Of a stretch of DNA of 64,000 nt, positions 1 to 64,000 are shown piece after piece; position 1 is the first letter of the stretch; each line of letters begins with the position of its first letter. Location: contig NZ_CP139960.1 in NCBI RefSeq assembly GCF_034424215.1, positions 2,294,001 to 2,358,000 on the forward strand, given 5' to 3'. Source of the DNA: Niabella yanshanensis. Its GTDB lineage: Bacteria; Bacteroidota; Bacteroidia; Chitinophagales; Chitinophagaceae. A program made the translations under genes and the position numbers. The notes under the pieces were generated by a model. That model was not told the DNA's origin, did not search any database, and saw nothing but the letters and a program-made list of their open reading frames with translations.

Positions 1-696
1 AATCAATTGTATGCCTCCCTTTTTGACGATTCAGAGAAACATCTTACTATAATTAAAACCCTTGCCAACTCCAACAAAGGTATAACAAGGCTGCAACTGG
101 CCGGGCAAAGTGGTATTGCCAGCGGCGGCGATCTTTCTTTAAAACTTGAAGAACTGATAGAATCGGGGTTTATAAGCGAATACCCTTACTATGGCAATAA
201 AAAGCAGCTTACTCTTTACCGGCTATCCGATGAGTATTCAAAATTTTATCTGAAGTTTATACAAAACAACCGGAATAGCGGTTCCGGAACCTGGCAGAAA
301 TTGTACAAAAGTTCTTCCTTTGTTTCATGGGCCGGTTTCAGCTTTGAAACGCTTTGCCTGAAACATATCAGCCAGATAAAAAAAGCATTAAGAATTGACG
401 CCATTTTCTCTACCAACAGCAGCTGGTTTAATGATGTAGCACAAATAGACCTTTTAATCAACAGGGATGATAATATTATGAACCAGTGTGAGATAAAATT
501 CTACAACACTCCTTTTACCATTGACAAACGATACTACCTGAACCTGAAGCATAAGACCGCGGCCCTGCAACAGGCTACCCAAACCCGGAAAAACATTTTC
601 ATTACGATGATTACCACATTCGGACTAAACACAAATAAGTATAGTAATGAATTAGTACAAAATAACATTAAGCTGGAAGACCTCTTTGCAGACTAA
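1..696 (+). CDS. DUF234-type AAA ATPase, C-terminal part (5' truncated by window edge)
   Basis: Reading frame is open to the left edge (codons for Asn-Gln precede LYASLF), so this is the C-terminal ~230 residues of a longer protein. It contains a winged-helix stretch (about residues 15-75 of the visible part) followed by a segment with an IDLLI...CEIKFY pattern, the D-x(n)-ExK signature of the nuclease-like fold at the end of archaeal-type AAA ATPases with a DUF234 domain. Those proteins are P-loop ATPases, often predicted to act with DNA; the ATPase half lies outside the window. No specific function can be assigned. A perfect 16-bp hairpin follows the stop codon. Confidence 0.6.
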   Translation, partial: NQLYASLFDDSEKHLTIIKTLANSNKGITRLQLAGQSGIASGGDLSLKLEELIESGFISEYPYYGNKKQLTLYRLSDEYSKFYLKFIQNNRNSGSGTWQKLYKSSSFVSWAGFSFETLCLKHISQIKKALRIDAIFSTNSSWFNDVAQIDLLINRDDNIMNQCEIKFYNTPFTIDKRYYLNLKHKTAALQQATQTRKNIFITMITTFGLNTNKYSNELVQNNIKLEDLFAD

Positions 697-700
697 ATTT

Positions 701-745
701 ATAACTCGCCAAAACTACCTTTTTTTTGCAGTTTTGGCGAGTTAT
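701..745. repeat. Perfect 16-bp inverted repeat after the ATPase gene
   Basis: Arms 701-716 and 730-745 are exact reverse complements around a 13-base loop containing an 8-T run. The T run is in the loop rather than after the stem, so it is not a textbook intrinsic terminator in either direction, but it sits 5 bases after a stop codon and 56 bases before the end of a convergent gene, where a bidirectional 3'-end structure is expected. Confidence 0.6.
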
Positions 746-800
746 GATTTTTACAATGTACCGGTATCCGATACAGGCAAACTATTCCCCGTTTCATACG

Positions 801-1688
801 CTATGCAGGCGCTGCCATTCTTTTATTATTTCTTCGCAACAGTATCATATGTAATACCAGTGTGCACATGATTATGGCAGTACCAAAATAAAATCCTTTA
901 TTCAGAACCTGGTTTTCTTTAAACAACAAAAAGGCCATAAGAATACCGTATACAGGCTCTACACTATAGGAAAGATTTACTGTAAATGCAGATAACTTTT
1001 TTAATGCATTCATTGAAAACTGAAACGCAATAACAGAGCAAACCCAGGCCAATACCAATAACCACAAAAAATCACTCAATGATGGGAGCAGGCTTTCCAC
1101 CGGGAAGGCCTGAAGATAAAACGGCATCACCAGGGAAAGTGTTAGAAAGCCGCCTGTCATTTGCCAGGTAAGCACTGTCTGCATATTGATCCGGCCTAGT
1201 TTTAGCTTTAATAAAATAGGAAAAAGTGCTCCAAAAAATGCGGCCACTAAACCCAGGGCAATCCCTAATTTGTAGGTGGTATCAAAATGAAAGATCAACC
1301 AAATCCCTAATACATTCATCAACCCGAACAGTAATTCTGTCCGGTTGATTCGAACCCTGTTAATCAAAGGTTCTAAAATAGAAGAAAAAAAGCTGATCAC
1401 CGAAAAACAAACCAGGGCTATAGAAACATTTCCATATTTTATAGAAGCATAAAAAAACACCCAATGCAAGGCGCTTATAAAACCAGCTCCGGTTAAATAC
1501 CAGATATCTTTCAATGGTATTTTCTGAATGCGTTTAGTGGCATAAAAAAGCATCCACAAGGTAATGGCTGTAATAAGCAGACGATACCAAACAATAAGTC
1601 CTTCATTAAGTGTAATTAAACGTCCTAAAACTCCTGTAAATCCTGCCAGTAACACAGCTATATGTAATTGAAAAAAAGATTTTCTCAT
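801..1688 (-). CDS. EamA/DMT-family transporter
   Basis: A 295-residue, strongly hydrophobic inner-membrane protein with about ten predicted membrane segments in two repeats (about residues 6-135 and 145-285), the layout of drug/metabolite transporters of the EamA family. Glu/Pro pairs near the ends of both repeats (ILEPLI near 117; SVEPVYG near 243) match the family. Substrate cannot be told from sequence. It is divergent from the arginine deiminase-like gene with 125 bases between, so co-regulation with arginine metabolism is possible but unproven. A TAnnTTTG box ends only 7 bases before the ATG, suggesting a very short or absent leader. Confidence 0.85.
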   Translation of the reverse strand: MRKSFFQLHIAVLLAGFTGVLGRLITLNEGLIVWYRLLITAITLWMLFYATKRIQKIPLKDIWYLTGAGFISALHWVFFYASIKYGNVSIALVCFSVISFFSSILEPLINRVRINRTELLFGLMNVLGIWLIFHFDTTYKLGIALGLVAAFFGALFPILLKLKLGRINMQTVLTWQMTGGFLTLSLVMPFYLQAFPVESLLPSLSDFLWLLVLAWVCSVIAFQFSMNALKKLSAFTVNLSYSVEPVYGILMAFLLFKENQVLNKGFYFGTAIIMCTLVLHMILLRRNNKRMAAPA

Positions 1689-1695
1689 GGGGCCG

Positions 1696-1703
1696 CAAAG
1701 CTA
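1696..1703 (-). promoter_or_regulatory. Bacteroidota -7 box (TAGCTTTG) abutting the EamA start
   Basis: On the minus strand TAGCTTTG fits the TAnnTTTG consensus. Only seven bases separate it from the ATG at 1688, so a normally placed transcription start would fall at or next to the start codon. No clear -33 TTTG was seen. Confidence 0.45.
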
Positions 1704-1768
1704 GCTATTTTAAAAATAAGACGAAATAATGACTTTTTAAAGGTTAGCAGTATTAGCGGCCCTTTGCG

Positions 1769-1776
1769 TATTTTTG
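1769..1776 (+). promoter_or_regulatory. -7 box (TATTTTTG) for the arginine deiminase-like gene
   Basis: Perfect TAnnTTTG match 38 bases before the ATG at 1814, giving an expected transcription start near 1783. The palindrome at 1784-1803 would then lie at the very start of the transcript. Confidence 0.5.
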
Positions 1777-1783
1777 GGGGAAG

Positions 1784-1803
1784 CGATCAAACTCATTTGA
1801 TCG
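1784..1803. promoter_or_regulatory. 20-bp palindrome, candidate operator
   Basis: Arms CGATCAAA (1784-1791) and TTTGATCG (1796-1803) are perfect reverse complements around CTCA. It lies between the -7 box and the start codon of the arginine deiminase-like gene, an operator-like position; a small hairpin at the mRNA 5' end is the alternative. Confidence 0.45.
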
Positions 1804-1813
1804 TCCCACCGTT

Positions 1814-3253
1814 ATGCAGGAACAAAAAATAAATGTCAGCTCTGAAACAGGCACATTAAAAAGACTTTTAGTACACAGTCCGGATAGTGGATTAGGCAAG
1901 GTTGTCCCGTCCAAAGCGCAGGACTGGCTTTTTGAGGATATAGTACACCTGGACACGATCAGGCGCAAAGAGTACGACTACTACACCAAGCTATTACTTT
2001 ACTTTCTCGATCCCGAAAAAATAAAAGGCAGGCTGGCTGAAATAGATGATAAAAAGAATGACTTCAATTTTTTCAAGCCATCCAGCAGCCATTTTTACCA
2101 ATCGACCCATGTAATAGAAATCGAGTGGCTATTGGCGCAAATACTTGAAGACCGCGACATCCGTTCGAAACTGGTTGCTTCAGTTTGTGCCATCGAAAAC
2201 TGTTCTTATAAAGTACAGGATGAATTAATGAATTTAGAGGCGCATGACCTGGCCAATGTTTTTATTACCGGCACCTATAAGAATACCGAGATGTTGTTCC
2301 CGCCGGTTCCCAATTTTATTTTTACGCGGGATATAGGGATTGTCATCAACAACCATATCCTTTTAAATAAACCGGCCAAGCAGGCCCGTACCAGGGAAGC
2401 ATTGCTGATGAGATACATATTTTTCAACCATTCGCTCTTTAAAAGTTACCGGGACAATATTATTGAATTACCCGAAAGCCCTCAGCAATTCTTACTTCCG
2501 GCAGATTCGGAAGATAAGCTGGTAACCCTGGAGGGCGGCGATATAATGGTAGTAAGCCCCGAACATGTATTGATAGGCGTTAGTGAACGAACATCCATGG
2601 AGGCCGCCCATATTGCTATTAAAACATTATTTGAAAAGAATGTTGTAAAGAAAATATCTGTTGTAAAGATTCCTAAAAAAAGGGACTACATGCACATAGA
2701 TACCATTTTTACACAGGTGAAAAAAAATATGTGGGTAATGCTGGGAAAATTCTCAAGGAAACATGTAAAGAAAGAAGATGCAGATGATATACAGAAAGCG
2801 CTGGATACAAGAAAGAAAGACGAGAGCATTAGCATCATTCAGTTTAAAAAGAAAGACATTGGCAATCCTGTTTACTTCGAAACACTTGAGGATCTTTTGA
2901 TCGACATTAGCAAGAATGATTTACAGTGTGAGGATAAAGTAAAATTCATATACTCAGGCAATAACGAATTTCCTTTCGATGTACGTGAGCAATGGACAGA
3001 TAGCTGCAATTTACTGGCGCTGAAAGAAGGTGTCGTAGTAGGTTATGACCGCAACGACAAAACGCTCCAGGCTTTTGTCAAGGCCGGTTTTAAAACTATT
3101 CGGGTGAAAGACCTGTTGCAGCAATTTGAATCAGACGCAATAACTCCCAAAGACATTAAAAATACTTTTATTGTTATGCCATCTGCAGAGTTGTCGCGGG
3201 CCCGTGGAGGCTTCCATTGTATGAGTATGCCCTTACTGAGAGAAGAAGTATAA
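1814..3253 (+). CDS. Arginine deiminase-family protein
   Basis: A guanidino-group-modifying (amidinotransferase-fold) enzyme of 479 residues, longer than the ~410 of classical arginine deiminases. Family motifs appear in order: FTRDIG (170-175), LEGGD (239-243), HIDTIF (294-299) and the C-terminal RGGFHCMSMPL with nucleophile Cys469, matching the Asp/His/Cys triad that turns arginine into citrulline plus ammonia. No signal peptide, so cytoplasmic. The gene just downstream is a second pentein of the CtlX type, so the pair may act in sequence on arginine and citrulline. The ATG at 1814 follows a TAnnTTTG box. Classical ADI activity is an inference; a longer N-terminal half may alter substrate range. 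Confidence 0.75.
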   Translation: MQEQKINVSSETGTLKRLLVHSPDSGLGKVVPSKAQDWLFEDIVHLDTIRRKEYDYYTKLLLYFLDPEKIKGRLAEIDDKKNDFNFFKPSSSHFYQSTHVIEIEWLLAQILEDRDIRSKLVASVCAIENCSYKVQDELMNLEAHDLANVFITGTYKNTEMLFPPVPNFIFTRDIGIVINNHILLNKPAKQARTREALLMRYIFFNHSLFKSYRDNIIELPESPQQFLLPADSEDKLVTLEGGDIMVVSPEHVLIGVSERTSMEAAHIAIKTLFEKNVVKKISVVKIPKKRDYMHIDTIFTQVKKNMWVMLGKFSRKHVKKEDADDIQKALDTRKKDESISIIQFKKKDIGNPVYFETLEDLLIDISKNDLQCEDKVKFIYSGNNEFPFDVREQWTDSCNLLALKEGVVVGYDRNDKTLQAFVKAGFKTIRVKDLLQQFESDAITPKDIKNTFIVMPSAELSRARGGFHCMSMPLLREEV

Positions 3254-3323
3254 TTGCGAAACCGCTACATAAAAAACATGTTCTAACCAATCGACTATCT
3301 AATAATATCTGCCAATAAAAAAA

Positions 3324-4244
3324 ATGACCACTTCCACATTGTTAATGATTCGTCCTGCCGCATTTGCTTTTAATCCGCAAACGGCAGTTAATAATAGTTT
3401 TCAAAAAATAACGGAACAACTTGATGTGCATGAAAAAGCCCTGCTTGAATTCGACAACTTTGTGCATATACTAAGCGTTTATGGCATCAAGGTTACTGTC
3501 ATACAGGATACGTTGGAACCACACACACCGGATTCTGTATTTCCCAATAACTGGATTTCTTTTCATGAAGATGGAACTGTAGTACTTTACCCAATGTTTG
3601 CCAACAACCGCAAACTAGAGCGTAATAAAAATGTGGTAGAGAAACTGAAGGAAACATTCTTTATTCGGTCCACTATCGATTTAACAACGTATGAACAGCA
3701 AAATGCCTACCTGGAAGGCACGGGCAGTATGGTATTAGACAGAGATCATGAAGTAGCGTATGCCTGCCTTTCTCCCAGAACCAATGCTTCTGTCTTATAT
3801 GACTTTTGCGACTCCATAGGTTACAGCCCCGTATTATTTAATGCGGTAGATGAAAATGAAAAGGAAATTTATCATACCAATGTGATGATGTGCATGGCTG
3901 ACACTTATGTTGTTATTTGCCTGGAGAGTATCAAAGATCAATTACAACAGCGAATGCTGGCTGATAAGTTTAAAGAAACCGGCAAGGAAGTCATTGAGAT
4001 CGACCTGCAACAAATGAATCATTTTGCAGGTAATATGCTGCAGGTAGAAAATATCGCCGGCAACCAGTTTCTTATCATGTCTACGCAAGCCTACAATAGC
4101 TTAACAGCAGAACAAATTACTGTTTTGGAATCATTTAATCCTATTATTCATTCGTCGCTTAATACCATTGAACAAAATGGCGGAGGAAGCGCCCGATGTA
4201 TGATGGCTGAGATATTCCTGCCACTTCAATCCGATCATTCTTAA
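3324..4244 (+). CDS. ctlX: Citrulline hydrolase-like pentein (CtlX family)
   Basis: A 306-residue amidinotransferase-fold protein with HTPDSVFPNNWISFH near residue 70, LEGTGSM near 130, YHTNVMM near 182 and the C-terminal GGGSARCMMAEIF with the presumed nucleophile Cys. These are the motifs of proteins named CtlX, associated with citrulline utilisation. It starts 70 bases after the arginine deiminase-like gene and ends just before a DUF1684 gene on the same strand, so the three may be co-transcribed. The product of the upstream enzyme would be its substrate. No signal peptide. The exact reaction is from family knowledge. Confidence 0.75.
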   Translation: MTTSTLLMIRPAAFAFNPQTAVNNSFQKITEQLDVHEKALLEFDNFVHILSVYGIKVTVIQDTLEPHTPDSVFPNNWISFHEDGTVVLYPMFANNRKLERNKNVVEKLKETFFIRSTIDLTTYEQQNAYLEGTGSMVLDRDHEVAYACLSPRTNASVLYDFCDSIGYSPVLFNAVDENEKEIYHTNVMMCMADTYVVICLESIKDQLQQRMLADKFKETGKEVIEIDLQQMNHFAGNMLQVENIAGNQFLIMSTQAYNSLTAEQITVLESFNPIIHSSLNTIEQNGGGSARCMMAEIFLPLQSDHS

Positions 4245-4254
4245 AATCACAATA

Positions 4255-4845
4255 ATGTATATGCGCTTTCTTTTTATTTTTTTATTGATCAACTTTAATG
4301 TTAAAGCGCAGCAGTCTTATAAAGATAGCATCCAGGCATTTGTTGATGACTATAAGTCGAATCACGGCGTGGTAAAAAACCGGGACAGGCAATACCTGCA
4401 GTTTTTCCCGATAGATGAAAAAGCCCGAATAAAAGCTCATTTTGAACCAGTGAAAAACGCGGAATGGTTTAACCTGCCTACGTCCAGTGGTAGGACTAAA
4501 ATGTACAGGCAATACGGAAAGCTTAGTTTTCTTTACGAGGGCTCGATGCAGGTTTTATATGTTTATCAATCACAGTCGTTACTACAGGATCCCAAACATA
4601 TGAATGATCTTTTTTTACCCTTCACCGATCTTACTACGGGGAAAGAGTCTTACGAAACGGGAAGATATATTGACCTCACTGTTTCCGATATAAAAGGCAG
4701 CCAGATAACAGTTGACTTTAACAAGTCTTACAACCCATATTGCGCCTATGTTTCGGGCATTTATAGCTGTCCTATCCCACCCAAAGAAAACAGGCTTAGG
4801 GTAGCTATCAGGGCAGGAGAGAAAAAATATTTGAAGGAACATTAG
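4255..4845 (+). CDS. DUF1684 domain exported protein
   Basis: A 196-residue protein with an N-terminal signal peptide (hydrophobic residues 4-17, cleavage likely after VKA). The rest matches DUF1684: LPFTDLTTGKESYETGRYIDL around 120-142 and the signature NPYCAYVSGIYSCPIPPKENRL around 160-182, with two conserved Cys. Function unknown. It begins 10 bases after ctlX, so co-transcription is likely though a role in arginine use is not evident. A hairpin with 10-bp arms (4854-4863, 4887-4896) follows the stop. Confidence 0.8.
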   Translation: MYMRFLFIFLLINFNVKAQQSYKDSIQAFVDDYKSNHGVVKNRDRQYLQFFPIDEKARIKAHFEPVKNAEWFNLPTSSGRTKMYRQYGKLSFLYEGSMQVLYVYQSQSLLQDPKHMNDLFLPFTDLTTGKESYETGRYIDLTVSDIKGSQITVDFNKSYNPYCAYVSGIYSCPIPPKENRLRVAIRAGEKKYLKEH

Positions 4846-4853
4846 TGGATTGC

Positions 4854-4896
4854 GAAAGCACAGGCTTTCATCTATCTGATGCAAATCTGTGCTTTC
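4854..4896. terminator. Hairpin between convergent genes
   Basis: Arms GAAAGCACAG and CTGTGCTTTC are exact reverse complements separated by 23 bases, between the ends of the DUF1684 gene and the RmlD-like gene. No T run, so only a possible bidirectional 3'-end structure. Confidence 0.35.
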
Positions 4897-4920
4897 CCCA
4901 TACATTCTGCATCTTATAGA

Positions 4921-5808
4921 CTAACGCAAAGTCGCCCTTAATCCTTCGTCAAAACTTACCGGCTCGTATTTCAGGTCGCTGATAGCTTTATTAATATCTA
5001 ATCCGCCTTTTAGAGGCCGCTGCGCCAGCTCTTTAAGCTCATCCTTTGTAACCGGCCTTATCAGGTGATCGGAAATACCTAAAGACTCAGCAACACGCTG
5101 AGCCATCTCGAAGGGGGTTAATATATTTTTGCCTGCAATATTAAATACACCTCCCGTCCTTTGTTTTACAATAGCCGCAATGCCATTAGCAAGATCGCTT
5201 ACATACGTGGGTGTTCTCAACTGATCGTTCACCACATTAAAGGGTTGCTTTGTTCTGATCTTATCAGCAATCATCGTAATAAAATTGCCCCGGCCGTATA
5301 AGGGTTTACCATACACGAAAGAGGTACGTACTATAGCCCAGCCATGCCGGTACTCCATTACAGCTTCTTCAGCATCCATCTTGGTTTTGCCATAATAGCT
5401 TACCGGCGCGGGTTTGTCCTCTTCTTTATACATTCCTTTTTCGCCGTCAAAAATAAAATCAGTTGAGAGGAAGATAAAGAAGGACTTATAAGCTTCAGCA
5501 TTTAATAGTAGCTGCACCGTTCCAAACACATTGGTATCAAAAGCATCCGATTGCTTTATTTCGCAATCATCAGGCCTGCTCATAGCACCGCTATGCACCA
5601 CTATATCAGGCTGTACAAACTCAAAGGCATCATGCAGAGAAAAGGGATCAGAAAAATCAACCTGGATAAAGCGATAGTTTTTATTTGTGTTGAATGACGA
5701 CAGGTCCCCTGTGCGGGAAGAAGCAAATACTTCATGCCCATCGGCCAACAACTGGGCCACTATATAACTACCAACAAAGCCATTGGCTCCGGTTACAAAT
5801 ACTTTCAT
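4921..5808 (-). CDS. RmlD-like NAD(P)-dependent sugar reductase (extended SDR)
   Basis: A 295-residue extended short-chain dehydrogenase. The nucleotide-binding GANGFVG lies at residues 7-13 and the catalytic Tyr139-xxx-Lys143 pair in YYGKTK, with Ser115-Thr116 before it. Overall pattern (short C-terminus, RTSFVYG near 160) is that of dTDP-4-dehydrorhamnose reductase RmlD/RfbD, which makes dTDP-rhamnose for surface glycans. No other rml genes are adjacent, so the substrate may differ. Stands alone between a convergent neighbour and the primary sigma factor gene. Confidence 0.7.
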   Translation of the reverse strand: MKVFVTGANGFVGSYIVAQLLADGHEVFASSRTGDLSSFNTNKNYRFIQVDFSDPFSLHDAFEFVQPDIVVHSGAMSRPDDCEIKQSDAFDTNVFGTVQLLLNAEAYKSFFIFLSTDFIFDGEKGMYKEEDKPAPVSYYGKTKMDAEEAVMEYRHGWAIVRTSFVYGKPLYGRGNFITMIADKIRTKQPFNVVNDQLRTPTYVSDLANGIAAIVKQRTGGVFNIAGKNILTPFEMAQRVAESLGISDHLIRPVTKDELKELAQRPLKGGLDINKAISDLKYEPVSFDEGLRATLR

Positions 5809-6014
5809 ATCAATTTGTTAAAGCGTAAATAGTAAATTCTTTTTAACAGATATTATATCGCTAAAATAGAATTCCTTTCGTTTCATTGTACAAATTTTTA
5901 AAACCCATACAAATAGAGGTGAAAATAAAACTTCGCCCCAGCCTTAGCCCCGGTTTATTAAAAGAAATTGAGGGTCAGGCTTTAAATCTTTTTTTAACCT
6001 ACCATTAATACCCT

Positions 6015-6043
6015 TACACAAAAAACTCCGGCAAATGCCGGAG
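6015..6043 (-). terminator. Intrinsic terminator of the primary sigma factor gene
   Basis: Arms CTCCGGCA (6026-6033) and TGCCGGAG (6036-6043), followed in the minus direction by a T run (6015-6025 is A-rich on plus). It lies 36 bases after the stop codon. The rest of the 270-base gap to the next gene (5809-6014) shows no other clear element. Confidence 0.9.
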
Positions 6044-6078
6044 CTTTTAATATCTGTATACATACACGGCTAAGAAAC

Positions 6079-6936
6079 TTAGCCCAGGTAAGACTTCAAA
6101 GCACTGCTATACCTTGCTTTTTGCAGGCGCTTAATCGCACGCTCCTTGATCTGGCGGATACGTTCTTTAGTCAAATCATATTTCTGACCAATTTGTTCAA
6201 TAGTAACGCCATTCTCACCATCTAAACCGAAATAAGCATTTACTATTTCAGCTTCACGGGGAGAAAGTGATTTCAATACGCGACGGATCTCATTACGTAA
6301 AGAATCTTTCATTACATCATCATCTGTATCCGACCCGCCCTCAAGCAGATCTCCCATAGCCACATCTTCTGCCTCATGCACGGGTGCATCAAGAGAGGTA
6401 TGACGGGTATTGCTCTGGAAAATATTATTGATCTCTGTTTCACTCATCTCCAGCAATTCTGAAAGCTCTTCGGTAGAAGGCTCCCTTTCATGCTCCTGTT
6501 CAAAAGCCATATAAGCTTTATTGGCTTTATTATAAGTACCGATTTTATTTTGAGGTAAACGAACTAAACGTCCTTGTTCAGCCAAAGCCTGTAAGATACT
6601 TTGGCGAATCCACCATACGGCATAAGAAATGAACTTAAAACCTTTTGTTTCATCGAAACGCTGGGCAGCTTTGATCAAACCTAAGTTGCCTTCGTTGATC
6701 AGATCACTCAGAGATAAACCCTGGTGCTGGTACTGTTTCGCAACCGAAACTACGAAACGGAGGTTGGCCTGAACGAGCTTATCTAAAGCGCGCTGGTCGC
6801 CCATTTTTATTTTTTGAGCAAGAGTAGTCTCTTCCTCTGGTGTGATCATAGAAATTTTAGAGATCTCCTGCAGGTATTTTTCAACCGCCTGTGAATCCCT
6901 GTTGGTAATCTGAGTAGCAATTTTGAGCTGACGCAT
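6079..6936 (-). CDS. rpoD: Primary RNA polymerase sigma factor (RpoD/SigA)
   Basis: A 285-residue sigma-70 factor that directs RNA polymerase to housekeeping promoters. Region 1.2 begins near residue 17 (AVEKYLQEI); region 2 contains DLINEGNLGLIKAAQRFD and the -10 recognition/melting helix KGFKFISYAVWWIRQSI (about 84-117); region 3 and region 4 follow, with the helix-turn-helix TKERIRQIKERAIKRL near 255-270. Region 1.1 is absent, as usual for Bacteroidota. It stands alone, with its own promoter (7003-7033) and terminator. A GGAG about 13 bases before the ATG is further upstream than an ordinary Shine-Dalgarno. Confidence 0.95.
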   Translation of the reverse strand: MRQLKIATQITNRDSQAVEKYLQEISKISMITPEEETTLAQKIKMGDQRALDKLVQANLRFVVSVAKQYQHQGLSLSDLINEGNLGLIKAAQRFDETKGFKFISYAVWWIRQSILQALAEQGRLVRLPQNKIGTYNKANKAYMAFEQEHEREPSTEELSELLEMSETEINNIFQSNTRHTSLDAPVHEAEDVAMGDLLEGGSDTDDDVMKDSLRNEIRRVLKSLSPREAEIVNAYFGLDGENGVTIEQIGQKYDLTKERIRQIKERAIKRLQKARYSSALKSYLG

Positions 6937-7002
6937 ATTTTAATTGAATCTCCTTTTGGTAACTTTAGTGTAGGATTGTACCTAAATATAAATAATAACT
7001 TG

Positions 7003-7033
7003 CAAAAATACGCAGAAATCTGAAGAAAATCAA
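7003..7033 (-). promoter_or_regulatory. Promoter of rpoD (TTG-N20-TATTTTTG)
   Basis: On the minus strand TTG (7033-7031), a 20-base spacer and TATTTTTG (7010-7003) match the Bacteroidota -33/-7 consensus. Expected transcription start near 6996, giving a leader of about 60 bases. Confidence 0.65.
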
Positions 7034-7106
7034 CAGGTATTAGCTAACATATTCTAAAATCTGCCGATAATCCTATAAATTCTTCGCCTTACTATATTAT
7101 AACGTA

Positions 7107-8393
7107 TTAAACAGTGGTTGGTTGGCTCTTTTTATAATTTGTTCGGGCGAAAATAATCATGGCAATACCGCCCAATATAATCGCAAAGGATATTAATTGA
7201 GCCTGAGTCATTTCAATTCCAAGGAAATGCATTTTTACATTCACACGAATACGCTCAATCATAAAGCGCTCCAGCCCGTTAAATACGAGGTAAATGCCAA
7301 ATAATAGTCCCGGTACTTTAATTTTCTTGCGAAGCATCCACAATATGCCGAATAAAATAAGACACATGATAATTTCATACAAGGAAGTAGGAAACACAGG
7401 AACCGGCAAATGATTACAATACTGAAGATCAGCGCAATTAGCCAGTCTAACACCGGTTTCGTTAACATTATGAGGGAAGTCATAAGCAAAAAACCAGTCG
7501 GGAAGAAAGCTCAGGAAGCCTGGTTTTGAAAAGAACGTGTGATGGGTGTCATGGCGGGCAAAGAATTCGGCATTCGCGTTGACAGCTGCTTCAAAGTCAC
7601 CCTGCGCGGCAGGCAAAATGCCGCCGTTGGGTGTTGTTTTAAAGGCTGCATTGTAAATACCCCAGTCTCCGTCTCCCGAAACCTGGCAGCCTATTCTGCC
7701 CAGGCCATAGGCCAGCATCATTACCGGCCCCATCACATCCACAAAATGGATAAAAGGAATTTTATGCTTGCGGGTGAACCACCACAAAGCGATACCCGCC
7801 AAAATAAGTCCGCCGTAAAAAGTCAGTCCCGATGCAGAAAATATAGAAGAAGGATCCTTTATAAAAGAATCCCAGTTTTCGAACGTATCAAATATTTTAG
7901 CACCTACCAGTCCGAATATCAGGGCGATCATGGTAATTTCTCCCACCCTGTCATGAGGCCACACACGAATCGTTCTTGTTTCCGGTTTAGCTAATTTTTG
8001 CTTGTTTTTCTCGCGCCACTTCATCGCAGCAAAAACAGCCCCTAACGCGAGTCCGGCCAGCCAGTTACCCTGCGATGAAAAAATATAATCCTGGGGATTT
8101 ACAGTTAATGAATTCTTTAAAAATGCCAGTCCTAAAATCTTATATCCCAATAAAAAACCTAATAAAAAATTAGTGGCCAGCTCACTTATTGATGCAGGAT
8201 GCCCTACTGTAATCGTTTCTTCAGTTGGCTGAAAAATGCCTTCTTTACTTTTTCGCCTTAGTTCTTTAGCGAGCACAACAGAGCATACGATAAAACCTAT
8301 TGCTACAAAAAAACCAAAAGAATTTACAAAATGTAAAAACTTCCATTCTACACCAAACCAGTCCCGGAAAACATAATATAAATTAGGATACAT
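7107..8393 (-). CDS. lgt: Prolipoprotein diacylglyceryl transferase
   Basis: Inner-membrane enzyme that transfers diacylglycerol from phosphatidylglycerol to the lipobox Cys of prolipoproteins, the first step in lipoprotein maturation. The 428-residue product has multiple membrane segments, the Lgt signature region GRIGCQVSGDGDWG near 230 and the C-terminal FPTSLYE...GLERFMIERIRVN block. It is longer than the ~290-residue E. coli enzyme because of a long N-terminal half and a periplasmic loop (about 255-320), as in other Bacteroidota. Many lipoproteins in this window would be its substrates. Confidence 0.92.
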   Translation of the reverse strand: MYPNLYYVFRDWFGVEWKFLHFVNSFGFFVAIGFIVCSVVLAKELRRKSKEGIFQPTEETITVGHPASISELATNFLLGFLLGYKILGLAFLKNSLTVNPQDYIFSSQGNWLAGLALGAVFAAMKWREKNKQKLAKPETRTIRVWPHDRVGEITMIALIFGLVGAKIFDTFENWDSFIKDPSSIFSASGLTFYGGLILAGIALWWFTRKHKIPFIHFVDVMGPVMMLAYGLGRIGCQVSGDGDWGIYNAAFKTTPNGGILPAAQGDFEAAVNANAEFFARHDTHHTFFSKPGFLSFLPDWFFAYDFPHNVNETGVRLANCADLQYCNHLPVPVFPTSLYEIIMCLILFGILWMLRKKIKVPGLLFGIYLVFNGLERFMIERIRVNVKMHFLGIEMTQAQLISFAIILGGIAMIIFARTNYKKSQPTTV

Positions 8394-8467
8394 TCAGCAG
8401 GTAATTTAATTTATTTGCGGCAATATTACGATAAATTGAGGGTAAAAGCTGATAACTTAAATGCCTG

Positions 8468-8483
8468 CCTGACAGAAGTCAGG
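8468..8483. repeat. Short intergenic palindrome (CCTGAC/GTCAGG)
   Basis: Arms CCTGAC (8468-8473) and GTCAGG (8478-8483) with a 4-base loop, in the gap between lgt and the bacilliredoxin gene. Similar in composition to the CCTGTC/GACAGG palindrome at 14660-14675. Confidence 0.35.
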
Positions 8484-8514
8484 GTTGACGATAGTTTAAC
8501 ACCATACTCATTCA

Positions 8515-8549
8515 AGAAAAAAGGATGCACTTTTTAATAAAGCACATCC
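8515..8549 (-). terminator. Intrinsic terminator of the bacilliredoxin gene
   Basis: An 11-bp stem (8523-8533 with 8539-8549, including two G-U pairs in the RNA) followed in the minus direction by a T-rich run. It lies 36 bases after the stop codon. Confidence 0.8.
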
Positions 8550-8584
8550 CTTTTAAACTATTATACTTACTAACCAACTAATTT

Positions 8585-9001
8585 TTAACTGCAATATTCG
8601 TCGAAAGCTGCAAGCAAATTCTGAGCGATCATTTGCGCCGATCGACCTTCAATCATATGCCTTTCGATAAAATGTACCAGTTTACCATCCTTGAACAATG
8701 CAATAGATGGAGACGATGGAGGATAAGGCAACAAATGCTCACGCACTTGTTTCACCGCGTCGAGGTCGAAACCTGCAAAGCTTGTAGTTAAATGGTCAGG
8801 TTTTTTCTCTGCATTGGCTACCGCCATTAATACACCAGGTCTTGCGGTACCTGCCGAACAACCACATACAGAGTTGATCACTAAGAGATTAGTACCACCT
8901 TCGGCGAGACTCGCATTTACTTCTTCGGGAGTTTGCAACTCCACAAACCCATTATCTGTTAATTCCTCTTTCATAGGAACTACTATTTCTGCAGGATACA
9001 T
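8585..9001 (-). CDS. BrxA/BrxB family bacilliredoxin
   Basis: A 138-residue thioredoxin-fold protein with the CGC active site (Cys46-Gly47-Cys48 in NSVCGCSAG) and the family C-terminal block VHFIERHMIEGR. Bacilliredoxins (YphP/YqiW in Bacillus) remove bacillithiol from mixed disulfides. Bacillithiol use in this organism is an inference; no bacillithiol synthesis genes lie in the window. Single-gene unit with its own -7 box (9044-9051) and terminator. Confidence 0.88.
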   Translation of the reverse strand: MYPAEIVVPMKEELTDNGFVELQTPEEVNASLAEGGTNLLVINSVCGCSAGTARPGVLMAVANAEKKPDHLTTSFAGFDLDAVKQVREHLLPYPPSSPSIALFKDGKLVHFIERHMIEGRSAQMIAQNLLAAFDEYCS

Positions 9002-9043
9002 ATCGCTGTTTTAAATTTTGATTAATTATTGAATTATTTAACA

Positions 9044-9051
9044 CAAAAGTA
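9044..9051 (-). promoter_or_regulatory. -7 box (TACTTTTG) for the bacilliredoxin gene
   Basis: TAnnTTTG match on the minus strand 42 bases upstream of the ATG; no clear -33 element at the usual distance. Confidence 0.45.
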
Positions 9052-9201
9052 GATAAAAAGTTTTGCGCTGCCTTAACAACCAGTACACTTCTACCGATTA
9101 TGCAGGGTTATCAAAATATTATGTGCCAGCTATTCCCGTTAAAAAATATTAAATTTATGACATTCAATATTTATTACCTCATCATCTTAAACACTTTAAA
9201 C

Positions 9202-9909
9202 ATGAAAATTTCTGGCAGTTCTAAGTTTATCGCTGAGATAATCGGCACTATGGTGCTCGTATTAATGGGATGTGGCAGTGCAGTAATTGCCGGCGCCGAT
9301 GGCACAACCGGCGTTGGCTTACTAGGTATTTCTTTTGCTTTCGGATTAAGTGTGGTAGCTATGGCATATGCTATAGGGCATATTTCGGGGTGCCATATTA
9401 ATCCTGCTATTTCCATTGCAATGGTTATAGCAGGGCGTATGAAAGCATCCGAAGCAGCTTCTTACATCGCGGCTCAGATTATAGGAGCGCTTTTGGGAGC
9501 TGGCCTGCTTTATCTGATTGCAAGCGGTAAGGCAGAGTACGCTGGTGGCCTAGGACAAAACGGGTATGGAGATTTCTCTCCTCAAAAGTATAACCTCACC
9601 AGCGGTTTTGTAGCAGAGGTAATTTTTACTTTCATTTTCCTGTTAGTGATTTTAGGATCAACTTCCAGTAAAAATATTAACGGCGGGTTTGCGGGGCTAA
9701 GTATCGGACTAAGCCTGGTGTTGATCCATATTGTGGGTATCCCCATCACAGGAGTATCTGTAAACCCGGCGCGTAGCATTGGTCCGGCAGTTTTTGTAGG
9801 TGGAGGCGCCCTCGAACAAGTATGGCTGTTTATAGCAGCTCCTGTAGCCGGAGCAATACTGGCAGCTCTTGTATGGAATACACTGATAGAAAAGCGCGAA
9901 AAATCATGA
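9202..9909 (+). CDS. aqpZ: Aquaporin Z-type water channel
   Basis: A 235-residue membrane channel with six membrane segments and the two half-helix NPA motifs (NPA at 67-69 in HINPAIS; NPAR at 188-191 in SVNPARS). Phe46, His176, Thr183 and Arg191 line up with the narrow water-selective filter of E. coli AqpZ, so water rather than glycerol is the likely substrate. The ATG at 9202 is preferred because the protein then begins MKISGSSKFIAEIIGT, as in homologues; the open frame extends 34 codons further upstream. Single gene; no terminator seen. Confidence 0.93.
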   Translation: MKISGSSKFIAEIIGTMVLVLMGCGSAVIAGADGTTGVGLLGISFAFGLSVVAMAYAIGHISGCHINPAISIAMVIAGRMKASEAASYIAAQIIGALLGAGLLYLIASGKAEYAGGLGQNGYGDFSPQKYNLTSGFVAEVIFTFIFLLVILGSTSSKNINGGFAGLSIGLSLVLIHIVGIPITGVSVNPARSIGPAVFVGGGALEQVWLFIAAPVAGAILAALVWNTLIEKREKS

Positions 9910-10034
9910 ACTAAGACACTATGTCATTAAGGACTTAAATCAACTGCAAAAATGTCGCAAAAATTTCGTTGGTCTGTATTTTGAACATTGCGTTATCGTA
10001 ACAAAAATCATTTTAAAAATTTAAATCGAATACA

Positions 10035-10481
10035 ATGACAAACGTAAAATTCAACGGTGTTCCTTTTGAAAGAACTTTTACCAGCTTAGTAGATGACTTC
10101 TTTACAGAAATTCCGGGTTTATTAAAAACCGAGGTTGCAAAGCCTAACATTAAAGGACATGCGCCTGTAAATATTACTGAGCACGAAAACGAATACCAGA
10201 TTGAGGTAATAGCTCCTGGATATGATAAAAGCGACTTTAAAATTAAGGTGGAGAATAATATTTTGACCATTTCTGCAGAAAAGAACGCGGAAGAGCAAAA
10301 AGAGAATGGTAAATCCATCCGCAAAGAATTTCAGTTACGTTCTTTCAAAAGAACTTTCACTATTGATAATAAAATAGATAGTGAAAAGATTAACGCGCGT
10401 TTTGTTAATGGAATCTTAATAGTAACATTACAGCGCAAGGAAGAAGCTAAAGCAGCGTCAAAAGATATAGAAGTACAATAA
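10035..10481 (+). CDS. Hsp20/alpha-crystallin small heat-shock protein
   Basis: A 148-residue ATP-independent chaperone that holds unfolding proteins. The alpha-crystallin domain covers about residues 38-135, with the family A-P-G-Y pattern (VIAPGYDKSDFKI) and the edge GILIVTLQRKEEA followed by a short C-terminal tail. Cytoplasmic. Flanked by a strong terminator downstream; no recognisable CIRCE element upstream, so heat control, if present, is by another mechanism. Confidence 0.92.
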   Translation: MTNVKFNGVPFERTFTSLVDDFFTEIPGLLKTEVAKPNIKGHAPVNITEHENEYQIEVIAPGYDKSDFKIKVENNILTISAEKNAEEQKENGKSIRKEFQLRSFKRTFTIDNKIDSEKINARFVNGILIVTLQRKEEAKAASKDIEVQ

Positions 10482-10514
10482 CAAGTTTTTCTCATAAGCA
10501 GTTAGTTTTGGTTT

Positions 10515-10547
10515 AAACCCTTCGTTTCCACGAAGGGTTTTTTTTTT
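10515..10547 (+). terminator. Intrinsic terminator after hsp20
   Basis: Perfect 10-bp arms AAACCCTTCG (10515-10524) and CGAAGGGTTT (10531-10540), 6-base loop, then a T run. It ends the hsp20 transcript. Confidence 0.95.
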
Positions 10548-10593
10548 ATCAATCTAAAGCGGAACCAATACCCGCTTTTCGCCGTCTTATGCG

Positions 10594-10601
10594 TAAATTT
10601 G
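10594..10601 (+). promoter_or_regulatory. -7 box (TAAATTTG) that decides the start of the next gene
   Basis: Perfect TAnnTTTG. The predicted transcription start (about 10608) lies after the in-frame TTG at 10599, so translation should start at the ATG at 10629. Confidence 0.55.
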
Positions 10602-10628
10602 CGTTTATTGAAAATTCAAGTTTCCCAA

Positions 10629-11903
10629 ATGCGTTATCCTATTCTTATTTTATTACTATTATTTTTTTCGGTCACCAGGGCCCAGGTGAAGCCGGATAGT
10701 ATAGTATTGAAGCCGATACATGAGATACCACATATTTTCAATCCTGATACTGCGCTCAGGATTACCAATTTCAGCCCATTTTTTTCGCTACATGTGGATT
10801 CCAGTTTAAATTACCGGTTTCTAATTAATAAAGATCAGAAGAAGTACCACTGGTTTATTAAAGATGCGCCTCCCGGGTTTAAAATAGATAAGGACAACGG
10901 TACACTAAGCTTTCGTACTACCAAGTCGCTTTTTCTATCAGGCCGTTTAAAATACGACAGGGAGTATCCCGTTAAATTTGGTATACAAAGCTTTTCGAAT
11001 CCTGCAGACAGGCTGGATACTACCTTGAACGTAATTTTTTATAGTACCGATGTTGTCTATCCCAAAATAAAACCTTCAGTTGTAAGCCCGGTTACTATCA
11101 ACGAAGGGGACAGGCTAAGTTTTAATGTACTTTGCGAAAACGGAAATTTCCCGATTGAAAAAATATTGATGTCCAGTGATATTTCAATTGGCAACTTTAA
11201 ACTGCCCAAAACCTGTGATGATAATTTTGAATGGATTCCTGGTTATGATTTTGTTACGGAGAAAGATGCCAAAGGAGAAAGAATCGTAAATCTTGAGTTC
11301 ATTGGCACCACTAATTTTAACTTTGCTGATACTGCACGGGTAAAAGTGGTAGTGAAGGACGGCTTGAACTACGATATTGCAACCAAAGAGTATAATGACG
11401 CTTTAAGCCTGATGAAGATATGGATACTCCGTTATAAATATACGTTTTATCAACTGGATAAGAAGATCAAAAAAACAAAGGGATGGCGCTCAGGATTTGA
11501 CATCACCACTGCATCTACTACTTTAACAGGTACCGTTTTGGCCACTACAGCCGACAAAGAAGATACCAAGAAACAAAATACAGGCAAGATACTTCCAAGC
11601 ATAGGTGTGGTAGCGATGCCTGTAAAAGAAGCAGCCGCTCCGCAGAAAACAACCGAACAAAACCAGGCAACCTTATTGCGTGTTAATATTAAGCGACTGG
11701 ATTATATGATGACAGAAACCCAATTGCTGGGCGACAGGGATCCGTTGATCAGGGAAAAGACAGAAACGCTTAAGAAAGAATTACGGCAGAGCCAGGACCA
11801 GTTGCGGGAGGTTCCTACCGAGATGTCTGAACGTTTTTCGGAAAAACAGTTAAACGAATATTTTGATAATCCCAGGGTGCAAAAGAAATACCGTTTTCGA
11901 TAA
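10629..11903 (+). CDS. Exported protein with Ig-like/cadherin-like domains, function unknown
   Basis: A 424-residue protein with a signal peptide (about residues 1-18, cleavage after TRA) and two beta-rich segments that read like tandem Ig-fold domains (about 40-150 and 155-250; the second begins KPSVVSPVTINEGDRLSFNV). A charged alpha-helical C-terminal half follows, with a low-complexity Thr/Ala/Lys stretch near 300-340. I do not recognise a characterised family; it is probably periplasmic or surface-associated. Start chosen at ATG 10629 because of the signal peptide and the -7 box. Confidence 0.65.
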   Translation: MRYPILILLLLFFSVTRAQVKPDSIVLKPIHEIPHIFNPDTALRITNFSPFFSLHVDSSLNYRFLINKDQKKYHWFIKDAPPGFKIDKDNGTLSFRTTKSLFLSGRLKYDREYPVKFGIQSFSNPADRLDTTLNVIFYSTDVVYPKIKPSVVSPVTINEGDRLSFNVLCENGNFPIEKILMSSDISIGNFKLPKTCDDNFEWIPGYDFVTEKDAKGERIVNLEFIGTTNFNFADTARVKVVVKDGLNYDIATKEYNDALSLMKIWILRYKYTFYQLDKKIKKTKGWRSGFDITTASTTLTGTVLATTADKEDTKKQNTGKILPSIGVVAMPVKEAAAPQKTTEQNQATLLRVNIKRLDYMMTETQLLGDRDPLIREKTETLKKELRQSQDQLREVPTEMSERFSEKQLNEYFDNPRVQKKYRFR

Positions 11904-11927
11904 TTGATAACAGTTGACTAAAATAAC

Positions 11928-11959
11928 AAAGAGGCTTTCGTATCTGAAAGCCTCTTTTA
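11928..11959 (+). terminator. Intrinsic terminator
   Basis: Perfect 12-bp arms AAAGAGGCTTTC (11928-11939) and GAAAGCCTCTTT (11946-11957) with a 6-base loop and T-rich tail, 25 bases after the exported Ig-like protein gene. It can also serve the convergent lipoprotein gene. Confidence 0.92.
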
Positions 11960-12027
11960 TTTGGAGCTGGAACTATTGACTTACTTTTAGTTTTCTTTGG
12001 CCCGTTACACGAAACCAGGCGGGGCTT

Positions 12028-12342
12028 TTACCGGGCCAGGCATTTTTTGGCAGCGCCTTCCATTATTATTTTAATATCGTTGGGCGCTATTTTGCCTGCA
12101 TCTTTATACGCATGTTGCTCTTCAATCATCTCCCCGCTGAATTGACACATGCAGGTAATAACAGCAGAATCAGGTTGCTGTCCCCGCTCCTCGTAGGTTT
12201 TCTTTGCTGACGAGATACAGTTGCGCATAAATTCTTTTCTTTCGCTCTGCGCCCAGTTGCCTTTTGCGCTTTTTTTGTCCTTTGTGCCACAAGCATTCAA
12301 AAGAATGACGCACACAGATAAAAGCAGGATTATTTTTTTCAT
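12028..12342 (-). CDS. Small lipoprotein, function unknown
   Basis: A 104-residue product from the ATG at 12342, which places a canonical lipoprotein signal (MKKIILLLSVCVILLNACG, lipobox LNAC) at the N-terminus; an earlier in-frame ATG would put 19 residues before it. The mature part has a Lys-rich linker and three Cys (ISSAKKTYEE..., VITCMCQF). Predicted lipid-anchored by Lgt. Conserved-looking but not assignable to a characterised family. Confidence 0.7.
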   Translation of the reverse strand: MKKIILLLSVCVILLNACGTKDKKSAKGNWAQSERKEFMRNCISSAKKTYEERGQQPDSAVITCMCQFSGEMIEEQHAYKDAGKIAPNDIKIIMEGAAKKCLAR

Positions 12343-12469
12343 TAGAGTAGTATTTTGAAATGTGAAAAAACTAAAAAAATCGCAGCCAGCCATTACCATT
12401 TACAATCCGATCATTTGTCGTTATGATTCGCAACTAAAACCGACATATTTTATCGCAAATACCTGGCAT

Positions 12470-12498
12470 AAAAAACCGCCTCAATTATTGAGACGGTT
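12470..12498 (-). terminator. Intrinsic terminator ending the pectin/uronate locus
   Basis: Stem arms 12474-12484 and 12488-12498 (11 bp with one G-U pair in the RNA) followed in the minus direction by a T run. It lies 24 bases after exuT and is the only clear intrinsic terminator between here and 28.2 kb on this strand. Confidence 0.88.
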
Positions 12499-12522
12499 CT
12501 TTATTACAAATATTTGACTCCA

Positions 12523-13968
12523 TTACAGGTCGGTAATGGGTGCATATTTAGGAACAAGAGATTTCATTACTATCCATCCTATCAAATAAGCTACAGCGCA
12601 GAAACAAAATATAATGAAGTAGCCTGCCGGTTTACCTTCAAATCCTAAAAACTCCAGATTATTCTCACCCGCATAAACAAAAAGTTTACCGGCTGTTTTT
12701 TGAAGAAACATAGAACCCAATCCGCCGGCCATTCCACCTATACCCGTAATAGTCGCAATCGCCTTTTTAGGAAACATATCTCCAACGGTTGAAAATATAT
12801 TGGCAGACCACGACTGGTGCGCAGCTCCGCCTAAGCCAATCATAATAACAGGAAGCCAGGGTGATATAGTTCCCAAAGGCTGAGCCAATAATACCAATAA
12901 AGGCACAAAAGCAAACATCAGCATAGCTTTCATGCGTGCTACGTAAGGATTCTGCCCGGTTTTTTTAATGATAATAGAAGGCAATTTCCCTCCGTAAATA
13001 GACAACATTGTTATAGCATACAAGGTAAAAATGAGCGCTACTCCTAACCCTTCGGAAGTTTTAATACCGAACTGTGTGCTCAAATAAGACGGCGTCCAAA
13101 ACAGGAAGAACCACCATACCCCATCTGTCATAAACTTACCAAAAGCAAAAGCCCAGGTTTGCTTGTAATTGAAGCATTTAAGAAACGAGATCTTTTCTGT
13201 TTCAACTGTAGCAGCTACGCGCTCCGGTTGCACTTCATTCTCTCTATCAGAAAGTATATAAGCCAGCTCCTCTTTACTTACCTTTGGGTGCTCTTCAGGC
13301 TTTTTATACATGAAAACCCAGAAGCCCATCCATATGAAGCCTAACGCGCCAATAATAATAAACGACATTTCCCATCCGAATACGGCTGCTAAAGGTGGAA
13401 TTGTTAAGGGCGCCAGCAATGCACCTACTGATGCACCTGCGTTAAAAATACTTGTAGCATAAGCGCGATCCTTTTTAGGGAAGTATTCGGCTGTAACTTT
13501 AATGGCAGCAGGAAAGTTACCTGCTTCACCTACTGCGAGCACAATACGGGCCACTATAAAAGCATACATACTCACGGTAGAGATGACTACAGCGGTATCG
13601 CCTGTAGCCTGCACTAATTCAGCTGCAGAACGAAGACCCACATACTGCTCAGTAATAACTCCGCACAGTGCATGTAAACAAGCACCTACCGACCAAACAC
13701 CAATCGCCCACAAAAAGCCTTTCTTAGTGCCTAACCAGTCAACAAACCTTCCGGCAAAAAGCATCGATATCGCATATACGATAGAAAAGATCGAGGTAAT
13801 GGTTCCATAGTGGTCCTCGTTCCAGTGAAACTCCGGTTTGATGAATTCGTCCCATGTGAGAGATAATACCTGCCTGTCGAGATAATTGATGGTAGTGGCT
13901 ACAAAAAGGAGTATGACCATCGTCCATCGGTAATTGGTCATTTTTCCATTTCCATTGGCTTGCTGCAT
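12523..13968 (-). CDS. exuT: Hexuronate transporter, MFS (ACS family)
   Basis: A 481-residue major-facilitator permease with about twelve membrane segments and the family motif INYLDRQVLSLTWDEF near residue 27. It is the expected importer of galacturonate/glucuronate for the adjacent catabolic genes. It is longer than the ~430-residue enterobacterial ExuT, largely through an inserted hydrophilic stretch (about 105-130) between the third and fourth segments. It follows eda by 9 bases and is last in the locus. Confidence 0.88.
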   Translation of the reverse strand: MQQANGNGKMTNYRWTMVILLFVATTINYLDRQVLSLTWDEFIKPEFHWNEDHYGTITSIFSIVYAISMLFAGRFVDWLGTKKGFLWAIGVWSVGACLHALCGVITEQYVGLRSAAELVQATGDTAVVISTVSMYAFIVARIVLAVGEAGNFPAAIKVTAEYFPKKDRAYATSIFNAGASVGALLAPLTIPPLAAVFGWEMSFIIIGALGFIWMGFWVFMYKKPEEHPKVSKEELAYILSDRENEVQPERVAATVETEKISFLKCFNYKQTWAFAFGKFMTDGVWWFFLFWTPSYLSTQFGIKTSEGLGVALIFTLYAITMLSIYGGKLPSIIIKKTGQNPYVARMKAMLMFAFVPLLVLLAQPLGTISPWLPVIMIGLGGAAHQSWSANIFSTVGDMFPKKAIATITGIGGMAGGLGSMFLQKTAGKLFVYAGENNLEFLGFEGKPAGYFIIFCFCAVAYLIGWIVMKSLVPKYAPITDL

Positions 13969-13977
13969 ATCGTTAGT

Positions 13978-14640
13978 TTATTTTTTAATTGATTGAATAG
14001 TGGCAAAAACTTCTTTGGTAGCGCTTTCAATGGCAGCATAATCTTTGTTCGCCATCAGCTCTTTACTGATCAGCTTACTTCCCATACCTACAGCGCTTAC
14101 ACCCGCCTTAAACCAGCTTTCAATATTTTCTTTGGTTGTATCTACACCTCCTGTTGGCATAAAGATCAGATTAGGAAATACAGGCTTGATAGCTGATAAG
14201 TATTTAGCGCCTAATGTATCGCCCGGGAACAACTTGATAAATCTAACACCTGCAGTTTCAGCTGCAATGATCTCAGTCGGTGTCATACAACCCGGAGCAT
14301 ATAATACATCGTTGGCAACCGCATACTCGGCAACCTCTGCTACATAGCCGGGACTAACTAAAAAGTCTGCACCAACCGCCAGGTATTCTTTTACCTGTGT
14401 CAGATTTTTAACTGTTCCAATACCCAGTAAAAGGCCGGGCATTTCTGCATTACGCACTTCTACCATTTTGGTAAAGTTATTTAAAGCAGTTGCTCCGCGG
14501 CTGGTATATTCAATTGCTTTTACGCCCGCTTTATATACCGCACGTAAAATTTCTACGCTTACGGTTTCATCTGCATTAAAATACAGGGGCAGCATACCCT
14601 GCTCTACTATTGCGTCAATTGCCTGTTGTGTTGTAGCCAT
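13978..14640 (-). CDS. eda: KDPG/KHG aldolase
   Basis: A 220-residue class I aldolase that splits 2-keto-3-deoxy-6-phosphogluconate into pyruvate and glyceraldehyde 3-phosphate, the last step of the uronate route. Schiff-base Lys136 lies in GVRFIKLFPG and Glu44 in AIEYTSRG, matching the E. coli active site. Cytoplasmic trimer by family. It lies downstream of yhcH and 9 bases before exuT. Confidence 0.92.
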   Translation of the reverse strand: MATTQQAIDAIVEQGMLPLYFNADETVSVEILRAVYKAGVKAIEYTSRGATALNNFTKMVEVRNAEMPGLLLGIGTVKNLTQVKEYLAVGADFLVSPGYVAEVAEYAVANDVLYAPGCMTPTEIIAAETAGVRFIKLFPGDTLGAKYLSAIKPVFPNLIFMPTGGVDTTKENIESWFKAGVSAVGMGSKLISKELMANKDYAAIESATKEVFATIQSIKK

Positions 14641-14700
14641 TTAAATTTAAGATTTAAGACCTGTCTGCCGACAGGCGGGTTTAAAGTTTAAGATTGTTCA
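14641..14700. repeat. TTTAAG-type low-complexity array with embedded palindrome
   Basis: Between yhcH and eda. ATTTAAG units flank a palindrome (14660-14675, arms CCTGTC/GACAGG), then TTTAAAG-type units follow. Same sequence style as the array at 58868-59004. Confidence 0.5.
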
Positions 14701-14741
14701 AACCTTAAATGATGATTATTTTATTGTGTGCCTCTTACCAG

Positions 14742-15203
14742 TCAACTAATTTTTACTTTTATCACCATTTTCTTGATATTACCCTCGCCTACACCAATCA
14801 TTGGAGCATGTACATCTTCGGGAAATAATATCACAAACTGGTTGTCGGTTAAGTTAAAGTACATATCTGGTTTTTCATCCCAGAACTGTACATCTTTCTC
14901 GTCGTTATACCCACCCTTATCCGTGTCGCACTTTTCAATAGGCTTCCAACCTATTTCTTCCACCCCGCTGATGCATACCTGGATATCGATATGCTTGCGG
15001 TGGCATTCAAACTTTTCCAAAGACTCTTCGCGGCTTTTGCCTTCTTTGTCAGATACGATGGCTTTTAGCTCATCACCCTGAATTTCGTACGTGCCTGGTT
15101 GCATAGTTGCCAAATCAGTGGTGGCAATATACTCAAATGCCTTAGCAAACAATGGATGAACACTGCTATATTTTGGTGCGTTCTTTAATGAATCAATGAT
15201 CAT
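14742..15203 (-). CDS. YhcH/YjgK/YiaL family protein
   Basis: A 153-residue cupin-like protein of the YhcH/YjgK/YiaL (DUF386) family, seen by HRKHIDIQVCISGVEEIGW near residue 75 and the Fe/Zn-site block LFPEDVHAPMIG near 130. Members are often encoded in sugar-acid catabolic operons and are thought to act on sugar or sugar-acid anomers. Here it sits between KDG kinase and KDPG aldolase, so a role in uronate or KDG handling is likely; the reaction is not known. Confidence 0.85.
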   Translation of the reverse strand: MIIDSLKNAPKYSSVHPLFAKAFEYIATTDLATMQPGTYEIQGDELKAIVSDKEGKSREESLEKFECHRKHIDIQVCISGVEEIGWKPIEKCDTDKGGYNDEKDVQFWDEKPDMYFNLTDNQFVILFPEDVHAPMIGVGEGNIKKMVIKVKIS

Positions 15204-15318
15204 GATTATATGTTTGATGTACCATTTAAGGTGTACTATGTCAGATGTACGCTGTAGGATGTACGAAATAATTTACTCCTTTCGTACATCCCGCACCTGA
15301 TATCGTACATAATTATAA
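15204..15318. repeat. ATGTACG heptad array with inverted distal end
   Basis: In the gap between kdgK and yhcH, ATGTACG-like 7-base units run in register (about 15210-15265), followed by a spacer and then the same unit inverted (CGTACAT). The centre forms a perfect 12-bp hairpin (15257-15268 with 15280-15291). No promoter was recognised here. Confidence 0.6.
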
Positions 15319-16344
15319 TTAACGTTGCACTCTTCCGCTGGCGTCGCCTTTCATCAGCGTTTTTACATCGCTTAATGTAGCGTGGTTTAAGTCGCCCGGA
15401 ATGGTGTGTTTTAGTGCAGAAGCAGCTACGCCAAACTCCGCAGCATCAGCCATGCTCATGCCGGTAACCAGACCATAGATAAGGCCGCTGGCAAAGCTAT
15501 CACCACTACCTACACGGTCAACAATACGCACGTCATACTTACGGGTATGATAGAACTCGTTGCCATCGCTTACCAATGCGCTCCAGCCATTATCGCTTGC
15601 GCTATAGCTTTCGCGTAAAGAGGAGGCAATATATTTAAAACCGAATTTTTCTTTCATCTGGCGGATCACATCTTTATATCCATCCAGGTTCAACTCACCT
15701 TTGGTGATATCGCTATGTGCTGCTTTAAAACCCAAAGTTGTTTCAGCATCTTCTTCGTTACCGATGCACACGTCTACGTATTTGCACAGCTCAGTCATTA
15801 CGGATTGCGCCTTTTCTTTGCTCCACAATTTTTTACGGTAGTTTAAGTCGATAGAAGTGGTAATGCCTCTTTCTTTAGCCGCTTTTAAAGCAGCTTCAGT
15901 AAGTGCAGCAGCTTTATCACTTAATGCAGGTGTGATACCTGTTGTATGGAACCAGTCTGCACCTTCGAAAATTGCATCCCAGTTAAACTCGCTGGCATCA
16001 ACATCGGCGATTGAAGCACCTGCACGGTCGTAGATTACCTGCGAAGCACGCATAGAAGCACCCGTTTCCAAAAAGTAGATACCCAGTCTTTCGCCACCCA
16101 ATGCCACATGTTGTGTATCAACACCATAACGACGTAAATGATTAATAGCAGATTGTCCTATCGCATTATCAGGCACTTTCGATACGAAAACACCATTTAA
16201 ACCATAGTTGGATAAAGCTACCGCTACGTTGGCTTCTCCCCCACCATAGGTAACATCAAATGAATCTGACTGAACAAAACGTTGAAAGCCTGGTGTTGAA
16301 AGGCGCAACATTATTTCTCCGAGTGTAACAACTTTTTTTGACAT
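15319..16344 (-). CDS. kdgK: 2-keto-3-deoxygluconate kinase (PfkB family)
   Basis: A 341-residue ribokinase/PfkB-family sugar kinase. The N-terminal substrate motif GGGEANVAVALSNYG spans about 34-48 and the C-terminal signature DRVGSGDSFASG carries the catalytic base Asp282. Its setting makes KDG the substrate: it would phosphorylate the KDG delivered by UxaA and KduD to KDPG for Eda. Cytoplasmic. It starts 44 bases after kduI. Confidence 0.9.
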   Translation of the reverse strand: MSKKVVTLGEIMLRLSTPGFQRFVQSDSFDVTYGGGEANVAVALSNYGLNGVFVSKVPDNAIGQSAINHLRRYGVDTQHVALGGERLGIYFLETGASMRASQVIYDRAGASIADVDASEFNWDAIFEGADWFHTTGITPALSDKAAALTEAALKAAKERGITTSIDLNYRKKLWSKEKAQSVMTELCKYVDVCIGNEEDAETTLGFKAAHSDITKGELNLDGYKDVIRQMKEKFGFKYIASSLRESYSASDNGWSALVSDGNEFYHTRKYDVRIVDRVGSGDSFASGLIYGLVTGMSMADAAEFGVAASALKHTIPGDLNHATLSDVKTLMKGDASGRVQR

Positions 16345-16387
16345 GACTTCTTATTGAAAATTGAATATTGAAATTGAGTATCGATGC

Positions 16388-17287
16388 TTATTTTACTGTA
16401 GGTACGGGCGCAGGATCCATATCGCTGTAGACCAGGTTTTCGCCAGCCATACCCCATATAAAACCATAGTTAGTGGTACCGCATCCGAAGTGTGTGCTCC
16501 AGGGTGGAGAGATCACGGCTTCGTTATTGGCCATTACCATGTGGCGTGACTCTGCAGGATTGCCCATGAAATGGAACAGGCGCTGATCTGTTGGCAGGTC
16601 AAAGTAAAAATAGGCTTCCATACGACGGGTATGCGTATGTGGCGGAACTGAGTTCCATACGCTACCCGGAGCCAAAATGGTCAAGCCCATTACTAACTGA
16701 CAACTTTGAAGACCTTCGAGATGAATATACTTATAAACGGTTCTTTTGTTTGATGTTTCTGCTGCGCCTAAATCTACCGGAGAAGCCTGCTCTTTAGTAA
16801 ACACTGCATTGGGATATGTTGCATGTGCAGGAGCCGATAAAATATAGAAAACAGCCGGCGCTTTTTTGCTGGCTGAGGAGAAGCTTATTTTCTTAGTGCC
16901 TTTCCCTAAGTACAGGCAGGAAAGCTTTTCCAGGTCGAACTTCTGACCGTCTGCTGTTACCGTTCCTTTTCCACCTACATTAATAATTCCCATTTCGCGG
17001 CGCTCGAGGAAATACGCAGCACGCAACTCAGGATGATTACCCAAGGTTAATGTTTTGGTTGCCGGAACGGCGCCACCAATAATCACGCGGTCATAGTGAG
17101 AGTATACCAGTTTAATGGTATCGGCTACCATCAGGTCTTTCACCAGGAAATTATCGATCAGCTTCTGCGTGTCCATTGTCTTCGTTTCCTCAGGACCTAC
17201 CGCAAAACGTATTTCCATATCACCATCCACAAAAGTGTTGGTTTTATAATCCTTGAGTGCAGGTGCCGCACTTATTTTTTTTGCCAT
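16388..17287 (-). CDS. kduI: 5-dehydro-4-deoxy-D-glucuronate isomerase
   Basis: A 299-residue cupin enzyme that isomerises 5-keto-4-deoxyuronate (from unsaturated pectin oligomers) to 2,5-diketo-3-deoxygluconate. The metal site is visible as HTHTRRMEAYFYFDL around 218-232 with another His in WSTHFG near 265. It is about 20 residues longer than E. coli KduI, mostly at the N-terminus. The ATG at 17287 is used; an upstream in-frame TTG adds one codon. Product feeds KduD, encoded just upstream. Confidence 0.93.
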   Translation of the reverse strand: MAKKISAAPALKDYKTNTFVDGDMEIRFAVGPEETKTMDTQKLIDNFLVKDLMVADTIKLVYSHYDRVIIGGAVPATKTLTLGNHPELRAAYFLERREMGIINVGGKGTVTADGQKFDLEKLSCLYLGKGTKKISFSSASKKAPAVFYILSAPAHATYPNAVFTKEQASPVDLGAAETSNKRTVYKYIHLEGLQSCQLVMGLTILAPGSVWNSVPPHTHTRRMEAYFYFDLPTDQRLFHFMGNPAESRHMVMANNEAVISPPWSTHFGCGTTNYGFIWGMAGENLVYSDMDPAPVPTVK

Positions 17288-17310
17288 CAATTATTATTTT
17301 TATGTAAGTG

Positions 17311-17349
17311 TCAGGCCTCGACATCCCAATCGCTATCGGGACAGCCTGA
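17311..17349. repeat. Structured intergenic element between kduD and kduI
   Basis: Outer arms TCAGGC (17311-17316) and GCCTGA (17344-17349) enclose an imperfect inner inverted repeat TCCCAAT/ATCGGGA. It could form a nested hairpin in the operon mRNA or be a dispersed palindromic repeat. Confidence 0.45.
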
Positions 17350-17366
17350 TATTAAATCGTTACTGC

Positions 17367-18131
17367 TTATCGTCCCATCCAGCCACCATCTACAACCAGG
17401 ATCTCTCCATTTACATAGTTACTGGCCTGCGACGCCAGGAAGACAGCAGGACCGGCAAAGTCTTCAGGAGTTCCCCATCTGCCTGCGGGGATACGACTTA
17501 AGATAGATTGACTACGATCCGGATCGTCGCGTAATGCCTGTGTATTGTCAGTAGCAATATAGCCTGGTGCAATACCATTTACATTAACGCCTTTGGAAGC
17601 CCATTCGTTGGACATGGCCTTGATAACACTGGCCAACGCCCCCTTGCTTGCAGCATAGCCAGGAACCGTAATACCCCCCTGAAACGTCAATAATGAGCAG
17701 GTAAAGATAATTTTACCACTCCCCTGCTCAATCATTTTCCGGCCAAACTCGCGAGCCAGGATAAAAGGCGTGTCCAGGTTGATGGCTAATACATTATCCC
17801 ACCACTCATCCGGGTGTTCCGCAACCGGCTTGCGCATGATGGTACCGGCATTGTTTACCAATATATCGATACGCTCGTTTTCGCTCTGCACTTTTTTAAT
17901 GAAAGCATATACGCTGTCCCTGTCAGAAGCATCGAGCTTGTAAAATTTAAAGCTGCGTCCAAGGGCTGTAACCTGTCGTTCAATTTCAGAACCTGCTTCA
18001 ACTGTTCTGGAAGCAACAATAATATCAGCGCCAGCCTGCGCGAGGCCTAAAGCCATACCAGCCCCGATGCCTTTATTACCACCTGTTACCAACGCCGTTT
18101 TACCGGATAGATCGAAGAAATTTAAGCTCAT
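17367..18131 (-). CDS. kduD: 2-deoxy-D-gluconate 3-dehydrogenase / DKII reductase (SDR)
   Basis: A 254-residue classical short-chain dehydrogenase with GGNKGIG at 17-23, NNAG near 93-96, Ser146 and Tyr159-xxx-Lys163. KduD reduces 2,5-diketo-3-deoxygluconate to KDG with NADH. Assignment rests on high overall likeness (LFDLSGKTALVTGG..., YIATDNTQALRDD) and the kduI neighbour. It is 79 bases upstream of kduI with a structured element in the gap. Confidence 0.9.
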   Translation of the reverse strand: MSLNFFDLSGKTALVTGGNKGIGAGMALGLAQAGADIIVASRTVEAGSEIERQVTALGRSFKFYKLDASDRDSVYAFIKKVQSENERIDILVNNAGTIMRKPVAEHPDEWWDNVLAINLDTPFILAREFGRKMIEQGSGKIIFTCSLLTFQGGITVPGYAASKGALASVIKAMSNEWASKGVNVNGIAPGYIATDNTQALRDDPDRSQSILSRIPAGRWGTPEDFAGPAVFLASQASNYVNGEILVVDGGWMGR

Positions 18132-18177
18132 TTATTTTGTTTTGAGAAGAGCGGCAATCGCCATTCCGCCGAAGCTA

Positions 18178-19590
18178 CTATTTTAATTGTAAGTTGAAAT
18201 AATTGTTGGCATTATTGAAACAGATATCCTGAATAACCTGACCAATCCATTCCATATTTACCGGCAACTCTCCATTTTCTACATCGTTACCAAAAAGGTT
18301 GCACAAAATTCTCCTGAAGTATTCATGCCTTGGGAAAGACAGGAAGCTTCTCGAATCTGTTAACATGCCCACAAACTTACTAAGCAATCCCATATTGGAT
18401 AAAGCATTCATTTGTCTGATCATGCCATCTTTCTGATCGAGGAACCACCAGCCCGATCCCCACTGAATTTTACCAGGAGCAGAGCCGTCGTTGAAGTTGC
18501 CGATCATGGTAGCCATGAGCTCATTATCAGCAGGATTCAGGTTGTATAAAATAGTTTTGGTAAGCTTGTCCCTATCTATCAGGCCACCCAGGAATTTGGA
18601 AATAGCCCGTGCCTGCGGGAAGTCGCCGATAGAATCCCAGCCCGTATCCGGTCCTAATTCGCGCATAGCTTTTAAATTATTGTTCCTGATAGCGCCCAGG
18701 TGGAATTGCTGTACCCAGCCTTTTTCATGATCCCACTCTGCAAAATATACCAGCATGGCCGAACGGAACTTATTTTGTTCTTCCATATTCAGTTCATGGC
18801 CTCCATATACTTTATCGAAGATCTCGTGAATTTCATGCTCGGTGTAATCTTCCGCGTAGATCTGCTCTAATCCATGATCGGATACCGAACAGCCCATGGT
18901 TGCAAAAAAATCGTGACGCTTTTTTAGCGCATCCAGGAAATCTTTAAAGAAGACAATATGTACGCCGGAAGCGGCTTCCAGTTTTTTTGTATAGGTAACG
19001 AAGTTAGCCGCATTGGCTACGTTCATTGCATTGTCTGGTCTCCAGGCAGGAATAATCGGAATTTCAAAGCCGTCGTCTTTCACTTTTTGATGATGCTCTA
19101 ACGAATCAACAGGATCATCGGTAGTACAAACCGTTTTTACATTCATTTTCCGTAAAAGATTCCTTACGCTGTATTCGGGCGTTTGCAACTTTGCAGTACA
19201 TTCATCATATATCTTACGCGCTGTTGAAGCATCCAGGATATCATGCACATCAAAGTAGCGCTGCAACTCCATATGCGTCCAATGGTATAAAGGATTGCGC
19301 ATCGTATAAGGTACCGTCTCTGCCCACTTTTCAAATTTTTCGTAATCACTTTTATTACCTGTGCAATAAGCTTCGTCTACACCATTCGTACGCATCGCAC
19401 GCCATTTATAATGATCGCCATACAGCCAGATCTGTGTAAGATTTTCAAATTGCTTATCGTTTGCTATCTGGTCCGGAGGAAGATGACAATGATAATCGAT
19501 AATGGGCATTTGCTTCGCATACTCATGATAGAGTGTTTGCGCCGTTTTAGTTTCCAGTAAAAAATTCTCGTCTAAAAATTGTTTTGCCAT
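18178..19590 (-). CDS. uxaC: Uronate isomerase
   Basis: A 470-residue amidohydrolase-superfamily enzyme that converts galacturonate to tagaturonate (and glucuronate to fructuronate). The metal-binding HxH is His34/His36 in IDYHCHLPP, and GMLTDSRSFLSFPRHEYFRR near 410-430 is a UxaC signature. It is the entry enzyme for free uronates released by polygalacturonase. A 161-base gap upstream holds a 16-bp palindrome (19729-19744), so an internal promoter is possible here. Confidence 0.95.
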   Translation of the reverse strand: MAKQFLDENFLLETKTAQTLYHEYAKQMPIIDYHCHLPPDQIANDKQFENLTQIWLYGDHYKWRAMRTNGVDEAYCTGNKSDYEKFEKWAETVPYTMRNPLYHWTHMELQRYFDVHDILDASTARKIYDECTAKLQTPEYSVRNLLRKMNVKTVCTTDDPVDSLEHHQKVKDDGFEIPIIPAWRPDNAMNVANAANFVTYTKKLEAASGVHIVFFKDFLDALKKRHDFFATMGCSVSDHGLEQIYAEDYTEHEIHEIFDKVYGGHELNMEEQNKFRSAMLVYFAEWDHEKGWVQQFHLGAIRNNNLKAMRELGPDTGWDSIGDFPQARAISKFLGGLIDRDKLTKTILYNLNPADNELMATMIGNFNDGSAPGKIQWGSGWWFLDQKDGMIRQMNALSNMGLLSKFVGMLTDSRSFLSFPRHEYFRRILCNLFGNDVENGELPVNMEWIGQVIQDICFNNANNYFNLQLK

Positions 19591-19728
19591 ATTGCCTGTG
19601 TCAATTTTTTTTGATTTTACGAATACGCGGAAATATTTTTAATTGATTGCATCGTTTGAAAATATCGCGGAACCTGAAAAATAATTAGAAAATCTTGATT
19701 ACTTTTAAGCGATCCTGCATATATCAAT

Positions 19729-19744
19729 ATTCAAACGTTTGAAT
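19729..19744. promoter_or_regulatory. 16-bp perfect palindrome, candidate LacI-family operator
   Basis: ATTCAAACGTTTGAAT is a perfect palindrome with the central CG and AAACGTTT core typical of LacI-family sites. It lies between uxaA and uxaC, 139 bases upstream of the uxaC start. No regulator gene lies in the window. Confidence 0.55.
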
Positions 19745-19751
19745 TAAAAAA

Positions 19752-21395
19752 CTATAAACTAACTCCACGTTTCCACGGAATAAAATCATCCTGGTTTAGT
19801 AATACCGCTTTAGGAATTACGTCGCCACTTGCTGCTTTGATACAATACTCCAGGATATCTTCACCCATTTCCTCAATTGTCTTCTCCCCTTCTACCACTG
19901 GTCCACAGTTGATATCGATGATATCATTCATTCTTTTAGTCAATATATTGTTCGTTGACACCTTAATAGTAGGACAAACCGGGTTACCGGTTGGCGTACC
20001 CAGGCCGGTGGTAAAAAGGATCAAAGTAGCTCCCGATGCCGCTTTACCTGTAGTTGCCTCTACATCATTACCAGGCGTACAAACCAGGCTCAGGCCCGGT
20101 TTAGTGGCTGGTTCTGTATAGTCCAACACATCTACTACCGGTGAGGTACCGCCCTTTTTAGCCGCACCTGTACTTTTGATCGCATCGGTGATAAGGCCAT
20201 CCTTTATATTGCCCGGTGAAGGGTTCATATAAAAACCGGATCCTACCGCCTCTGCCTGGCTATTATAAGTAGTCATCAGGTGAATAAACTTCTTTGCTTT
20301 GTCTTCATCAATGGTCCTGTCGATGAGTTGTTGTTCCGCTCCGCAGAGCTCAGGAAATTCGGCCAGTAAAACCTTGCCGCCCAAAGCCGCTAACAAATCG
20401 CTGGTATAGCCAACCGACGGGTTGGCACTGATACCACTGAAACCATCGCTGCCACCACATTTTACTCCTAAAACCAGTTTCGACAGAGGTGCAGGCTGAC
20501 GCTCCATTTTATTCGCTTCGATCAAACCGTTGAAGGTATCTTTAATGGCATCGCTGATCAATTGCTCCTCGCTCTGCGATTGTTGTTGTTCGTATACTAG
20601 TAAGGGCTTATCAAAATCCGGGTTGCGTAATCTGATTTCCTCCAATAATTGTTGGGTCTGCAGGTTTTGGCACCCCAGGCTTAATATGGTAACACCTGCT
20701 ACATTTGGATGATCGGCGTAGGCTGCCAGTAATTTCCCTAAAACACCGGCATCCTGACGTGTACCACCGCAACCTCCCTGGTGATTTAAAAACTTAATAC
20801 CATCAATGTTTTTAAATACCCTGTCGTTAGGGGTTGTTGGTGCAGCAGGCGCCAGATCCAGTGAGCCAATATCTTCTCCGTGCTTATACGCCTCTACCAG
20901 ATGATGCGCATATCTCTTATACTTATCAGTAACGGCATAACCCAGTTCGTTGTGAAGCGCTTCACGGATCACATCCAGGTTACGGTTTTCACAAAATACG
21001 GTTGGCATAAACAGCCAGTAATTGGCCGTTCCCACGCGTCCGTCTTTACGATGATAGCCGTTAAAAGTCCGGCCTTCGAATTTAGACACATCAGGAGGCG
21101 TCCATTGATAATGATAAGGGCGATATTCGAAAGGATCAGCGGCATGTCTTGTGTTTTCCGTATTCATTACCCCACCTCTCGGGATAAAGTTTTGTGCTTT
21201 ACCCACTAATACTCCATACATAATGATCTCATCTCCCGCCTGCATATCATTTGTAAAAAACTTATGCTTCGCATTCACATCATCCTGCAATACGAAATCC
21301 TCTCCTTTATATTGAACCGTTTGTCCCTTCTTGAGGTCTTTCAATGCAACGATCACATTATCGTCAGGGTGTACCTTTAAAACTAATTCAGCCAT
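19752..21395 (-). CDS. UxaA-family altronate dehydratase, divergent paralogue
   Basis: A 547-residue UxaA-family dehydratase with an N-terminal SAF-like segment (about 1-80), then the catalytic region with VKCGGSDGFSGISANPSVGY and the C-terminal STNNILTKRMNDIIDINCGPV. Where classical UxaA has YGCSQLGDD, this copy has NHQGGCGGTRQD, so it is not a simple duplicate of its neighbour. Family members act on altronate or galactarate; altronate, or another sugar acid from pectin, is the likely substrate. It starts 12 bases after the second UxaA gene. Confidence 0.82.
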   Translation of the reverse strand: MAELVLKVHPDDNVIVALKDLKKGQTVQYKGEDFVLQDDVNAKHKFFTNDMQAGDEIIMYGVLVGKAQNFIPRGGVMNTENTRHAADPFEYRPYHYQWTPPDVSKFEGRTFNGYHRKDGRVGTANYWLFMPTVFCENRNLDVIREALHNELGYAVTDKYKRYAHHLVEAYKHGEDIGSLDLAPAAPTTPNDRVFKNIDGIKFLNHQGGCGGTRQDAGVLGKLLAAYADHPNVAGVTILSLGCQNLQTQQLLEEIRLRNPDFDKPLLVYEQQQSQSEEQLISDAIKDTFNGLIEANKMERQPAPLSKLVLGVKCGGSDGFSGISANPSVGYTSDLLAALGGKVLLAEFPELCGAEQQLIDRTIDEDKAKKFIHLMTTYNSQAEAVGSGFYMNPSPGNIKDGLITDAIKSTGAAKKGGTSPVVDVLDYTEPATKPGLSLVCTPGNDVEATTGKAASGATLILFTTGLGTPTGNPVCPTIKVSTNNILTKRMNDIIDINCGPVVEGEKTIEEMGEDILEYCIKAASGDVIPKAVLLNQDDFIPWKRGVSL

Positions 21396-21407
21396 GGCAA
21401 TATTTTT

Positions 21408-22895
21408 TTACAATGTTACACCCATTTTAAATATCGCGATTTCCTTAAATCCTGTAAGCTCATGTTTTAACTGTTTGCCACTGGCTACTTCTACGATAAA
21501 ATCAGCAAATTCCTGTGTCACTTCGTCCTTATCTCTGCCTTCCAGCAAAACGCCGGCGTTAAAATCGATCCAGTTTTTCTTAAAATCGAACAAACGGGTG
21601 TTCGTAGAAATCTTCATAGTTGGAACAAAACTGCCAAACGGCGTACCACGACCTGTCGTAAATAATACGATCTGGCAACCCGATAGAGCCAGGGCTGTAG
21701 AAGCGACCAGGTCGTTACCTGGCGCATTCAACAGGTTGAGTCCTTTTACTTTCACAGGCTCTGCATAATCCAATACTGCTACTACCTCAGAGTTACCGCC
21801 TTTTTGCGTGCAGCCTAAAGATTTATCTTCCAGGGTGCTGATTCCGCCTTTTTTATTACCCGGTGACGGGTTCTCATAAATAGGCTGATCGTGCTTGCGG
21901 AAATAAGTTTTAAAATTATTGATCAATGCTACAGTGTCGTCGAATACCTGCTCGGTAGTGCAGCGATTCATTAAAATAGTTTCTGCGCCAAACATCTCGG
22001 GCACTTCAGTAAGAATGGTAGTTCCACCCTGTGCAATTAACCAATCGGAAAAACGACCCACCAGCGGATTGGCCGTGATACCGCTGAAACCGTCGCTACC
22101 ACCGCATTTCAGGCCTACTTTCAAAAGAGATAATGGCAGATCTTCACGTTTGTCAGCCCTCATTTTCTCTACCAGCTCGCTCATCATTTCAAAGCCCGCT
22201 TCTACTTCATCAGCTACGTCCTGGGAGATCACAAATTTCACACGATCTTCATCGAAAGTGCCCATTGCTAATTTAAACTCATTTTGCTGGTTGTTTTCGC
22301 AGCCCAGGCTCATTACGAGTACACCACCAGCATTAGGATGCTTAGCCAAAGCCACCAATGCGTTTTTGGTATTCTCATGGTCATCCCCTAATTGAGAGCA
22401 ACCATAATTATGAGAGAATACGCGGATATCATCGATATGACTCACATCCAACTCATTTTTAATACGGTTGATGATGGCCTGTGCCTGCCCGTTTACGCAC
22501 CCTACAGTAGGTACAATCCACAGCTCATTTCTGATTCCTGCTTCGCCATTGTAACGCTTATATCCTTTAAAAGTCAGATTGCTTTGAGGGATATCCAGTT
22601 TGGCCCCTACCGGGTTATATTGGTATTCGAGATTATCGTGTAGGTTGGTTTTTACATTGTGTGTATGCACGTGCTCACCTGTTGCGATGTCAGACACTGC
22701 ATGACCAATAGGATAACCGTACTTGATGATATCTTCACCTTCAGCAATTGGCCTGATAGCAAACTTGTGACCTGTTTCAATTGCATTCTTCGCAATGACA
22801 GCCTCTCCGTTTATAGCGAGTAAATCCCCTTCTGCAATAGCATCAATAGCTACGCAAACATTATCATGGGGGTGTATTTGCAGATATTTTTCCAT
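21408..22895 (-). CDS. uxaA: Altronate dehydratase
   Basis: A 495-residue enzyme that dehydrates D-altronate to KDG. It resembles E. coli UxaA along its whole length: KYLQIHPHDNVCVAID at the N-terminus, GIRNELWIVPTVGCVNG near 125-140, YGCSQLGDDHENT near 180, GLKCGGSDGFSGITANP near 275 and the C-terminus ELAIFKMGVTL-like ending. Start ATG 22895 is preferred; the open frame continues 14 codons upstream from a TTG. It follows uxaB by 56 bases. Confidence 0.93.
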   Translation of the reverse strand: MEKYLQIHPHDNVCVAIDAIAEGDLLAINGEAVIAKNAIETGHKFAIRPIAEGEDIIKYGYPIGHAVSDIATGEHVHTHNVKTNLHDNLEYQYNPVGAKLDIPQSNLTFKGYKRYNGEAGIRNELWIVPTVGCVNGQAQAIINRIKNELDVSHIDDIRVFSHNYGCSQLGDDHENTKNALVALAKHPNAGGVLVMSLGCENNQQNEFKLAMGTFDEDRVKFVISQDVADEVEAGFEMMSELVEKMRADKREDLPLSLLKVGLKCGGSDGFSGITANPLVGRFSDWLIAQGGTTILTEVPEMFGAETILMNRCTTEQVFDDTVALINNFKTYFRKHDQPIYENPSPGNKKGGISTLEDKSLGCTQKGGNSEVVAVLDYAEPVKVKGLNLLNAPGNDLVASTALALSGCQIVLFTTGRGTPFGSFVPTMKISTNTRLFDFKKNWIDFNAGVLLEGRDKDEVTQEFADFIVEVASGKQLKHELTGFKEIAIFKMGVTL

Positions 22896-22951
22896 TTCCG
22901 AATGTTTCCTTTTTTTGATTGTTTTCCGGGAGATCAACTGCTGTTGATTAT

Positions 22952-24391
22952 TTATTGCAGCAAGTCTGTAACCGCTGCTTTCATTCCTTTACTTAAAATT
23001 GTTTCCACTAAAGCAGCCACTTCATCAGTAAAACCCGGCAAATTTTTTAATGGCGCTGTCCATATTTTATCGTTGCTAATAATACCGTTCACCCATCCTT
23101 TAATATCTTCCTTGTTGAAGGTAGATTGAATAAATTGAACAAATTCAGGGGTATCATTGGGTGTAAAGCTTACTTCAGACTGACCGCTGTATAATACCAA
23201 CAATGCCGCTAACGAGAAAGTTGTCAATTTAGCCTGCTTGCCCAGTTTGTTGTAGTTATCTGCTACTGTGGGGAAGTCACGGGTTTCCCATTTAGACAGT
23301 GAGTTTAAAGAGATATCTTTCAGGTAGTGCTTCAGATAAGGATTATAAAAACGCTCCAGGATCTTAGCTGCAAAAGCTTTCAGCTCTTCAGGATCTTCTC
23401 CAATACCTGGCAATACTTCTTCAGCCACCATGCGGTTAATGAATTGCTCTACCTCCGGTGTGTTGAAAGCATCCATCACTGTCTCACAACCCAACTGTAA
23501 AGCAACAGGTACCATTGCAGTATGTGCACCATTCAATACCCTAACCTTCTTCGCTCTGAACGGGCGGATATCATCCATAAACAACACGTTTAAACCGGCT
23601 TTATCCAACGGCAATTTTTCTTTGATACTGCTGTCGCCGCCAATCGCCCAAACGTGAAAGTACTCTCCTTTTACCACCAGGTTATCTTCAAAACCGATTT
23701 CTTCCTGAATCTCTTTAATAGTTTCTTTAGGAAAGCCAGGAACAATACGGTCAACCAATGTATCGTAAAAATGATTGGCTGTTTTTACCCAGTTAATAAA
23801 GGCATCTCCCAGGTTATTGGCCTGTGCGTGTTTGATAACAAATTCTCTCAATGTAGATCCATTATCTTCAATCAGTTCGCAGCAAACAATTTGTAAGCCC
23901 TTTGCGGCGTCTCCATTAAATTTCTGAAAACGCTTATGCAACAAAGCCGTCATTTTTGCCGGGAAAGATTTAGGTGGTTCTGCATTCAGGTCATCGCCTT
24001 CTTCATAGCGGATACCGGCTTCAGTGGTATTAGAGAAGATGAGCTCTAATCCCTCATTTAAAAACAACTCCTCGTATTTCTTATACTCTGTGTAAGGATT
24101 GATAATATCTGTGATCGATTTGATTAAAGCCACTTCCTTTACCGGTTGCTTATCCTTAATCCCCTCCAGATACACATGGTACAAATTATCCTGTTTTTCG
24201 AAAATCTGCTTTACCACTTCACCTCCTCCGATCGGTTGAACCAGGGCAATACCATGATCCATAATGCCATCATTATTAGCTTTGTCTATCATCCAGTCTA
24301 CAAAAGCTCTAAGGAAATTTCCTTCACCGAATTGCATAATCTTAACCGGGTATACCGGCTTTTCCACAGTGGTTTTATTTAACGGTTTCAT
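22952..24391 (-). CDS. uxaB: Tagaturonate reductase (altronate oxidoreductase)
   Basis: A 479-residue mannitol-dehydrogenase-family enzyme that reduces tagaturonate to altronate with NADH. The nucleotide-binding start IMQFGEGNFLRAFVDWMID spans about 19-37 and the catalytic stretch KVRVLNGAHTAMVPVALQLG about 287-306 holds the conserved Lys, Asn and His. It bridges UxaC and UxaA in the galacturonate route. Its upstream gap has a repeated 12-mer (24400-24432). Confidence 0.93.
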   Translation of the reverse strand: MKPLNKTTVEKPVYPVKIMQFGEGNFLRAFVDWMIDKANNDGIMDHGIALVQPIGGGEVVKQIFEKQDNLYHVYLEGIKDKQPVKEVALIKSITDIINPYTEYKKYEELFLNEGLELIFSNTTEAGIRYEEGDDLNAEPPKSFPAKMTALLHKRFQKFNGDAAKGLQIVCCELIEDNGSTLREFVIKHAQANNLGDAFINWVKTANHFYDTLVDRIVPGFPKETIKEIQEEIGFEDNLVVKGEYFHVWAIGGDSSIKEKLPLDKAGLNVLFMDDIRPFRAKKVRVLNGAHTAMVPVALQLGCETVMDAFNTPEVEQFINRMVAEEVLPGIGEDPEELKAFAAKILERFYNPYLKHYLKDISLNSLSKWETRDFPTVADNYNKLGKQAKLTTFSLAALLVLYSGQSEVSFTPNDTPEFVQFIQSTFNKEDIKGWVNGIISNDKIWTAPLKNLPGFTDEVAALVETILSKGMKAAVTDLLQ

Positions 24392-24399
24392 ATTCTATT

Positions 24400-24432
24400 T
24401 AGTATTCAGATTTTAGATAGTAGTATTCAGAT
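24400..24432. repeat. 12-bp direct repeat upstream of uxaB
   Basis: TAGTATTCAGAT occurs at 24400-24411 and 24421-24432 in the 73-base gap between uxaB and the GH105 gene. A low-complexity intergenic array of the same general style as others in this window, or a direct-repeat protein site. Confidence 0.45.
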
Positions 24433-24464
24433 GCGGGTACGATCTGTCAAACATAGTAGTTCGG

Positions 24465-26369
24465 CTATTTGCTGTTGTTTAACACCCATTTAACCAGGTC
24501 GCTCGCTGCATTGAAATTCTCGTATTTGGCTGGCAATTTTCTGCCGTCTACATATTCATTATAGATCCAGGGATCACCCAGTACAAACACTTTCCCCTTA
24601 CCCAATTGAGCAACTGCCATTACATCAAAGTCTTTTGTTTTAACGATTGCTTTTGCCGGTGCTTTAACAGTCAATGAACTGATTTCTTTTATATATAAAG
24701 ATTGTCCCGCTTTGAATATCGGATTACCTGCTTCCGTCTTTACTTCGCCCTGCTCATAGTTATTTCCTTTCACCATTAACTGATCATCGCCATTGAAGCG
24801 TACCCCAAATTTTTCGGCCAGCAGGTTGATATGCACCTGTTCTGCATTTACTGAGTTGTTACCTAATAAAACCAGAACACCACCCGCTTTCACCCAGTTG
24901 GCGATCGTAGTAGCATAAGCTTGGGTCATATAATTAGGCTTTGCTGTTTCTTTCTCTGTATCTGCATCTACAATAATGTATGCAGAGGCTTTTGAAAGAT
25001 TAGAAACAGTAGGCGCTGCTTTCAAGGTCTGCAGTTTTGCGCCATATTGCTCAAATAAGTTTCCTAAAAACTGGTATCCGTTGTTGTCACGTTCTTCCCA
25101 AATATAGTGAAATGGGATCTGCGTGCCGGAAGGGCCCTTCTGCCACTCGTTATTAAAGAAGTTGTCCAATACTATCGCCTTACCTTTTCCGGTTGCCAGT
25201 TTAGGCATCATCTCAATTTCGTTAGCTGCCATTATGAATGCGCCCATTCCTTTAGGGTCATTTTTGATCACTTTTTCACGCATATAATAGTCGAAACTAC
25301 CATCCCGGTAAGGCTTGCCGCCCAGGCCAGAAACAGAAACTGTTCCTTCCAGGTTCGTAAACCCGTCTTTATCTTTTGTCAATTGAAGCCTGGTTAATCC
25401 CTCAAAAGCCTTTTTGGCATTCGCCGCATAGCTGGGCGCGATATAGCCTTTCCTGGCACCTTTCGCCAAAGTATAGGAAAGCATAGCTGTGGCAGACGAC
25501 TCCAGGTAATTAGGTTTCCTGTTAGGCAGGTCTACAATATCGTACCACATACCCGATTTTGCATCCTGTACTTTTACTACAGCTGTAGCAAAACGCTTTA
25601 AGATGTTAATGATCTGCTGACGGCCGGGGTGATTTGCTGGAAAATAATCCAGGGCATCTACCATAGCCACACCATACCAACCCAAAGCGCGCGCCCAGAA
25701 ATGAGGAGACTTACCCGTCTTTTTATCCGCCCACTGTTGCACTCTTGACTCATCATAACCATGATATAACAGCCCCGTTCCAGGATCGCGGCTGTTTTTT
25801 TCCATCAGCACAAATTGTTTTGCCACATCGTTAAAAACGGTATCCTCACCAAATAGCTGTGCATATTCTGCATAAAAAGGCTGTCCCATATAAAGGCCAT
25901 CCAGCCACATTTGCCAGGGATAAATCTGTTTATGCCAAAATCCACCTTCCTTAGTTCTCGGATGCACTAATAATTGCTTACGTAATAATTGCGCCGCTTT
26001 TTTATACTTCTCTTTACCCGTTACACGGTAAATAGTCAACAATACCTTACCGTTGTTTAAATGATCAATATTGTAATGACCCTGGTCATAATCTTTAATC
26101 GTTCCGTCTTCCCGCACAAAATGGTCCATACTATGCTCAATATATTCGAACCACTTCCCATCGCCGGTTGCCTGCCATATGCCCTCAATACCTTTTAATA
26201 TCACTCCCTGGTCATAGCTCCATCTGGCTGCGCGCCCCGGTGTTACACTGAACGAATCAGGCCACATATGCATAGCAGTTAGCGCCATTTGCTGAGAATA
26301 GGGAATGTCCTGTGCCTGCGCCTGCAGCGATAAAAAACTAATAAAAACGTATAATATTTTCTTTATCAT
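24465..26369 (-). CDS. GH105/GH88 unsaturated glycuronyl hydrolase with C-terminal amidotransferase-like domain
   Basis: A 634-residue exported hydrolase. Signal peptide about 1-19 (SLQAQAQ). Residues ~25-410 form the (alpha/alpha)6 barrel of YteR/RhiN-type enzymes (MWLDGLYMGQPFYAEYA near 150, HFWARALGWYGVAMVDALD near 225), which remove unsaturated uronic acid from the ends of pectin fragments. Residues ~440-634 form a second Rossmann-like DUF4350/GATase1-like domain (YIIVDADTE..., WVKAGGVLVLLGNN), a known fusion in Bacteroidota. The product rearranges to the KduI substrate. It lies between polygalacturonase and uxaB. Confidence 0.88.
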   Translation of the reverse strand: MIKKILYVFISFLSLQAQAQDIPYSQQMALTAMHMWPDSFSVTPGRAARWSYDQGVILKGIEGIWQATGDGKWFEYIEHSMDHFVREDGTIKDYDQGHYNIDHLNNGKVLLTIYRVTGKEKYKKAAQLLRKQLLVHPRTKEGGFWHKQIYPWQMWLDGLYMGQPFYAEYAQLFGEDTVFNDVAKQFVLMEKNSRDPGTGLLYHGYDESRVQQWADKKTGKSPHFWARALGWYGVAMVDALDYFPANHPGRQQIINILKRFATAVVKVQDAKSGMWYDIVDLPNRKPNYLESSATAMLSYTLAKGARKGYIAPSYAANAKKAFEGLTRLQLTKDKDGFTNLEGTVSVSGLGGKPYRDGSFDYYMREKVIKNDPKGMGAFIMAANEIEMMPKLATGKGKAIVLDNFFNNEWQKGPSGTQIPFHYIWEERDNNGYQFLGNLFEQYGAKLQTLKAAPTVSNLSKASAYIIVDADTEKETAKPNYMTQAYATTIANWVKAGGVLVLLGNNSVNAEQVHINLLAEKFGVRFNGDDQLMVKGNNYEQGEVKTEAGNPIFKAGQSLYIKEISSLTVKAPAKAIVKTKDFDVMAVAQLGKGKVFVLGDPWIYNEYVDGRKLPAKYENFNAASDLVKWVLNNSK

Positions 26370-26416
26370 TTCGAACCCCGGTTTTTAGTGTTAATGATCA
26401 GGAAATAAGGATTACA

Positions 26417-28063
26417 TTATTTGATCTGTACTGATTTTTCATTGGCCCCCAGTTCAGCCTTCGCCTTCACTTTGGTATTGCTGTAATTGGTTTGTTGCAA
26501 CGTAACAGCTTTTGTTCTGTCTCCGGCAACCCGTATCAATAAATCTGTTTCTTTAGCATAATCAAATTTATTGATGAAGATATTATCACTATTAATGATA
26601 TCAATAACAGGTTTCGTGTTTTTGCTGAACACTTTTACATTATTGAGTGTAATACCACTTGCCTCCTGTATATCTACTCCAATATCGGACTGAAATACAG
26701 AATTTTCTATTTTAATGTTTTTAACATGCATTTCCGGAAGGCCTCTTATGAAAATGGCTTTCTTGGCACCATTGCAGTATACATTGCTGATATTGATGTT
26801 CCTGAATTGCGGTGTTGTTTCATCTACCGGCAGCATTTGCACCTTAGGTAATTCTCTTTTTTCCCCTTCCATCGGCACGGGGTCATTGCCCATATAATAC
26901 ATATCGAATAAAACCGCATCGCCCGGTATATCTTTCATGTAGATGTCTTTAATGAAAATATTCTCTACGATACCGCCGCGGCCACGCGTTGTTTTAAAAC
27001 GCAAACCAATATCTGAACCTACAAATGTACAATTGCTTACATAAATATTTTTAGCGCCGCCGCTCATTTCACTCCCTACCACAAAACCGCCGTGAGAAGC
27101 GTAAACTGTACAGCCCCGGATGATCACGTCCCGGGTGGGCATCGCACGGGCACGCCCGTCGGCATCACGGCCACTTTTGATACAAAGGCCATCATCTCCA
27201 ACATCAAAAACGCTGTTTTCAATTAATACATTACGACAGCTCTCGAGGTCAATTCCATCCCCGTTTTGCGCATACCACGGGTTTTTCACCTGGATGTTTC
27301 TCACCGTGATATTACTGCTCATTAAAGGATGCAGGTTCCAGGCGGGTGAGTTTTGAAAAGTTACTCCTTCCAGTAATATTTTATCGCATTTAGTCAGAAC
27401 CAGCAGGTTAGGACGCAGAAAGTCTTTGATCGATCGATAATGCGCTTCATCTCTATCCGGAGTGATCCTGCCCGGATCTTTCATATCCTGTCCTTTGGCA
27501 AAACCCTCGGAAGGCATCCATAAACGGCCATCTTTAGAAACGACGCCGCCTGAAGCCACCAGTTTCCTCCATTGAGATTCAGTTAATTTATCTTTTTTAA
27601 CCATGCGCCATCCATCGCCATTCCCATCGATAATACCTTTACCCGTGATGGCAATATTGGTGGCACCCTCAGCCGAGATAGGTGATTGGTTGCGCATCTG
27701 GTCGTACCCTTCCCAATTGGCTTTTACCAATGGGTATTGCGTTTTATCTTTAGTAAATAATAAAGTAGCTCCAACAGACAGGTTCAGGTTTACATTACTT
27801 TTTAGCACAATCGGACCCGTTAACCACAATCCTGAGGGTACGAGAACAGTGCCTCCCCCCTTCTTACTACAATCGTCAATGGCATTCTGTATTGAACGGG
27901 TATTTAGCTGATGTCCGTCTGGAACAGCGCCATATTTAGTAATACTATAATTAACCGGCTTAAATTTTGTTGCTGCAACCCTGGGCAAGATCCAATTTGT
28001 TTGAGCAAAACCCACGCACGAACCAATAACAAGCAACAACGATACAACAAACTTTTTATACAT
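26417..28063 (-). CDS. Polygalacturonase, glycoside hydrolase family 28
   Basis: A 548-residue secreted hydrolase with signal peptide 1-20 (GSCVGFAQ) and a right-handed beta-helix. The GH28 active-site motifs are in order: NGD (267-269), DD (290-291 in GDDGLCIKSG), SHG (323-325; most members have GHG) and RFK (355-357). It cleaves the polygalacturonan backbone of pectin, releasing galacturonate. First gene of the uronate locus. ATG 28063 is chosen because a signal peptide follows directly; the open frame runs 32 codons further upstream without coding character. Confidence 0.92.
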   Translation of the reverse strand: MYKKFVVSLLLVIGSCVGFAQTNWILPRVAATKFKPVNYSITKYGAVPDGHQLNTRSIQNAIDDCSKKGGGTVLVPSGLWLTGPIVLKSNVNLNLSVGATLLFTKDKTQYPLVKANWEGYDQMRNQSPISAEGATNIAITGKGIIDGNGDGWRMVKKDKLTESQWRKLVASGGVVSKDGRLWMPSEGFAKGQDMKDPGRITPDRDEAHYRSIKDFLRPNLLVLTKCDKILLEGVTFQNSPAWNLHPLMSSNITVRNIQVKNPWYAQNGDGIDLESCRNVLIENSVFDVGDDGLCIKSGRDADGRARAMPTRDVIIRGCTVYASHGGFVVGSEMSGGAKNIYVSNCTFVGSDIGLRFKTTRGRGGIVENIFIKDIYMKDIPGDAVLFDMYYMGNDPVPMEGEKRELPKVQMLPVDETTPQFRNINISNVYCNGAKKAIFIRGLPEMHVKNIKIENSVFQSDIGVDIQEASGITLNNVKVFSKNTKPVIDIINSDNIFINKFDYAKETDLLIRVAGDRTKAVTLQQTNYSNTKVKAKAELGANEKSVQIK

Positions 28064-28133
28064 CTGCAATCTATTAGAACGTACAAGGTACTCAGAATCC
28101 CTGTTGCCGAAACAATTACAATGTACTTTATTT

Positions 28134-28149
28134 ACGCAAACGTTATCGG
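28134..28149. promoter_or_regulatory. Imperfect AAACGTT palindrome upstream of the pectin locus
   Basis: CGCAAACGTTATCG (around 28135-28148, centre CG at 28141-28142) shares the CAAACGTT core of the perfect palindrome at 19729-19744. It lies about 75 bases upstream of the polygalacturonase start, an operator-like place. Confidence 0.4.
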
Positions 28150-28208
28150 TTACAGGCATTTAGTAAAAAAAAACATCCCTGTTCAAAAAAAGTACATCAG
28201 GCTTCAAA

Positions 28209-28238
28209 TAAAAAACCCGGCAAACAGTTTGCCGGGTT
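28209..28238 (-). terminator. Intrinsic terminator of the 67-residue protein gene
   Basis: Perfect 11-bp arms AACCCGGCAAA (28214-28224) and TTTGCCGGGTT (28228-28238) with a 3-base loop and a T-rich tail in the minus direction, 23 bases after the stop. It isolates this gene from the pectin locus. Confidence 0.93.
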
Positions 28239-28261
28239 GATATATAGTTTACACCTGCGTA

Positions 28262-28465
28262 TTACCAATCTTGCTTTGCAAGACCCGCTTTAATAGCCGC
28301 CAGTGCTTTTTCTTCTCCCAAAAGGGCTGTCAACTTATTGCCTTTGCCATCGTTGCCTTTTGCAATGTATCCGCCTTTTGCAGTTCTTGAAATCACGGCT
28401 TCCTGGATCGGTACATTCTTTTCTTTGGTTTTTACATTGTAAGCTGTAAGGGTTACATCTGCCAT
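28262..28465 (-). CDS. Small basic cytoplasmic protein, function unknown
   Basis: A 67-residue protein (MADVTLTAYNVKTKEK..., ending AAIKAGLAKQDW) with no signal peptide or membrane segment. It is rich in Lys, Ala and Gly; the beta-strand-like N-terminus followed by GGYIAKGNDGKGNKL and a C-terminal helix suggests a compact domain. It has its own strong terminator and a 22-bp palindrome in the divergent upstream region. I do not recognise the family. The isolation and regulation signals support a real gene. Confidence 0.7.
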   Translation of the reverse strand: MADVTLTAYNVKTKEKNVPIQEAVISRTAKGGYIAKGNDGKGNKLTALLGEEKALAAIKAGLAKQDW

Positions 28466-28549
28466 AGCTATTATTTTTTGATTAAGAAAAATTGAAATTA
28501 AGGGTTTTACTTAGAACTAATGCCATTTATTCGATGATTTACCTTTTTT

Positions 28550-28571
28550 TATAACTAATTTATTAGTTATA
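28550..28571. promoter_or_regulatory. 22-bp palindrome between divergent genes
   Basis: Arms TATAACTAAT (28550-28559) and ATTAGTTATA (28562-28571) are perfect reverse complements around TT. It lies 24 bases before the TPR gene and 85 bases before the 67-residue protein gene; an operator for a dimeric regulator is the simplest reading. AT-rich chance palindromes are the alternative. Confidence 0.45.
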
Positions 28572-28594
28572 TTGCAATTCTAAAAACCTTTGTA

Positions 28595-29731
28595 ATGACC
28601 AAAAGACTACCACAACTTTTGCTTTTTTTATGCTGCTATTTCTCATCATTTTCTATGACCAGCAATGACAGTTTACAGTATTTCCTGCAAATAAGAGATT
28701 ATGATAATGCTATTGAGTGGCTACTGGCTCATGAGCCGGAAGGTTACAGCCGTAATCATTATTTAACGCTGGGCTATTGTTACTATATGAACAACCAGGA
28801 GAGACAAGCGCTTCAGCCTTATCAAAAAGTTTACGACCAGGAGTCCCATGAACTGCAGGCCAATTTGTACCTAGGCCTTATTAACCAGCAAATAAGAGAA
28901 TACGGCCGCGCACTATTATTCTTCAGAAATCTGACCATTCTCTACCCATCTAATTACAAATACTGGCTGTATACTGCTTCCGTATTTCAATCCCTGCAAT
29001 TTAGTGATTCGTCATTCTTCTATTCCGAAAAGGCCTATATCATTAATCCCAAAGCTTCTGATGCAGCATTGCGTTATTGCCATGCCCTGCTATTATCCCA
29101 AAAACGAAATGAGGCAATAAAAGTTATTAATGATTTTCTCAAATCCGACTCTACTAAACCAGAAATCATCTCACAAAAAATAAACTTCAGTGACTACGAT
29201 AAGAAACACAAAGAAGTTATCTTCTGGGGAGAGCGATTACTGCGGGATTCGGTAAAAAGCGCCCGCCCTTTAACCAGCCTGGCTTACGCATACCTGAATA
29301 CGGAACAGCCAGATAAATGCCTGGAACTGTACAAATGGATGGAAAAAGAAAGTATCGGTAACGAATCGCTTACTTACTGTGCTTCCCAGGCCTACGCTCA
29401 AAGAAAGGATTATGTCGCCAGTAACCGTTTGCTGGACGAATGTCTCGCCCAGAATATTATGAGACCAGCCATAACTTATTTCAGGTCAAAAGCCGACAAT
29501 TATGAAAACGTCAAACAATATAAAAAAGCTATCGCTCAATACGATAGCTCCTATTATATTTTTCACAGTCCCTTTGATCTGTATTATAAGGGCAGGGTCT
29601 ATGATATATTTCTGAATGATAAAAAACAGGCTTCTGTCTTTTACAAAAAATTTCTTGCAGAAAAACAGAAGCCTGAAACACCTTTAGAGGAAAAACTATT
29701 TCATTATATCGGGGAATATCTCCAACCCTGA
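28595..29731 (+). CDS. Exported TPR-repeat protein
   Basis: A 378-residue protein with a signal-like N-terminus (about 1-20, LLLFLCCYFSSFSM) and tetratricopeptide-like helical repeats along most of its length (for example LTLGYCYYMNNQERQALQPY, YLGLINQQIREYGRALLFFR, PLTSLAYAYLNTEQPDKCLEL). TPR domains mediate protein-protein contacts; the partner is unknown. Probably periplasmic. It ends 6 bases before the convergent gyrB stop. Confidence 0.75.
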   Translation: MTKRLPQLLLFLCCYFSSFSMTSNDSLQYFLQIRDYDNAIEWLLAHEPEGYSRNHYLTLGYCYYMNNQERQALQPYQKVYDQESHELQANLYLGLINQQIREYGRALLFFRNLTILYPSNYKYWLYTASVFQSLQFSDSSFFYSEKAYIINPKASDAALRYCHALLLSQKRNEAIKVINDFLKSDSTKPEIISQKINFSDYDKKHKEVIFWGERLLRDSVKSARPLTSLAYAYLNTEQPDKCLELYKWMEKESIGNESLTYCASQAYAQRKDYVASNRLLDECLAQNIMRPAITYFRSKADNYENVKQYKKAIAQYDSSYYIFHSPFDLYYKGRVYDIFLNDKKQASVFYKKFLAEKQKPETPLEEKLFHYIGEYLQP

Positions 29732-29737
29732 TGTCCT

Positions 29738-31723
<1,986 letters not shown>

Positions 31724-31839
31724 TTAAAAAATGCATGAAAAACTTTAAAAGCTCCCGTTAATCCGGGGTCAAATAAAGAAGATCATGTGGCTAAAATCAA
31801 TAATAGATTACACATTAACAGATGCCATGAGGCAACGGA

Positions 31840-31847
31840 CAAATTTA
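31840..31847 (-). promoter_or_regulatory. -7 box (TAAATTTG) for gyrB
   Basis: Perfect TAnnTTTG on the minus strand about 123 bases upstream of the gyrB ATG, predicting a leader of about 115 bases. No clear -33 element. Confidence 0.45.
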
Positions 31848-31970
31848 CGAAAAAATGAGCGTTTATTTGGCTTTTAATTGAAATGTGAATAGTTGGTGAA
31901 CTATGGAAATTGCAGCACATTTTAAAGCCATAAATGGTCAGGCCGATTACCTGATTAGCTCAAAAAATCC

Positions 31971-32366
31971 CTACTGTTTATCAAAAGTAAGTGGATCAGC
32001 ATTCGGCAATATCGTATGAAATTTTTTTATAGTAAGCGATTTCCCGCTACTGGCAAAGGTAATTTTATAAGGAGTATTCTTTGCACCCCCAGTGGATAGG
32101 TCAGAGATGTAAATTGAATCACCGGCATTATTGAAACGGTAATCAAAAAAATAAGTGGTTAATCCGTTATTTAGCCTCAGATTAGGCAGATTTTCGTCGC
32201 CGGCAGGCGGCGTGCTTACTACCAAAACAATTTCTTTAGCGCTATTTTCTATCCAGTTTCCCTGAAACCTCCCGTTTATACTATTATCATCATTCTCTTT
32301 TTTACAGGAAATAAAGCCGAATGCGATGGTCATGGCAACAAACACACTTGGTGATTTCAGATTCAT
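31971..32366 (-). CDS. Small lipoprotein, function unknown
   Basis: A 131-residue protein with a lipoprotein signal ending in FGFISC (Cys21), followed by a Lys/Asn/Asp-rich linker and a beta-rich domain (NGRFQGNWIENSAKEIVLVV, DSIYISDLSTGG, KSLTIKKFHTI). The pattern resembles small lipocalin-like domains common in Bacteroidota lipoproteins, but no specific family is recognised. Single gene, divergent from the PLDc_N membrane protein gene. Confidence 0.65.
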   Translation of the reverse strand: MNLKSPSVFVAMTIAFGFISCKKENDDNSINGRFQGNWIENSAKEIVLVVSTPPAGDENLPNLRLNNGLTTYFFDYRFNNAGDSIYISDLSTGGAKNTPYKITFASSGKSLTIKKFHTILPNADPLTFDKQ

Positions 32367-32409
32367 AACAGTATTATTTCGAATATTACTAAATTAGCTA
32401 AAAATTTAA

Positions 32410-32628
32410 ATGGCTGCACTTGGAACTAACGAACTTGTAATCATAGCGCTCCTATCAGTGATGTTCCTGATCCCCCTTTTAGCATTGATAGATATTTTGC
32501 GTAACCAGTTTAAAGATAGCTCTAATAAGATCATCTGGGCCCTGATTGTGCTTTTCTTTCCTATTCTGGGTGGTATTCTTTACTTTCTCTTCGGGGTAAA
32601 GCAAAAAGTGTCCAAAATTGATTTTTAA
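32410..32628 (+). CDS. PLDc_N domain small membrane protein
   Basis: A 72-residue protein with two membrane helices and the phospholipase D N-terminal-type (PLDc_N) signature: IPLLALIDILRNQF...NKIIWALIVLFFPILGGILYFLFG. Such free-standing domains occur widely with no known function. The last 4 bases overlap the convergent lpxC-fabZ stop. Confidence 0.82.
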   Translation: MAALGTNELVIIALLSVMFLIPLLALIDILRNQFKDSSNKIIWALIVLFFPILGGILYFLFGVKQKVSKIDF

Positions 32629-34028
32629 CGTTTTACAATCTGGGCTACGAGGTCGGCTTCGCAACAAACCTTATTCCCCACATAGGTAGTTCCCTTCATT
32701 TCGCAAATCCCTCTCCTGATCGGTGCCGTCAGTTCCATTTTAAGAATCAGTGTATCTCCGGGCCTTACCATGTTTTTGAACTTACAATTATCTATTTTCA
32801 GGAAATAAGTATCGTATTGTCCCTCCGGACTCAGGTTGATGGCCAGCATTCCTCCACATTGGGCTAGCGCCTCTATTTGTAATACACCAGGGAAAACCGG
32901 GTTTTGGGGGAAATGTCCCTGGAAAAACCACTCATTAAAGGTTACATTTTTAATCCCTACAATTTTCTCATCCGTTAGCTCTATTACCTTATCTACCAGT
33001 AAAAAAGGAAAGCGGTGTGGCAATGTTTTTTCAATATGCTGGATATCGTAAACCGCAGGCGTGGTAGGATCGTAGCTGGGTACATCCTTGATATGCTTAT
33101 TGGCCTTGATATGCTTTTTGATCATTTTTGCAAAAGCCACATTGGAGCTATGCCCCGGGCGATTTGCGATAACCCGTCCTTTTACGGGGTAGCCAATCAG
33201 CGCCAGATCGCCCACTATATCTAACAATTTATGCCTGGCCGGTTCATTGGGAAAGCGAAGTTCCAGGTTATTGAGGTACCCTTCACTTTTAACTTCGATG
33301 TCATCTTTCTTAAAAATTTTCTTCAGGCGATCTAACTCCGCATCGCCTACGGGTTTATCAACCACCACTATGGCATTGTTTACGTCACCTCCTTTAATGA
33401 GGTTGTGATCTAACAACATTTCCAGTTCATGCAGGAAACAGAAAGTACGGCAGGAAGAAATTTTATCTTTAAAATTCCGCATGGTTTTTAATTCTGCATG
33501 CTGGGTGCCTAAAACCGGTGAATTAAAATCGATCAACGTGGTTATCTGATATTCCCGGGCAGGCATGATCACCATTTCAACCCGCTTATCTTCATCAGTA
33601 AGATAAAGATTTTCGTCAATTGAATACCATGCTTTTGCTGCATTTTGCTCTTCCACTCCTGCTTCTTCAATAATTTCTATATAGGGCATAGAGCTGCCAT
33701 CCATTATCGGCACTTCCGGACCATTTATTTCAATCAGGCAGTTATCAATTCCCATGCCTACCAAAGCCGCCAGCAGGTGTTCTACCGTACTCACTTTGGC
33801 GCCATTAGCCTCCAGGGTTGTACCCCGGCTTGTGTCTGTAACCAGATCACAATCCGCTTTAATAATGGGCTTATTGGGCAAATCAACCCTTTGAAACTGG
33901 AATCCAAAACCAGCATTGGCCGGTTTCAGCGTTACATCAGCCAATATACCGGTATGCAAACCCGTGCCACTTATATTCACTGATTTTTTTAACGTGTGTT
34001 GTTTATCAGGATTGAAATTACTGCCCAT
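32625..34028 (-). CDS. lpxC-fabZ: LpxC-FabZ fusion (lipid A deacetylase / 3-hydroxyacyl-ACP dehydratase)
   Basis: A 467-residue bifunctional enzyme. The N-terminal ~300 residues are LpxC, the zinc deacetylase that commits UDP-GlcNAc derivatives to lipid A (HTLKKSVNISGTGLHTG near 11; zinc His84 in TVEHLLAAL; HKLLDIVGDLALIG near 245). The C-terminal ~150 are FabZ (LPHRFPFLLVDKV; FFQGHFPQNPVFPGVLQIEALAQ with the catalytic Glu). The fusion is characteristic of Bacteroidota. ATG 34028 is chosen because a -7 box (34047-34054) lies inside the longer open frame, leaving only starts at 34034 or 34028 transcribed. Confidence 0.95.
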   Translation of the reverse strand: MGSNFNPDKQHTLKKSVNISGTGLHTGILADVTLKPANAGFGFQFQRVDLPNKPIIKADCDLVTDTSRGTTLEANGAKVSTVEHLLAALVGMGIDNCLIEINGPEVPIMDGSSMPYIEIIEEAGVEEQNAAKAWYSIDENLYLTDEDKRVEMVIMPAREYQITTLIDFNSPVLGTQHAELKTMRNFKDKISSCRTFCFLHELEMLLDHNLIKGGDVNNAIVVVDKPVGDAELDRLKKIFKKDDIEVKSEGYLNNLELRFPNEPARHKLLDIVGDLALIGYPVKGRVIANRPGHSSNVAFAKMIKKHIKANKHIKDVPSYDPTTPAVYDIQHIEKTLPHRFPFLLVDKVIELTDEKIVGIKNVTFNEWFFQGHFPQNPVFPGVLQIEALAQCGGMLAINLSPEGQYDTYFLKIDNCKFKNMVRPGDTLILKMELTAPIRRGICEMKGTTYVGNKVCCEADLVAQIVKR

Positions 34029-34046
34029 AGTCATTATTGAATTTGG

Positions 34047-34054
34047 CAAATATA
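34047..34054 (-). promoter_or_regulatory. -7 box (TATATTTG) that decides the LpxC start
   Basis: Perfect TAnnTTTG on the minus strand 19 bases upstream of the ATG at 34028, within the upstream extension of the open frame; transcription would begin near 34040. Confidence 0.55.
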
Positions 34055-34246
34055 ATAATCTTGCTACATCTGCCATATTTATTAGATTAATAGCTCAAAA
34101 ATCATCTCTCTGCATGCGCGCTTCCGTCATGTTTTTCTTCACCAGGCGGACTGAGATTTGTATTTTGATAACAATCTGTAATCAAAAAACTTTGTACATT
34201 TCGCTTGTATATTGATGCTTTGATCCATTCGCATTCCTCATCTGCA

Positions 34247-34254
34247 TAATTTTG
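34247..34254 (+). promoter_or_regulatory. -7 box (TAATTTTG) for the Mur ligase paralogue
   Basis: Perfect TAnnTTTG 37 bases before the ATG at 34292, predicting a leader of about 30 bases. A TTTG at 34219-34222 is 24 bases upstream, a little far for a -33 element. Confidence 0.45.
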
Positions 34255-34291
34255 AACAAAAACAAATGGTACTGGCTGGAATTTTGACATT

Positions 34292-35671
34292 ATGAATATT
34301 GAACTAAAAAATATAAAAGCCCCCTTTTTTATCGGAGTTGCGGGCGCGGGTATGAGCGCCATTGCCCAGTATTTACAGGGTACAGGCAAAAAAGTAAGTG
34401 GGAGTGACCGCTTTTTTAACGAAGGCAAAGCCGGCGACATTAAGGCTAAGCTGGAAAATGACGGCATACAATGTTTCCTGCAGGATGGCAGTGGCATTAC
34501 CCCGGAAACCGACCTTATTGTTGCGTCAACGGCTATAGAGGATACTGTTGCAGAGATCAAAAAAGCCAAAGAACTGGGTATTCCGGTTATTAAAAGATCT
34601 GAATTATTAGCGCTTATCGCTGCCAGTAAAAAAACAATTGCGGTAGGTGGTACCAGTGGCAAAAGTACAACTACGGCGATGCTGTTTGATATACTCACCT
34701 ATGCCGGTCTTTCTCCTTCCATTATTAGCGGAGCCGGCCTGGTTAGCCTGATTAAAAAAGGTAAAATAGGCAATGCTTTCGTTGGTAATAGCGAGTGGCT
34801 TGTGATAGAGGCTGATGAAAGCGATGGTTCTATTGTTCAATACCAGCCAAAAATCGGGCTACTGCTTAATATAGAGAAAGATCACAAAGAGTTGGACGAA
34901 CTCATGCAGGTATTTGAAACCTTTAAGAACAACAGTGAGTTTTTTATTGTTAACCAATCCAACGAACATTCGAGAAAACTATCGGTTCACCTGGTCAATG
35001 ACTTTGAAATTGAAGGCGAAAACCTGGGCGCAGGCTTCTTCGCCACCGGTTTCCAGCAAAAAGGGTTTAAAATTTCTTTTGACATTGAAGGGCAGCATTT
35101 TGAGCTCAACGTTGCAGGCCGGCATAATATGGAAAATGCCGTTGCAGCTGTAACAGCAGCCGTTCAAACCGGCGTACCTTTAAAGATTGCCAGTGAAGCC
35201 CTTGCTCACTACGAGGGAATTTACCGGCGTTGCCAGGTTTTAGGAAATAAATCGGGCATATGGGTAGTAGACGATTTCGCTCACAATCCCGTGAAATGTG
35301 CTGCTGCCATTAAAAGTTGCCAGCCGGTTGCAGAGAAAGTGGTGGCCTGGTTTCAACCTCATGGCTATACACCCACTAAATTTCTCAGAAGCGATTTCGC
35401 GAAAGAGATCTCCGAAGCGTTAAGACCCCAGGATGAAATATGGATGAGTGAGATCTTCTATGCAGGAGGAACAACCACCAAAGACATTTCTGCCAATGAC
35501 CTCATCAATGATATCAGGGCATTAGGTAAAAATGCTTACTTCGTTGAAGATCGTAACCAACTCCTGGAAAACGTTCAACCCCACCTGCAGGAAGGCAATG
35601 TGCTGCTGCTAATGGGCGCCAGGGATCCGTCGCTGGAACAATTTTCTAAAGATATATACGAGAGGCTTTAA
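34292..35671 (+). CDS. Mur ligase-family protein (MurC/Mpl-like)
   Basis: A 459-residue ATP-dependent Mur ligase with all three domains: N-terminal Rossmann fold (GVAGAGMSAIAQYL at 15-28), central ATPase with P-loop GGTSGKSTTT (119-128), and C-terminal domain with DDFAHNPVKCAAAI near 325. The P-loop has GKS where MurC/Mpl usually have GKT. It sits outside any cell-wall cluster, so it is probably a paralogue of MurC, perhaps an Mpl-type ligase that reattaches recycled murein peptide to UDP-MurNAc. The substrate cannot be settled from sequence. Its last 4 bases overlap the next gene, which is convergent. Confidence 0.8.
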   Translation: MNIELKNIKAPFFIGVAGAGMSAIAQYLQGTGKKVSGSDRFFNEGKAGDIKAKLENDGIQCFLQDGSGITPETDLIVASTAIEDTVAEIKKAKELGIPVIKRSELLALIAASKKTIAVGGTSGKSTTTAMLFDILTYAGLSPSIISGAGLVSLIKKGKIGNAFVGNSEWLVIEADESDGSIVQYQPKIGLLLNIEKDHKELDELMQVFETFKNNSEFFIVNQSNEHSRKLSVHLVNDFEIEGENLGAGFFATGFQQKGFKISFDIEGQHFELNVAGRHNMENAVAAVTAAVQTGVPLKIASEALAHYEGIYRRCQVLGNKSGIWVVDDFAHNPVKCAAAIKSCQPVAEKVVAWFQPHGYTPTKFLRSDFAKEISEALRPQDEIWMSEIFYAGGTTTKDISANDLINDIRALGKNAYFVEDRNQLLENVQPHLQEGNVLLLMGARDPSLEQFSKDIYERL

Positions 35672-36120
35672 ACGGCCATAGCGGGCTGCTCGCTTTTTTG
35701 CGGGTGGCCCAGTAAATAGTAGCATAGTACCATTAATAAGCCTTTTTTTGCTTCTGTAGTTGGATTCTCCAAATCGAGGCTGCACACAGTAAGGGGCTCC
35801 TGTGCATCTTCTGCAATTATTTCTACCTCTTTATTGTTCAGAAAGTTGAGATAGTATTTCTTGCCGTCGATCAAAATAAATTCCCGGCTGCCTTCTTTTT
35901 TCAATTTGCCAAGATTGGTTCCGTACTCATTTTCCAGTACGATCCTGTTTTTTAAAAGGCCTTTATTTCTACACTTAAAATGTCTTTTTTCTCCGTCTTC
36001 CGCTTCAATATATACCCGGTCTGATTGGCTTTGATAAGCAAGCGTCAATAATTTACGTCCGTTGCTCCACAAGCTAAACGCGGTATTACCGAGGTTGCTT
36101 GTTATAGTCTTCCATTGCAT
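35668..36120 (-). CDS. Conserved hypothetical protein
   Basis: A 150-residue soluble protein with no signal peptide. The sequence is beta-rich (WKTITSNLGNTAFSLWSNGRKLLTLAY..., KNRIVLENEYGTNLGKLKKEG, REFILIDGKKYYLNFLN) and ends in a short hydrophobic helix (KKGLLMVLCYYLLG). It reads like a small beta-barrel or tubby-like fold. I do not recognise a family. Single gene; overlaps the convergent Mur ligase gene by 4 bases. Confidence 0.55.
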   Translation of the reverse strand: MQWKTITSNLGNTAFSLWSNGRKLLTLAYQSQSDRVYIEAEDGEKRHFKCRNKGLLKNRIVLENEYGTNLGKLKKEGSREFILIDGKKYYLNFLNNKEVEIIAEDAQEPLTVCSLDLENPTTEAKKGLLMVLCYYLLGHPQKSEQPAMAV

Positions 36121-36280
36121 AATTTTCGATTTTGCTCCCCAAAGGTGGCAATTAAAATTAGGTTCCGGAGCCAGTTAACATTAAATTAATATTGAAAACA
36201 GCCTGTTTACGCTAAAAATAGTACTAGTTATCACCATTTTAAAGTAAGGCACAATTTTAGTGTTGCAACTTTGTTTTACC

Positions 36281-36643
36281 CTAGGGATACATCCGGCGAT
36301 GCAGATAAAGATATACCAGTACAATGATTATCAAAAAGATAAGGATCGAAAAATAAAGCGTCCAATGAGTTTTTAGTTGCATTTTCCCCCGTAACTCACT
36401 TTTTTTTGAAACCCGCTTCTTAAGATCCCTGTTTAAGCCATCTACAATCAGCTCCAGTTTCTCCCTGTTCTGCAACTCCTGCAAACCGTCTAACGCATCG
36501 CTTTCAAAAGCATCATCTACAGCTTTACTTTCAAGATCATGCTTTTCCACCTGAGTCAACTCATCTTTCAGATACTTTAATAGCTGATCCTGGCTGGTGG
36601 TACCGCCCGCATTGGATAATATGTTTTTTAAATCATCTTGCAT
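36281..36643 (-). CDS. Anti-sigma-like membrane protein
   Basis: A 120-residue protein with a soluble, acidic N-terminal part (about 1-88), one membrane helix (about 93-113) and only seven residues after it. The stretch LLKYLKDELTQVEKHDLESKAVDD near 22-45 resembles the N-terminal helix of anti-sigma domains, without the zinc-binding His/Cys. Its start overlaps the ECF sigma factor gene by 11 bases, so the two are translationally coupled. The role as anti-sigma is inferred from context; it lacks a periplasmic sensor domain. Confidence 0.6.
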   Translation of the reverse strand: MQDDLKNILSNAGGTTSQDQLLKYLKDELTQVEKHDLESKAVDDAFESDALDGLQELQNREKLELIVDGLNRDLKKRVSKKSELRGKMQLKTHWTLYFSILIFLIIIVLVYLYLHRRMYP

Positions 36644-37223
36644 GGGTTGAATCCGCTGCTTTCATTTTTTTCTGAATACTGATCTTGAGATTCCTCTTTC
36701 CGTTCTGAATATGGCTTTTAACCTTTAACATGGGATAACCCGTGCTTTCGCTTATCTCCTGGTAACTTTTTTTCTGCAGGTAAAACAAAGTTACACATTT
36801 GTATTGCTCTTCGTTGAGTTCCTGTAAGGCCTCCCGAAGCACCTCGTCACTTACCAACAACATTCCCCCGTCCGCTGTACTCTCTACTTCCTCCACTATA
36901 TGGCTGTTCGTATCATCCAGCTCAACGGAAATTTTCCCCTTCTTATCCCGCAATATGGTGAGACATTGGTTTTTGGCCACCATGTACAACCAGCTTTTAA
37001 AGTAATCAATCTTATATTTTCCTGCTTCCTGAATTACTTTTAAAAAGATCTGCTGCACGCAATCACGGGCGTCATTTTCCTCTTTTAAATACTTCATACA
37101 AACACCCAACAACAACAAGGTGTAACGTTGCAATAGAATACCCAGCCACTCATTGTTTTGAGTTTGCCAGAAACGCTGCAACAGCTCCTTATCGCTAATA
37201 TCCTGGTATTTGTCTTTCCCCAC
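36633..37223 (-). CDS. ECF-family RNA polymerase sigma factor
   Basis: A 196-residue alternative sigma factor. Region 2 (about 28-95) has DARDCVQQIFLKV and YFKSWLYMVAKNQCLTILRD; region 4 (about 130-185) has EEQYKCVTLFYLQKKSYQEISESTGYPMLKVKSHIQNGKRNLK, a helix-turn-helix for -35 recognition. The frame appears to start with GTG at 37223: a stop codon lies two codons upstream and there is no nearby ATG. The overlapping downstream gene is a likely anti-sigma factor. The regulon is unknown. Confidence 0.87.
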   Translation of the reverse strand: MGKDKYQDISDKELLQRFWQTQNNEWLGILLQRYTLLLLGVCMKYLKEENDARDCVQQIFLKVIQEAGKYKIDYFKSWLYMVAKNQCLTILRDKKGKISVELDDTNSHIVEEVESTADGGMLLVSDEVLREALQELNEEQYKCVTLFYLQKKSYQEISESTGYPMLKVKSHIQNGKRNLKISIQKKMKAADSTHAR

Positions 37224-37334
37224 CGGCTAAAGTTATAAATTAAAGATGCAAACCCTTCGTAATTCCATACGTTTTGCCAATTTATTAGCTGATGCGACGG
37301 GGAAGATAAATCAAGAGCGTATATATTTACATAT

Positions 37335-38111
37335 ATGAAGGCCGTATATGCAATAGTTACTGTACCTGCTGCGCCTGTACGTAAGGCGCCCAACCACAGA
37401 AGAGAGATGAGTAACCAGCTGTTTTTTGGAGAACCCGTACAAATTACGGGGCAAAAAGACAACCAATGGCTGAAAGTAAAAAGCTTATATGATGGTTATA
37501 CAGGATGGTTAACGCCTCATCTTGTAAAGGGTATTGATGCTGCTACAGCCATGCAGGAGTCGCCGTTCCTGGCTTCACAGTTTTTAACAAAAATAGAGCT
37601 TGCCAATCAACTGATGCAGGTTCCGCTGGGATCAACGCTACCCGACTTCAAAAAAAAGGAAGGAGTAATAGCCGGAATTCCCTACAGCTGCGCCACTCAG
37701 GCTATCAACACGGCTACTATTAAAAACAAGCAGGCTCAATTACTCGAAAATGCACATCAATGGCTGAATGCGCCTTATTTATGGGGAGGCAAAACTATAT
37801 TGGGTGTAGATTGTAGTGGTTTTGCCCAAACCCAGTACAAACTGGTAGGCCTGCCTATATTGAGGGACGCCTGGGAACAAGCCCTGCAGGGACGGCCGGT
37901 ACCATCACTAAAAAAAGTCCAACCTGCCGATCTTGCTTTTTTTGAAGACAAAGGAAAAATTGTTCATGTTGGAATTTTACTGGATAGTACCACCATTATA
38001 CATGCAGCCGGAAAAGTACGTATAGACCCAATAGATAACAAGGGTATTGTCAATAGCGACACGGGGATGCGAACGCATCAGCTAAAGTGCATAAGGCGAT
38101 TTATTGAATAA
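37335..38111 (+). CDS. NlpC/P60 (C40) peptidase with SH3 domain, no signal peptide
   Basis: A 258-residue cysteine peptidase. An SH3-like domain spans about 1-65 (ends DGYTGWLTPHLV). The NlpC/P60 catalytic domain has Cys160 (GVDCSGF), His211 (IVHVGILL) and His223 (IIHAAGKVRID). This matches YkfC-type gamma-D-glutamyl-L-diamino acid endopeptidases, which trim murein peptides. The N-terminus MKAVYAIVTVPAAPV starts directly with the SH3 fold and shows no secretion signal, favouring a cytoplasmic, recycling role over wall lysis. Confidence 0.85.
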   Translation: MKAVYAIVTVPAAPVRKAPNHRREMSNQLFFGEPVQITGQKDNQWLKVKSLYDGYTGWLTPHLVKGIDAATAMQESPFLASQFLTKIELANQLMQVPLGSTLPDFKKKEGVIAGIPYSCATQAINTATIKNKQAQLLENAHQWLNAPYLWGGKTILGVDCSGFAQTQYKLVGLPILRDAWEQALQGRPVPSLKKVQPADLAFFEDKGKIVHVGILLDSTTIIHAAGKVRIDPIDNKGIVNSDTGMRTHQLKCIRRFIE

Positions 38112-38151
38112 TTCCCCGACAAACTTATGGATGGTCATAAATGATTTGGCT

Positions 38152-38796
38152 TTAATACCTGCCATAAGCAATCCTGTTTTTATGATTAATAGGATACGCA
38201 TAGTTATTATCCTGCTCCAATCTTAAAATAATTGTTAAGCCTAATTGTTTTGTTTTTGCCAGCGTTTGCCAGCTAACCACTACCGGTTCCAGCGTAGAAC
38301 CCGAATCGTTAAAAGTAGTTATCTCACCATCTTCAATATTATTATACCCCTTTAAACTTTGCCTTTGCGTATCATACATGTCTTTCCTGATCTTTTTAAC
38401 CAGTTTTTTATAATCCTTTGCTACAGCCCGCCTTGCCAATTCTGTGTCCGGGAAATACGTGGTTAACTGGTAAGTATAAAAACTAAAAAGAACCCGGTTT
38501 TTTGATTTATAAACATTTTCGTAAAATAGCATATCTACCTTATTGGCGTTGATACTATAGGGGTTAAAAACGTCATACTCCCCTTTCACAAAATACCCCG
38601 TAGTATCTGTTTGCCGGTAAATTTCCTTTTTCAACAACGAAGGATCGGTTGTTAACGCCTCAACAAAAGAAGAAAAATTACCCTGAAATGGATTGACACG
38701 ATAATATTCTTTTACGGTGCGCGTAAAATTGCTCTGGGCCTGTATAAAGGAAACCGGCAATACGAAAATGGCTATAGCAAAGAAATATTTCAACAT
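38152..38796 (-). CDS. Exported protein, function unknown
   Basis: A 214-residue protein with a clear signal peptide (about 1-20, FIQAQ). The mature part mixes helical and beta segments, with Tyr-rich stretches (VYKSKNRVLFSFYTYQLTTYFPDTELARRAV). No known family recognised. Probably periplasmic. It is followed 40 bases later by the convergent C40 peptidase gene. Confidence 0.6.
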   Translation of the reverse strand: MLKYFFAIAIFVLPVSFIQAQSNFTRTVKEYYRVNPFQGNFSSFVEALTTDPSLLKKEIYRQTDTTGYFVKGEYDVFNPYSINANKVDMLFYENVYKSKNRVLFSFYTYQLTTYFPDTELARRAVAKDYKKLVKKIRKDMYDTQRQSLKGYNNIEDGEITTFNDSGSTLEPVVVSWQTLAKTKQLGLTIILRLEQDNNYAYPINHKNRIAYGRY

Positions 38797-38880
38797 ATCT
38801 GGATTGTTAGCTACCCCGTACGGACGTTTCTAATCATCAAAAGGTTGCATCTTCTATTTGATTATCAACATGTGGATAAG

Positions 38881-38906
38881 AAAAAAGGACCTGCTGTCAG
38901 GTCCTT
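38881..38906 (-). terminator. Intrinsic terminator of the pyrophosphatase gene
   Basis: Arms AAGGACCTG (38885-38893) and CAGGTCCTT (38898-38906), 4-base loop, then a T run in the minus direction. It is 12 bases after the stop codon. Confidence 0.93.
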
Positions 38907-38917
38907 CCTATTATTTA

Positions 38918-39460
38918 CTATTTTCTGTACTTTTCTTTGTAGTAATCTATAGCTTCCGTAACAATGGGCAGTGCTGTTTCCTTATCCTGGAAGGTATCTA
39001 TCACTACTTTTTTATCTTCCAACACTTTGTACTGCTCAAAAAAGTTGCGCATTTCCAGCAAAAAATGCTGTGGGAGTTCATCAATATTGTCATATTGTCT
39101 AACAGATGGATCGTTCAGCGCAACAGCAATAATCTTATCGTCGCGCTCGCCACTATCAATCATCTGCATATTGCCAATTACTTTAGCCTGCACCAGACAA
39201 AGTGAACGGATCGTTTGAGAACACAAAACCAGGATATCCAAAGGATCCATATCCTGCCCCAAAGTTTGGGGAATAAACCCGTAGTTAACCGGATAATGAA
39301 AAGAAGAATAAATAACCCTGTCTAACTTCAATAATCCTGTTTCTTTATCGATTTCGTACTTCGACCTCGAGCCTTCAGGAATTTCTATGATCGCATTCAC
39401 ATACTCGGGAGCATTTGCGCCGTAACTTACACCATGCCACGGATGTTGTATAGTTGACAT
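38918..39460 (-). CDS. ppa: Inorganic pyrophosphatase
   Basis: A 180-residue soluble family I pyrophosphatase that hydrolyses PPi to drive biosynthesis. The active-site signature DMDPLDILVL (about 75-84) supplies the metal-binding Asp residues, with EIPEGSRSKYEIDKETG near the N-terminus and YKEKYRK at the C-terminus. Single gene with own terminator and a -7 box at 39500-39507. Confidence 0.94.
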   Translation of the reverse strand: MSTIQHPWHGVSYGANAPEYVNAIIEIPEGSRSKYEIDKETGLLKLDRVIYSSFHYPVNYGFIPQTLGQDMDPLDILVLCSQTIRSLCLVQAKVIGNMQMIDSGERDDKIIAVALNDPSVRQYDNIDELPQHFLLEMRNFFEQYKVLEDKKVVIDTFQDKETALPIVTEAIDYYKEKYRK

Positions 39461-39499
39461 AAGGTTCTATTGATTTTTTGAAAATTATTTAAAAGTCTG

Positions 39500-39507
39500 C
39501 AAAAATA
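39500..39507 (-). promoter_or_regulatory. -7 box (TATTTTTG) for ppa
   Basis: Perfect TAnnTTTG on the minus strand 40 bases upstream of the ppa ATG; no clear -33 element. Confidence 0.45.
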
Positions 39508-39524
39508 TGCTTTTAACAGTAGTT

Positions 39525-39923
39525 CTATTCATGGTCGAACAGGTATTTAAAATCTACCAGCCATTTGCCATCTTTTTTGACCACTTTCAAGGTATCCTGG
39601 TTTTCTTTATGAAATGAATTGGAATACACAATAATACTGGTAGAATCGTTAACCAGTTTACGGCTATGTATATTAATGCTCGCATCCCAAAGCCCCTGCT
39701 TTTCATCGGAAGACAGTTCCATACGGGACACGGCATCCAACCGTTCATCATTCAATGAATCATGCAGCATAAAGTCTGCAGCCCTGTCATATTTCCCCTT
39801 TAATGCCGCCTGAACAAATTCTTTCGCTGCAACCAGATCAGTCTCAGCTTCGTTTTGTTCACGGCCTCCTTTACAGCTTCCAAGGAATAGCAGTACCATT
39901 ATACCTAATCCCATCAATCTCAT
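39525..39923 (-). CDS. DUF4878-like lipoprotein (1)
   Basis: A 132-residue lipoprotein (lipobox LGSC, Cys17) whose mature part looks like a cystatin/NTF2-type DUF4878 domain: AAKEFVQAALKGKYDRAADFM, then SIIVYSNSFHKENQDTLKVVKKDGKWLVDFKYLF. Such domains are compact and of unknown function. It starts 5 bases after a second lipoprotein with the same pattern, so the two are an operon of diverged paralogues. Confidence 0.72.
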   Translation of the reverse strand: MRLMGLGIMVLLFLGSCKGGREQNEAETDLVAAKEFVQAALKGKYDRAADFMLHDSLNDERLDAVSRMELSSDEKQGLWDASINIHSRKLVNDSTSIIVYSNSFHKENQDTLKVVKKDGKWLVDFKYLFDHE

Positions 39924-39928
39924 AATTA

Positions 39929-40504
39929 CTATTTTAAATTGTCTAATTTTTTCTGGATATCATCCAGCACTTTAGGATCCATATTCTTCAAAACGCTATC
40001 AGCCATCTTCATTCCTTTTTGTATTTCTTCGCTGTTCACATTAATCGAGTCTCTTATTTCATCGCCCTGGTTTTGCACACTCTTCATGCCCATGCGCATC
40101 AGCGTGCTCATTGTAAAATCTACCTTCCAGCCATTGCTTTCTTTCAGCAACTTAAATTCAGCTTCGGGCCTTTGCTGGGTTTTACTTTTAACCAAAACAA
40201 ATGCAGAGTCGCCCATTATGCGTGCCGGTTCAATAACAACATCCTGGAAATCTTTCATGGGATCTGACTGAGGCAGGGAATCTTTCATTTTTTCGGCCAT
40301 ATCCAGTCCCTTCTTCATCATTTGCATGGTAGGCTTACTATCTGAGGTTACATATTTGCTGGCGCCATCGATATCTTTTTTTGCCAGGTGTTCGAAAAAC
40401 TCCTGCAACACCGCGTTAGGATCATTGCTGGTAACACTGCCACAGGATATCAACAAAATTGCAGCTACCAGGGCAGAGGCTACTGTCTTTACTATATTTC
40501 TCAT
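39929..40504 (-). CDS. DUF4878-like lipoprotein (2)
   Basis: A 191-residue lipoprotein (lipobox LLISC) with a DUF4878-like N-terminal domain (VLQEFFEHLAKKDIDGASKYV ... EFKLLKESNGWKVDFTMSTL) and a charged helical tail (about 135-191) rich in Met, Lys and Asp. Start is ATG 40504, preceded by AAAGGAACT, one of few Shine-Dalgarno-like sites here. It is the first gene of the lipoprotein pair. Confidence 0.72.
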   Translation of the reverse strand: MRNIVKTVASALVAAILLISCGSVTSNDPNAVLQEFFEHLAKKDIDGASKYVTSDSKPTMQMMKKGLDMAEKMKDSLPQSDPMKDFQDVVIEPARIMGDSAFVLVKSKTQQRPEAEFKLLKESNGWKVDFTMSTLMRMGMKSVQNQGDEIRDSINVNSEEIQKGMKMADSVLKNMDPKVLDDIQKKLDNLK

Positions 40505-40554
40505 AGTTCCTTTTTGCAAACAAATGTAAGGATGAGTTTCTATAAAAGATTAAT

Positions 40555-40586
40555 AAAAAAACCGGGGCTCGCCTGAGCCCCGGTTT
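40555..40586 (-). terminator. Intrinsic terminator of ppc
   Basis: Perfect 12-bp arms AAACCGGGGCTC (40559-40570) and GAGCCCCGGTTT (40575-40586), 4-base loop, T run in the minus direction; 19 bases after the stop codon. Confidence 0.95.
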
Positions 40587-40605
40587 CCAGTATAAAGAAT
40601 TCTCT

Positions 40606-43194
40606 TTAGGCCGAATTGCGCCCGGCATTAATAATTCCGAATGAGCAGCGCATTACCAGCTTTCCGTAGGTATCTTTTATGCCATCAGCATCATCTCCAT
40701 TTGCCTCCAGCGCACGTATTTTCGACATCGCATACTGCTGGATGGTCAAAAGCGGCAGTACAATCCTTTCACGCATAGAGATCGAAAGCTTATCAACCGG
40801 GTAATTGCCCATTAGCTCCTCGTTGCCCGATAGCTTTACGATGTACTCGTATGTAAGCTGGTACTCTTCGTAAATCATATTCCAGAGCTCGCCATAAGTT
40901 TCATCCTGTGCCATATAAGCCGTCAGCGGAAAGTAAGACTTGGACATAGCCATCTCGCAATTATCGATCAGGGTTTTGAAGAACAATGACTCATCGTATA
41001 ACTTCTTTACATCGTCGAAACGGCCGATGTATTCCATCTTTTTAAGTGCAGAACCTACCCCAAAGAAGCCTGGCACATTCTGCTTCAATTGGCTCCAGGC
41101 GCCTGCAAACGGGATCGCACGAAGATCTTTCAATGAAATACCGCCCTGCGTTTTTCCACGTTTGGCCGGACGGCTTCCGATATTGGTTTCACTGTAAAAC
41201 CGCAACGGGCTTATTTCGTATAAATAGCTGGCCAATAAGGGATGCTCCTTCAGCTTCTTGTATTCGTCAAAACCATAAGAAGAAAGCTCCTGCAGCAACT
41301 CTTCCTGCTTGCCGGTTAAAGGAGCATGACGGTCTACATGTATATTATTGGTAATACCCGCATTCAACAACTGCTCGAGGTTGTACTGTGCAGAATCGAT
41401 AATGCCGAAATTGGAACTGATGGTTTGCCCCTGAATAGTTAACTGGATCTCCCTGTTGGAAATATTGTTACCCATAGATGCATAAAATTTGTGGGTTTTA
41501 CCGCCGCCTCTTGACGGGGGCCCTCCCCTTCCGTCGAAGAAGATAACCTCAAAACCATAGTAGCGGGTGATACGGGTCAACTCTTCTTTTGCACGGTAGA
41601 TACTCCAGTTGGCCATCAAATAACCACCATCTTTGGTACCATCGCTGAAGCCCAGCATAATAGTCTGGGTATTCTTTCTACGTTTCAAATGTTCTTTATA
41701 AGCCGGAATGCTATACAGGGTTTTCATTATTTCGCCTGCATTGCTGAGATCATCTATGGTTTCGAATAAAGGAACAATATCTACATTGATCTCATCATTG
41801 GCAAAACCCTGCATTTTAAATAAGGCAAATACCTCGATAATATTTAAAGTGCTGTTACATTGGCTGATAATATAACGGTTACACCCCGCTTCTCCATTGT
41901 ATTCCTGTATCGTTTTTACAGCCATTGGTATCTGCGCTGTATCTGCGGCTACTTCATCTTCAAAAATACCTGCATCTACCACTCCGTTTATCTGCAGCAG
42001 TGCTTTGATCTTCTCTGCTTCTGACAGCTCTTTATAATTACCTGGTATCATTCCGTCCGACTTATCGGCAACGGTTTCAAATAATTTCTGATGTATGGTA
42101 CTCTCCTGCCTGATATCCAGAGAGGCAAAGTACAGGCCAAACAGGTCGATTTTATTAATCAGACTTTGTACCTGGGAAGTAAACAGAGAGTTATGTTTTT
42201 CTTCCAGGATCGCTTTCACACTTACAAGGGTATCTTTGATCTCCTGGGTTGTAACGTCTATTTTAAAGCCGGGAACAAATACATTATCGTATAATTTCAA
42301 CTCTAATGCAGCAATCGGCTCTTCTACACCAGGGAAAGTAAGCCTGCGTTTGAGACGACGGATGTCCAGGTAATAGCATTTTAAAATGGCGCCACGTAAA
42401 GCATCTGCTACTTTTAAAGTGGTATCGCATTTCACAAACGGATTGCCATCGCGGTCTCCACCCGGCCAAAAACCCATTTGCAAAACAGGGTTTAGGTCGG
42501 TTACCGCTTCAGGGAACTGGCTCTTCAACTCGTTTACAATTCTTCCTGCAGCCGTATAAAACACATTCTCTAAAAACCAAACAAGGCTAATAGCTTCATC
42601 GTAAGGTGTTGGCTTTTTCTTATTTAAGAAGGGGGTTTTACCCAGCTGTTGTAAATAAGTATTGATCTCAATGGAATCGTTCTTAATAAGCGCACTGCTC
42701 AAGTCGTGTATAATACCTAATACAGAACCCGGGTAAAACTGCGTAGGATGCGCGGTCAATACCAGGCGTACACAAAACGTTTTGAGTATTTCGGCCAGTG
42801 ACTCTTCGTTGTTGTTCTGCAGCACATCGCTCATCACCTGCTTTAAGGTGCCGGCCCCGCTCAGGTCATGCGTATTTTTATAAGCAGCATCTTCCAGCGC
42901 ATCAAATAGTACCACCTGGCGCTCGACATATTGCGTAAATCGAAACAAGAGGTCGAGTTTTTCCTTTTCGGTAGTTAAGCTTGTATGCTTATTAAAAAAA
43001 TCATTGATAATATCTATAGGGCTTTGAGCTTTCCCATAACCTTCTTCGCAAATACTTGAAAAAAGCGACAACAGAATACCGGTCTTCTCCATTTTATGAA
43101 AAGGCAAAGAGGTAAAGAGACTGTTGTAAAGTTGAAACCTGGTTCCAACTTCTGTTCTGAAATGATGTAAGCTCCTGCTAACGGCAATATCCAT
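40606..43194 (-). CDS. ppc: Phosphoenolpyruvate carboxylase
   Basis: An 862-residue enzyme that carboxylates PEP to oxaloacetate to refill the TCA cycle. The family motifs are present: VLTAHPTQ (catalytic His, near 151), GFWPGGDRDGNPFV (near 243), MLGFSDGTKDGGYLMANW (near 510), FFDGRGGPPSRGGGKTH (near 548) and RPAKRGKTQGGISLKDLRAIPF. The C-terminus ends RNSA rather than the usual NTG-type end and is slightly shorter than the E. coli 883 residues. With the uronate pathway producing pyruvate/PEP, it may serve carbon balance. Single gene with terminator. Confidence 0.95.
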   Translation of the reverse strand: MDIAVSRSLHHFRTEVGTRFQLYNSLFTSLPFHKMEKTGILLSLFSSICEEGYGKAQSPIDIINDFFNKHTSLTTEKEKLDLLFRFTQYVERQVVLFDALEDAAYKNTHDLSGAGTLKQVMSDVLQNNNEESLAEILKTFCVRLVLTAHPTQFYPGSVLGIIHDLSSALIKNDSIEINTYLQQLGKTPFLNKKKPTPYDEAISLVWFLENVFYTAAGRIVNELKSQFPEAVTDLNPVLQMGFWPGGDRDGNPFVKCDTTLKVADALRGAILKCYYLDIRRLKRRLTFPGVEEPIAALELKLYDNVFVPGFKIDVTTQEIKDTLVSVKAILEEKHNSLFTSQVQSLINKIDLFGLYFASLDIRQESTIHQKLFETVADKSDGMIPGNYKELSEAEKIKALLQINGVVDAGIFEDEVAADTAQIPMAVKTIQEYNGEAGCNRYIISQCNSTLNIIEVFALFKMQGFANDEINVDIVPLFETIDDLSNAGEIMKTLYSIPAYKEHLKRRKNTQTIMLGFSDGTKDGGYLMANWSIYRAKEELTRITRYYGFEVIFFDGRGGPPSRGGGKTHKFYASMGNNISNREIQLTIQGQTISSNFGIIDSAQYNLEQLLNAGITNNIHVDRHAPLTGKQEELLQELSSYGFDEYKKLKEHPLLASYLYEISPLRFYSETNIGSRPAKRGKTQGGISLKDLRAIPFAGAWSQLKQNVPGFFGVGSALKKMEYIGRFDDVKKLYDESLFFKTLIDNCEMAMSKSYFPLTAYMAQDETYGELWNMIYEEYQLTYEYIVKLSGNEELMGNYPVDKLSISMRERIVLPLLTIQQYAMSKIRALEANGDDADGIKDTYGKLVMRCSFGIINAGRNSA

Positions 43195-43580
43195 TATTCT
43201 TAAATTATATTTTTCCTTTTAATCTTCAACAGCAGGCAATGAAGCCGTTAAGATAATATTTTTTAGATAGATGGGGCCAACTTTTTGCTTGGAAACCTCT
43301 ACATCGCCGCAGGAAAATCATCGCCGTCTAATTCAAACAGGCCCCCTTCTAACTGAATAGGATGCCCGCATGATGCCCGATCAGCCAGCCCTCCTCTTAC
43401 CAGTCGCCGGTAAGCCCGGACAAATACAAGTTCAAAAGCTTTTCCAATCATGATCTACTGTATTTAGCGACTATTTCGAGCTCTTGGACATCATTCAATT
43501 TAACAACACAAAATATTGTAATTCAGTATATTAAACCATTTTCGTCAAATTTCAACCTCCTAAAAACCAGTAAACATTGG
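43195..43580. other. Intergenic stretch upstream of ppc
   Basis: Apart from one 50-codon minus-strand ORF (43299-43451) I see no promoter box, repeat or RNA-like structure with confidence. The convergent/divergent arrangement means it must hold the ppc promoter, but no clean TAnnTTTG was found. Confidence 0.4.
43299..43451 (-). CDS. Possible small ORF of 50 codons
   Basis: Minus-strand ORF from ATG 43451 to a TAG at 43299-43301; begins MIGKAFELVFVRAYRRLVRGG and ends LFELDGDDFPAAM. It is more GC-rich than the flanking DNA and free of stops over 50 codons. No Shine-Dalgarno or promoter box was found and no family is recognised, so it may be chance. Confidence 0.25.
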   Translation of the reverse strand: MIGKAFELVFVRAYRRLVRGGLADRASCGHPIQLEGGLFELDGDDFPAAM

Positions 43581-43612
43581 TTTGTACCTGCTTGTCTGGC
43601 GTTCTATCTTTG
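43581..43612 (+). promoter_or_regulatory. Near-ideal promoter (TTTG-N20-TATCTTTG)
   Basis: TTTG (43581-43584), 20-base spacer and TATCTTTG (43605-43612) match both elements of the Bacteroidota consensus. Transcription should begin near 43619, giving a ~145-base leader before the 38-codon ORF and then the first exported paralogue. Confidence 0.75.
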
Positions 43613-43762
43613 TGTCATTATTACATAATCGAATACAAAATACCGGTATAGATTATAAGAGCTCATAACCAACTTTCGCTTGTCTCGTTTTGTTTGCCGC
43701 CCGGCGATTAAGGTCATATTGACGAGAAATAATTTTTTAAGACTTTAAAAAAGGAGACAATT

Positions 43763-43879
43763 ATGAAAACAGTTCTTTTAAAAGCAAAACAAATAGCCTT
43801 TCAATTAGGATTATTATTTGCAAACACGCTGACAACCGGATCGGTGTCAAACAAACAAAGCAAATGGCTTCCCAGATAA
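43763..43879 (+). pseudogene. 38-codon ORF resembling a severed signal peptide of the downstream paralogues
   Basis: Begins MKTVLLKAKQIAFQLGLLFA and stops after 38 residues. The start aligns with the signal peptide of the next gene (MKTFISKTKTFAFALVTLFA): MKT, two spaced Lys, AF, L and LFA are shared, as is some DNA (ATGAAAACA, TTTGCAA). It has a strong Shine-Dalgarno (AAGGAGA, 6 bases before the ATG), unusual in this organism. Either a truncated third paralogue or a translated leader peptide/small exported peptide. Confidence 0.5.
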
Positions 43880-43933
43880 TGGTAAACCATTTTAAACAAT
43901 GATCAATTTTTAAAACATATAAAACTTTATACG

Positions 43934-44338
43934 ATGAAAACATTTATTTCTAAAACAAAAACTTTCGCTTTCGCTTTAGTTACCCTTTTTGCAACATCTT
44001 TCACTGCTCCTGCTTTTGCAGCTGATGAAGATGAGAAAAAAGCTGAGATCAGTTATGTTGGTAATGTGAATGACTTACCTGTTTACAGATTGTCTTTAAA
44101 CAACAAGACCAATGAGATTTACTTTGTATCGGTTACCGATAACGATGGTAACGTTATATACAACGAAAAAGTAAGCGGTTCTAAAATTGTACGTAATTAT
44201 CAGTTTGATGCTGATTTATACAGCGAGTATGACCTTACTTTTACTATTTCTAACTTAAAAGGTAAAACTGTTAGCGCTTACAGCGTAAGCAAAAGCAAAA
44301 AAGTAATCAACGAAGTAGCAGTTAACAAGGTGAAATAA
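43934..44338 (+). CDS. Small exported protein of an unrecognised paralogous family (copy 1)
   Basis: A 134-residue protein with a signal peptide (cleavage probably after FAA, about residue 29) and a beta-rich mature domain. It is clearly related to the gene at 44854-45267: shared are ISYxG, the VYRLxLxNKTNExYFVS block, IVRNYQFD, and LTFTxSxLKGKTV. The VYRLSLNNKTNEIYFVSV and GNVIYNEKV pattern resembles the beta-strand repeats of Bacteroidota secretion-type C-terminal domains, but the usual C-terminal sorting motif is absent. Function unknown. Behind a strong promoter, followed by a terminator. Confidence 0.75.
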   Translation: MKTFISKTKTFAFALVTLFATSFTAPAFAADEDEKKAEISYVGNVNDLPVYRLSLNNKTNEIYFVSVTDNDGNVIYNEKVSGSKIVRNYQFDADLYSEYDLTFTISNLKGKTVSAYSVSKSKKVINEVAVNKVK

Positions 44339-44366
44339 TTCATACAAATTACTCCCTATAGAAAGA

Positions 44367-44396
44367 GCCCCTGCAAATTGCGGGGGTTTCTTTTTG
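44367..44396 (+). terminator. Intrinsic terminator after copy 1
   Basis: CCCC(T)GCAA pairs with TTGCGGGG with one bulged T, followed by TTTCTTTTT, 28 bases after the stop. Confidence 0.75.
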
Positions 44397-44853
44397 TCAG
44401 AAAACTTTGGGGAGCCGGTTCCAACAGCGTTGAGGGCGTTGGGCGTCATCAAAAAATACATCGTCAACCTTTGAAAATCAATAAAATAAAAGAAAAAGCC
44501 CTCATTTAGTCTTCCAGAATCCCATGAAAACATGGCTTAACCATTGCGCATAACCACAGTATCTTTGCACTCCCAATTACAAAATCCATACACCATATCC
44601 TGTAATTCGGGCAAACACTATTTCAATGAAGCCTTTGATGCTTTACCCGGCGTTCACGCCAAAATGGTAAAACTCTTAAAAACAAAGGTTTTTTTCAGAG
44701 ATCATTTTCAACAGCAAAGCCAGGCTTTACCTGCTTCGGTTGAAAAGCATATACCCGGCTGATAAAGCTGTATCACTTAAAATGATCCGGACCATTGCAG
44801 GTGACACAGGATTGTCGGCGGTATACATTATTTAATACTAAAACTTATTTAAA
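44397..44853 (+). other. Gap between the two paralogues; holds a -7 box and a decayed-looking ORF
   Basis: This 457-base stretch contains TATCTTTG (44560-44567) and an open frame from about 44544 to 44762 whose first codons overlap that box. The frame encodes a hydrophilic 72-residue sequence (FNEAFDALPGVHAKMVKLLKTK near residues 27-48) that I do not recognise. If transcription starts near 44574 the next gene has a ~280-base leader. A small RNA, a long leader or a gene remnant are all possible. Confidence 0.35.
44560..44567 (+). promoter_or_regulatory. -7 box (TATCTTTG) upstream of copy 2
   Basis: Same box as in the promoter at 43605-43612. No clear -33 element at 19-21 bases; ATTG lies 13 bases upstream, too close. 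Confidence 0.45.
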
Positions 44854-45267
44854 ATGAAATCGTATTTATCAAAAAGCAAAGTTGTTCTCCTGGCCTTATT
44901 AGCTATTGTAGGTACTACGCTCGCGGCCTCTGCCCTTACAGCAAAGTTTAACGACAACACCAGCAAGGCAGGTATCAGCTACCTGGGTGTTCAGGATAAT
45001 TTATCTGTATACAGACTGGCGCTGAAAAACAAAACCAACGAAACTTATTTTGTTTCTATCAGTAATGTGGCAGGCGATGTTATTTTTTGTGATGAAGTAA
45101 ACGGAGCAGCAATTGTTCGCAATTACCAATTCGACAATAAAATCTATAATACAGCCGACAATCTCACTTTTACCGTATCTGATTTAAAGGGTAAGACAGT
45201 GGGTGTTTACGAAGTAAACAGAGCTCAGAAAACGGCTTATTCGGTTGACTCAACTCAGATCAAATAG
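44854..45267 (+). CDS. Small exported protein of an unrecognised paralogous family (copy 2)
   Basis: A 137-residue protein with a signal peptide (about 1-25, LAASALTA) and the same mature fold as copy 1: ISYLG near 41, SVYRLALKNKTNETYFVSI near 51-69, IVRNYQFD near 89 and LTFTVSDLKGKTVGVY near 107-122. Roughly half the mature residues are identical between the copies. The tandem layout indicates duplication. A bidirectional terminator follows. Confidence 0.75.
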   Translation: MKSYLSKSKVVLLALLAIVGTTLAASALTAKFNDNTSKAGISYLGVQDNLSVYRLALKNKTNETYFVSISNVAGDVIFCDEVNGAAIVRNYQFDNKIYNTADNLTFTVSDLKGKTVGVYEVNRAQKTAYSVDSTQIK

Positions 45268-45290
45268 TAGTCGAAACTAACAAGACTTAA

Positions 45291-45325
45291 AAAAAATACC
45301 CTTCGAAAATCGAGGGGTATTTTTT
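45291..45325. terminator. Bidirectional intrinsic terminator
   Basis: 16-bp arms (45291-45306 and 45310-45325, one G-U pair in one direction) with a 3-base loop. A runs on the left and T runs on the right serve both the exported-protein gene and the convergent alpha-oxoamine synthase gene. Confidence 0.9.
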
Positions 45326-45341
45326 AATGGGGACACACTAT

Positions 45342-46601
45342 TTATTTTCTTTCCGCCATATCGGGAATTGCATTGGTTTTGTAGCTACCCGCGTCTAACT
45401 TTTCTTTTACGGCCGTGAATGCTTCCAATGTTAATTGTATATCTTCATCGGTATGCGCAGCAGTGGGTATCAACCTGTAGATGATATGTCCACGGGGAAT
45501 TACCGGGTAAACCACAATGGAGCAGAAAATCTTATAATTTTCGCGCAGGTCCATTACCATTGCGGTCGCTTCTTCTACCCCCCCCTTCATATAAATAGGT
45601 GTAACTACCGAATCGGTTTTGCCGATATCAAACCCCCTTTCTTTTAATCCCTGCTGTAGTTTTAATGCATTTTCCCAAAGCTTTTCTTTCAATGCCGGCT
45701 GGTTTCTTAAAAGCTCCAGCCGCTTCAAATTACCAATTACCAAAGGCATCGGCAAACTCTTAGCAAAGATCTGGCTGCGGATATTATAACGGATATAGTC
45801 TATAATTTTTCTTTCGCCGGCAATAAACGCGCCTATTGAAGCCATTGATTTAGCAAAGGTAGAAAAGTAAATATCGATCTGATCCTGAACGCCCTGCTCT
45901 TCACCTGCACCTGCGCCTGTCTTCCCTAAAGTTCCAAAGCCATGGGCATCGTCAACCAGCAGCCTGAATTCATATTTATTTTTCAGGTTTGCAATTTCTT
46001 TCAGCTTTCCCTGGTCGCCGGCCATTCCAAATACTCCTTCAGTGATCACCAGGATGCCTCCTGCTTTTTGCTTTTCAATTAAAGAACTAGCCCTCTGCAA
46101 TTGTTTTTCGAGGTCTTCCAGATCATTATGTTTAAAGACATAACGATGACCGGCGTGCATACGCAAACCGTCAATTATACATGCATGGCTTTCCGCGTCA
46201 TACACAATAATATCGTGGCGGCTGCACAACACGTCGATAAGGCTTGCCATTCCCTGGTAACCGAAATTCACCAGGATAGAATCTTCTTTTTGCACAAATT
46301 CGGCCAGTTCTGCTTCTAATTGCTCGTGATGATTACTATTTCCGCTCATCATACGGGCTCCCATAGGCAGCGCCAGACCAAAATCCCTCGCGCCATCGGC
46401 ATCAGCCTGTCTTACTTCAGGATGATTAGCTAAACCCAGGTAATTATTCAAACTCCAGACAATCATCTCCTGACCACGAAACTTCATTCTGCTGCCTATT
46501 TCACCTTCCAGCTTGGGAAAAGCAAAATATCCATGCGCCCTTTCGCGGTGCTGCCCTATTGGTCCATAATTTTTCAGTAACCTGTCGAAAATATCTGCCA
46601 T
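45342..46601 (-). CDS. Alpha-oxoamine synthase family PLP enzyme
   Basis: A 419-residue fold-type I PLP enzyme that would condense an amino acid with an acyl-CoA or acyl carrier. The internal-aldimine Lys251 is in FSTFAKSMASIGAF, with DDAHGFG (217-223), DAESHACIIDGLR (135-147) and the substrate GxG-type loop MMSGNSNHHEQLE. The same family contains serine palmitoyltransferase, 8-amino-7-oxononanoate synthase and 2-amino-3-ketobutyrate ligase. Bacteroidota use the first for sphingolipids. No biotin or threonine genes are adjacent, so sphingolipid synthesis is a reasonable guess. Confidence 0.75.
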   Translation of the reverse strand: MADIFDRLLKNYGPIGQHRERAHGYFAFPKLEGEIGSRMKFRGQEMIVWSLNNYLGLANHPEVRQADADGARDFGLALPMGARMMSGNSNHHEQLEAELAEFVQKEDSILVNFGYQGMASLIDVLCSRHDIIVYDAESHACIIDGLRMHAGHRYVFKHNDLEDLEKQLQRASSLIEKQKAGGILVITEGVFGMAGDQGKLKEIANLKNKYEFRLLVDDAHGFGTLGKTGAGAGEEQGVQDQIDIYFSTFAKSMASIGAFIAGERKIIDYIRYNIRSQIFAKSLPMPLVIGNLKRLELLRNQPALKEKLWENALKLQQGLKERGFDIGKTDSVVTPIYMKGGVEEATAMVMDLRENYKIFCSIVVYPVIPRGHIIYRLIPTAAHTDEDIQLTLEAFTAVKEKLDAGSYKTNAIPDMAERK

Positions 46602-46904
46602 ATACTACAACGTAATTTAATATGAGTAAAAAATTCGTGCAAATATAACATGCAAGTTGCAAAGACTGCGGGTATCATTTGTAGCTCCCCGATTTTTAAC
46701 GTAAAAAAGTCATTCCTCTACCACTGATATCAGTTGATCAAATGCTGAATAATGGAGTCCTGTCCCCGGCTAAAAGGGAATCAACTTAGTGACAATATAG
46801 TTTGTTGCGATACCTGTAGGCGCATAAACAACGCTAAATCAATGATTTTTGTGCAATGGTCTTTCAAAGCCAACAATTTTTTGCTGAAATGCAGGCATTT
46901 GAGG
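46602..46904. other. 303-base gap; -7 box only
   Basis: The minus strand has TATATTTG at 46647-46640, 39 bases upstream of the alpha-oxoamine synthase ATG. I see no other coding sequence, repeat or RNA gene in the remainder. Confidence 0.45.
46640..46647 (-). promoter_or_regulatory. -7 box (TATATTTG) for the alpha-oxoamine synthase gene
   Basis: Perfect TAnnTTTG on the minus strand, predicting a leader of about 30 bases. No clear -33 element. Confidence 0.45.
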
Positions 46905-47297
46905 TCATGATCTGGTTACCTGTATAGTTGAAGTATACAGTTTTCCAAACATTAAATAGGCTACTGAAAGTACGGCCAGGGCAATTAAAGCATCGCCGGT
47001 TGCGGAGAAACCGAGAACCAATAATTTTGAAAAAAATGCAAACAGAATATCAAAAAACATTCCCGCAAACACCCATTCTTTTAGTTTTAGTAACCTGTCC
47101 GGAACCAGCAAAACGATGATTCCCGCCAATTTAAATACACCGAGGATGTAAATGAAATGTGGGGGATAGCCCAGGCGCAATGTAATATCCCATACGAGCG
47201 GATTTTTGGTAAGCTCAAAAAAGCCGCTTGCCCCAAACCATAAGGCCATAAAAATAATGCCTGACCAATAGATAATTTTTGTTGTTTTTGTTTTCAT
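46905..47297 (-). CDS. DoxX-like membrane protein
   Basis: A 130-residue inner-membrane protein with four membrane segments and DoxX-like features (FGASGFFELTKNP near 21, LGYPPHFIYILGVFKLAGIIVLLVP near 42-66). DoxX-like proteins are small membrane proteins linked to redox or quinone-related functions, but this one's role is unknown. It starts 10 bases after the DUF1223 gene, so the two are likely co-transcribed. Confidence 0.82.
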   Translation of the reverse strand: MKTKTTKIIYWSGIIFMALWFGASGFFELTKNPLVWDITLRLGYPPHFIYILGVFKLAGIIVLLVPDRLLKLKEWVFAGMFFDILFAFFSKLLVLGFSATGDALIALAVLSVAYLMFGKLYTSTIQVTRS

Positions 47298-47307
47298 TTT
47301 TTAAATT

Positions 47308-48102
47308 TTAATTTGATCCGTATTTTGATTCATTAAAAGGCAATTTTACAGCGCCGATGATTTCTCCGGTCTTTGTGTGCTGAACCATTCCGACCAGTTC
47401 CCAGTTATTACTATCAAAATTTCGGGGCAGTTTAAAACTTACCATCCCATCTGAAGAGTTAGTTAACGGTATTTGCTTTTGTTGATGCACGATCTGCCAG
47501 TGCACCAGGTCAAGTCCTTTATTCTCCCCTCTCTTTATATACGAGTTTGATTTTTTCTCAATTAAACTAATAAGCAGGTCTTGCTTCAAACCGGTACTTG
47601 TTGCTTTATACATCACATCAGCCTTAGCCGGGGATAGTTTCACTGATAGATCGATGCTACTGTTACTGGAAGCAGCTAAAGCGGTTTGAACAGCATGTTC
47701 CACTGCCCTGCCATCACTACCTGCCATTTCCACTTTACCATTTACAATCAGCTGGGGCGTATAAATCTGTGAGTGCAGCATATTACTGTATTGCTGCTGG
47801 CGCAGGGAATATTGAGAATTACTGTATTTATCTTTCCAGCCCTGATGATCCCAGTAGTCAACATGATAAGCCAACAGGTATACGGGCTGATTTTTGTACT
47901 TTTCAGCGATTGCTCCTATCAATCGATCTGCGGGAGGACAACTTGAACATCCTTCAGAAGTGAACAATTCAACAACAGCAAATCCACCGGTAACGCCTGC
48001 AAGTGGTTGCTGTTCGCCGGTTTCTTTTTTACAGACAAAAGCAGAGATTATTAGTATCACCGCTACATATACAAGGGCTTTAGCTATGCGTTTCAGTATC
48101 AT
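47308..48102 (-). CDS. DUF1223 thioredoxin-like lipoprotein
   Basis: A 264-residue exported protein. The N-terminus ends in IISAFVCKKETG, compatible with a lipobox (Cys24) or a signal anchor. The DUF1223 domain starts with VVELFTSEGCSSCPPADRL, a thioredoxin-like CxxC (Cys-Ser-Ser-Cys), then YHVDYWDHQGWKDKYSN and YTPQLIVNGKVEMAGSD. It may be a periplasmic disulfide or redox protein. It lies in a likely two-gene unit with a DoxX-like protein. Confidence 0.82.
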   Translation of the reverse strand: MILKRIAKALVYVAVILIISAFVCKKETGEQQPLAGVTGGFAVVELFTSEGCSSCPPADRLIGAIAEKYKNQPVYLLAYHVDYWDHQGWKDKYSNSQYSLRQQQYSNMLHSQIYTPQLIVNGKVEMAGSDGRAVEHAVQTALAASSNSSIDLSVKLSPAKADVMYKATSTGLKQDLLISLIEKKSNSYIKRGENKGLDLVHWQIVHQQKQIPLTNSSDGMVSFKLPRNFDSNNWELVGMVQHTKTGEIIGAVKLPFNESKYGSN

Positions 48103-48217
48103 TTTTTTGTTTTAACCAAAAGTAGATACCAGCCAATGCAGCAGCAATACAAAAAGGGCTTACCTAGACAAAATGAAAGTTGAACCCTGAAATATCAGGT
48201 TTGAAATTTTTCAGCTG

Positions 48218-48982
48218 TTAGCGATTCTCAAGCCAATTGAAGAAACTATGCGTTTTTTCTTTATTGATTAAAAGCTTTTCGGCTGTTTCAATGGTTAGCT
48301 TTATAATGATCTTACGCTGAAAATAATGTTCCATTTCTTTAAAGGCCTTGAAGTTGATGAGGTATTGCCGGTTGATCCTGAAAAATTGTTTTTCAGAAAC
48401 CTGCTCCGCTATTTGTCCAAGAGATTGGCTCATCAAAAACTGCTCCTTCTCAAAAGTAACCAGGTGGGTGAGCTCATTATGTATATAGAAATAGGCAATA
48501 CTTTCGGTTGGGATTGCTTTATACTTTTGATTCTTAAACACCAGGAAGCTGGTCTTGCCGGCAGGTTGCGGCTGATTGATTTTCTGCAGAATTGATTCCA
48601 GTTGTGGCACTGTGATTTTGCTAAAAAATTGCCTTAATTCATCTACTTTCTTTAGTGCTTTGGTCAAATCATCTTTTGAAAATGGCTTTAATAAATAATC
48701 GACGCCCTGGCTTTTGAACGCCTCTAACATGTATTGGTCAAAAGCTGTACAAAATACAACGGGACAAGTGATTGGAACCTGGCGGAAAATCTCAAACGAA
48801 AGGCCGTCCGATAACTGGATATCCATAAATACCAGGTCAGGCTCCTGGCTTGCCAAAGCCTCCACACTTTTTTCAATACTATCATAAACACCCAAAATCA
48901 CAGATCCGGGTCTTAACTCTAATAGCAAGTTCTGAAGCGATCTGGCGGCCCTGAATTCATCTTCAATGATAATGATGTTCAT
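48218..48982 (-). CDS. LytTR-family response regulator
   Basis: A 254-residue regulator with a receiver domain (about 1-120; phospho-acceptor Asp54 in DLVFMDIQLSDG, Lys103 in DYLLKPFS) and a C-terminal LytTR DNA-binding domain (about 150-254; FFRINRQYLINFKAF). It controls transcription when phosphorylated by the paired kinase. Start ATG 48982 is used because the receiver fold begins MNIIIIEDE. It overlaps the upstream histidine kinase gene by 20 bases. Its targets are unknown. Confidence 0.92.
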   Translation of the reverse strand: MNIIIIEDEFRAARSLQNLLLELRPGSVILGVYDSIEKSVEALASQEPDLVFMDIQLSDGLSFEIFRQVPITCPVVFCTAFDQYMLEAFKSQGVDYLLKPFSKDDLTKALKKVDELRQFFSKITVPQLESILQKINQPQPAGKTSFLVFKNQKYKAIPTESIAYFYIHNELTHLVTFEKEQFLMSQSLGQIAEQVSEKQFFRINRQYLINFKAFKEMEHYFQRKIIIKLTIETAEKLLINKEKTHSFFNWLENR

Positions 48983-49991
48983 GAATGAATGGTAATTTGA
49001 TTTGAAAAACACATCCGTCAGCGTTCACTTCAATTTCCTGCTCCAGCAAATGCCTGTAGCGCATCTTTACGTTGTTGAGTCCAACTCCCAGCGAGTCTTC
49101 TTTCACCATTTTTGCCTGGATGGGATTTTCCACAATAATCTTATTTTCTAAACTGTAAATTTTGATATGCAGTGGTTTGCTTTGAGAAACAATATTATGT
49201 TTTATACAGTTTTCAACCAACAGCTGCAATGTAAAAGGAGGAAGCAATGTATTCAACGCTTCGGTGCTTAACTGGTTACTAAATGTTATACCCTCGCCGA
49301 AACGGGCTTTTTGAAGAAACAGATAAGATTCCACAATTTTCATTTCCTCCTCCACCTTTATCAGGTCGAGTTTCCGGCTTTCTAAAGTATACCTGTAAAA
49401 ATCTGAGAGTTTTATAACAAAATCAACAGTTTCAACATCATTGGTTTCGGCCATCGATTTTAATGTATTGAGGCTGTTAAACAGGAAGTGGGGATTTATT
49501 TGTTGTTTTAAAAGCTCATACTGGGCTTCAAGGTTATCGCTTTTTACTTTTTCCAACTCCAGCTTTATCTGCTGGCCGGTGTAATTATTTTGAAGCAAAG
49601 TCAGAAACATGTAGCAAACCAGGTTAATCAAAATACCCCGAACCTCTACCATCAGCATTACCGGGCCAAAGTTGATATGGGATAATATGAGCTGCTGAAT
49701 CCATGCAAGACCTAACATCACCAACATTCCCAAAGCCAGCACTACCATTAATCTTGAATAGGAGATTTGTTGCCTCTTCTTTTCGGGGATATGATTCAGC
49801 AGGTAAATATTAAGATACCACATCATTACAGAAAACGACGCTGTCAGGCCCGCATTTACCAATGCTTCCTTCATATTGAAAGCATGAGATGCCAGCTGAG
49901 GCACTGAAGACAGCGCCCCCAGAACCAGCGAACTAACCCAGATTATACCCTGAGAAATTTTTACTTTTTTGTGCTGCAAAGCCGCTGCCAT
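48963..49991 (-). CDS. LytS-type sensor histidine kinase
   Basis: A 342-residue membrane kinase. Four membrane segments cover about 13-132, followed by a helix and the His_kinase domain with the acceptor His168 in LLKQQINPHFLFNSLNTLKSM, then an HATPase domain with LPPFTLQLLVENCIKHN (N box) and SLGVGLNNVKMRY (G box). It has no recognised extracytoplasmic sensor domain, so it probably senses in or near the membrane. Co-transcribed and overlapping with the LytTR regulator. Confidence 0.92.
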   Translation of the reverse strand: MAAALQHKKVKISQGIIWVSSLVLGALSSVPQLASHAFNMKEALVNAGLTASFSVMMWYLNIYLLNHIPEKKRQQISYSRLMVVLALGMLVMLGLAWIQQLILSHINFGPVMLMVEVRGILINLVCYMFLTLLQNNYTGQQIKLELEKVKSDNLEAQYELLKQQINPHFLFNSLNTLKSMAETNDVETVDFVIKLSDFYRYTLESRKLDLIKVEEEMKIVESYLFLQKARFGEGITFSNQLSTEALNTLLPPFTLQLLVENCIKHNIVSQSKPLHIKIYSLENKIIVENPIQAKMVKEDSLGVGLNNVKMRYRHLLEQEIEVNADGCVFQIKLPFIHEHHYH

Positions 49992-50021
49992 TGATTCATG
50001 TTATTCGTGCTGTAAAAAATG

Positions 50022-50058
50022 AAAAAAATAATCCGAAGCAGGTGTTCCTGCCCCGGAT
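50022..50058 (-). terminator. Intrinsic terminator of the cytochrome/lipoprotein unit
   Basis: 12-bp stem (50031-50042 with 50047-50058, two G-U pairs in the RNA), loop TGTT, then a T run in the minus direction. It separates the haem-protein unit from the downstream two-component system. Confidence 0.88.
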
Positions 50059-50080
50059 ATCCAGTTCAAATTTAGTATTA

Positions 50081-50521
50081 TTAAGGTCTGTTTACTGGTT
50101 TATAGCCCAGTATGTATTTTATACGCTCTTCTTTAGGTAGAGGTCCTTTCTCAGATCCCGAACTGTCTCTATAATGATAAAATAAATTTCCTTCTTTGTC
50201 AGCTTGAAGGGTTTCTACGCTTATCAACTCCCCGGTTATCGTGCCCCCGATGTATTGCGGGTTTTCATGGTATTTAAATGTGGCCAGTTTAAACTCAGCC
50301 TTTGCATCGGATTGTTTATTTTCTTCCGACAATAGTGAAACCGCCTCCTGATTTCCGTAAAGCGCAGCCATGGTTTCCTTTCCCGGATTGAATGAAGTGG
50401 AAATAAAATTAAGATCGCCTGCATCAAATACAATGCGTTTAAGCTGATGACCTGCCTCCCAGGAAGTACAAGCTGTAAGTAAAGCGGAAACTATTGTTGT
50501 CAGGTAAAATATTCTTTTCAT
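50081..50521 (-). CDS. Lipoprotein coupled to the haem-binding protein
   Basis: A 146-residue lipoprotein with lipobox LLTAC (Cys18). The mature part has no recognised family; it contains FKLATFKYHENPQYIGGTITGELISVETLQ and ends ILGYKPVNRP. It starts at the last base of the upstream haem-protein gene (TAATG overlap), so the two are translationally coupled and probably act together. Confidence 0.7.
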   Translation of the reverse strand: MKRIFYLTTIVSALLTACTSWEAGHQLKRIVFDAGDLNFISTSFNPGKETMAALYGNQEAVSLLSEENKQSDAKAEFKLATFKYHENPQYIGGTITGELISVETLQADKEGNLFYHYRDSSGSEKGPLPKEERIKYILGYKPVNRP

Positions 50522-51489
50522 TATTTCTGAAGATTTTTAATGGAGATTGCTGTATTAACTTTCATGGGCACGTCGAAAAGGTAGCCTGTCTTCTCAGCTA
50601 ACTGCCTGTGGCAGGAAATGCAGGACTTCTCTGCGAAATAGGCGTTCTTTCCGGTGGGGTGGAGATCACTTCCGGAAAACTTGGCAAATCCCCACCCTTC
50701 GGTAGTAGTATACTTTTTAGCATCTTTTACCATGAACTGCGCGTTAACAAATGCGCCCGGCCTTATTTCCCCGTTGCCTATTACCCCCTGTTTCCAAACC
50801 GATTTTACTACTATGCTGCCATCAGGCCAGGGATGAAAATCTTCAGCTTCTATGGCTTTTACAGCAATGTCATTTCCGTAAATAACCCTGATGGTGTGAT
50901 CAAAAAGCGTACTCATACTTATCACTTTCCATTTTTTAAACTCATTTGTATATTGAACCCCATTGGGCGAAACCGGCAACGTGGCTGGAATACTAACTTC
51001 TGACAATGCTTTAACAGGGGCTATATCTGGCACAGCAGTTTTTGCTTCCTGTTGTGCCAATGAGCGGGTGTAGCTTTTTATGATATCTATTTCATTGGGG
51101 GTAATTTTGGCAGCAGGATGAAGCAGTGTATAATTGCTAAGTGGCATCTTTCCGCTCTGCATCATGTTAAGAATAGCGTACATCTTGCCCAGGTGTTCAC
51201 CTGCTGAAAAATCCCATTCTGAAAAGTTTAAAACCTCCCGTGCCCTCATCACATCTTTGTTTACCAACCAGGAGACAGGAGCCAGCTTATCGTACCAGCT
51301 TAATTTTTGCTGGTTGGAATGACAGTTGAAACACGAGTTTTCCAGGATAGCAATTACCTCCTGAGGTGCATCGATTTGCCTGGTTACGGGTTTCTTTTCT
51401 AAAGACGAGCTTAAGATCTGTAAGGCGCAGAAAATCGTTACAATTGCCAGGGCTACAATCAGGATCCGTTTCTTTTTTACATGAGCCAT
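50521..51489 (-). CDS. Haem-binding domain and cytochrome P460 protein
   Basis: A 322-residue exported or membrane-anchored protein (membrane segment about 7-25). Two c-type haem sites are visible: Cys53-x-x-Cys56-His57 (CFNCHS, in a haem-binding domain) and Cys290-x-x-Cys293-His294 (CISCHR, in a cytochrome P460-type domain). It would carry electrons or handle nitrogen/peroxide-type substrates in the periplasm. The ATG at 51489 is chosen; the open frame continues 19 codons upstream. Coupled to a lipoprotein gene. Confidence 0.85.
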   Translation of the reverse strand: MAHVKKKRILIVALAIVTIFCALQILSSSLEKKPVTRQIDAPQEVIAILENSCFNCHSNQQKLSWYDKLAPVSWLVNKDVMRAREVLNFSEWDFSAGEHLGKMYAILNMMQSGKMPLSNYTLLHPAAKITPNEIDIIKSYTRSLAQQEAKTAVPDIAPVKALSEVSIPATLPVSPNGVQYTNEFKKWKVISMSTLFDHTIRVIYGNDIAVKAIEAEDFHPWPDGSIVVKSVWKQGVIGNGEIRPGAFVNAQFMVKDAKKYTTTEGWGFAKFSGSDLHPTGKNAYFAEKSCISCHRQLAEKTGYLFDVPMKVNTAISIKNLQK

Positions 51490-51756
51490 AGTAATAATTG
51501 TTTTAATTCTATAGCCGAAATTAAATGGAGCACGAATGCCCGCCAATCAAAAAAACCGTGAACCGGACAAATCAGGGGCGGAACCGGACTACTTCAATCC
51601 GGATTGCAGGAACAAAGCACTACAGATCCAAAAAACCGGTATCCTCCCGTTTAGGTGCACTGCAATGCGAGATCGTCCGGCACAACACACAAATTGCAAA
51701 CGAAAGATTTCAATCTGATGATAGAGTTGATTTCAGTAGTATCCGATAAATGACTT

Positions 51757-54171
51757 TTAATTCTTATCGTCTTTTTTCCCGAATATTTTTTTGAAGAGTC
51801 CCTTCTTTTTTTTAGGTTCTTCCTGTGTGCCAATTGGTTTTTCCTTTTTAGCACTTGTATCCTTTACAGGTTGTTTCTTTTTATTAGGATCGTCGGGTAA
51901 AGGCGCGGATTCGGGCCCTATATACTCGTTGTTGTTCTGCATATAATCTTCTTCAGTACCTACACCCATATCCTCACCTGCTGCAGCAGGTCCGCCGCCC
52001 GAGTCATCTCTTACGTATAAAGAAGGATCTGCGCTTACCGCCTCATTACTCATGGTGGGCGGCTCAACAAATTTTTCATCTTTTAAAATCCCCAGGTCCT
52101 TATTGGCATATACTTTTTTAAAGAAACTCTCCCATATAGGTCGCGCCGCCTGACCGCCAAAACCACCAGACCCTTCATTTCTGATGAAGCGGTCGTCACT
52201 TCCCACCCAAACACCAGCCAGCAATTGAGGCACAAAACCCATATACCAGGCATCACTGTTATCATTAGTGGTACCGGTTTTACCCGCCATTTCTGAAGCA
52301 CCCAATCGCGCCATGAGACCAGCAGCGGTGCCTTTCACTACTGCCCCCTGCATCATTCTTGACATCGTATAAGCAGTAGCTTCACTAATCGCTTCCCTCC
52401 TGTTAGCGCTATAATCAAATCTTTTGATCACATTGCCATTCCGGTCTTCTATGCGGCTTATAAAATAGGGTTTGGTTGAAAAACCACGGCCGCCAAACAT
52501 AGAGTAGGCCCACATCATTTCGAATAAAGAAAGCTCGCAGGACCCCAATGCTATTGAAGGAAAGGGTTGTACTTTTGTTGGCACACCTATTCTTTGCAGA
52601 AAATCTGTAAAACGTTTGGGCCCCACCTGCTTCATAATGTAAGCAGTTGCACAGTTTTTTGACCAGGCCAGGGCGTTAGCCATAGTCATCGTACCGCCCC
52701 CGCACGCCTTTCCCGCCGGTACCCATCCGTTGCCCGGGAAAAACTGGGCCACATCCTGTACCGGTGTTTCCGGCGTGTAATTTAGCTCTTCAACTGCTTC
52801 ACCATAAAGCAAAGGCTTTATAGTAGATCCTACCTGTCTTTTAGTGTTAATATTAACGTGATCGTATTTAAATGTTTTAAAATCAATTCCACCCACCCAT
52901 GCTCTCACTTCCCCTGTCAGTGGATCCATGGCCATAAAACCGGCCTGCGTAAATAACCGGTGGTATTTGATAGAATCATAAGGTGTCATGATGGTATCCC
53001 TTGAGCGTTCTGCATTCCATGCAAAAACCTTCATGGGCGTCTTTTCAAAAAAAGTAGCTCTTATTTCTTTATCGCTTAACCCATCTTCGGCTGAGTTTTT
53101 CCAGCGGTCGCTGGCTTTCATAGCTGCGTCCAGTATATTATCCCGCTTATTCCAGACATTGCCGTTTCTTACAAAACCCTGCCGGATCACGTTCCGGTAC
53201 AACTGGGGCGCCTGCGCAGCAACCGCTTCTTCTGCATACACCTGCATCACCGGGTTGATGGTCGTATAGATCTTCAATCCGTCGTTATAAATATTATAGG
53301 AAGACCCGTCGGGTTTAGTAATATCTTTTAATAATTTCTTTAACTCATCGCGTAACACCTCCCTGAAATAAGGAGCATAGCCTACATCTTCAGAAGGCTT
53401 TTTGTAACGGCTCATATCTATGGGCTGAGCTTTTAACTGACTTGCCTCCGTAGAAGAAATACTTCCGTTTTCGGACATTCTTTCGAGTACAAGATTACGT
53501 CTATCCATGGAGGCTTTTGGATTACGACGCGGATTGTAAATACCCGGCCCGTTAATACTACCCACTAAAAGAGCCGCTTCAGACACACTTAGTGTACTGG
53601 GTTCTTTCTGAAAAAATATTTTAGAAGCATTCCTTATTCCGAAAACATTGTCAGGGTAAGCTACTGCATTGAGGTACAAAGCCAGTATCTCTTCTTTTGT
53701 AAAGTTTCTTTCCAGTTTTACGGCAATGATCCATTCTTTTAATTTCTGTATCACTCTTTTTACCGGGTTATTGGCCCTCTTATTAAACAAGGCCAACGCC
53801 AGCTGCTGGGTAATAGTACTACCGCCACCTTGTGAGCCCCCCGAAAAAATAGCTCTCAGGGTACCCTTGATATCAATACCCGAATGTTCGTAAAACCTTT
53901 TATCTTCGGTAGAAACCAATGCATTGATAACATTGGGAGAAATTTCTTTATACTTGACAATACTCCTGTTTCCCGATGGCAGGTAATACCTACCCATTAA
54001 TGTACCATCACTGGCATACACTTCAGAGGCCTGGGCAATAGTAGGATTCTCTAATTCTTCAATGGAAGGCATTTTACCAAATACGCCATAATTGGCCATG
54101 AGAATCACCGCTATAAATAATACAAACCCAATAAAAAATAACCGCCAAAATATTCGTACCGATTTCTTCAT
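51757..54171 (-). CDS. Penicillin-binding protein 1A (bifunctional)
   Basis: An 804-residue inner-membrane peptidoglycan synthase. Membrane anchor 8-28. Glycosyltransferase motifs: STEDKRFYEHSGID (catalytic Glu89) and GGSTITQQLALAL (117-129). Transpeptidase motifs: Ser449 in STIK, SKN (504-506) and KTG (631-633). The C-terminus (about 735-804) is a Lys/Pro/Glu-rich tail that would be disordered. It polymerises and cross-links the wall. Confidence 0.94.
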   Translation of the reverse strand: MKKSVRIFWRLFFIGFVLFIAVILMANYGVFGKMPSIEELENPTIAQASEVYASDGTLMGRYYLPSGNRSIVKYKEISPNVINALVSTEDKRFYEHSGIDIKGTLRAIFSGGSQGGGSTITQQLALALFNKRANNPVKRVIQKLKEWIIAVKLERNFTKEEILALYLNAVAYPDNVFGIRNASKIFFQKEPSTLSVSEAALLVGSINGPGIYNPRRNPKASMDRRNLVLERMSENGSISSTEASQLKAQPIDMSRYKKPSEDVGYAPYFREVLRDELKKLLKDITKPDGSSYNIYNDGLKIYTTINPVMQVYAEEAVAAQAPQLYRNVIRQGFVRNGNVWNKRDNILDAAMKASDRWKNSAEDGLSDKEIRATFFEKTPMKVFAWNAERSRDTIMTPYDSIKYHRLFTQAGFMAMDPLTGEVRAWVGGIDFKTFKYDHVNINTKRQVGSTIKPLLYGEAVEELNYTPETPVQDVAQFFPGNGWVPAGKACGGGTMTMANALAWSKNCATAYIMKQVGPKRFTDFLQRIGVPTKVQPFPSIALGSCELSLFEMMWAYSMFGGRGFSTKPYFISRIEDRNGNVIKRFDYSANRREAISEATAYTMSRMMQGAVVKGTAAGLMARLGASEMAGKTGTTNDNSDAWYMGFVPQLLAGVWVGSDDRFIRNEGSGGFGGQAARPIWESFFKKVYANKDLGILKDEKFVEPPTMSNEAVSADPSLYVRDDSGGGPAAAGEDMGVGTEEDYMQNNNEYIGPESAPLPDDPNKKKQPVKDTSAKKEKPIGTQEEPKKKKGLFKKIFGKKDDKN

Positions 54172-54399
54172 TCAATATCTTATTTAAAATTCGTCTTTAT
54201 ATGAAGCAAAATTGCAGTAAATCTACATTTTAAATTAATTATTTATTTCCTAAAGTTCAAAACCACTTTCTGATGTCCTGATTTGCTGCATTTACTCCGA
54301 TTCAGGTAGCTTTTCCTGAAATTTATTATTGTTTTTTGCCAGGAAGAGCCGCCATTAAATTTTCACCCGCCCCTACTACATTGGCGGATAAAAAATTTA

Positions 54400-54636
54400 A
54401 TGTACGTTTATCAGCAAATATCATTCCTTGTGCAACAAAAAAAGTACAGCCCCTGGTTCCGTTACCTGGGAATTACAGCCCAACTGCTGGTTTTGATCGG
54501 CCTGGCCGTTTACGGCGGAATAAACCTTGACGAGCGATTTGATATAGCGCCTTTATTTACAGTAGCCTTACCTTTGCTGGTATTGGCTATTACATTTTAC
54601 AAACTAATTAAAGAAACAGGGAAAAAAGGAAAATAA
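54400..54636 (+). CDS. AtpZ/AtpI-like small membrane protein
   Basis: A 78-residue protein with two membrane helices and the AtpZ/AtpI pattern (SPWFRYLGITAQLLVLIGLAVYGGINLDERF). These help F-type ATP synthase assembly or Mg transport. No ATP synthase subunits lie in the window, but the next gene is another small membrane protein often placed beside AtpZ, so the two may belong to an ATP synthase accessory set. Confidence 0.78.
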   Translation: MYVYQQISFLVQQKKYSPWFRYLGITAQLLVLIGLAVYGGINLDERFDIAPLFTVALPLLVLAITFYKLIKETGKKGK

Positions 54637-54638
54637 CA

Positions 54639-55046
54639 ATGGACGCAGGTAAAAAAGGATTTAATCCGGTTAAATTGATGATATTGATTTTTGTGTTGCT
54701 AAGTGCTTTCTTTCTTATTTTCAGGGAAACGCTGACGAAGGCGGGCGCAGATGTTAATGTATTGATCGTATCCAATATCATTTTATTTTTGATCGGGATT
54801 TTTACGGTACGAAACGCTTTGAAAGCAATCAGCAACCCTAACCCGCATGTATTTGTACGGGTTTTCTATACCGGTTTTATTGTTCGCCTTTTCGCCTGCG
54901 CTATTGCTGCGTTCGTTTATATTTACTGGACGGACGGAAAAGTAAATAAGGTTTCGCTATTTGCCAGCCTCGGAATTTATATATTATATAATGTAATAGA
55001 AGTTTCTTCATTACAAAAAGCTTTAAGGAATAATAAGAATGGCTAA
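54639..55046 (+). CDS. Small membrane protein after AtpZ
   Basis: A 135-residue protein with four membrane segments (about 12-28, 40-58, 71-93, 105-122) and no recognised catalytic motif. It starts 3 bases after the AtpZ-like gene and overlaps the SprT-like gene by 8 bases, so the three form an operon. The position and topology suggest an AtpI-like accessory protein; this is inference. Confidence 0.65.
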   Translation: MDAGKKGFNPVKLMILIFVLLSAFFLIFRETLTKAGADVNVLIVSNIILFLIGIFTVRNALKAISNPNPHVFVRVFYTGFIVRLFACAIAAFVYIYWTDGKVNKVSLFASLGIYILYNVIEVSSLQKALRNNKNG

Positions 55047-55668
55047 AAAGGAAGTTCCTTTACAGCAACTGGCCGATTACCTTCCTGAGCATACCTTCGA
55101 ACCGGTTGTTGCGTATCTGAATTTTTACAAAGTACATTTAACTATTGCCAAAAGCAGGAAATCGGTTTTAGGCGATTACCGGCATAGTATTGATACCCAA
55201 CATCACCGGATCAGTGTAAACGGAAATCTGAATAAATATGCATTCCTGATTACTTTGTTACATGAACTGGCGCACCTGGTTACCTTTGAAAAATATGGCA
55301 ACCGGGTGCAGGCACATGGAAAAGAATGGAAAACCATGTATGGCCAGATACTGGCCCAGTTTATCGAGAAAAAAATATTCCCGGAAGATATTGAAAATGA
55401 GCTCCTCGCTACCCTGCATAACCCAGGGGCATCTACCTGCTCGGAAGAAAGCCTTCAGCGCATCCTTTACCGCTATGATACCCGAAAGGAGGGCTATGCA
55501 CTTGTAGAAGCTATTCCGGAAGGAGAATTCTTCCGGCTTAAAGACGGCCGTATATTTCAAAAAGGCGGGAAACGTACCAAAAGATATAGCTGTGTGGAGA
55601 TAGCGACCAATAAAACCTACCTGTTCAGCCCGGTTTATGAGGTACAGCATGTACCATTCACTCCATAA
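55039..55668 (+). CDS. SprT-like zinc metalloprotease domain protein
   Basis: A 209-residue protein with the SprT-type zinc-binding HELAH (in LLHELAHLVTFEKYG, about 74-88), HGKEWKTMYGQI after it, and a C-terminal zinc-ribbon-like region with few Cys. SprT-like domains are linked to DNA-protein crosslink handling in eukaryotes; in bacteria the role is unclear. Last gene of a three-gene unit; the stop is immediately next to the convergent carboxylate-amine ligase gene. Confidence 0.85.
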   Translation: MAKKEVPLQQLADYLPEHTFEPVVAYLNFYKVHLTIAKSRKSVLGDYRHSIDTQHHRISVNGNLNKYAFLITLLHELAHLVTFEKYGNRVQAHGKEWKTMYGQILAQFIEKKIFPEDIENELLATLHNPGASTCSEESLQRILYRYDTRKEGYALVEAIPEGEFFRLKDGRIFQKGGKRTKRYSCVEIATNKTYLFSPVYEVQHVPFTP

Positions 55669-56778
55669 TTATGTTCCCTGTAAAAAGCTGTTGCTGATAT
55701 ATTTCGCCACCTGTGCCAGGTCTTTGGTTTCTTCAAAAATAGCCAGCTGCCGGTCTGCCCCTGTGCCATTCTCTAATATTTTATGAACATAATCGATCCG
55801 GTGTCTGCTACCCAAATGGGGTATAACGGGGTCTACAAAATCAAGCAATTCGTATATAAGCGCACGGGTATTCACTTCTTCTTCTTTACCAAAATCAATC
55901 AAATAGCCATCCAGCCCATACCGGCTGGCGCGCCATTTATTCTCATTGATCAACGCACGTGAATATTGTATATAGTTGAGGTTTTTGCTGCGCAGCATGT
56001 AAATGCGTGCACATATAGCCTGGAATAAGGCTGCAATCGCAATGGTTTCATCAACCGTCATCGGGATATCACAGATTCTGAATTCTACCGTGTTGAAGAA
56101 GGGGTGCACCCTCAAATCCCACCAGATCTTTTTAGCATTATCAATACAATTGGTCTTGATCAGCATTTTCACATAATTGTCGTAAGCTTCAATACTCTCA
56201 AAAGCATCCGGAATACCGGTACGCGGAAACTTGTCAAAAACCTTGGTCCGGTAAGATTTATACCCCGTTGTACGACCTTCCCAAAAAGGAGAGTTGGTGC
56301 TCAAGGCAAAAATATGGGGCAGGAAGTAACGGGTAGAATTAGCAATGTGATTGGCCAGCTCCCTGCTTTCCATTCCTACATGTACATGTAGACCAAAAAT
56401 GAGATTGCTACGCGCCGCTTCCTGTAATTCGGCAATAATTTCATTATAGCGCTGATGATCCGTGATCAGCTGTTTTTCCCAATGACTAAAAGGATGCGTT
56501 CCTGATGCACCTAAGGTTAATCCGAGGTCTCCTGCGATATCGTGTATCGTTTTACGCAGCAAGGAAACATCTTTGTGCGCCTCATCAATGTCCTGGCAAA
56601 TATCCGTGCCCACTTCCACTACAGCCTGGTGCATCTCCGCCTTTACTTTATCCTTGATGGTTTTTTGGCCTTCCTGAACGATACGTTGCTCATGGCTTTT
56701 CAGCTCAAAAGTTTCAGGGTCCAACACCATGTACTCTTCCTCTACACCCAGTGTAAATGTTTTATAATTTAAGACCAT
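55669..56778 (-). CDS. YbdK-type carboxylate-amine ligase
   Basis: A 369-residue protein of the glutamate-cysteine ligase 2 (YbdK) family, which joins a carboxylate (often glutamate) to an amine with ATP. N-terminal signature FTLGVEEEYMVLDPETFEL (about 8-26), then FGLHVHVG near 128 and FRICD near 230. No GshB-type gene follows, but an ATP-grasp ligase is encoded just upstream on the same strand with an esterase divergent from it, so this may start synthesis of a gamma-glutamyl or similar compound. The substrate pair is unknown. Confidence 0.83.
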   Translation of the reverse strand: MVLNYKTFTLGVEEEYMVLDPETFELKSHEQRIVQEGQKTIKDKVKAEMHQAVVEVGTDICQDIDEAHKDVSLLRKTIHDIAGDLGLTLGASGTHPFSHWEKQLITDHQRYNEIIAELQEAARSNLIFGLHVHVGMESRELANHIANSTRYFLPHIFALSTNSPFWEGRTTGYKSYRTKVFDKFPRTGIPDAFESIEAYDNYVKMLIKTNCIDNAKKIWWDLRVHPFFNTVEFRICDIPMTVDETIAIAALFQAICARIYMLRSKNLNYIQYSRALINENKWRASRYGLDGYLIDFGKEEEVNTRALIYELLDFVDPVIPHLGSRHRIDYVHKILENGTGADRQLAIFEETKDLAQVAKYISNSFLQGT

Positions 56779-56784
56779 TTGAAG

Positions 56785-56912
56785 AATTTGCTAATGTGAT
56801 AATTAGCTAATATGCTAATGTGAAAATGTTGATTATCGCGTACAAGGGTACCGCATATAAAGCGCTTTTACCAAGTCAGCAGTAGCACATCATCAAATTA
56901 GCAGATTGGCAT
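56785..56912. repeat. GCTAATGTG-type array between the two ligase genes
   Basis: GCTAATGTG/GCTAATATG occurs at 56790, 56806 and 56814; the far end of the gap contains the inverted form (AAATTAGCAGAT near 56895). No terminator or promoter was recognised in this gap. Confidence 0.5.
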
Positions 56913-57851
56913 TTATTTTCCTGCACTCTGTTTTACGTATTCACCCCAGGTAAGATTATCGCCGCCATTATTGGCCAATGCTTTTTCAATAGCGAAACTG
57001 GCGGCGGTCTCTACTACCCACTCGAAGTTTTCGGCACCTACGCTGGCTATATCCGCGTCGGGAGCAGGGTTGCAGAAATCGATGGCGTAAGGAACACCAT
57101 CACGCAAAGCCAGTTCAACTGTATTGAAATCGTAGCCCAGGTATTTATTAATCTTCAAAACGATATCTGTCATTTCTTTCAGCTTCTCTTCTGTTGGTGC
57201 AAAGTCTGCCTTATAACGCAAATGATGCGGATTGCGTGGTTCATAAGGCATAATACGCACATGCTTACCACCGATGCAATAACAGCGATAATACTCTTCA
57301 AAAACGATCTCTTCCTGCAGCAACATTACCAACTGTCCCGTTTCGTTGTGTTTTTCAAAAAACTCATCCATGGTATTCAGCTTGTACACGTTCTTCCAGC
57401 CACCACCGGCAAAGGGTTTCATATAAGCGGGAAACCCAACCTCTTCAAAAATTCCCTGCCAATCTAAAGGATAAGACAGGTTGCTGAACGAGTCTGCACT
57501 GGTATCATCCGGCATTTCGTTAGAAGGCAAAATGGCTGTTTTAGGTACAGGCACACCTATCCGGGTCATCAGGCAGTTATTGAAATATTTGTCATCGGCG
57601 CTCCACCAGAAAGGGTTATTGATAACAGCAGTTCCCGTTAAAGCCGCATTCTTCAACCAGGTGCGGTAAAATGGCACGTCCTGCGATATACGGTCGATGA
57701 TTACAGAGTAACCACTACCCACGCCCTGCAGGGCCTTATCAATTTTTACGGGTTCGGCAATAACGCCTTCAACGTTCTTACTATTCACCCTACTCACAAA
57801 AGCTTCGGGAAACGATCTCTCCTTTCCGTGCAGAATACCGATTTTTTTCAT
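56913..57851 (-). CDS. ATP-grasp ligase, unassigned substrate
   Basis: A 312-residue ATP-grasp protein. The central ATP site is seen in FPAYMKPFAGGGWKNVYKL and LVMLLQEEIVFEEYYRCYCIGG; the metal site is suggested by NTVELALRDGVPYAIDFCNPAPDAD near 245-270. It does not match GshB or D-Ala ligase closely. Start ATG 57851 is chosen, 8 codons inside the open frame. With the YbdK-type gene 134 bases downstream it likely adds a second building block to the same product. Confidence 0.78.
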   Translation of the reverse strand: MKKIGILHGKERSFPEAFVSRVNSKNVEGVIAEPVKIDKALQGVGSGYSVIIDRISQDVPFYRTWLKNAALTGTAVINNPFWWSADDKYFNNCLMTRIGVPVPKTAILPSNEMPDDTSADSFSNLSYPLDWQGIFEEVGFPAYMKPFAGGGWKNVYKLNTMDEFFEKHNETGQLVMLLQEEIVFEEYYRCYCIGGKHVRIMPYEPRNPHHLRYKADFAPTEEKLKEMTDIVLKINKYLGYDFNTVELALRDGVPYAIDFCNPAPDADIASVGAENFEWVVETAASFAIEKALANNGGDNLTWGEYVKQSAGK

Positions 57852-57937
57852 GTTTAAATTAGTTTGTTGGTACAATAATTATGGTGCGGTTATTTATATG
57901 GTCTTCAAAATGTTGGTGATTAAAAATACTTTGCTAT

Positions 57938-57968
57938 CAAATATATTTTTTTAAATGATATAAACAAA
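57938..57968 (-). promoter_or_regulatory. Promoter (TTTG-N19-TATATTTG) for the ligase genes
   Basis: On the minus strand TTTG (57968-57965), 19-base spacer and TATATTTG (57945-57938) match both consensus elements. Transcription should begin near 57931, giving an ~80-base leader. Confidence 0.7.
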
Positions 57969-58044
57969 AATTGTTTCTGATCAAATATTAAACATTAATT
58001 AAAACAGAAATTAATAATTAAATAATATTAAAAATACATTTTAC

Positions 58045-58052
58045 TATTTTTG
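58045..58052 (+). promoter_or_regulatory. -7 box (TATTTTTG) abutting the esterase start
   Basis: Perfect TAnnTTTG only five bases before the ATG at 58058, suggesting a very short or absent leader. No -33 element seen. It lies divergent from the promoter at 57938-57968. Confidence 0.45.
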
Positions 58053-58057
58053 ATTGA

Positions 58058-58867
58058 ATGGAAACTGCAGCCGAATTAGAATTGGTTACCGATACCCTAA
58101 TCACATCATCAACATATTTAAAAAGAGAAGTTACACTTAGCTTATTTCTTCCCAAAAATGTTGTCAACCCGGCAACAATCAGTTTGCTGCTGATCAATGA
58201 CGGACAGGATATGCCCGCTATGGGATATGACAAAATTCTTCACGATCTATACCATGAAAATGTCATTCATCCGGTACTGTCTGTGGCAATCGCAGCCGGC
58301 AATGAGAGAGCTCAGGAATACGGCGTAGCCAAAAGGAAAGATTATCTTGGTCGTGGCGCAAAAGCCGGCGCCTACAGCAAGTTTATCCTGAAAGAATTAC
58401 TCCCCCTTATTAAAGAAACCTACCAGGTTCCTGAATTCAAAGAAATTGCTTTTGCCGGGTTTTCTTTAGGGGGACTAAGCGCTTTTGACATGGTTTGGAA
58501 TCATCCGGATGTATTCTCCAGGGTAGGCGTTTTCTCCGGCTCGCTCTGGTGGCGAAGCGTGGACCAGCATGATAAAAAATACGATGATAACAAGCATCGT
58601 ATTATGCAGCAGCAAATACGGAAGGGCAGCTATGCGCCCGGCCTGAAATTCTTCTTCGAATGCGGCAAACTGGATGAAAGCGGAGACCGCAATAATAATG
58701 GCATCATTGATTCAATTGATGATACGCAGGACCACATCAAAGAGCTGTTTGCCAAAGGTTATGGCCCCGAAGATATTACTTACCTGGAGCTAGATGAAGG
58801 CAAACATGATGTAGCAACCTGGGGCCTGGCGATGCCTGCTTTTTTAAAATGGGGATGGGGCAAGTAG
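58058..58867 (+). CDS. Esterase (alpha/beta hydrolase, Esterase D/Fes-like)
   Basis: A 269-residue alpha/beta hydrolase with the nucleophile elbow GFSLGG (Ser136) and a C-terminal HDVATWG with the catalytic His (about 253). A loop near 220-240 reads GDRNNNGIIDSIDD, an EF-hand/dockerin-like Asp/Asn-rich calcium-loop pattern. No signal peptide, so cytoplasmic. It is divergent from the ATP-grasp/YbdK genes with both promoters in between, so it may process or release the ligases' product. Confidence 0.83.
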   Translation: METAAELELVTDTLITSSTYLKREVTLSLFLPKNVVNPATISLLLINDGQDMPAMGYDKILHDLYHENVIHPVLSVAIAAGNERAQEYGVAKRKDYLGRGAKAGAYSKFILKELLPLIKETYQVPEFKEIAFAGFSLGGLSAFDMVWNHPDVFSRVGVFSGSLWWRSVDQHDKKYDDNKHRIMQQQIRKGSYAPGLKFFFECGKLDESGDRNNNGIIDSIDDTQDHIKELFAKGYGPEDITYLELDEGKHDVATWGLAMPAFLKWGWGK

Positions 58868-59004
58868 ATTTAAAGTTTAAGATTCAAGGTTCAAGATTCA
58901 AGGTTTAAGGTTTAAAATTTATGATTGAAGGATTATGGTTTAAAGTTTGAGGTTTGAAGCTGTTTATAGAACTTTGAACTTCTAAACATTGAACTTTAAA
59001 CTTC
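58868..59004. repeat. GGTTTAA heptad array with inverted distal end
   Basis: Starting right after the esterase stop, about 13 units of a strict 7-base register (consensus GGTTTAA/GATTCAA) run to about 58958. After a short spacer the complement of the same unit (GAACTTT, TTAAACT) follows to about 59003. The array forms the whole gap before the YyaL gene. Confidence 0.7.
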
Positions 59005-59008
59005 AGAC

Positions 59009-61075
59009 ATGCCCAACGCACTTATCAATGAAACCAGCCCTTACCTCCTGCAACATGCGCACAACCCGGTAAACTGGTACCCCTGGGGAGAGGAAGCGTT
59101 GCAGAAAGCCATAGCCGAGGACAAACCGATTTTGGTTAGCATTGGTTATGCAGCCTGCCACTGGTGTCATGTAATGGAAAGGGAAAGCTTTGAGGACGAA
59201 GCAACAGCAGCGTTGATGAATGAACATTTCATCAATATCAAAATCGACCGGGAAGAAAGACCAGACCTTGATCATATTTATATGGACGCTGTACAGGCCA
59301 TGGCGGGTAGCGGAGGCTGGCCCTTAAACGCATTTCTTACCCCCGGTAAAAAGCCTTTTTATGGAGGCACTTATTTTCCTCCCAAAGCAGTAATGAACCG
59401 GCCTTCCTGGAAAGAGGTATTAACGGCAGTATCAGATGCCTTTAAAAACCAGAGAGCCGACATCGAGGACCAGGCTAACGGACTTACACAACATTTATTC
59501 CAGGCCAACAGCTTCGGCATTAACGCCAACGAAGGGGCTATGAAAACAGATCAGATAGATATGGCCTGCGAAAACCTTTTGAAGCAGGCAGATCAGCAAT
59601 GGGGCGGATTTGGAGCAGCGCCTAAATTTCCACAAACATTCTCCATTCAATTCTTATTACGCTATTACACATTTGAAAAAGAAAGAAATACCCAGCTGGC
59701 GGAAGACGCGTTAAAACAGGCTTTACTCAGCCTGGATAAAATGATCGAAGGGGGCATTTATGACCAGATCGGCGGAGGTTTTGCCCGCTACTCAACCGAT
59801 CCTGAATGGCTGGCGCCCCATTTTGAAAAAATGCTCTATGATAACGCGCTGCTTGTAACCACCCTAAGTGAAGCTTATGCCATTACCAAAAATGAATACT
59901 ACAAGAGAACCATTGAACATACATTAACATTCGTTGAGCGTGAGCTATTAGACCCCTCCAATGGTTTTTATGCAGCACTCGACGCAGACAGCGAGGGTGA
60001 AGAAGGCAAATATTATGTTTGGCAGCTGGAAGAGGTTCAGGAGTTACTGGGACCTGATGCAGCTGTGTACTGCGACTATTATAATATATCAGCAAACGGT
60101 AATTGGTCCGAAGGGACTTCATCGGAGGAGCATAAAAATATCCTGCGCATACTGGAGCCTCTCCCTGTATTTGCTGCTAATCGTCAATATAAAATAGAAG
60201 ACTTACAGCTACTACTGGATCAATGCAATGCTAAACTGCTAAAGGCAAGAGAAGAACGCATTAAACCTGCTTTGGATGACAAGATTATTTTGAGCTGGAA
60301 CGCTTTAATGAACACAGCTTACAGCAAGGCTTACGCAGCAACAGGCAACAAACAATACAGGCAAAAAGCCATCAGCAATATGGAGTTTTTACTATCTGCT
60401 TTTCAAACACCAGAGGGTAACTGGCAACACGTATGGAAAAACGGAACGGCGAAGTACACTGCTTTTCTCGACGACCATGCCTACCTTATCCAGGCGCTGC
60501 TACAGTTGCATAAGATTACAACTAACAGGGATTACCTGGTTCGCGCGAAAGAGCTTTGCGAAAAAGTGATTGCCGGCTTTTCAGAGCCAGACGGCTATTT
60601 TTATTATACACCTGAACAGCAAACCGATGTTATTGTACGCAAAAAAGAGGTATACGACGGCGCTACCCCCAGCGGCAACTCGGTGATGGCTCAAAACCTG
60701 CTGGAACTAGGACTTCTTTTAGATCAAAGAGAATGGCGGGAACGTTCTTTTCAAATGACGAAGGGCTTAAGTACTGTTGCGGTTAAATACCCCACCTCCT
60801 TTGGGGTATGGCTGGCGGCTGCTTACCAGCAAATAACAGGAACCAAAGAAATAGTGCTAATGGGTAACTTTGAAAGCGCACTACGTGAATTGCTGGCACA
60901 GCCTTTATTTCACAGCGTTATCATGGCCGCACGCCAACCTGACGAGAGCTTCCCGCTTTTAAAAGATAAAACAACAGACCAGGAACTCGCACTGTTTTTA
61001 TGCGAGAACTACGCCTGTCAACGTCCTGTATTCTCGGTTAACGATTTATTGAAACAATTGTACCAGGATGGCTAA
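59009..61075 (+). CDS. YyaL/DUF255 family protein (thioredoxin-like plus alpha/alpha barrel)
   Basis: A 688-residue protein of the YyaL/SSP411 family. N-terminal thioredoxin-like domain with [15 protein letters not shown] and CHWC (Cys50, Cys53), [24 protein letters not shown] near 98-121, then a large (alpha/alpha)6 domain similar to N-acylglucosamine epimerase folds ([14 protein letters not shown] near 490). Function is unknown; role in redox or sugar metabolism is proposed. It overlaps the next gene by 8 bases. Confidence 0.92.
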
Positions 61076-61625
61076 TAAACTTTTTTATTTATTACTGGGA
61101 TGCACACCGGCAGGAAGACATACTGAGCAGCATGATGTCTTTTTTTGTATTGGAAGAGATTTAAAAGACATCATCCCCGATATCAAAGTTTTCTGGCCCG
61201 AGTCGGGCAAAATACATATCGATAGCTGGCGCGAAGTGACCGCAGTTGACGGATTTCGGATTTCCATAACAGAAAAGCAAGCAATACCAGGGAAACACCA
61301 ACAGCTGTTCTTTATTAACCTCGGTGGCTATTTGCCGGGTTCTTTTGAAGAGCACCATTATAAACTGTTAACCGTTGCTGCGGATATGTCGCAAGCAATC
61401 AGAAACGCCAAACAAACTTCCTTCTATAAGGATTATAATACCGAAAACAAAAGTGGCGTAAGCCATGTGGACGACAAGTATGGCGTAGATGTGGATGAGA
61501 TATTGAATGTAGCGGATATTTTACCTGCGTATCAAAAAGAACGATTTTCAATTATATTAGAACCTGGAAAAGGATTGGTAGAAGATGCGCTACATATAGG
61601 CTATCTGAAACTGGATAAAATCTGA
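61068..61625 (+). CDS. DUF1543 domain protein
   Basis: A 185-residue protein with DUF1543 features: [29 protein letters not shown] at the N-terminus, [24 protein letters not shown] near 43-66 and [20 protein letters not shown] near 80-99. Two DUF1543-like halves may be present. Function unknown. It overlaps the YyaL gene by 8 bases, so the two are co-translated; the stop is 5 bases from the convergent uvrC stop. Confidence 0.85.
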
Positions 61626-61630
61626 TTGCA

Positions 61631-63451
61631 TTATTTCTTATCAGGTTCCGAACTGCCATTAAAGTAATCGAACACCACTTTAGCCTTAGCAGCTCCTGCT
61701 ATTGCAGCCAGTTCATCCAAAGTTCTTTCCCGGATATTTTTTACGGATCGAAACTCTTTTAACAACTGATCGGCTGTAGCTTTGCCAATACCTTTGATAT
61801 CTTCCAGCTCATTCTTAAAAGTACCTTTGCTTCTTTTTTGCCGGTGAAAAGTTACACCAAACCGGTGCACCTGGTCGCGGATAAAACGGATAAACTTTAA
61901 GCTGCCGCCGTTGTAAGGCAGCTTCAACGATTCTTTGTCACCCGCATAAAACAACTCTTCCTCATTTTTTGCCAGACCAACCAGTGTGATCATTCCATGC
62001 AATTCTAATTCCTCTATAGCTTCCATTGCAGCGCCCAATTGACCTTTACCACCGTCAATGATCACCAGCTGCGGAAAATCCTGCTGCTCTTCCTTTAATC
62101 TTTTATAACGGCGATAAACTGCTTCCTTCATAGAGGCAAAATCATTAATGCCCTCTACCGTCTTCACATTAAAATGGCGATAATCTTTTTTACTGGGCAC
62201 TCCATTCTTAAAACAAACCATCGCACTCACCGGATAGCTGCCCTGGAAATTAGAGTTATCAAAGCATTCTATATGCGTAGGCAGGTCTTGTAGCTGAAGA
62301 TCCGTTTGCAACTCCTCCAATACCTTGATTTGATCGACATTCCTACTTATTTTCAACCGCTCTTTATTCTTCAGCTCTTCAATAAAGTAGCCCGCGTTTT
62401 TTTCCGAAAGCTCTACCAGTTTTTTCCGGTCACCGCCTTTGGGTACTATTACCTCTGTATTTACATCGGGATATTCGATCTCAAACGGAACCACAATTTC
62501 CCTTGTATCGCTGTGAAAGGTAGAACGTAAATGTTGAATGGCATACACCAGTATTTCTTCTACAGGCTCGTCCAGGTGTGTTTCCAGTTTATTGGTTTGC
62601 GTTTGCACAATCGTACCGCCTCTTACCATCAGGTAGTTAACATAGGCAATATCCTTTTCCTTCAGAATACTGAACACATCTTTATCTCCGCCTTTCATAC
62701 CCGTTACTACAGATCGTGACTGGTAATAGTCTTCCAGGTAAGCAATCTTCTTACGGATATACTCGGCTTTTTCGAATTGAAGATCTGCAGCCAGCGCTTT
62801 CATTTCATCTTTAAAATGCCTGATTACGGGCGAAAGATTGCCTTTTAACAGATCCCGCACCTGTCTTATATTTTCGTCGTAGTCTTCTTTGGTTTGATGA
62901 GCTTCACAAGGTCCCTTGCAGTTTCCAAGATGATACTCCAGGCACACTTTAAATTTACCTTTTGCGATATTATTTTTTGTAAGGTTCAGTGTGCAGGTCC
63001 TTAAAGGAATAGCTCTTCTGATAAATTCCAGCAATTCTCTTACTCTAAAAACAGAAGTGTAAGGGCCCAGGTATTCAGACCCGTCATTTACCGGTTGCCG
63101 GGTTAAATACACCCTGGGAAAAGGCTCGTTTTTTATAACAATGTAGGGATAAGACTTATCATCTTTAAGGTTGATATTATAACGAGGCTGAAATTGCTTA
63201 ATAAGCGAGTTTTCTAAAAAGAAAGCATCCTGCTCGCTGTTTACGATGGTGAATTCAATCTTTTGAATCCGCTGAACCAGCTCATGTGTCTTGTAGTTCG
63301 TAAACGTCTTATTAAAATAGGAACTTACCCGTTTACGCAGGCTTTTAGCTTTACCCACATAGATAATCTTACCAGTTGCATCAAAGTACTTGTAAATGCC
63401 TGGCTGCAAGGGGATAGTGGACGCTATTTTCGAGAATTCTTCCTGGGTCAT
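61631..63451 (-). CDS. uvrC: Excinuclease ABC subunit C
   Basis: A 606-residue nuclease that makes both incisions in UvrABC nucleotide-excision repair. N-terminal GIY-YIG domain (PGIYKYFDATGKIIYVGKAKSLRKR), a four-Cys cluster-like segment (CTLNL...VCLEYHLGNCKGPC), a UVR domain, an RNase H-like domain (HIECFDNSNFQGSYPVSAMV; VIIDGGKGQLGAA) and C-terminal helix-hairpin-helix (IKGIGKATADQLLKEF). The ATG at 63451 gives MTQEEFSKIAS; a TTG three codons upstream is open. Confidence 0.94.
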   Translation of the reverse strand: MTQEEFSKIASTIPLQPGIYKYFDATGKIIYVGKAKSLRKRVSSYFNKTFTNYKTHELVQRIQKIEFTIVNSEQDAFFLENSLIKQFQPRYNINLKDDKSYPYIVIKNEPFPRVYLTRQPVNDGSEYLGPYTSVFRVRELLEFIRRAIPLRTCTLNLTKNNIAKGKFKVCLEYHLGNCKGPCEAHQTKEDYDENIRQVRDLLKGNLSPVIRHFKDEMKALAADLQFEKAEYIRKKIAYLEDYYQSRSVVTGMKGGDKDVFSILKEKDIAYVNYLMVRGGTIVQTQTNKLETHLDEPVEEILVYAIQHLRSTFHSDTREIVVPFEIEYPDVNTEVIVPKGGDRKKLVELSEKNAGYFIEELKNKERLKISRNVDQIKVLEELQTDLQLQDLPTHIECFDNSNFQGSYPVSAMVCFKNGVPSKKDYRHFNVKTVEGINDFASMKEAVYRRYKRLKEEQQDFPQLVIIDGGKGQLGAAMEAIEELELHGMITLVGLAKNEEELFYAGDKESLKLPYNGGSLKFIRFIRDQVHRFGVTFHRQKRSKGTFKNELEDIKGIGKATADQLLKEFRSVKNIRERTLDELAAIAGAAKAKVVFDYFNGSSEPDKK

Positions 63452-63528
63452 ATCAATCACTCGTCTTATTAAAACACAATGATAAGCATGATTATGCTAA
63501 ACTTAATACTGGGGTAATAGTGAACTTA

Positions 63529-63536
63529 TACATTTG
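63529..63536 (+). promoter_or_regulatory. -7 box (TACATTTG) for the phosphoesterase gene
   Basis: Perfect TAnnTTTG on the plus strand 61 bases before the ATG at 63598, giving a leader of about 55 bases. The gap also divides the gene from divergent uvrC. Confidence 0.45.
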
Positions 63537-63597
63537 CCACCATTCTAAGCTAAAATTACAAAGCAGATTACCAGCAATTAAAAAAATAATTGAAATC

Positions 63598-64000
63598 ATG
63601 TTAAAGCAACTTTTTGTAACAACAGGCCTGGCTTTTTGTTTAGCCGCTGCTGCTCAAAACAATGTAAAAGGTTATGTTTATATCGACCAAAACAATAACG
63701 GTCATTTGGATAAAAAAGAGACTGGCCTGGCGGGCATCCCTGTATCCAATGGAAAAGATATTACCGTAACTGACGAAAACGGGCTTTACCAGCTTCCTGT
63801 TGGCAACGATAACATCATTTTTGTTATTAAACCTGCTGGCTATCAGTTTAAAAAGAACCAGTATAACCAATCTGAGTTTTTTTACATCCATAAACCACAA
63901 GGCTCTCCCACCTCTACAAAATACAATGGTGTAGACCCTACTCAGCCCCTTCCCGCGAACCTGAACTTTGCATTGCACCAACAGGAGGAACCGGCAGACT
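63598..64000 (+). CDS. Calcineurin-like phosphoesterase, N-terminal part (cut by window edge)
   Basis: Open from ATG 63598 to the window edge (134 complete codons). A signal peptide (about 1-19, LAAAAQN) is followed by an SdrD-B/MetallophosN-like beta domain: VKGYVYIDQNNNGHLDKKETGLAGIPVSNGKDITVTDENGLYQLPV, where DQNNNGHLD is a calcium-loop-like stretch. This N-terminal domain is typical of exported calcineurin-like phosphoesterases of Bacteroidota, but the catalytic domain lies outside the window, so the assignment is provisional. Confidence 0.65.
   Translation, partial: MLKQLFVTTGLAFCLAAAAQNNVKGYVYIDQNNNGHLDKKETGLAGIPVSNGKDITVTDENGLYQLPVGNDNIIFVIKPAGYQFKKNQYNQSEFFYIHKPQGSPTSTKYNGVDPTQPLPANLNFALHQQEEPAD

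Follow-up and report, generated by a model that had tools for sequence, protein, structure and literature searches.

The window, the whole 64,000-nucleotide stretch of Niabella yanshanensis DNA analyzed here, carries two ligase genes on the minus strand, here termed YbdK and Grasp, and a plus-strand esterase gene, EstA, each an open frame across the coordinates given below. YbdK (55669..56778, minus strand, 369 aa) is a YbdK/GCS2-family carboxylate-amine ligase that exceeds the curated cut-offs of NCBIfam PRK13515 (520 bits, cut-off 371), TIGR02050 (299, cut-off 176) and PF04107 (204, cut-off 21). Its residues 11-15, GVEEE, fit the GhExE signature for Mg/ATP that a portion of PMC2588565 describes for GCS2 enzymes. 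Like E. coli YbdK, the protein is a member of TIGR02050 and PF04107, and it matches the PDB entry for ybdK (1r8g) at E 2.2e-51; unlike it, the protein belongs to PRK13515, falls below the cut-off of PRK13516, the model that bears the name YbdK family (254 bits, cut-off 425), and sits in a multi-ligase set.

Grasp (56913..57851, minus strand, 312 aa) is classed by its predicted fold, and begins at a conserved ATG at 57851; the mechanically called frame starts at an upstream TTG, 57875. The protein matched no Pfam family at E 0.01, and its only NCBIfam matches at that threshold were rimK_fam, LysX_arch and MptN_Meth, each under its cut-off (TIGR00768, the RimK family, gave 32.2 bits against 143.4). 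The sequence-only reading set this ATP-grasp protein apart from GshB and Ddl, and the profile search agrees as far as it goes, neither model being among these three matches; the NCBIfam library presumably includes a GshB model. Searched against the PDB by sequence, the single protein returned four matches with E of only 0.17-0.99, and its profile reached E 5.8e-5 at best, with weak matches to Ddl and to proteins of the biotin-carboxylase type. Its AlphaFold2 model, with a pLDDT of only 74.5, resembles RimK (Z about 18; 18.1 over 260 residues of 5zct_A, rmsd 3.5) and LysX/ArgX (Z 16-17), with a Foldseek TM of about 0.55-0.6 to the RimK-type fold. K145, G149-G151, E246, D258 and N261 are invariant in 10 homologs. 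Grasp is thus predicted to adopt the RimK-type ATP-grasp fold. It shares this fold with the RimK, LysX and ArgX ligases at Z 16-18, but is only about 14-17% identical to them and lies far under the RimK family cut-off. Membership of the R2K ATP-grasp clade was rejected on a homolog (L023) that scored 18.9 bits against a cut-off of 26.2.

EstA (58058..58867, plus strand, 269 aa) is a PF00756 esterase/alpha-beta hydrolase (90.1 bits, cut-off 22), whose S136, within the nucleophile elbow GFSLGG, and H250 are conserved in 97% or more of 72 sequences. Inspection by eye revealed no export signal, and the score against the enterochelin esterase Fes (PRK10439, 46.5 bits) stays under the cut-off of 222. 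The divergent control region that Grasp and EstA had been proposed to share is real and spans 206 bp (57852..58057); EstA and Grasp lie divergently in 76 of 80 loci, the best 80 of 568 relatives. The consensus promoter proposed within it is weakly supported, with 14 sigma-70-like sites against 9.6 (sd 2.9) in shuffles, no clear excess. A match to TTG-N19-TATATTTG at 57938..57967 on the minus strand, upstream of Grasp, is a weak candidate for a promoter of Grasp and YbdK, of the form TTG-N19-TAnnTTTG that we take to be the Bacteroidota-type motif; shuffling the 206-bp region 2000 times gave one or more matches in 133 cases, and the window holds nine in total.

The two ligase genes are separated by 134 bp (56779..56912), within which imperfect 8/16-bp repeats occupy 56785-56819, and their co-transcription in the window is possible. 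Elsewhere, 39 same-strand Grasp-YbdK pairs show a median spacing of 21 bp, and across 76 loci the medians for nine of 11 kinds of same-strand neighbor pair lie between -6 and 41 bp. These loci were hand-picked, partly to follow special cases, and are not a random sample; one genome (G176) is counted twice, as L210 and L226, two others (G222 and G424) contribute two loci each, and gap lengths rest on mechanically chosen start codons. Grasp stands on its own in 12 of the 76.

Conservation of the trio was assessed in the same best 80 of 568 relatives, chosen by their ATP-grasp match. In 73 of these loci a YbdK-type ligase, a RimK-fold ATP-grasp and a divergent PF00756 esterase are all present, and some of the other seven are short or cut off by the end of a contig. 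The trio genes are also adjacent in 14 of the 16 genomes of the same family with a Grasp ortholog. These counts argue against the possibility, raised in the sequence-only reading, that the three genes are not conserved together; the presence of two different types of carboxylate-amine ligase and the biosynthetic look of the trio are likewise supported. The two remaining family genomes lack EstA next to Grasp and carry it on another contig: in G130, Grasp reaches a contig end (214,300 of 214,650), and EstA is found elsewhere with a piece of a second esterase gene, EstB; in G144, EstA occupies a separate contig. Among the 76 divergent EstA-Grasp loci, EstB lies between the two genes in three and other ORFs in one.

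As a description of a biosynthetic cluster, the trio proved a conserved unit but an incomplete one, so that its earlier interpretation is only partly supported. In many relatives, and in many families of the phylum, the order is EstA<->EstB-Grasp-YbdK-GAT-F4, with EstA often divergent, adding a third ligase (F4), a glutamine-amidotransferase-like protein (GAT) and, often, a second esterase. In the genome of the window, GAT (C1:1738594) and F4 (C1:5433106) each form one open frame, far from the trio and unlinked to it, and no EstB ortholog was found (best match 33%). YbdK is optional, being found in 32 of 50 order-level Grasp genomes; the genome-wide counts at phylum level given below are for Grasp, F4 and GAT. 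Beyond these members, no family is a frequent neighbor: the commonest was found at seven of 81 loci. A defense system was considered and rejected, PADLOC giving no match for six proteins of the set at E 0.001.

F4 has no Pfam assignment: the L023 copy matched no family at E 0.1, and hence not GspS, while the copy in the genome of the window, searched at E 1, matched only DUF2971 and CP_ATPgrasp_2, both under cut-off. Its model, made on the L112 homolog (pLDDT 84), predicts a permuted ATP-grasp of the glutathionylspermidine synthetase (GspS)/YgiC/eukaryotic glutathione synthetase type. Along its full length the model aligns with E. coli YgiC (Z 25.1, rmsd 3.4) and YjfC (Z 24.1, rmsd 3.7), followed by GspS/amidase (23.1), eukaryotic glutathione synthetase (about 22), Cp1B (21.6) and trypanothione synthetase (21.2); the next matches are one putative gamma-glutamylcysteine synthetase (11.2) and unpermuted ATP-grasps (about 7 and below). 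The Foldseek TM to this fold is about 0.55. F4 is therefore assigned this predicted fold, a likeness of fold only. GAT resembles class-I glutamine amidotransferases (PF00117, 27.0 bits for the genome's own copy and 35.2 for that of L023, cut-off 22.8), and C111, H214 and E216, which we take to be the catalytic Cys-His-Glu triad, are invariant in 12 sequences.

Grasp was detected in 108 of 296 sampled Bacteroidota genomes. F4 was found in 92, with 89 genomes holding both, 19 Grasp only and three F4 only; for GAT, 69 hold both, 39 Grasp only and one GAT only. Among 149 order-level genomes, 48 share Grasp and F4 and 48 share Grasp and GAT. Fisher p values for Grasp/F4 co-occurrence are 4e-34 and 3e-52, ignoring kinship. 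In some genomes, one member of the set is exchanged for another protein. In all 15 genomes with Grasp and GAT and no F4, Grasp is adjoined by a CP_ATPgrasp-like gene, another permuted ATP-grasp; the profile that detects it was seeded from two of these 15. GAT is absent from 35 of the 89 Grasp+F4 genomes, and of 18 whose stretches were inspected, four, from four families, have an M29 peptidase in its place and 14 do not; here the profile was built from four of the loci that it then matched. Among the exchanged proteins, Pfam was run on two of the CP_ATPgrasp-like kind and on one M29 peptidase. The recurring order is thus EstB-Grasp-YbdK-[GAT or M29]-F4, although two genomes (G149 and G154) hold Grasp, YbdK and F4 together with neither GAT nor M29.

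Our best reading of these data is that the product is a short, perhaps gamma-glutamyl, peptide amide, possibly capped with a polyamine. The trio probably belongs to a pathway, widespread in Bacteroidota, that yields such a small peptide amide without the ribosome or an NRPS, and represents its share at this locus. YbdK would couple an activated carboxylate, probably the one at the gamma position of glutamate, to an amino acid; Grasp would append the next residue; and F4, or the CP_ATPgrasp-like enzyme in other lineages, may finish the C-terminus with an amine cap that could well be a polyamine. We hold the polyamine cap tentatively, and on the unlikely side. Several of the observations above weigh against the pathway reading: YbdK is optional, F4 resembles GspS in fold only, GAT is missing from 35 of 89 Grasp+F4 genomes, two genomes have neither hydrolase, 12 of the 76 loci hold Grasp by itself, and in the genome of the window GAT and F4 are unlinked and EstB was not found. 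The esterases would cleave esters or thioesters of the product. GAT, or M29 in some clusters, is more likely to serve product hydrolysis or recycling than ammonia supply, since M29 occupies its position in four clusters and GAT is missing from so many Grasp+F4 genomes. This layout would parallel the route from glutathione to glutathionylspermidine and trypanothione (GCS, GS, GspS/TryS). Both bring together a ligase of the GCS2 family, an ATP-grasp ligase, a third ligase of the GspS fold and an enzyme that cleaves, or in the present set may cleave, amides. The set differs in its YbdK subfamily, RimK fold and added esterases, in the absence of a GspS Pfam match for F4, and in its hydrolase, which is GATase-like or M29 whereas the GspS amidase is of the CHAP type.

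Precedents for the capping step come from YgiC and YjfC, termed peptidylpolyamine synthetases in a section of PMC12568646; F4 is only 14% identical to them, however, and accompanies YbdK and a RimK-fold ligase. A portion of the same paper describes Cp1B, an ATP-grasp that forms pseudodipeptides in the E-64 type pathway. Cp1B, too, is a stand-alone ATP-grasp of the glutathione-synthetase type, and the metabolite is an amine-capped amide, but the E-64 system is fungal and an adenylating amide bond synthetase makes its second bond. In the genome of the window, spermidine supply via carboxynorspermidine decarboxylase (NspC), the polyamine route searched for, was rejected (49 bits, cut-off 409), which weighs against the reading. 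Homospermidine is presumably a trait of this family, for which a literature search found no paper.

One alternative is a tagging system for proteins or peptides, in which the RimK-fold enzyme and its permuted ATP-grasp partner would extend the end of a cellular protein, with GAT or M29 removing residues. ArgX and LysX, which act on a carrier protein, are among the nearest folds of the predicted Grasp model, as are RimK, Ddl and graspetide ligases, and peptidases stand beside the ligases in some loci; moreover, RimK itself attaches glutamates to a protein of the ribosome, according to a section of PMC10092738. However, a scan of ORFs of 90 aa and more showed no small protein that could be a dedicated substrate, and the tight gaps in most kinds of neighbor pair leave little room for one. 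At this ORF size, a graspetide precursor gene beside Grasp would likewise have little space. YbdK and GspS-fold enzymes of known function also mainly use small molecules, and we consider tagging unlikely. A compatible solute or amidated dipeptide, akin to NAGGN, for which GAT would free ammonia from glutamine to amidate a ligase-made dipeptide, is slightly less probable: GAT has a class-I match and an intact triad, and adjoins the permuted ATP-grasp (median 6 bp to F4, 23 pairs), but its absences and its replacement by M29 fit this role poorly.

A low-molecular-weight thiol, suggested in the sequence-only reading, would make the set a glutathione-like redox pathway with FrmB-type S-acyl hydrolases. 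YbdK reportedly has gamma-glutamyl:cysteine ligase activity (Lehmann 2004), and PF00756 includes the S-formylglutathione hydrolases. Yet the five NCBIfam models that EstA matches at E 0.01 include none for an S-formylglutathione hydrolase, no other family recurs widely beside the set, and a search for bshC alone found a bshC-like gene in the genome of the window, so that bacillithiol is probably its thiol and a second thiol would be less needed. We have lowered a thiol-only pathway accordingly, to an improbable outcome. That the genes are coincidental neighbors with unrelated substrates is very improbable; the unlinked GAT and F4 of the window's genome and the optional YbdK would fit, but the trio keeps together in nearly all of the best 80 loci and the families co-occur at both order and phylum level.

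The occurrence of Grasp in about a third of the sampled genomes makes a common but as yet undescribed metabolite likely in Bacteroidota. The fullest version, a new kind of cofactor or signal across the phylum, in which chained ligases including the YgiC/GspS-fold enzyme build a polyamine-capped gamma-glutamyl-type peptide that GATase-like or M29 enzymes and one or two esterases turn over, is slightly less likely than the polyamine cap by itself; it could be a non-thiol counterpart of glutathionylspermidine and trypanothione. An open-paper literature search found no description of the gene set, and an older survey may yet hold an earlier mention; Iyer and colleagues are said to have surveyed the amidoligases in 2009. 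In the main text of PMC4431377, neither "bacteroidetes" nor "COG2170" occurs; the graspetide survey PMC8939145 contains 136 mentions of ATP-grasp. F4 would gain an assignment, that of a ligase with the GspS/YgiC fold whose operon context is clear, and the set could supply new amide-forming biocatalysts. The exchanges of F4 for the CP_ATPgrasp-like enzyme, and of GAT for M29, make the functions of single steps testable.

The sequence-only reading had proposed an amide-ligase cluster of three genes, all of which are present in the window with open frames: a full member of the YbdK/GCS2 carboxylate-amine ligases (YbdK, 55669-56778, minus strand), an ATP-grasp ligase (Grasp, 56913-57851, minus strand) and a PF00756 esterase with conserved Ser136 and His250 (EstA, 58058-58867, plus strand). 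At E 0.01 Grasp matches no Pfam family, and its score is far below the RimK family cut-off; its predicted structure is closest to RimK/LysX/ArgX (Z 16-18, on a model of moderate confidence, pLDDT 74.5). The trio is kept together, with YbdK and EstA both present in 73 of the 80 loci retrieved with the ATP-grasp (best 80 of 568 relatives), among which the closest named loci are from Niabella (Bacteroidota; ATP-grasp identity 88-93%). Within the order-level sample of 149 genomes, 16 of the 18 listed from the same family carry a Grasp orthologue, beside which lie YbdK (16/16) and EstA (14/16). The sole ATP-grasp relative in genome G020 is 36% identical and the set's other families are absent there; G034 has no ATP-grasp relative and none of these families.

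Although real and conserved, the trio is incomplete: gene strings of relatives show it to be half of a larger set. Two more families accompany it, a class-I glutamine-amidotransferase-like enzyme (GAT) and a protein of about 397 residues with no Pfam match (F4), and a second esterase (EstB) lies upstream of Grasp. Among 76 chosen, non-random loci, the full order EstA-EstB-Grasp-YbdK-GAT-F4 occurs in 11 (EstA divergent in 10 of these), all except EstA in 5, EstB-Grasp-YbdK-F4 in 8, EstB-Grasp-CPg-GAT (CPg being a CP_ATPgrasp-like protein) in 9, and Grasp alone in 12. Because median gaps are short in these loci (-6 to 41 bp in 9 of 11 kinds of same-strand neighbor pair), the gene sets look like operons. 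F4, GAT, YbdK, Grasp and EstA share a single stretch in the same-family genomes G119 and G081, both of which carry a PF07969 amidohydrolase gene between GAT and YbdK (L177 9237-10862, L178 8640-10463), with no recurrence noticed elsewhere in the gene strings. In the window's 5.54-Mb, single-contig genome the trio (2.35 Mb) is separate from GAT (1.74 Mb) and F4 (5.43 Mb), and the best match to EstB is a 33% relative; the window thus holds part of a partly dispersed set.

Co-occurrence extends well beyond the family. The order-level counts (149 genomes) are 50 for Grasp, 50 for F4 (including one fragment), 49 for GAT, 44 for EstA (including a weak one) and 33 for YbdK, with Grasp and GAT common to 48 and Grasp and F4 to 48. 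At phylum level (296 genomes), Grasp is found in 108, F4 in 92 and GAT in 70. Grasp and F4 coincide in 89 (19 Grasp without F4, 3 the reverse), and Grasp and GAT in 69 (39 Grasp without GAT, 1 the reverse). The genes lie within 10 kb of each other in 47/89 genomes for Grasp-F4, 46/69 for Grasp-GAT and 40/55 for F4-GAT. At both levels the co-occurrence p values ignore relatedness.

From end to end, the F4 model (pLDDT 84; built on the homolog in L112) aligns with YgiC (Z 25.1), YjfC (24.1), glutathionylspermidine synthetase/amidase (23.1, synthetase part), eukaryotic glutathione synthetases (about 22), the fungal ligase Cp1B (21.6) and trypanothione synthetase (21.2). The next-ranked matches are a putative gamma-glutamylcysteine synthetase (Z 11.2) and unpermuted ATP-grasps (7.2 or less). 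Foldseek TM-scores are moderate (about 0.55), and by sequence the F4 profile's sole PDB match is YgiC, which is not significant (E 0.19). Extracts of PMC12568646 term YgiC and YjfC peptidylpolyamine synthetases and have Cp1B forming pseudodipeptides; it is mainly on these grounds that we propose an amine, perhaps a polyamine, as a cap.

CPg proteins of ~450-475 residues between Grasp and GAT (L208 7632-9050, L209 7937-9292) mark another type of cluster, found in genomes that lack F4. CPg adjoins Grasp in all 15 genomes with Grasp and GAT without F4. Pfam was tested on two of the 15 proteins, which also seeded the CPg profile: one exceeds the cut-offs of circularly permuted ATP-grasp families (PF14403, 32.5 vs 32; PF04174, 27.8 vs 23.1) and the other falls below. 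Since YbdK was not seen in these 15 stretches (most 7-8 kb), a single permuted ATP-grasp seems to take the place of F4 or to replace YbdK together with F4. Elsewhere, in four clusters from four families, all in genomes without GAT, an M29-type peptidase (assigned by Pfam on one protein, 63 bits vs a cut-off of 27) sits between YbdK and F4. Some observations speak against a simple M29-for-GAT swap, however: stretches of 18 of the 35 Grasp+F4 genomes without GAT show M29 in 4 and not in the other 14. Two of these 14, G149 and G154, have Grasp, YbdK and F4 side by side and carry neither hydrolase, and F4 directly follows YbdK in 12 loci, 10 of them in genomes with GAT elsewhere. Given this mixed pattern, we only lean towards GAT acting as a hydrolase and not as an ammonia donor.

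The data establish the families of the ligases, GATase-like enzyme and esterases, their co-occurrence and their gene order. In the pathway we propose, YbdK and Grasp would build a short peptide, F4 would add the amine cap, GAT or M29 would cleave the capped peptide, and the esterases may act on ester or thioester forms of the product. The layout is shared with that of glutathione to glutathionylspermidine. A thiol product is argued against by a bshC-like gene already in the window's genome, outside the window (G000:C1:1706308-1707411; PF10079, 368 bits vs 27), and spermidine in particular as the cap by the lack of any nspC over cut-off in that genome. By analogy, the YbdK/GAT pairing has a precedent in a proteobacterial pair, excerpted in PMC2588565, where a different carboxylate-amine ligase family adjoins a GATase-like thiol peptidase and glutathione-type peptide formation is suggested. 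Each component falls in a known superfamily; the set as a whole is probably a ligase-based, NRPS-independent route to an amide, in a gene combination that appears new. Our open-access literature search found no description of this combination, which an older amidoligase survey may touch on, nor of F4 as a protein with the GspS fold and no Pfam family.

Several minor features accompany these loci. Degenerate 7/14-bp AT-rich tandem repeats (TTTAAGG-like) lie downstream of EstA in the window (58866-58959 and 58969-59003), with a smaller 8/16-bp array between the YbdK and ATP-grasp genes (56785-56819). Next after EstA is a 688-residue PF03190 thioredoxin-domain protein (59009-61075), also found there in the same genus (L018, judged by position and sequence start), and L187 has a shorter one near the cluster; its place beside the set is probably chance. 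An M17 leucyl aminopeptidase (assigned by Pfam on the L028 copy) and another ATP-grasp protein come after EstA in some families (L028 1179-4577, L184 1639-5120, L193 3715-7607), a possible second module; glycogen-synthesis-like genes, judged by eye, lie near some of these loci. On the metagenome contig L103, F4 is split into two overlapping frames (11049-12219), a frameshift or assembly error.
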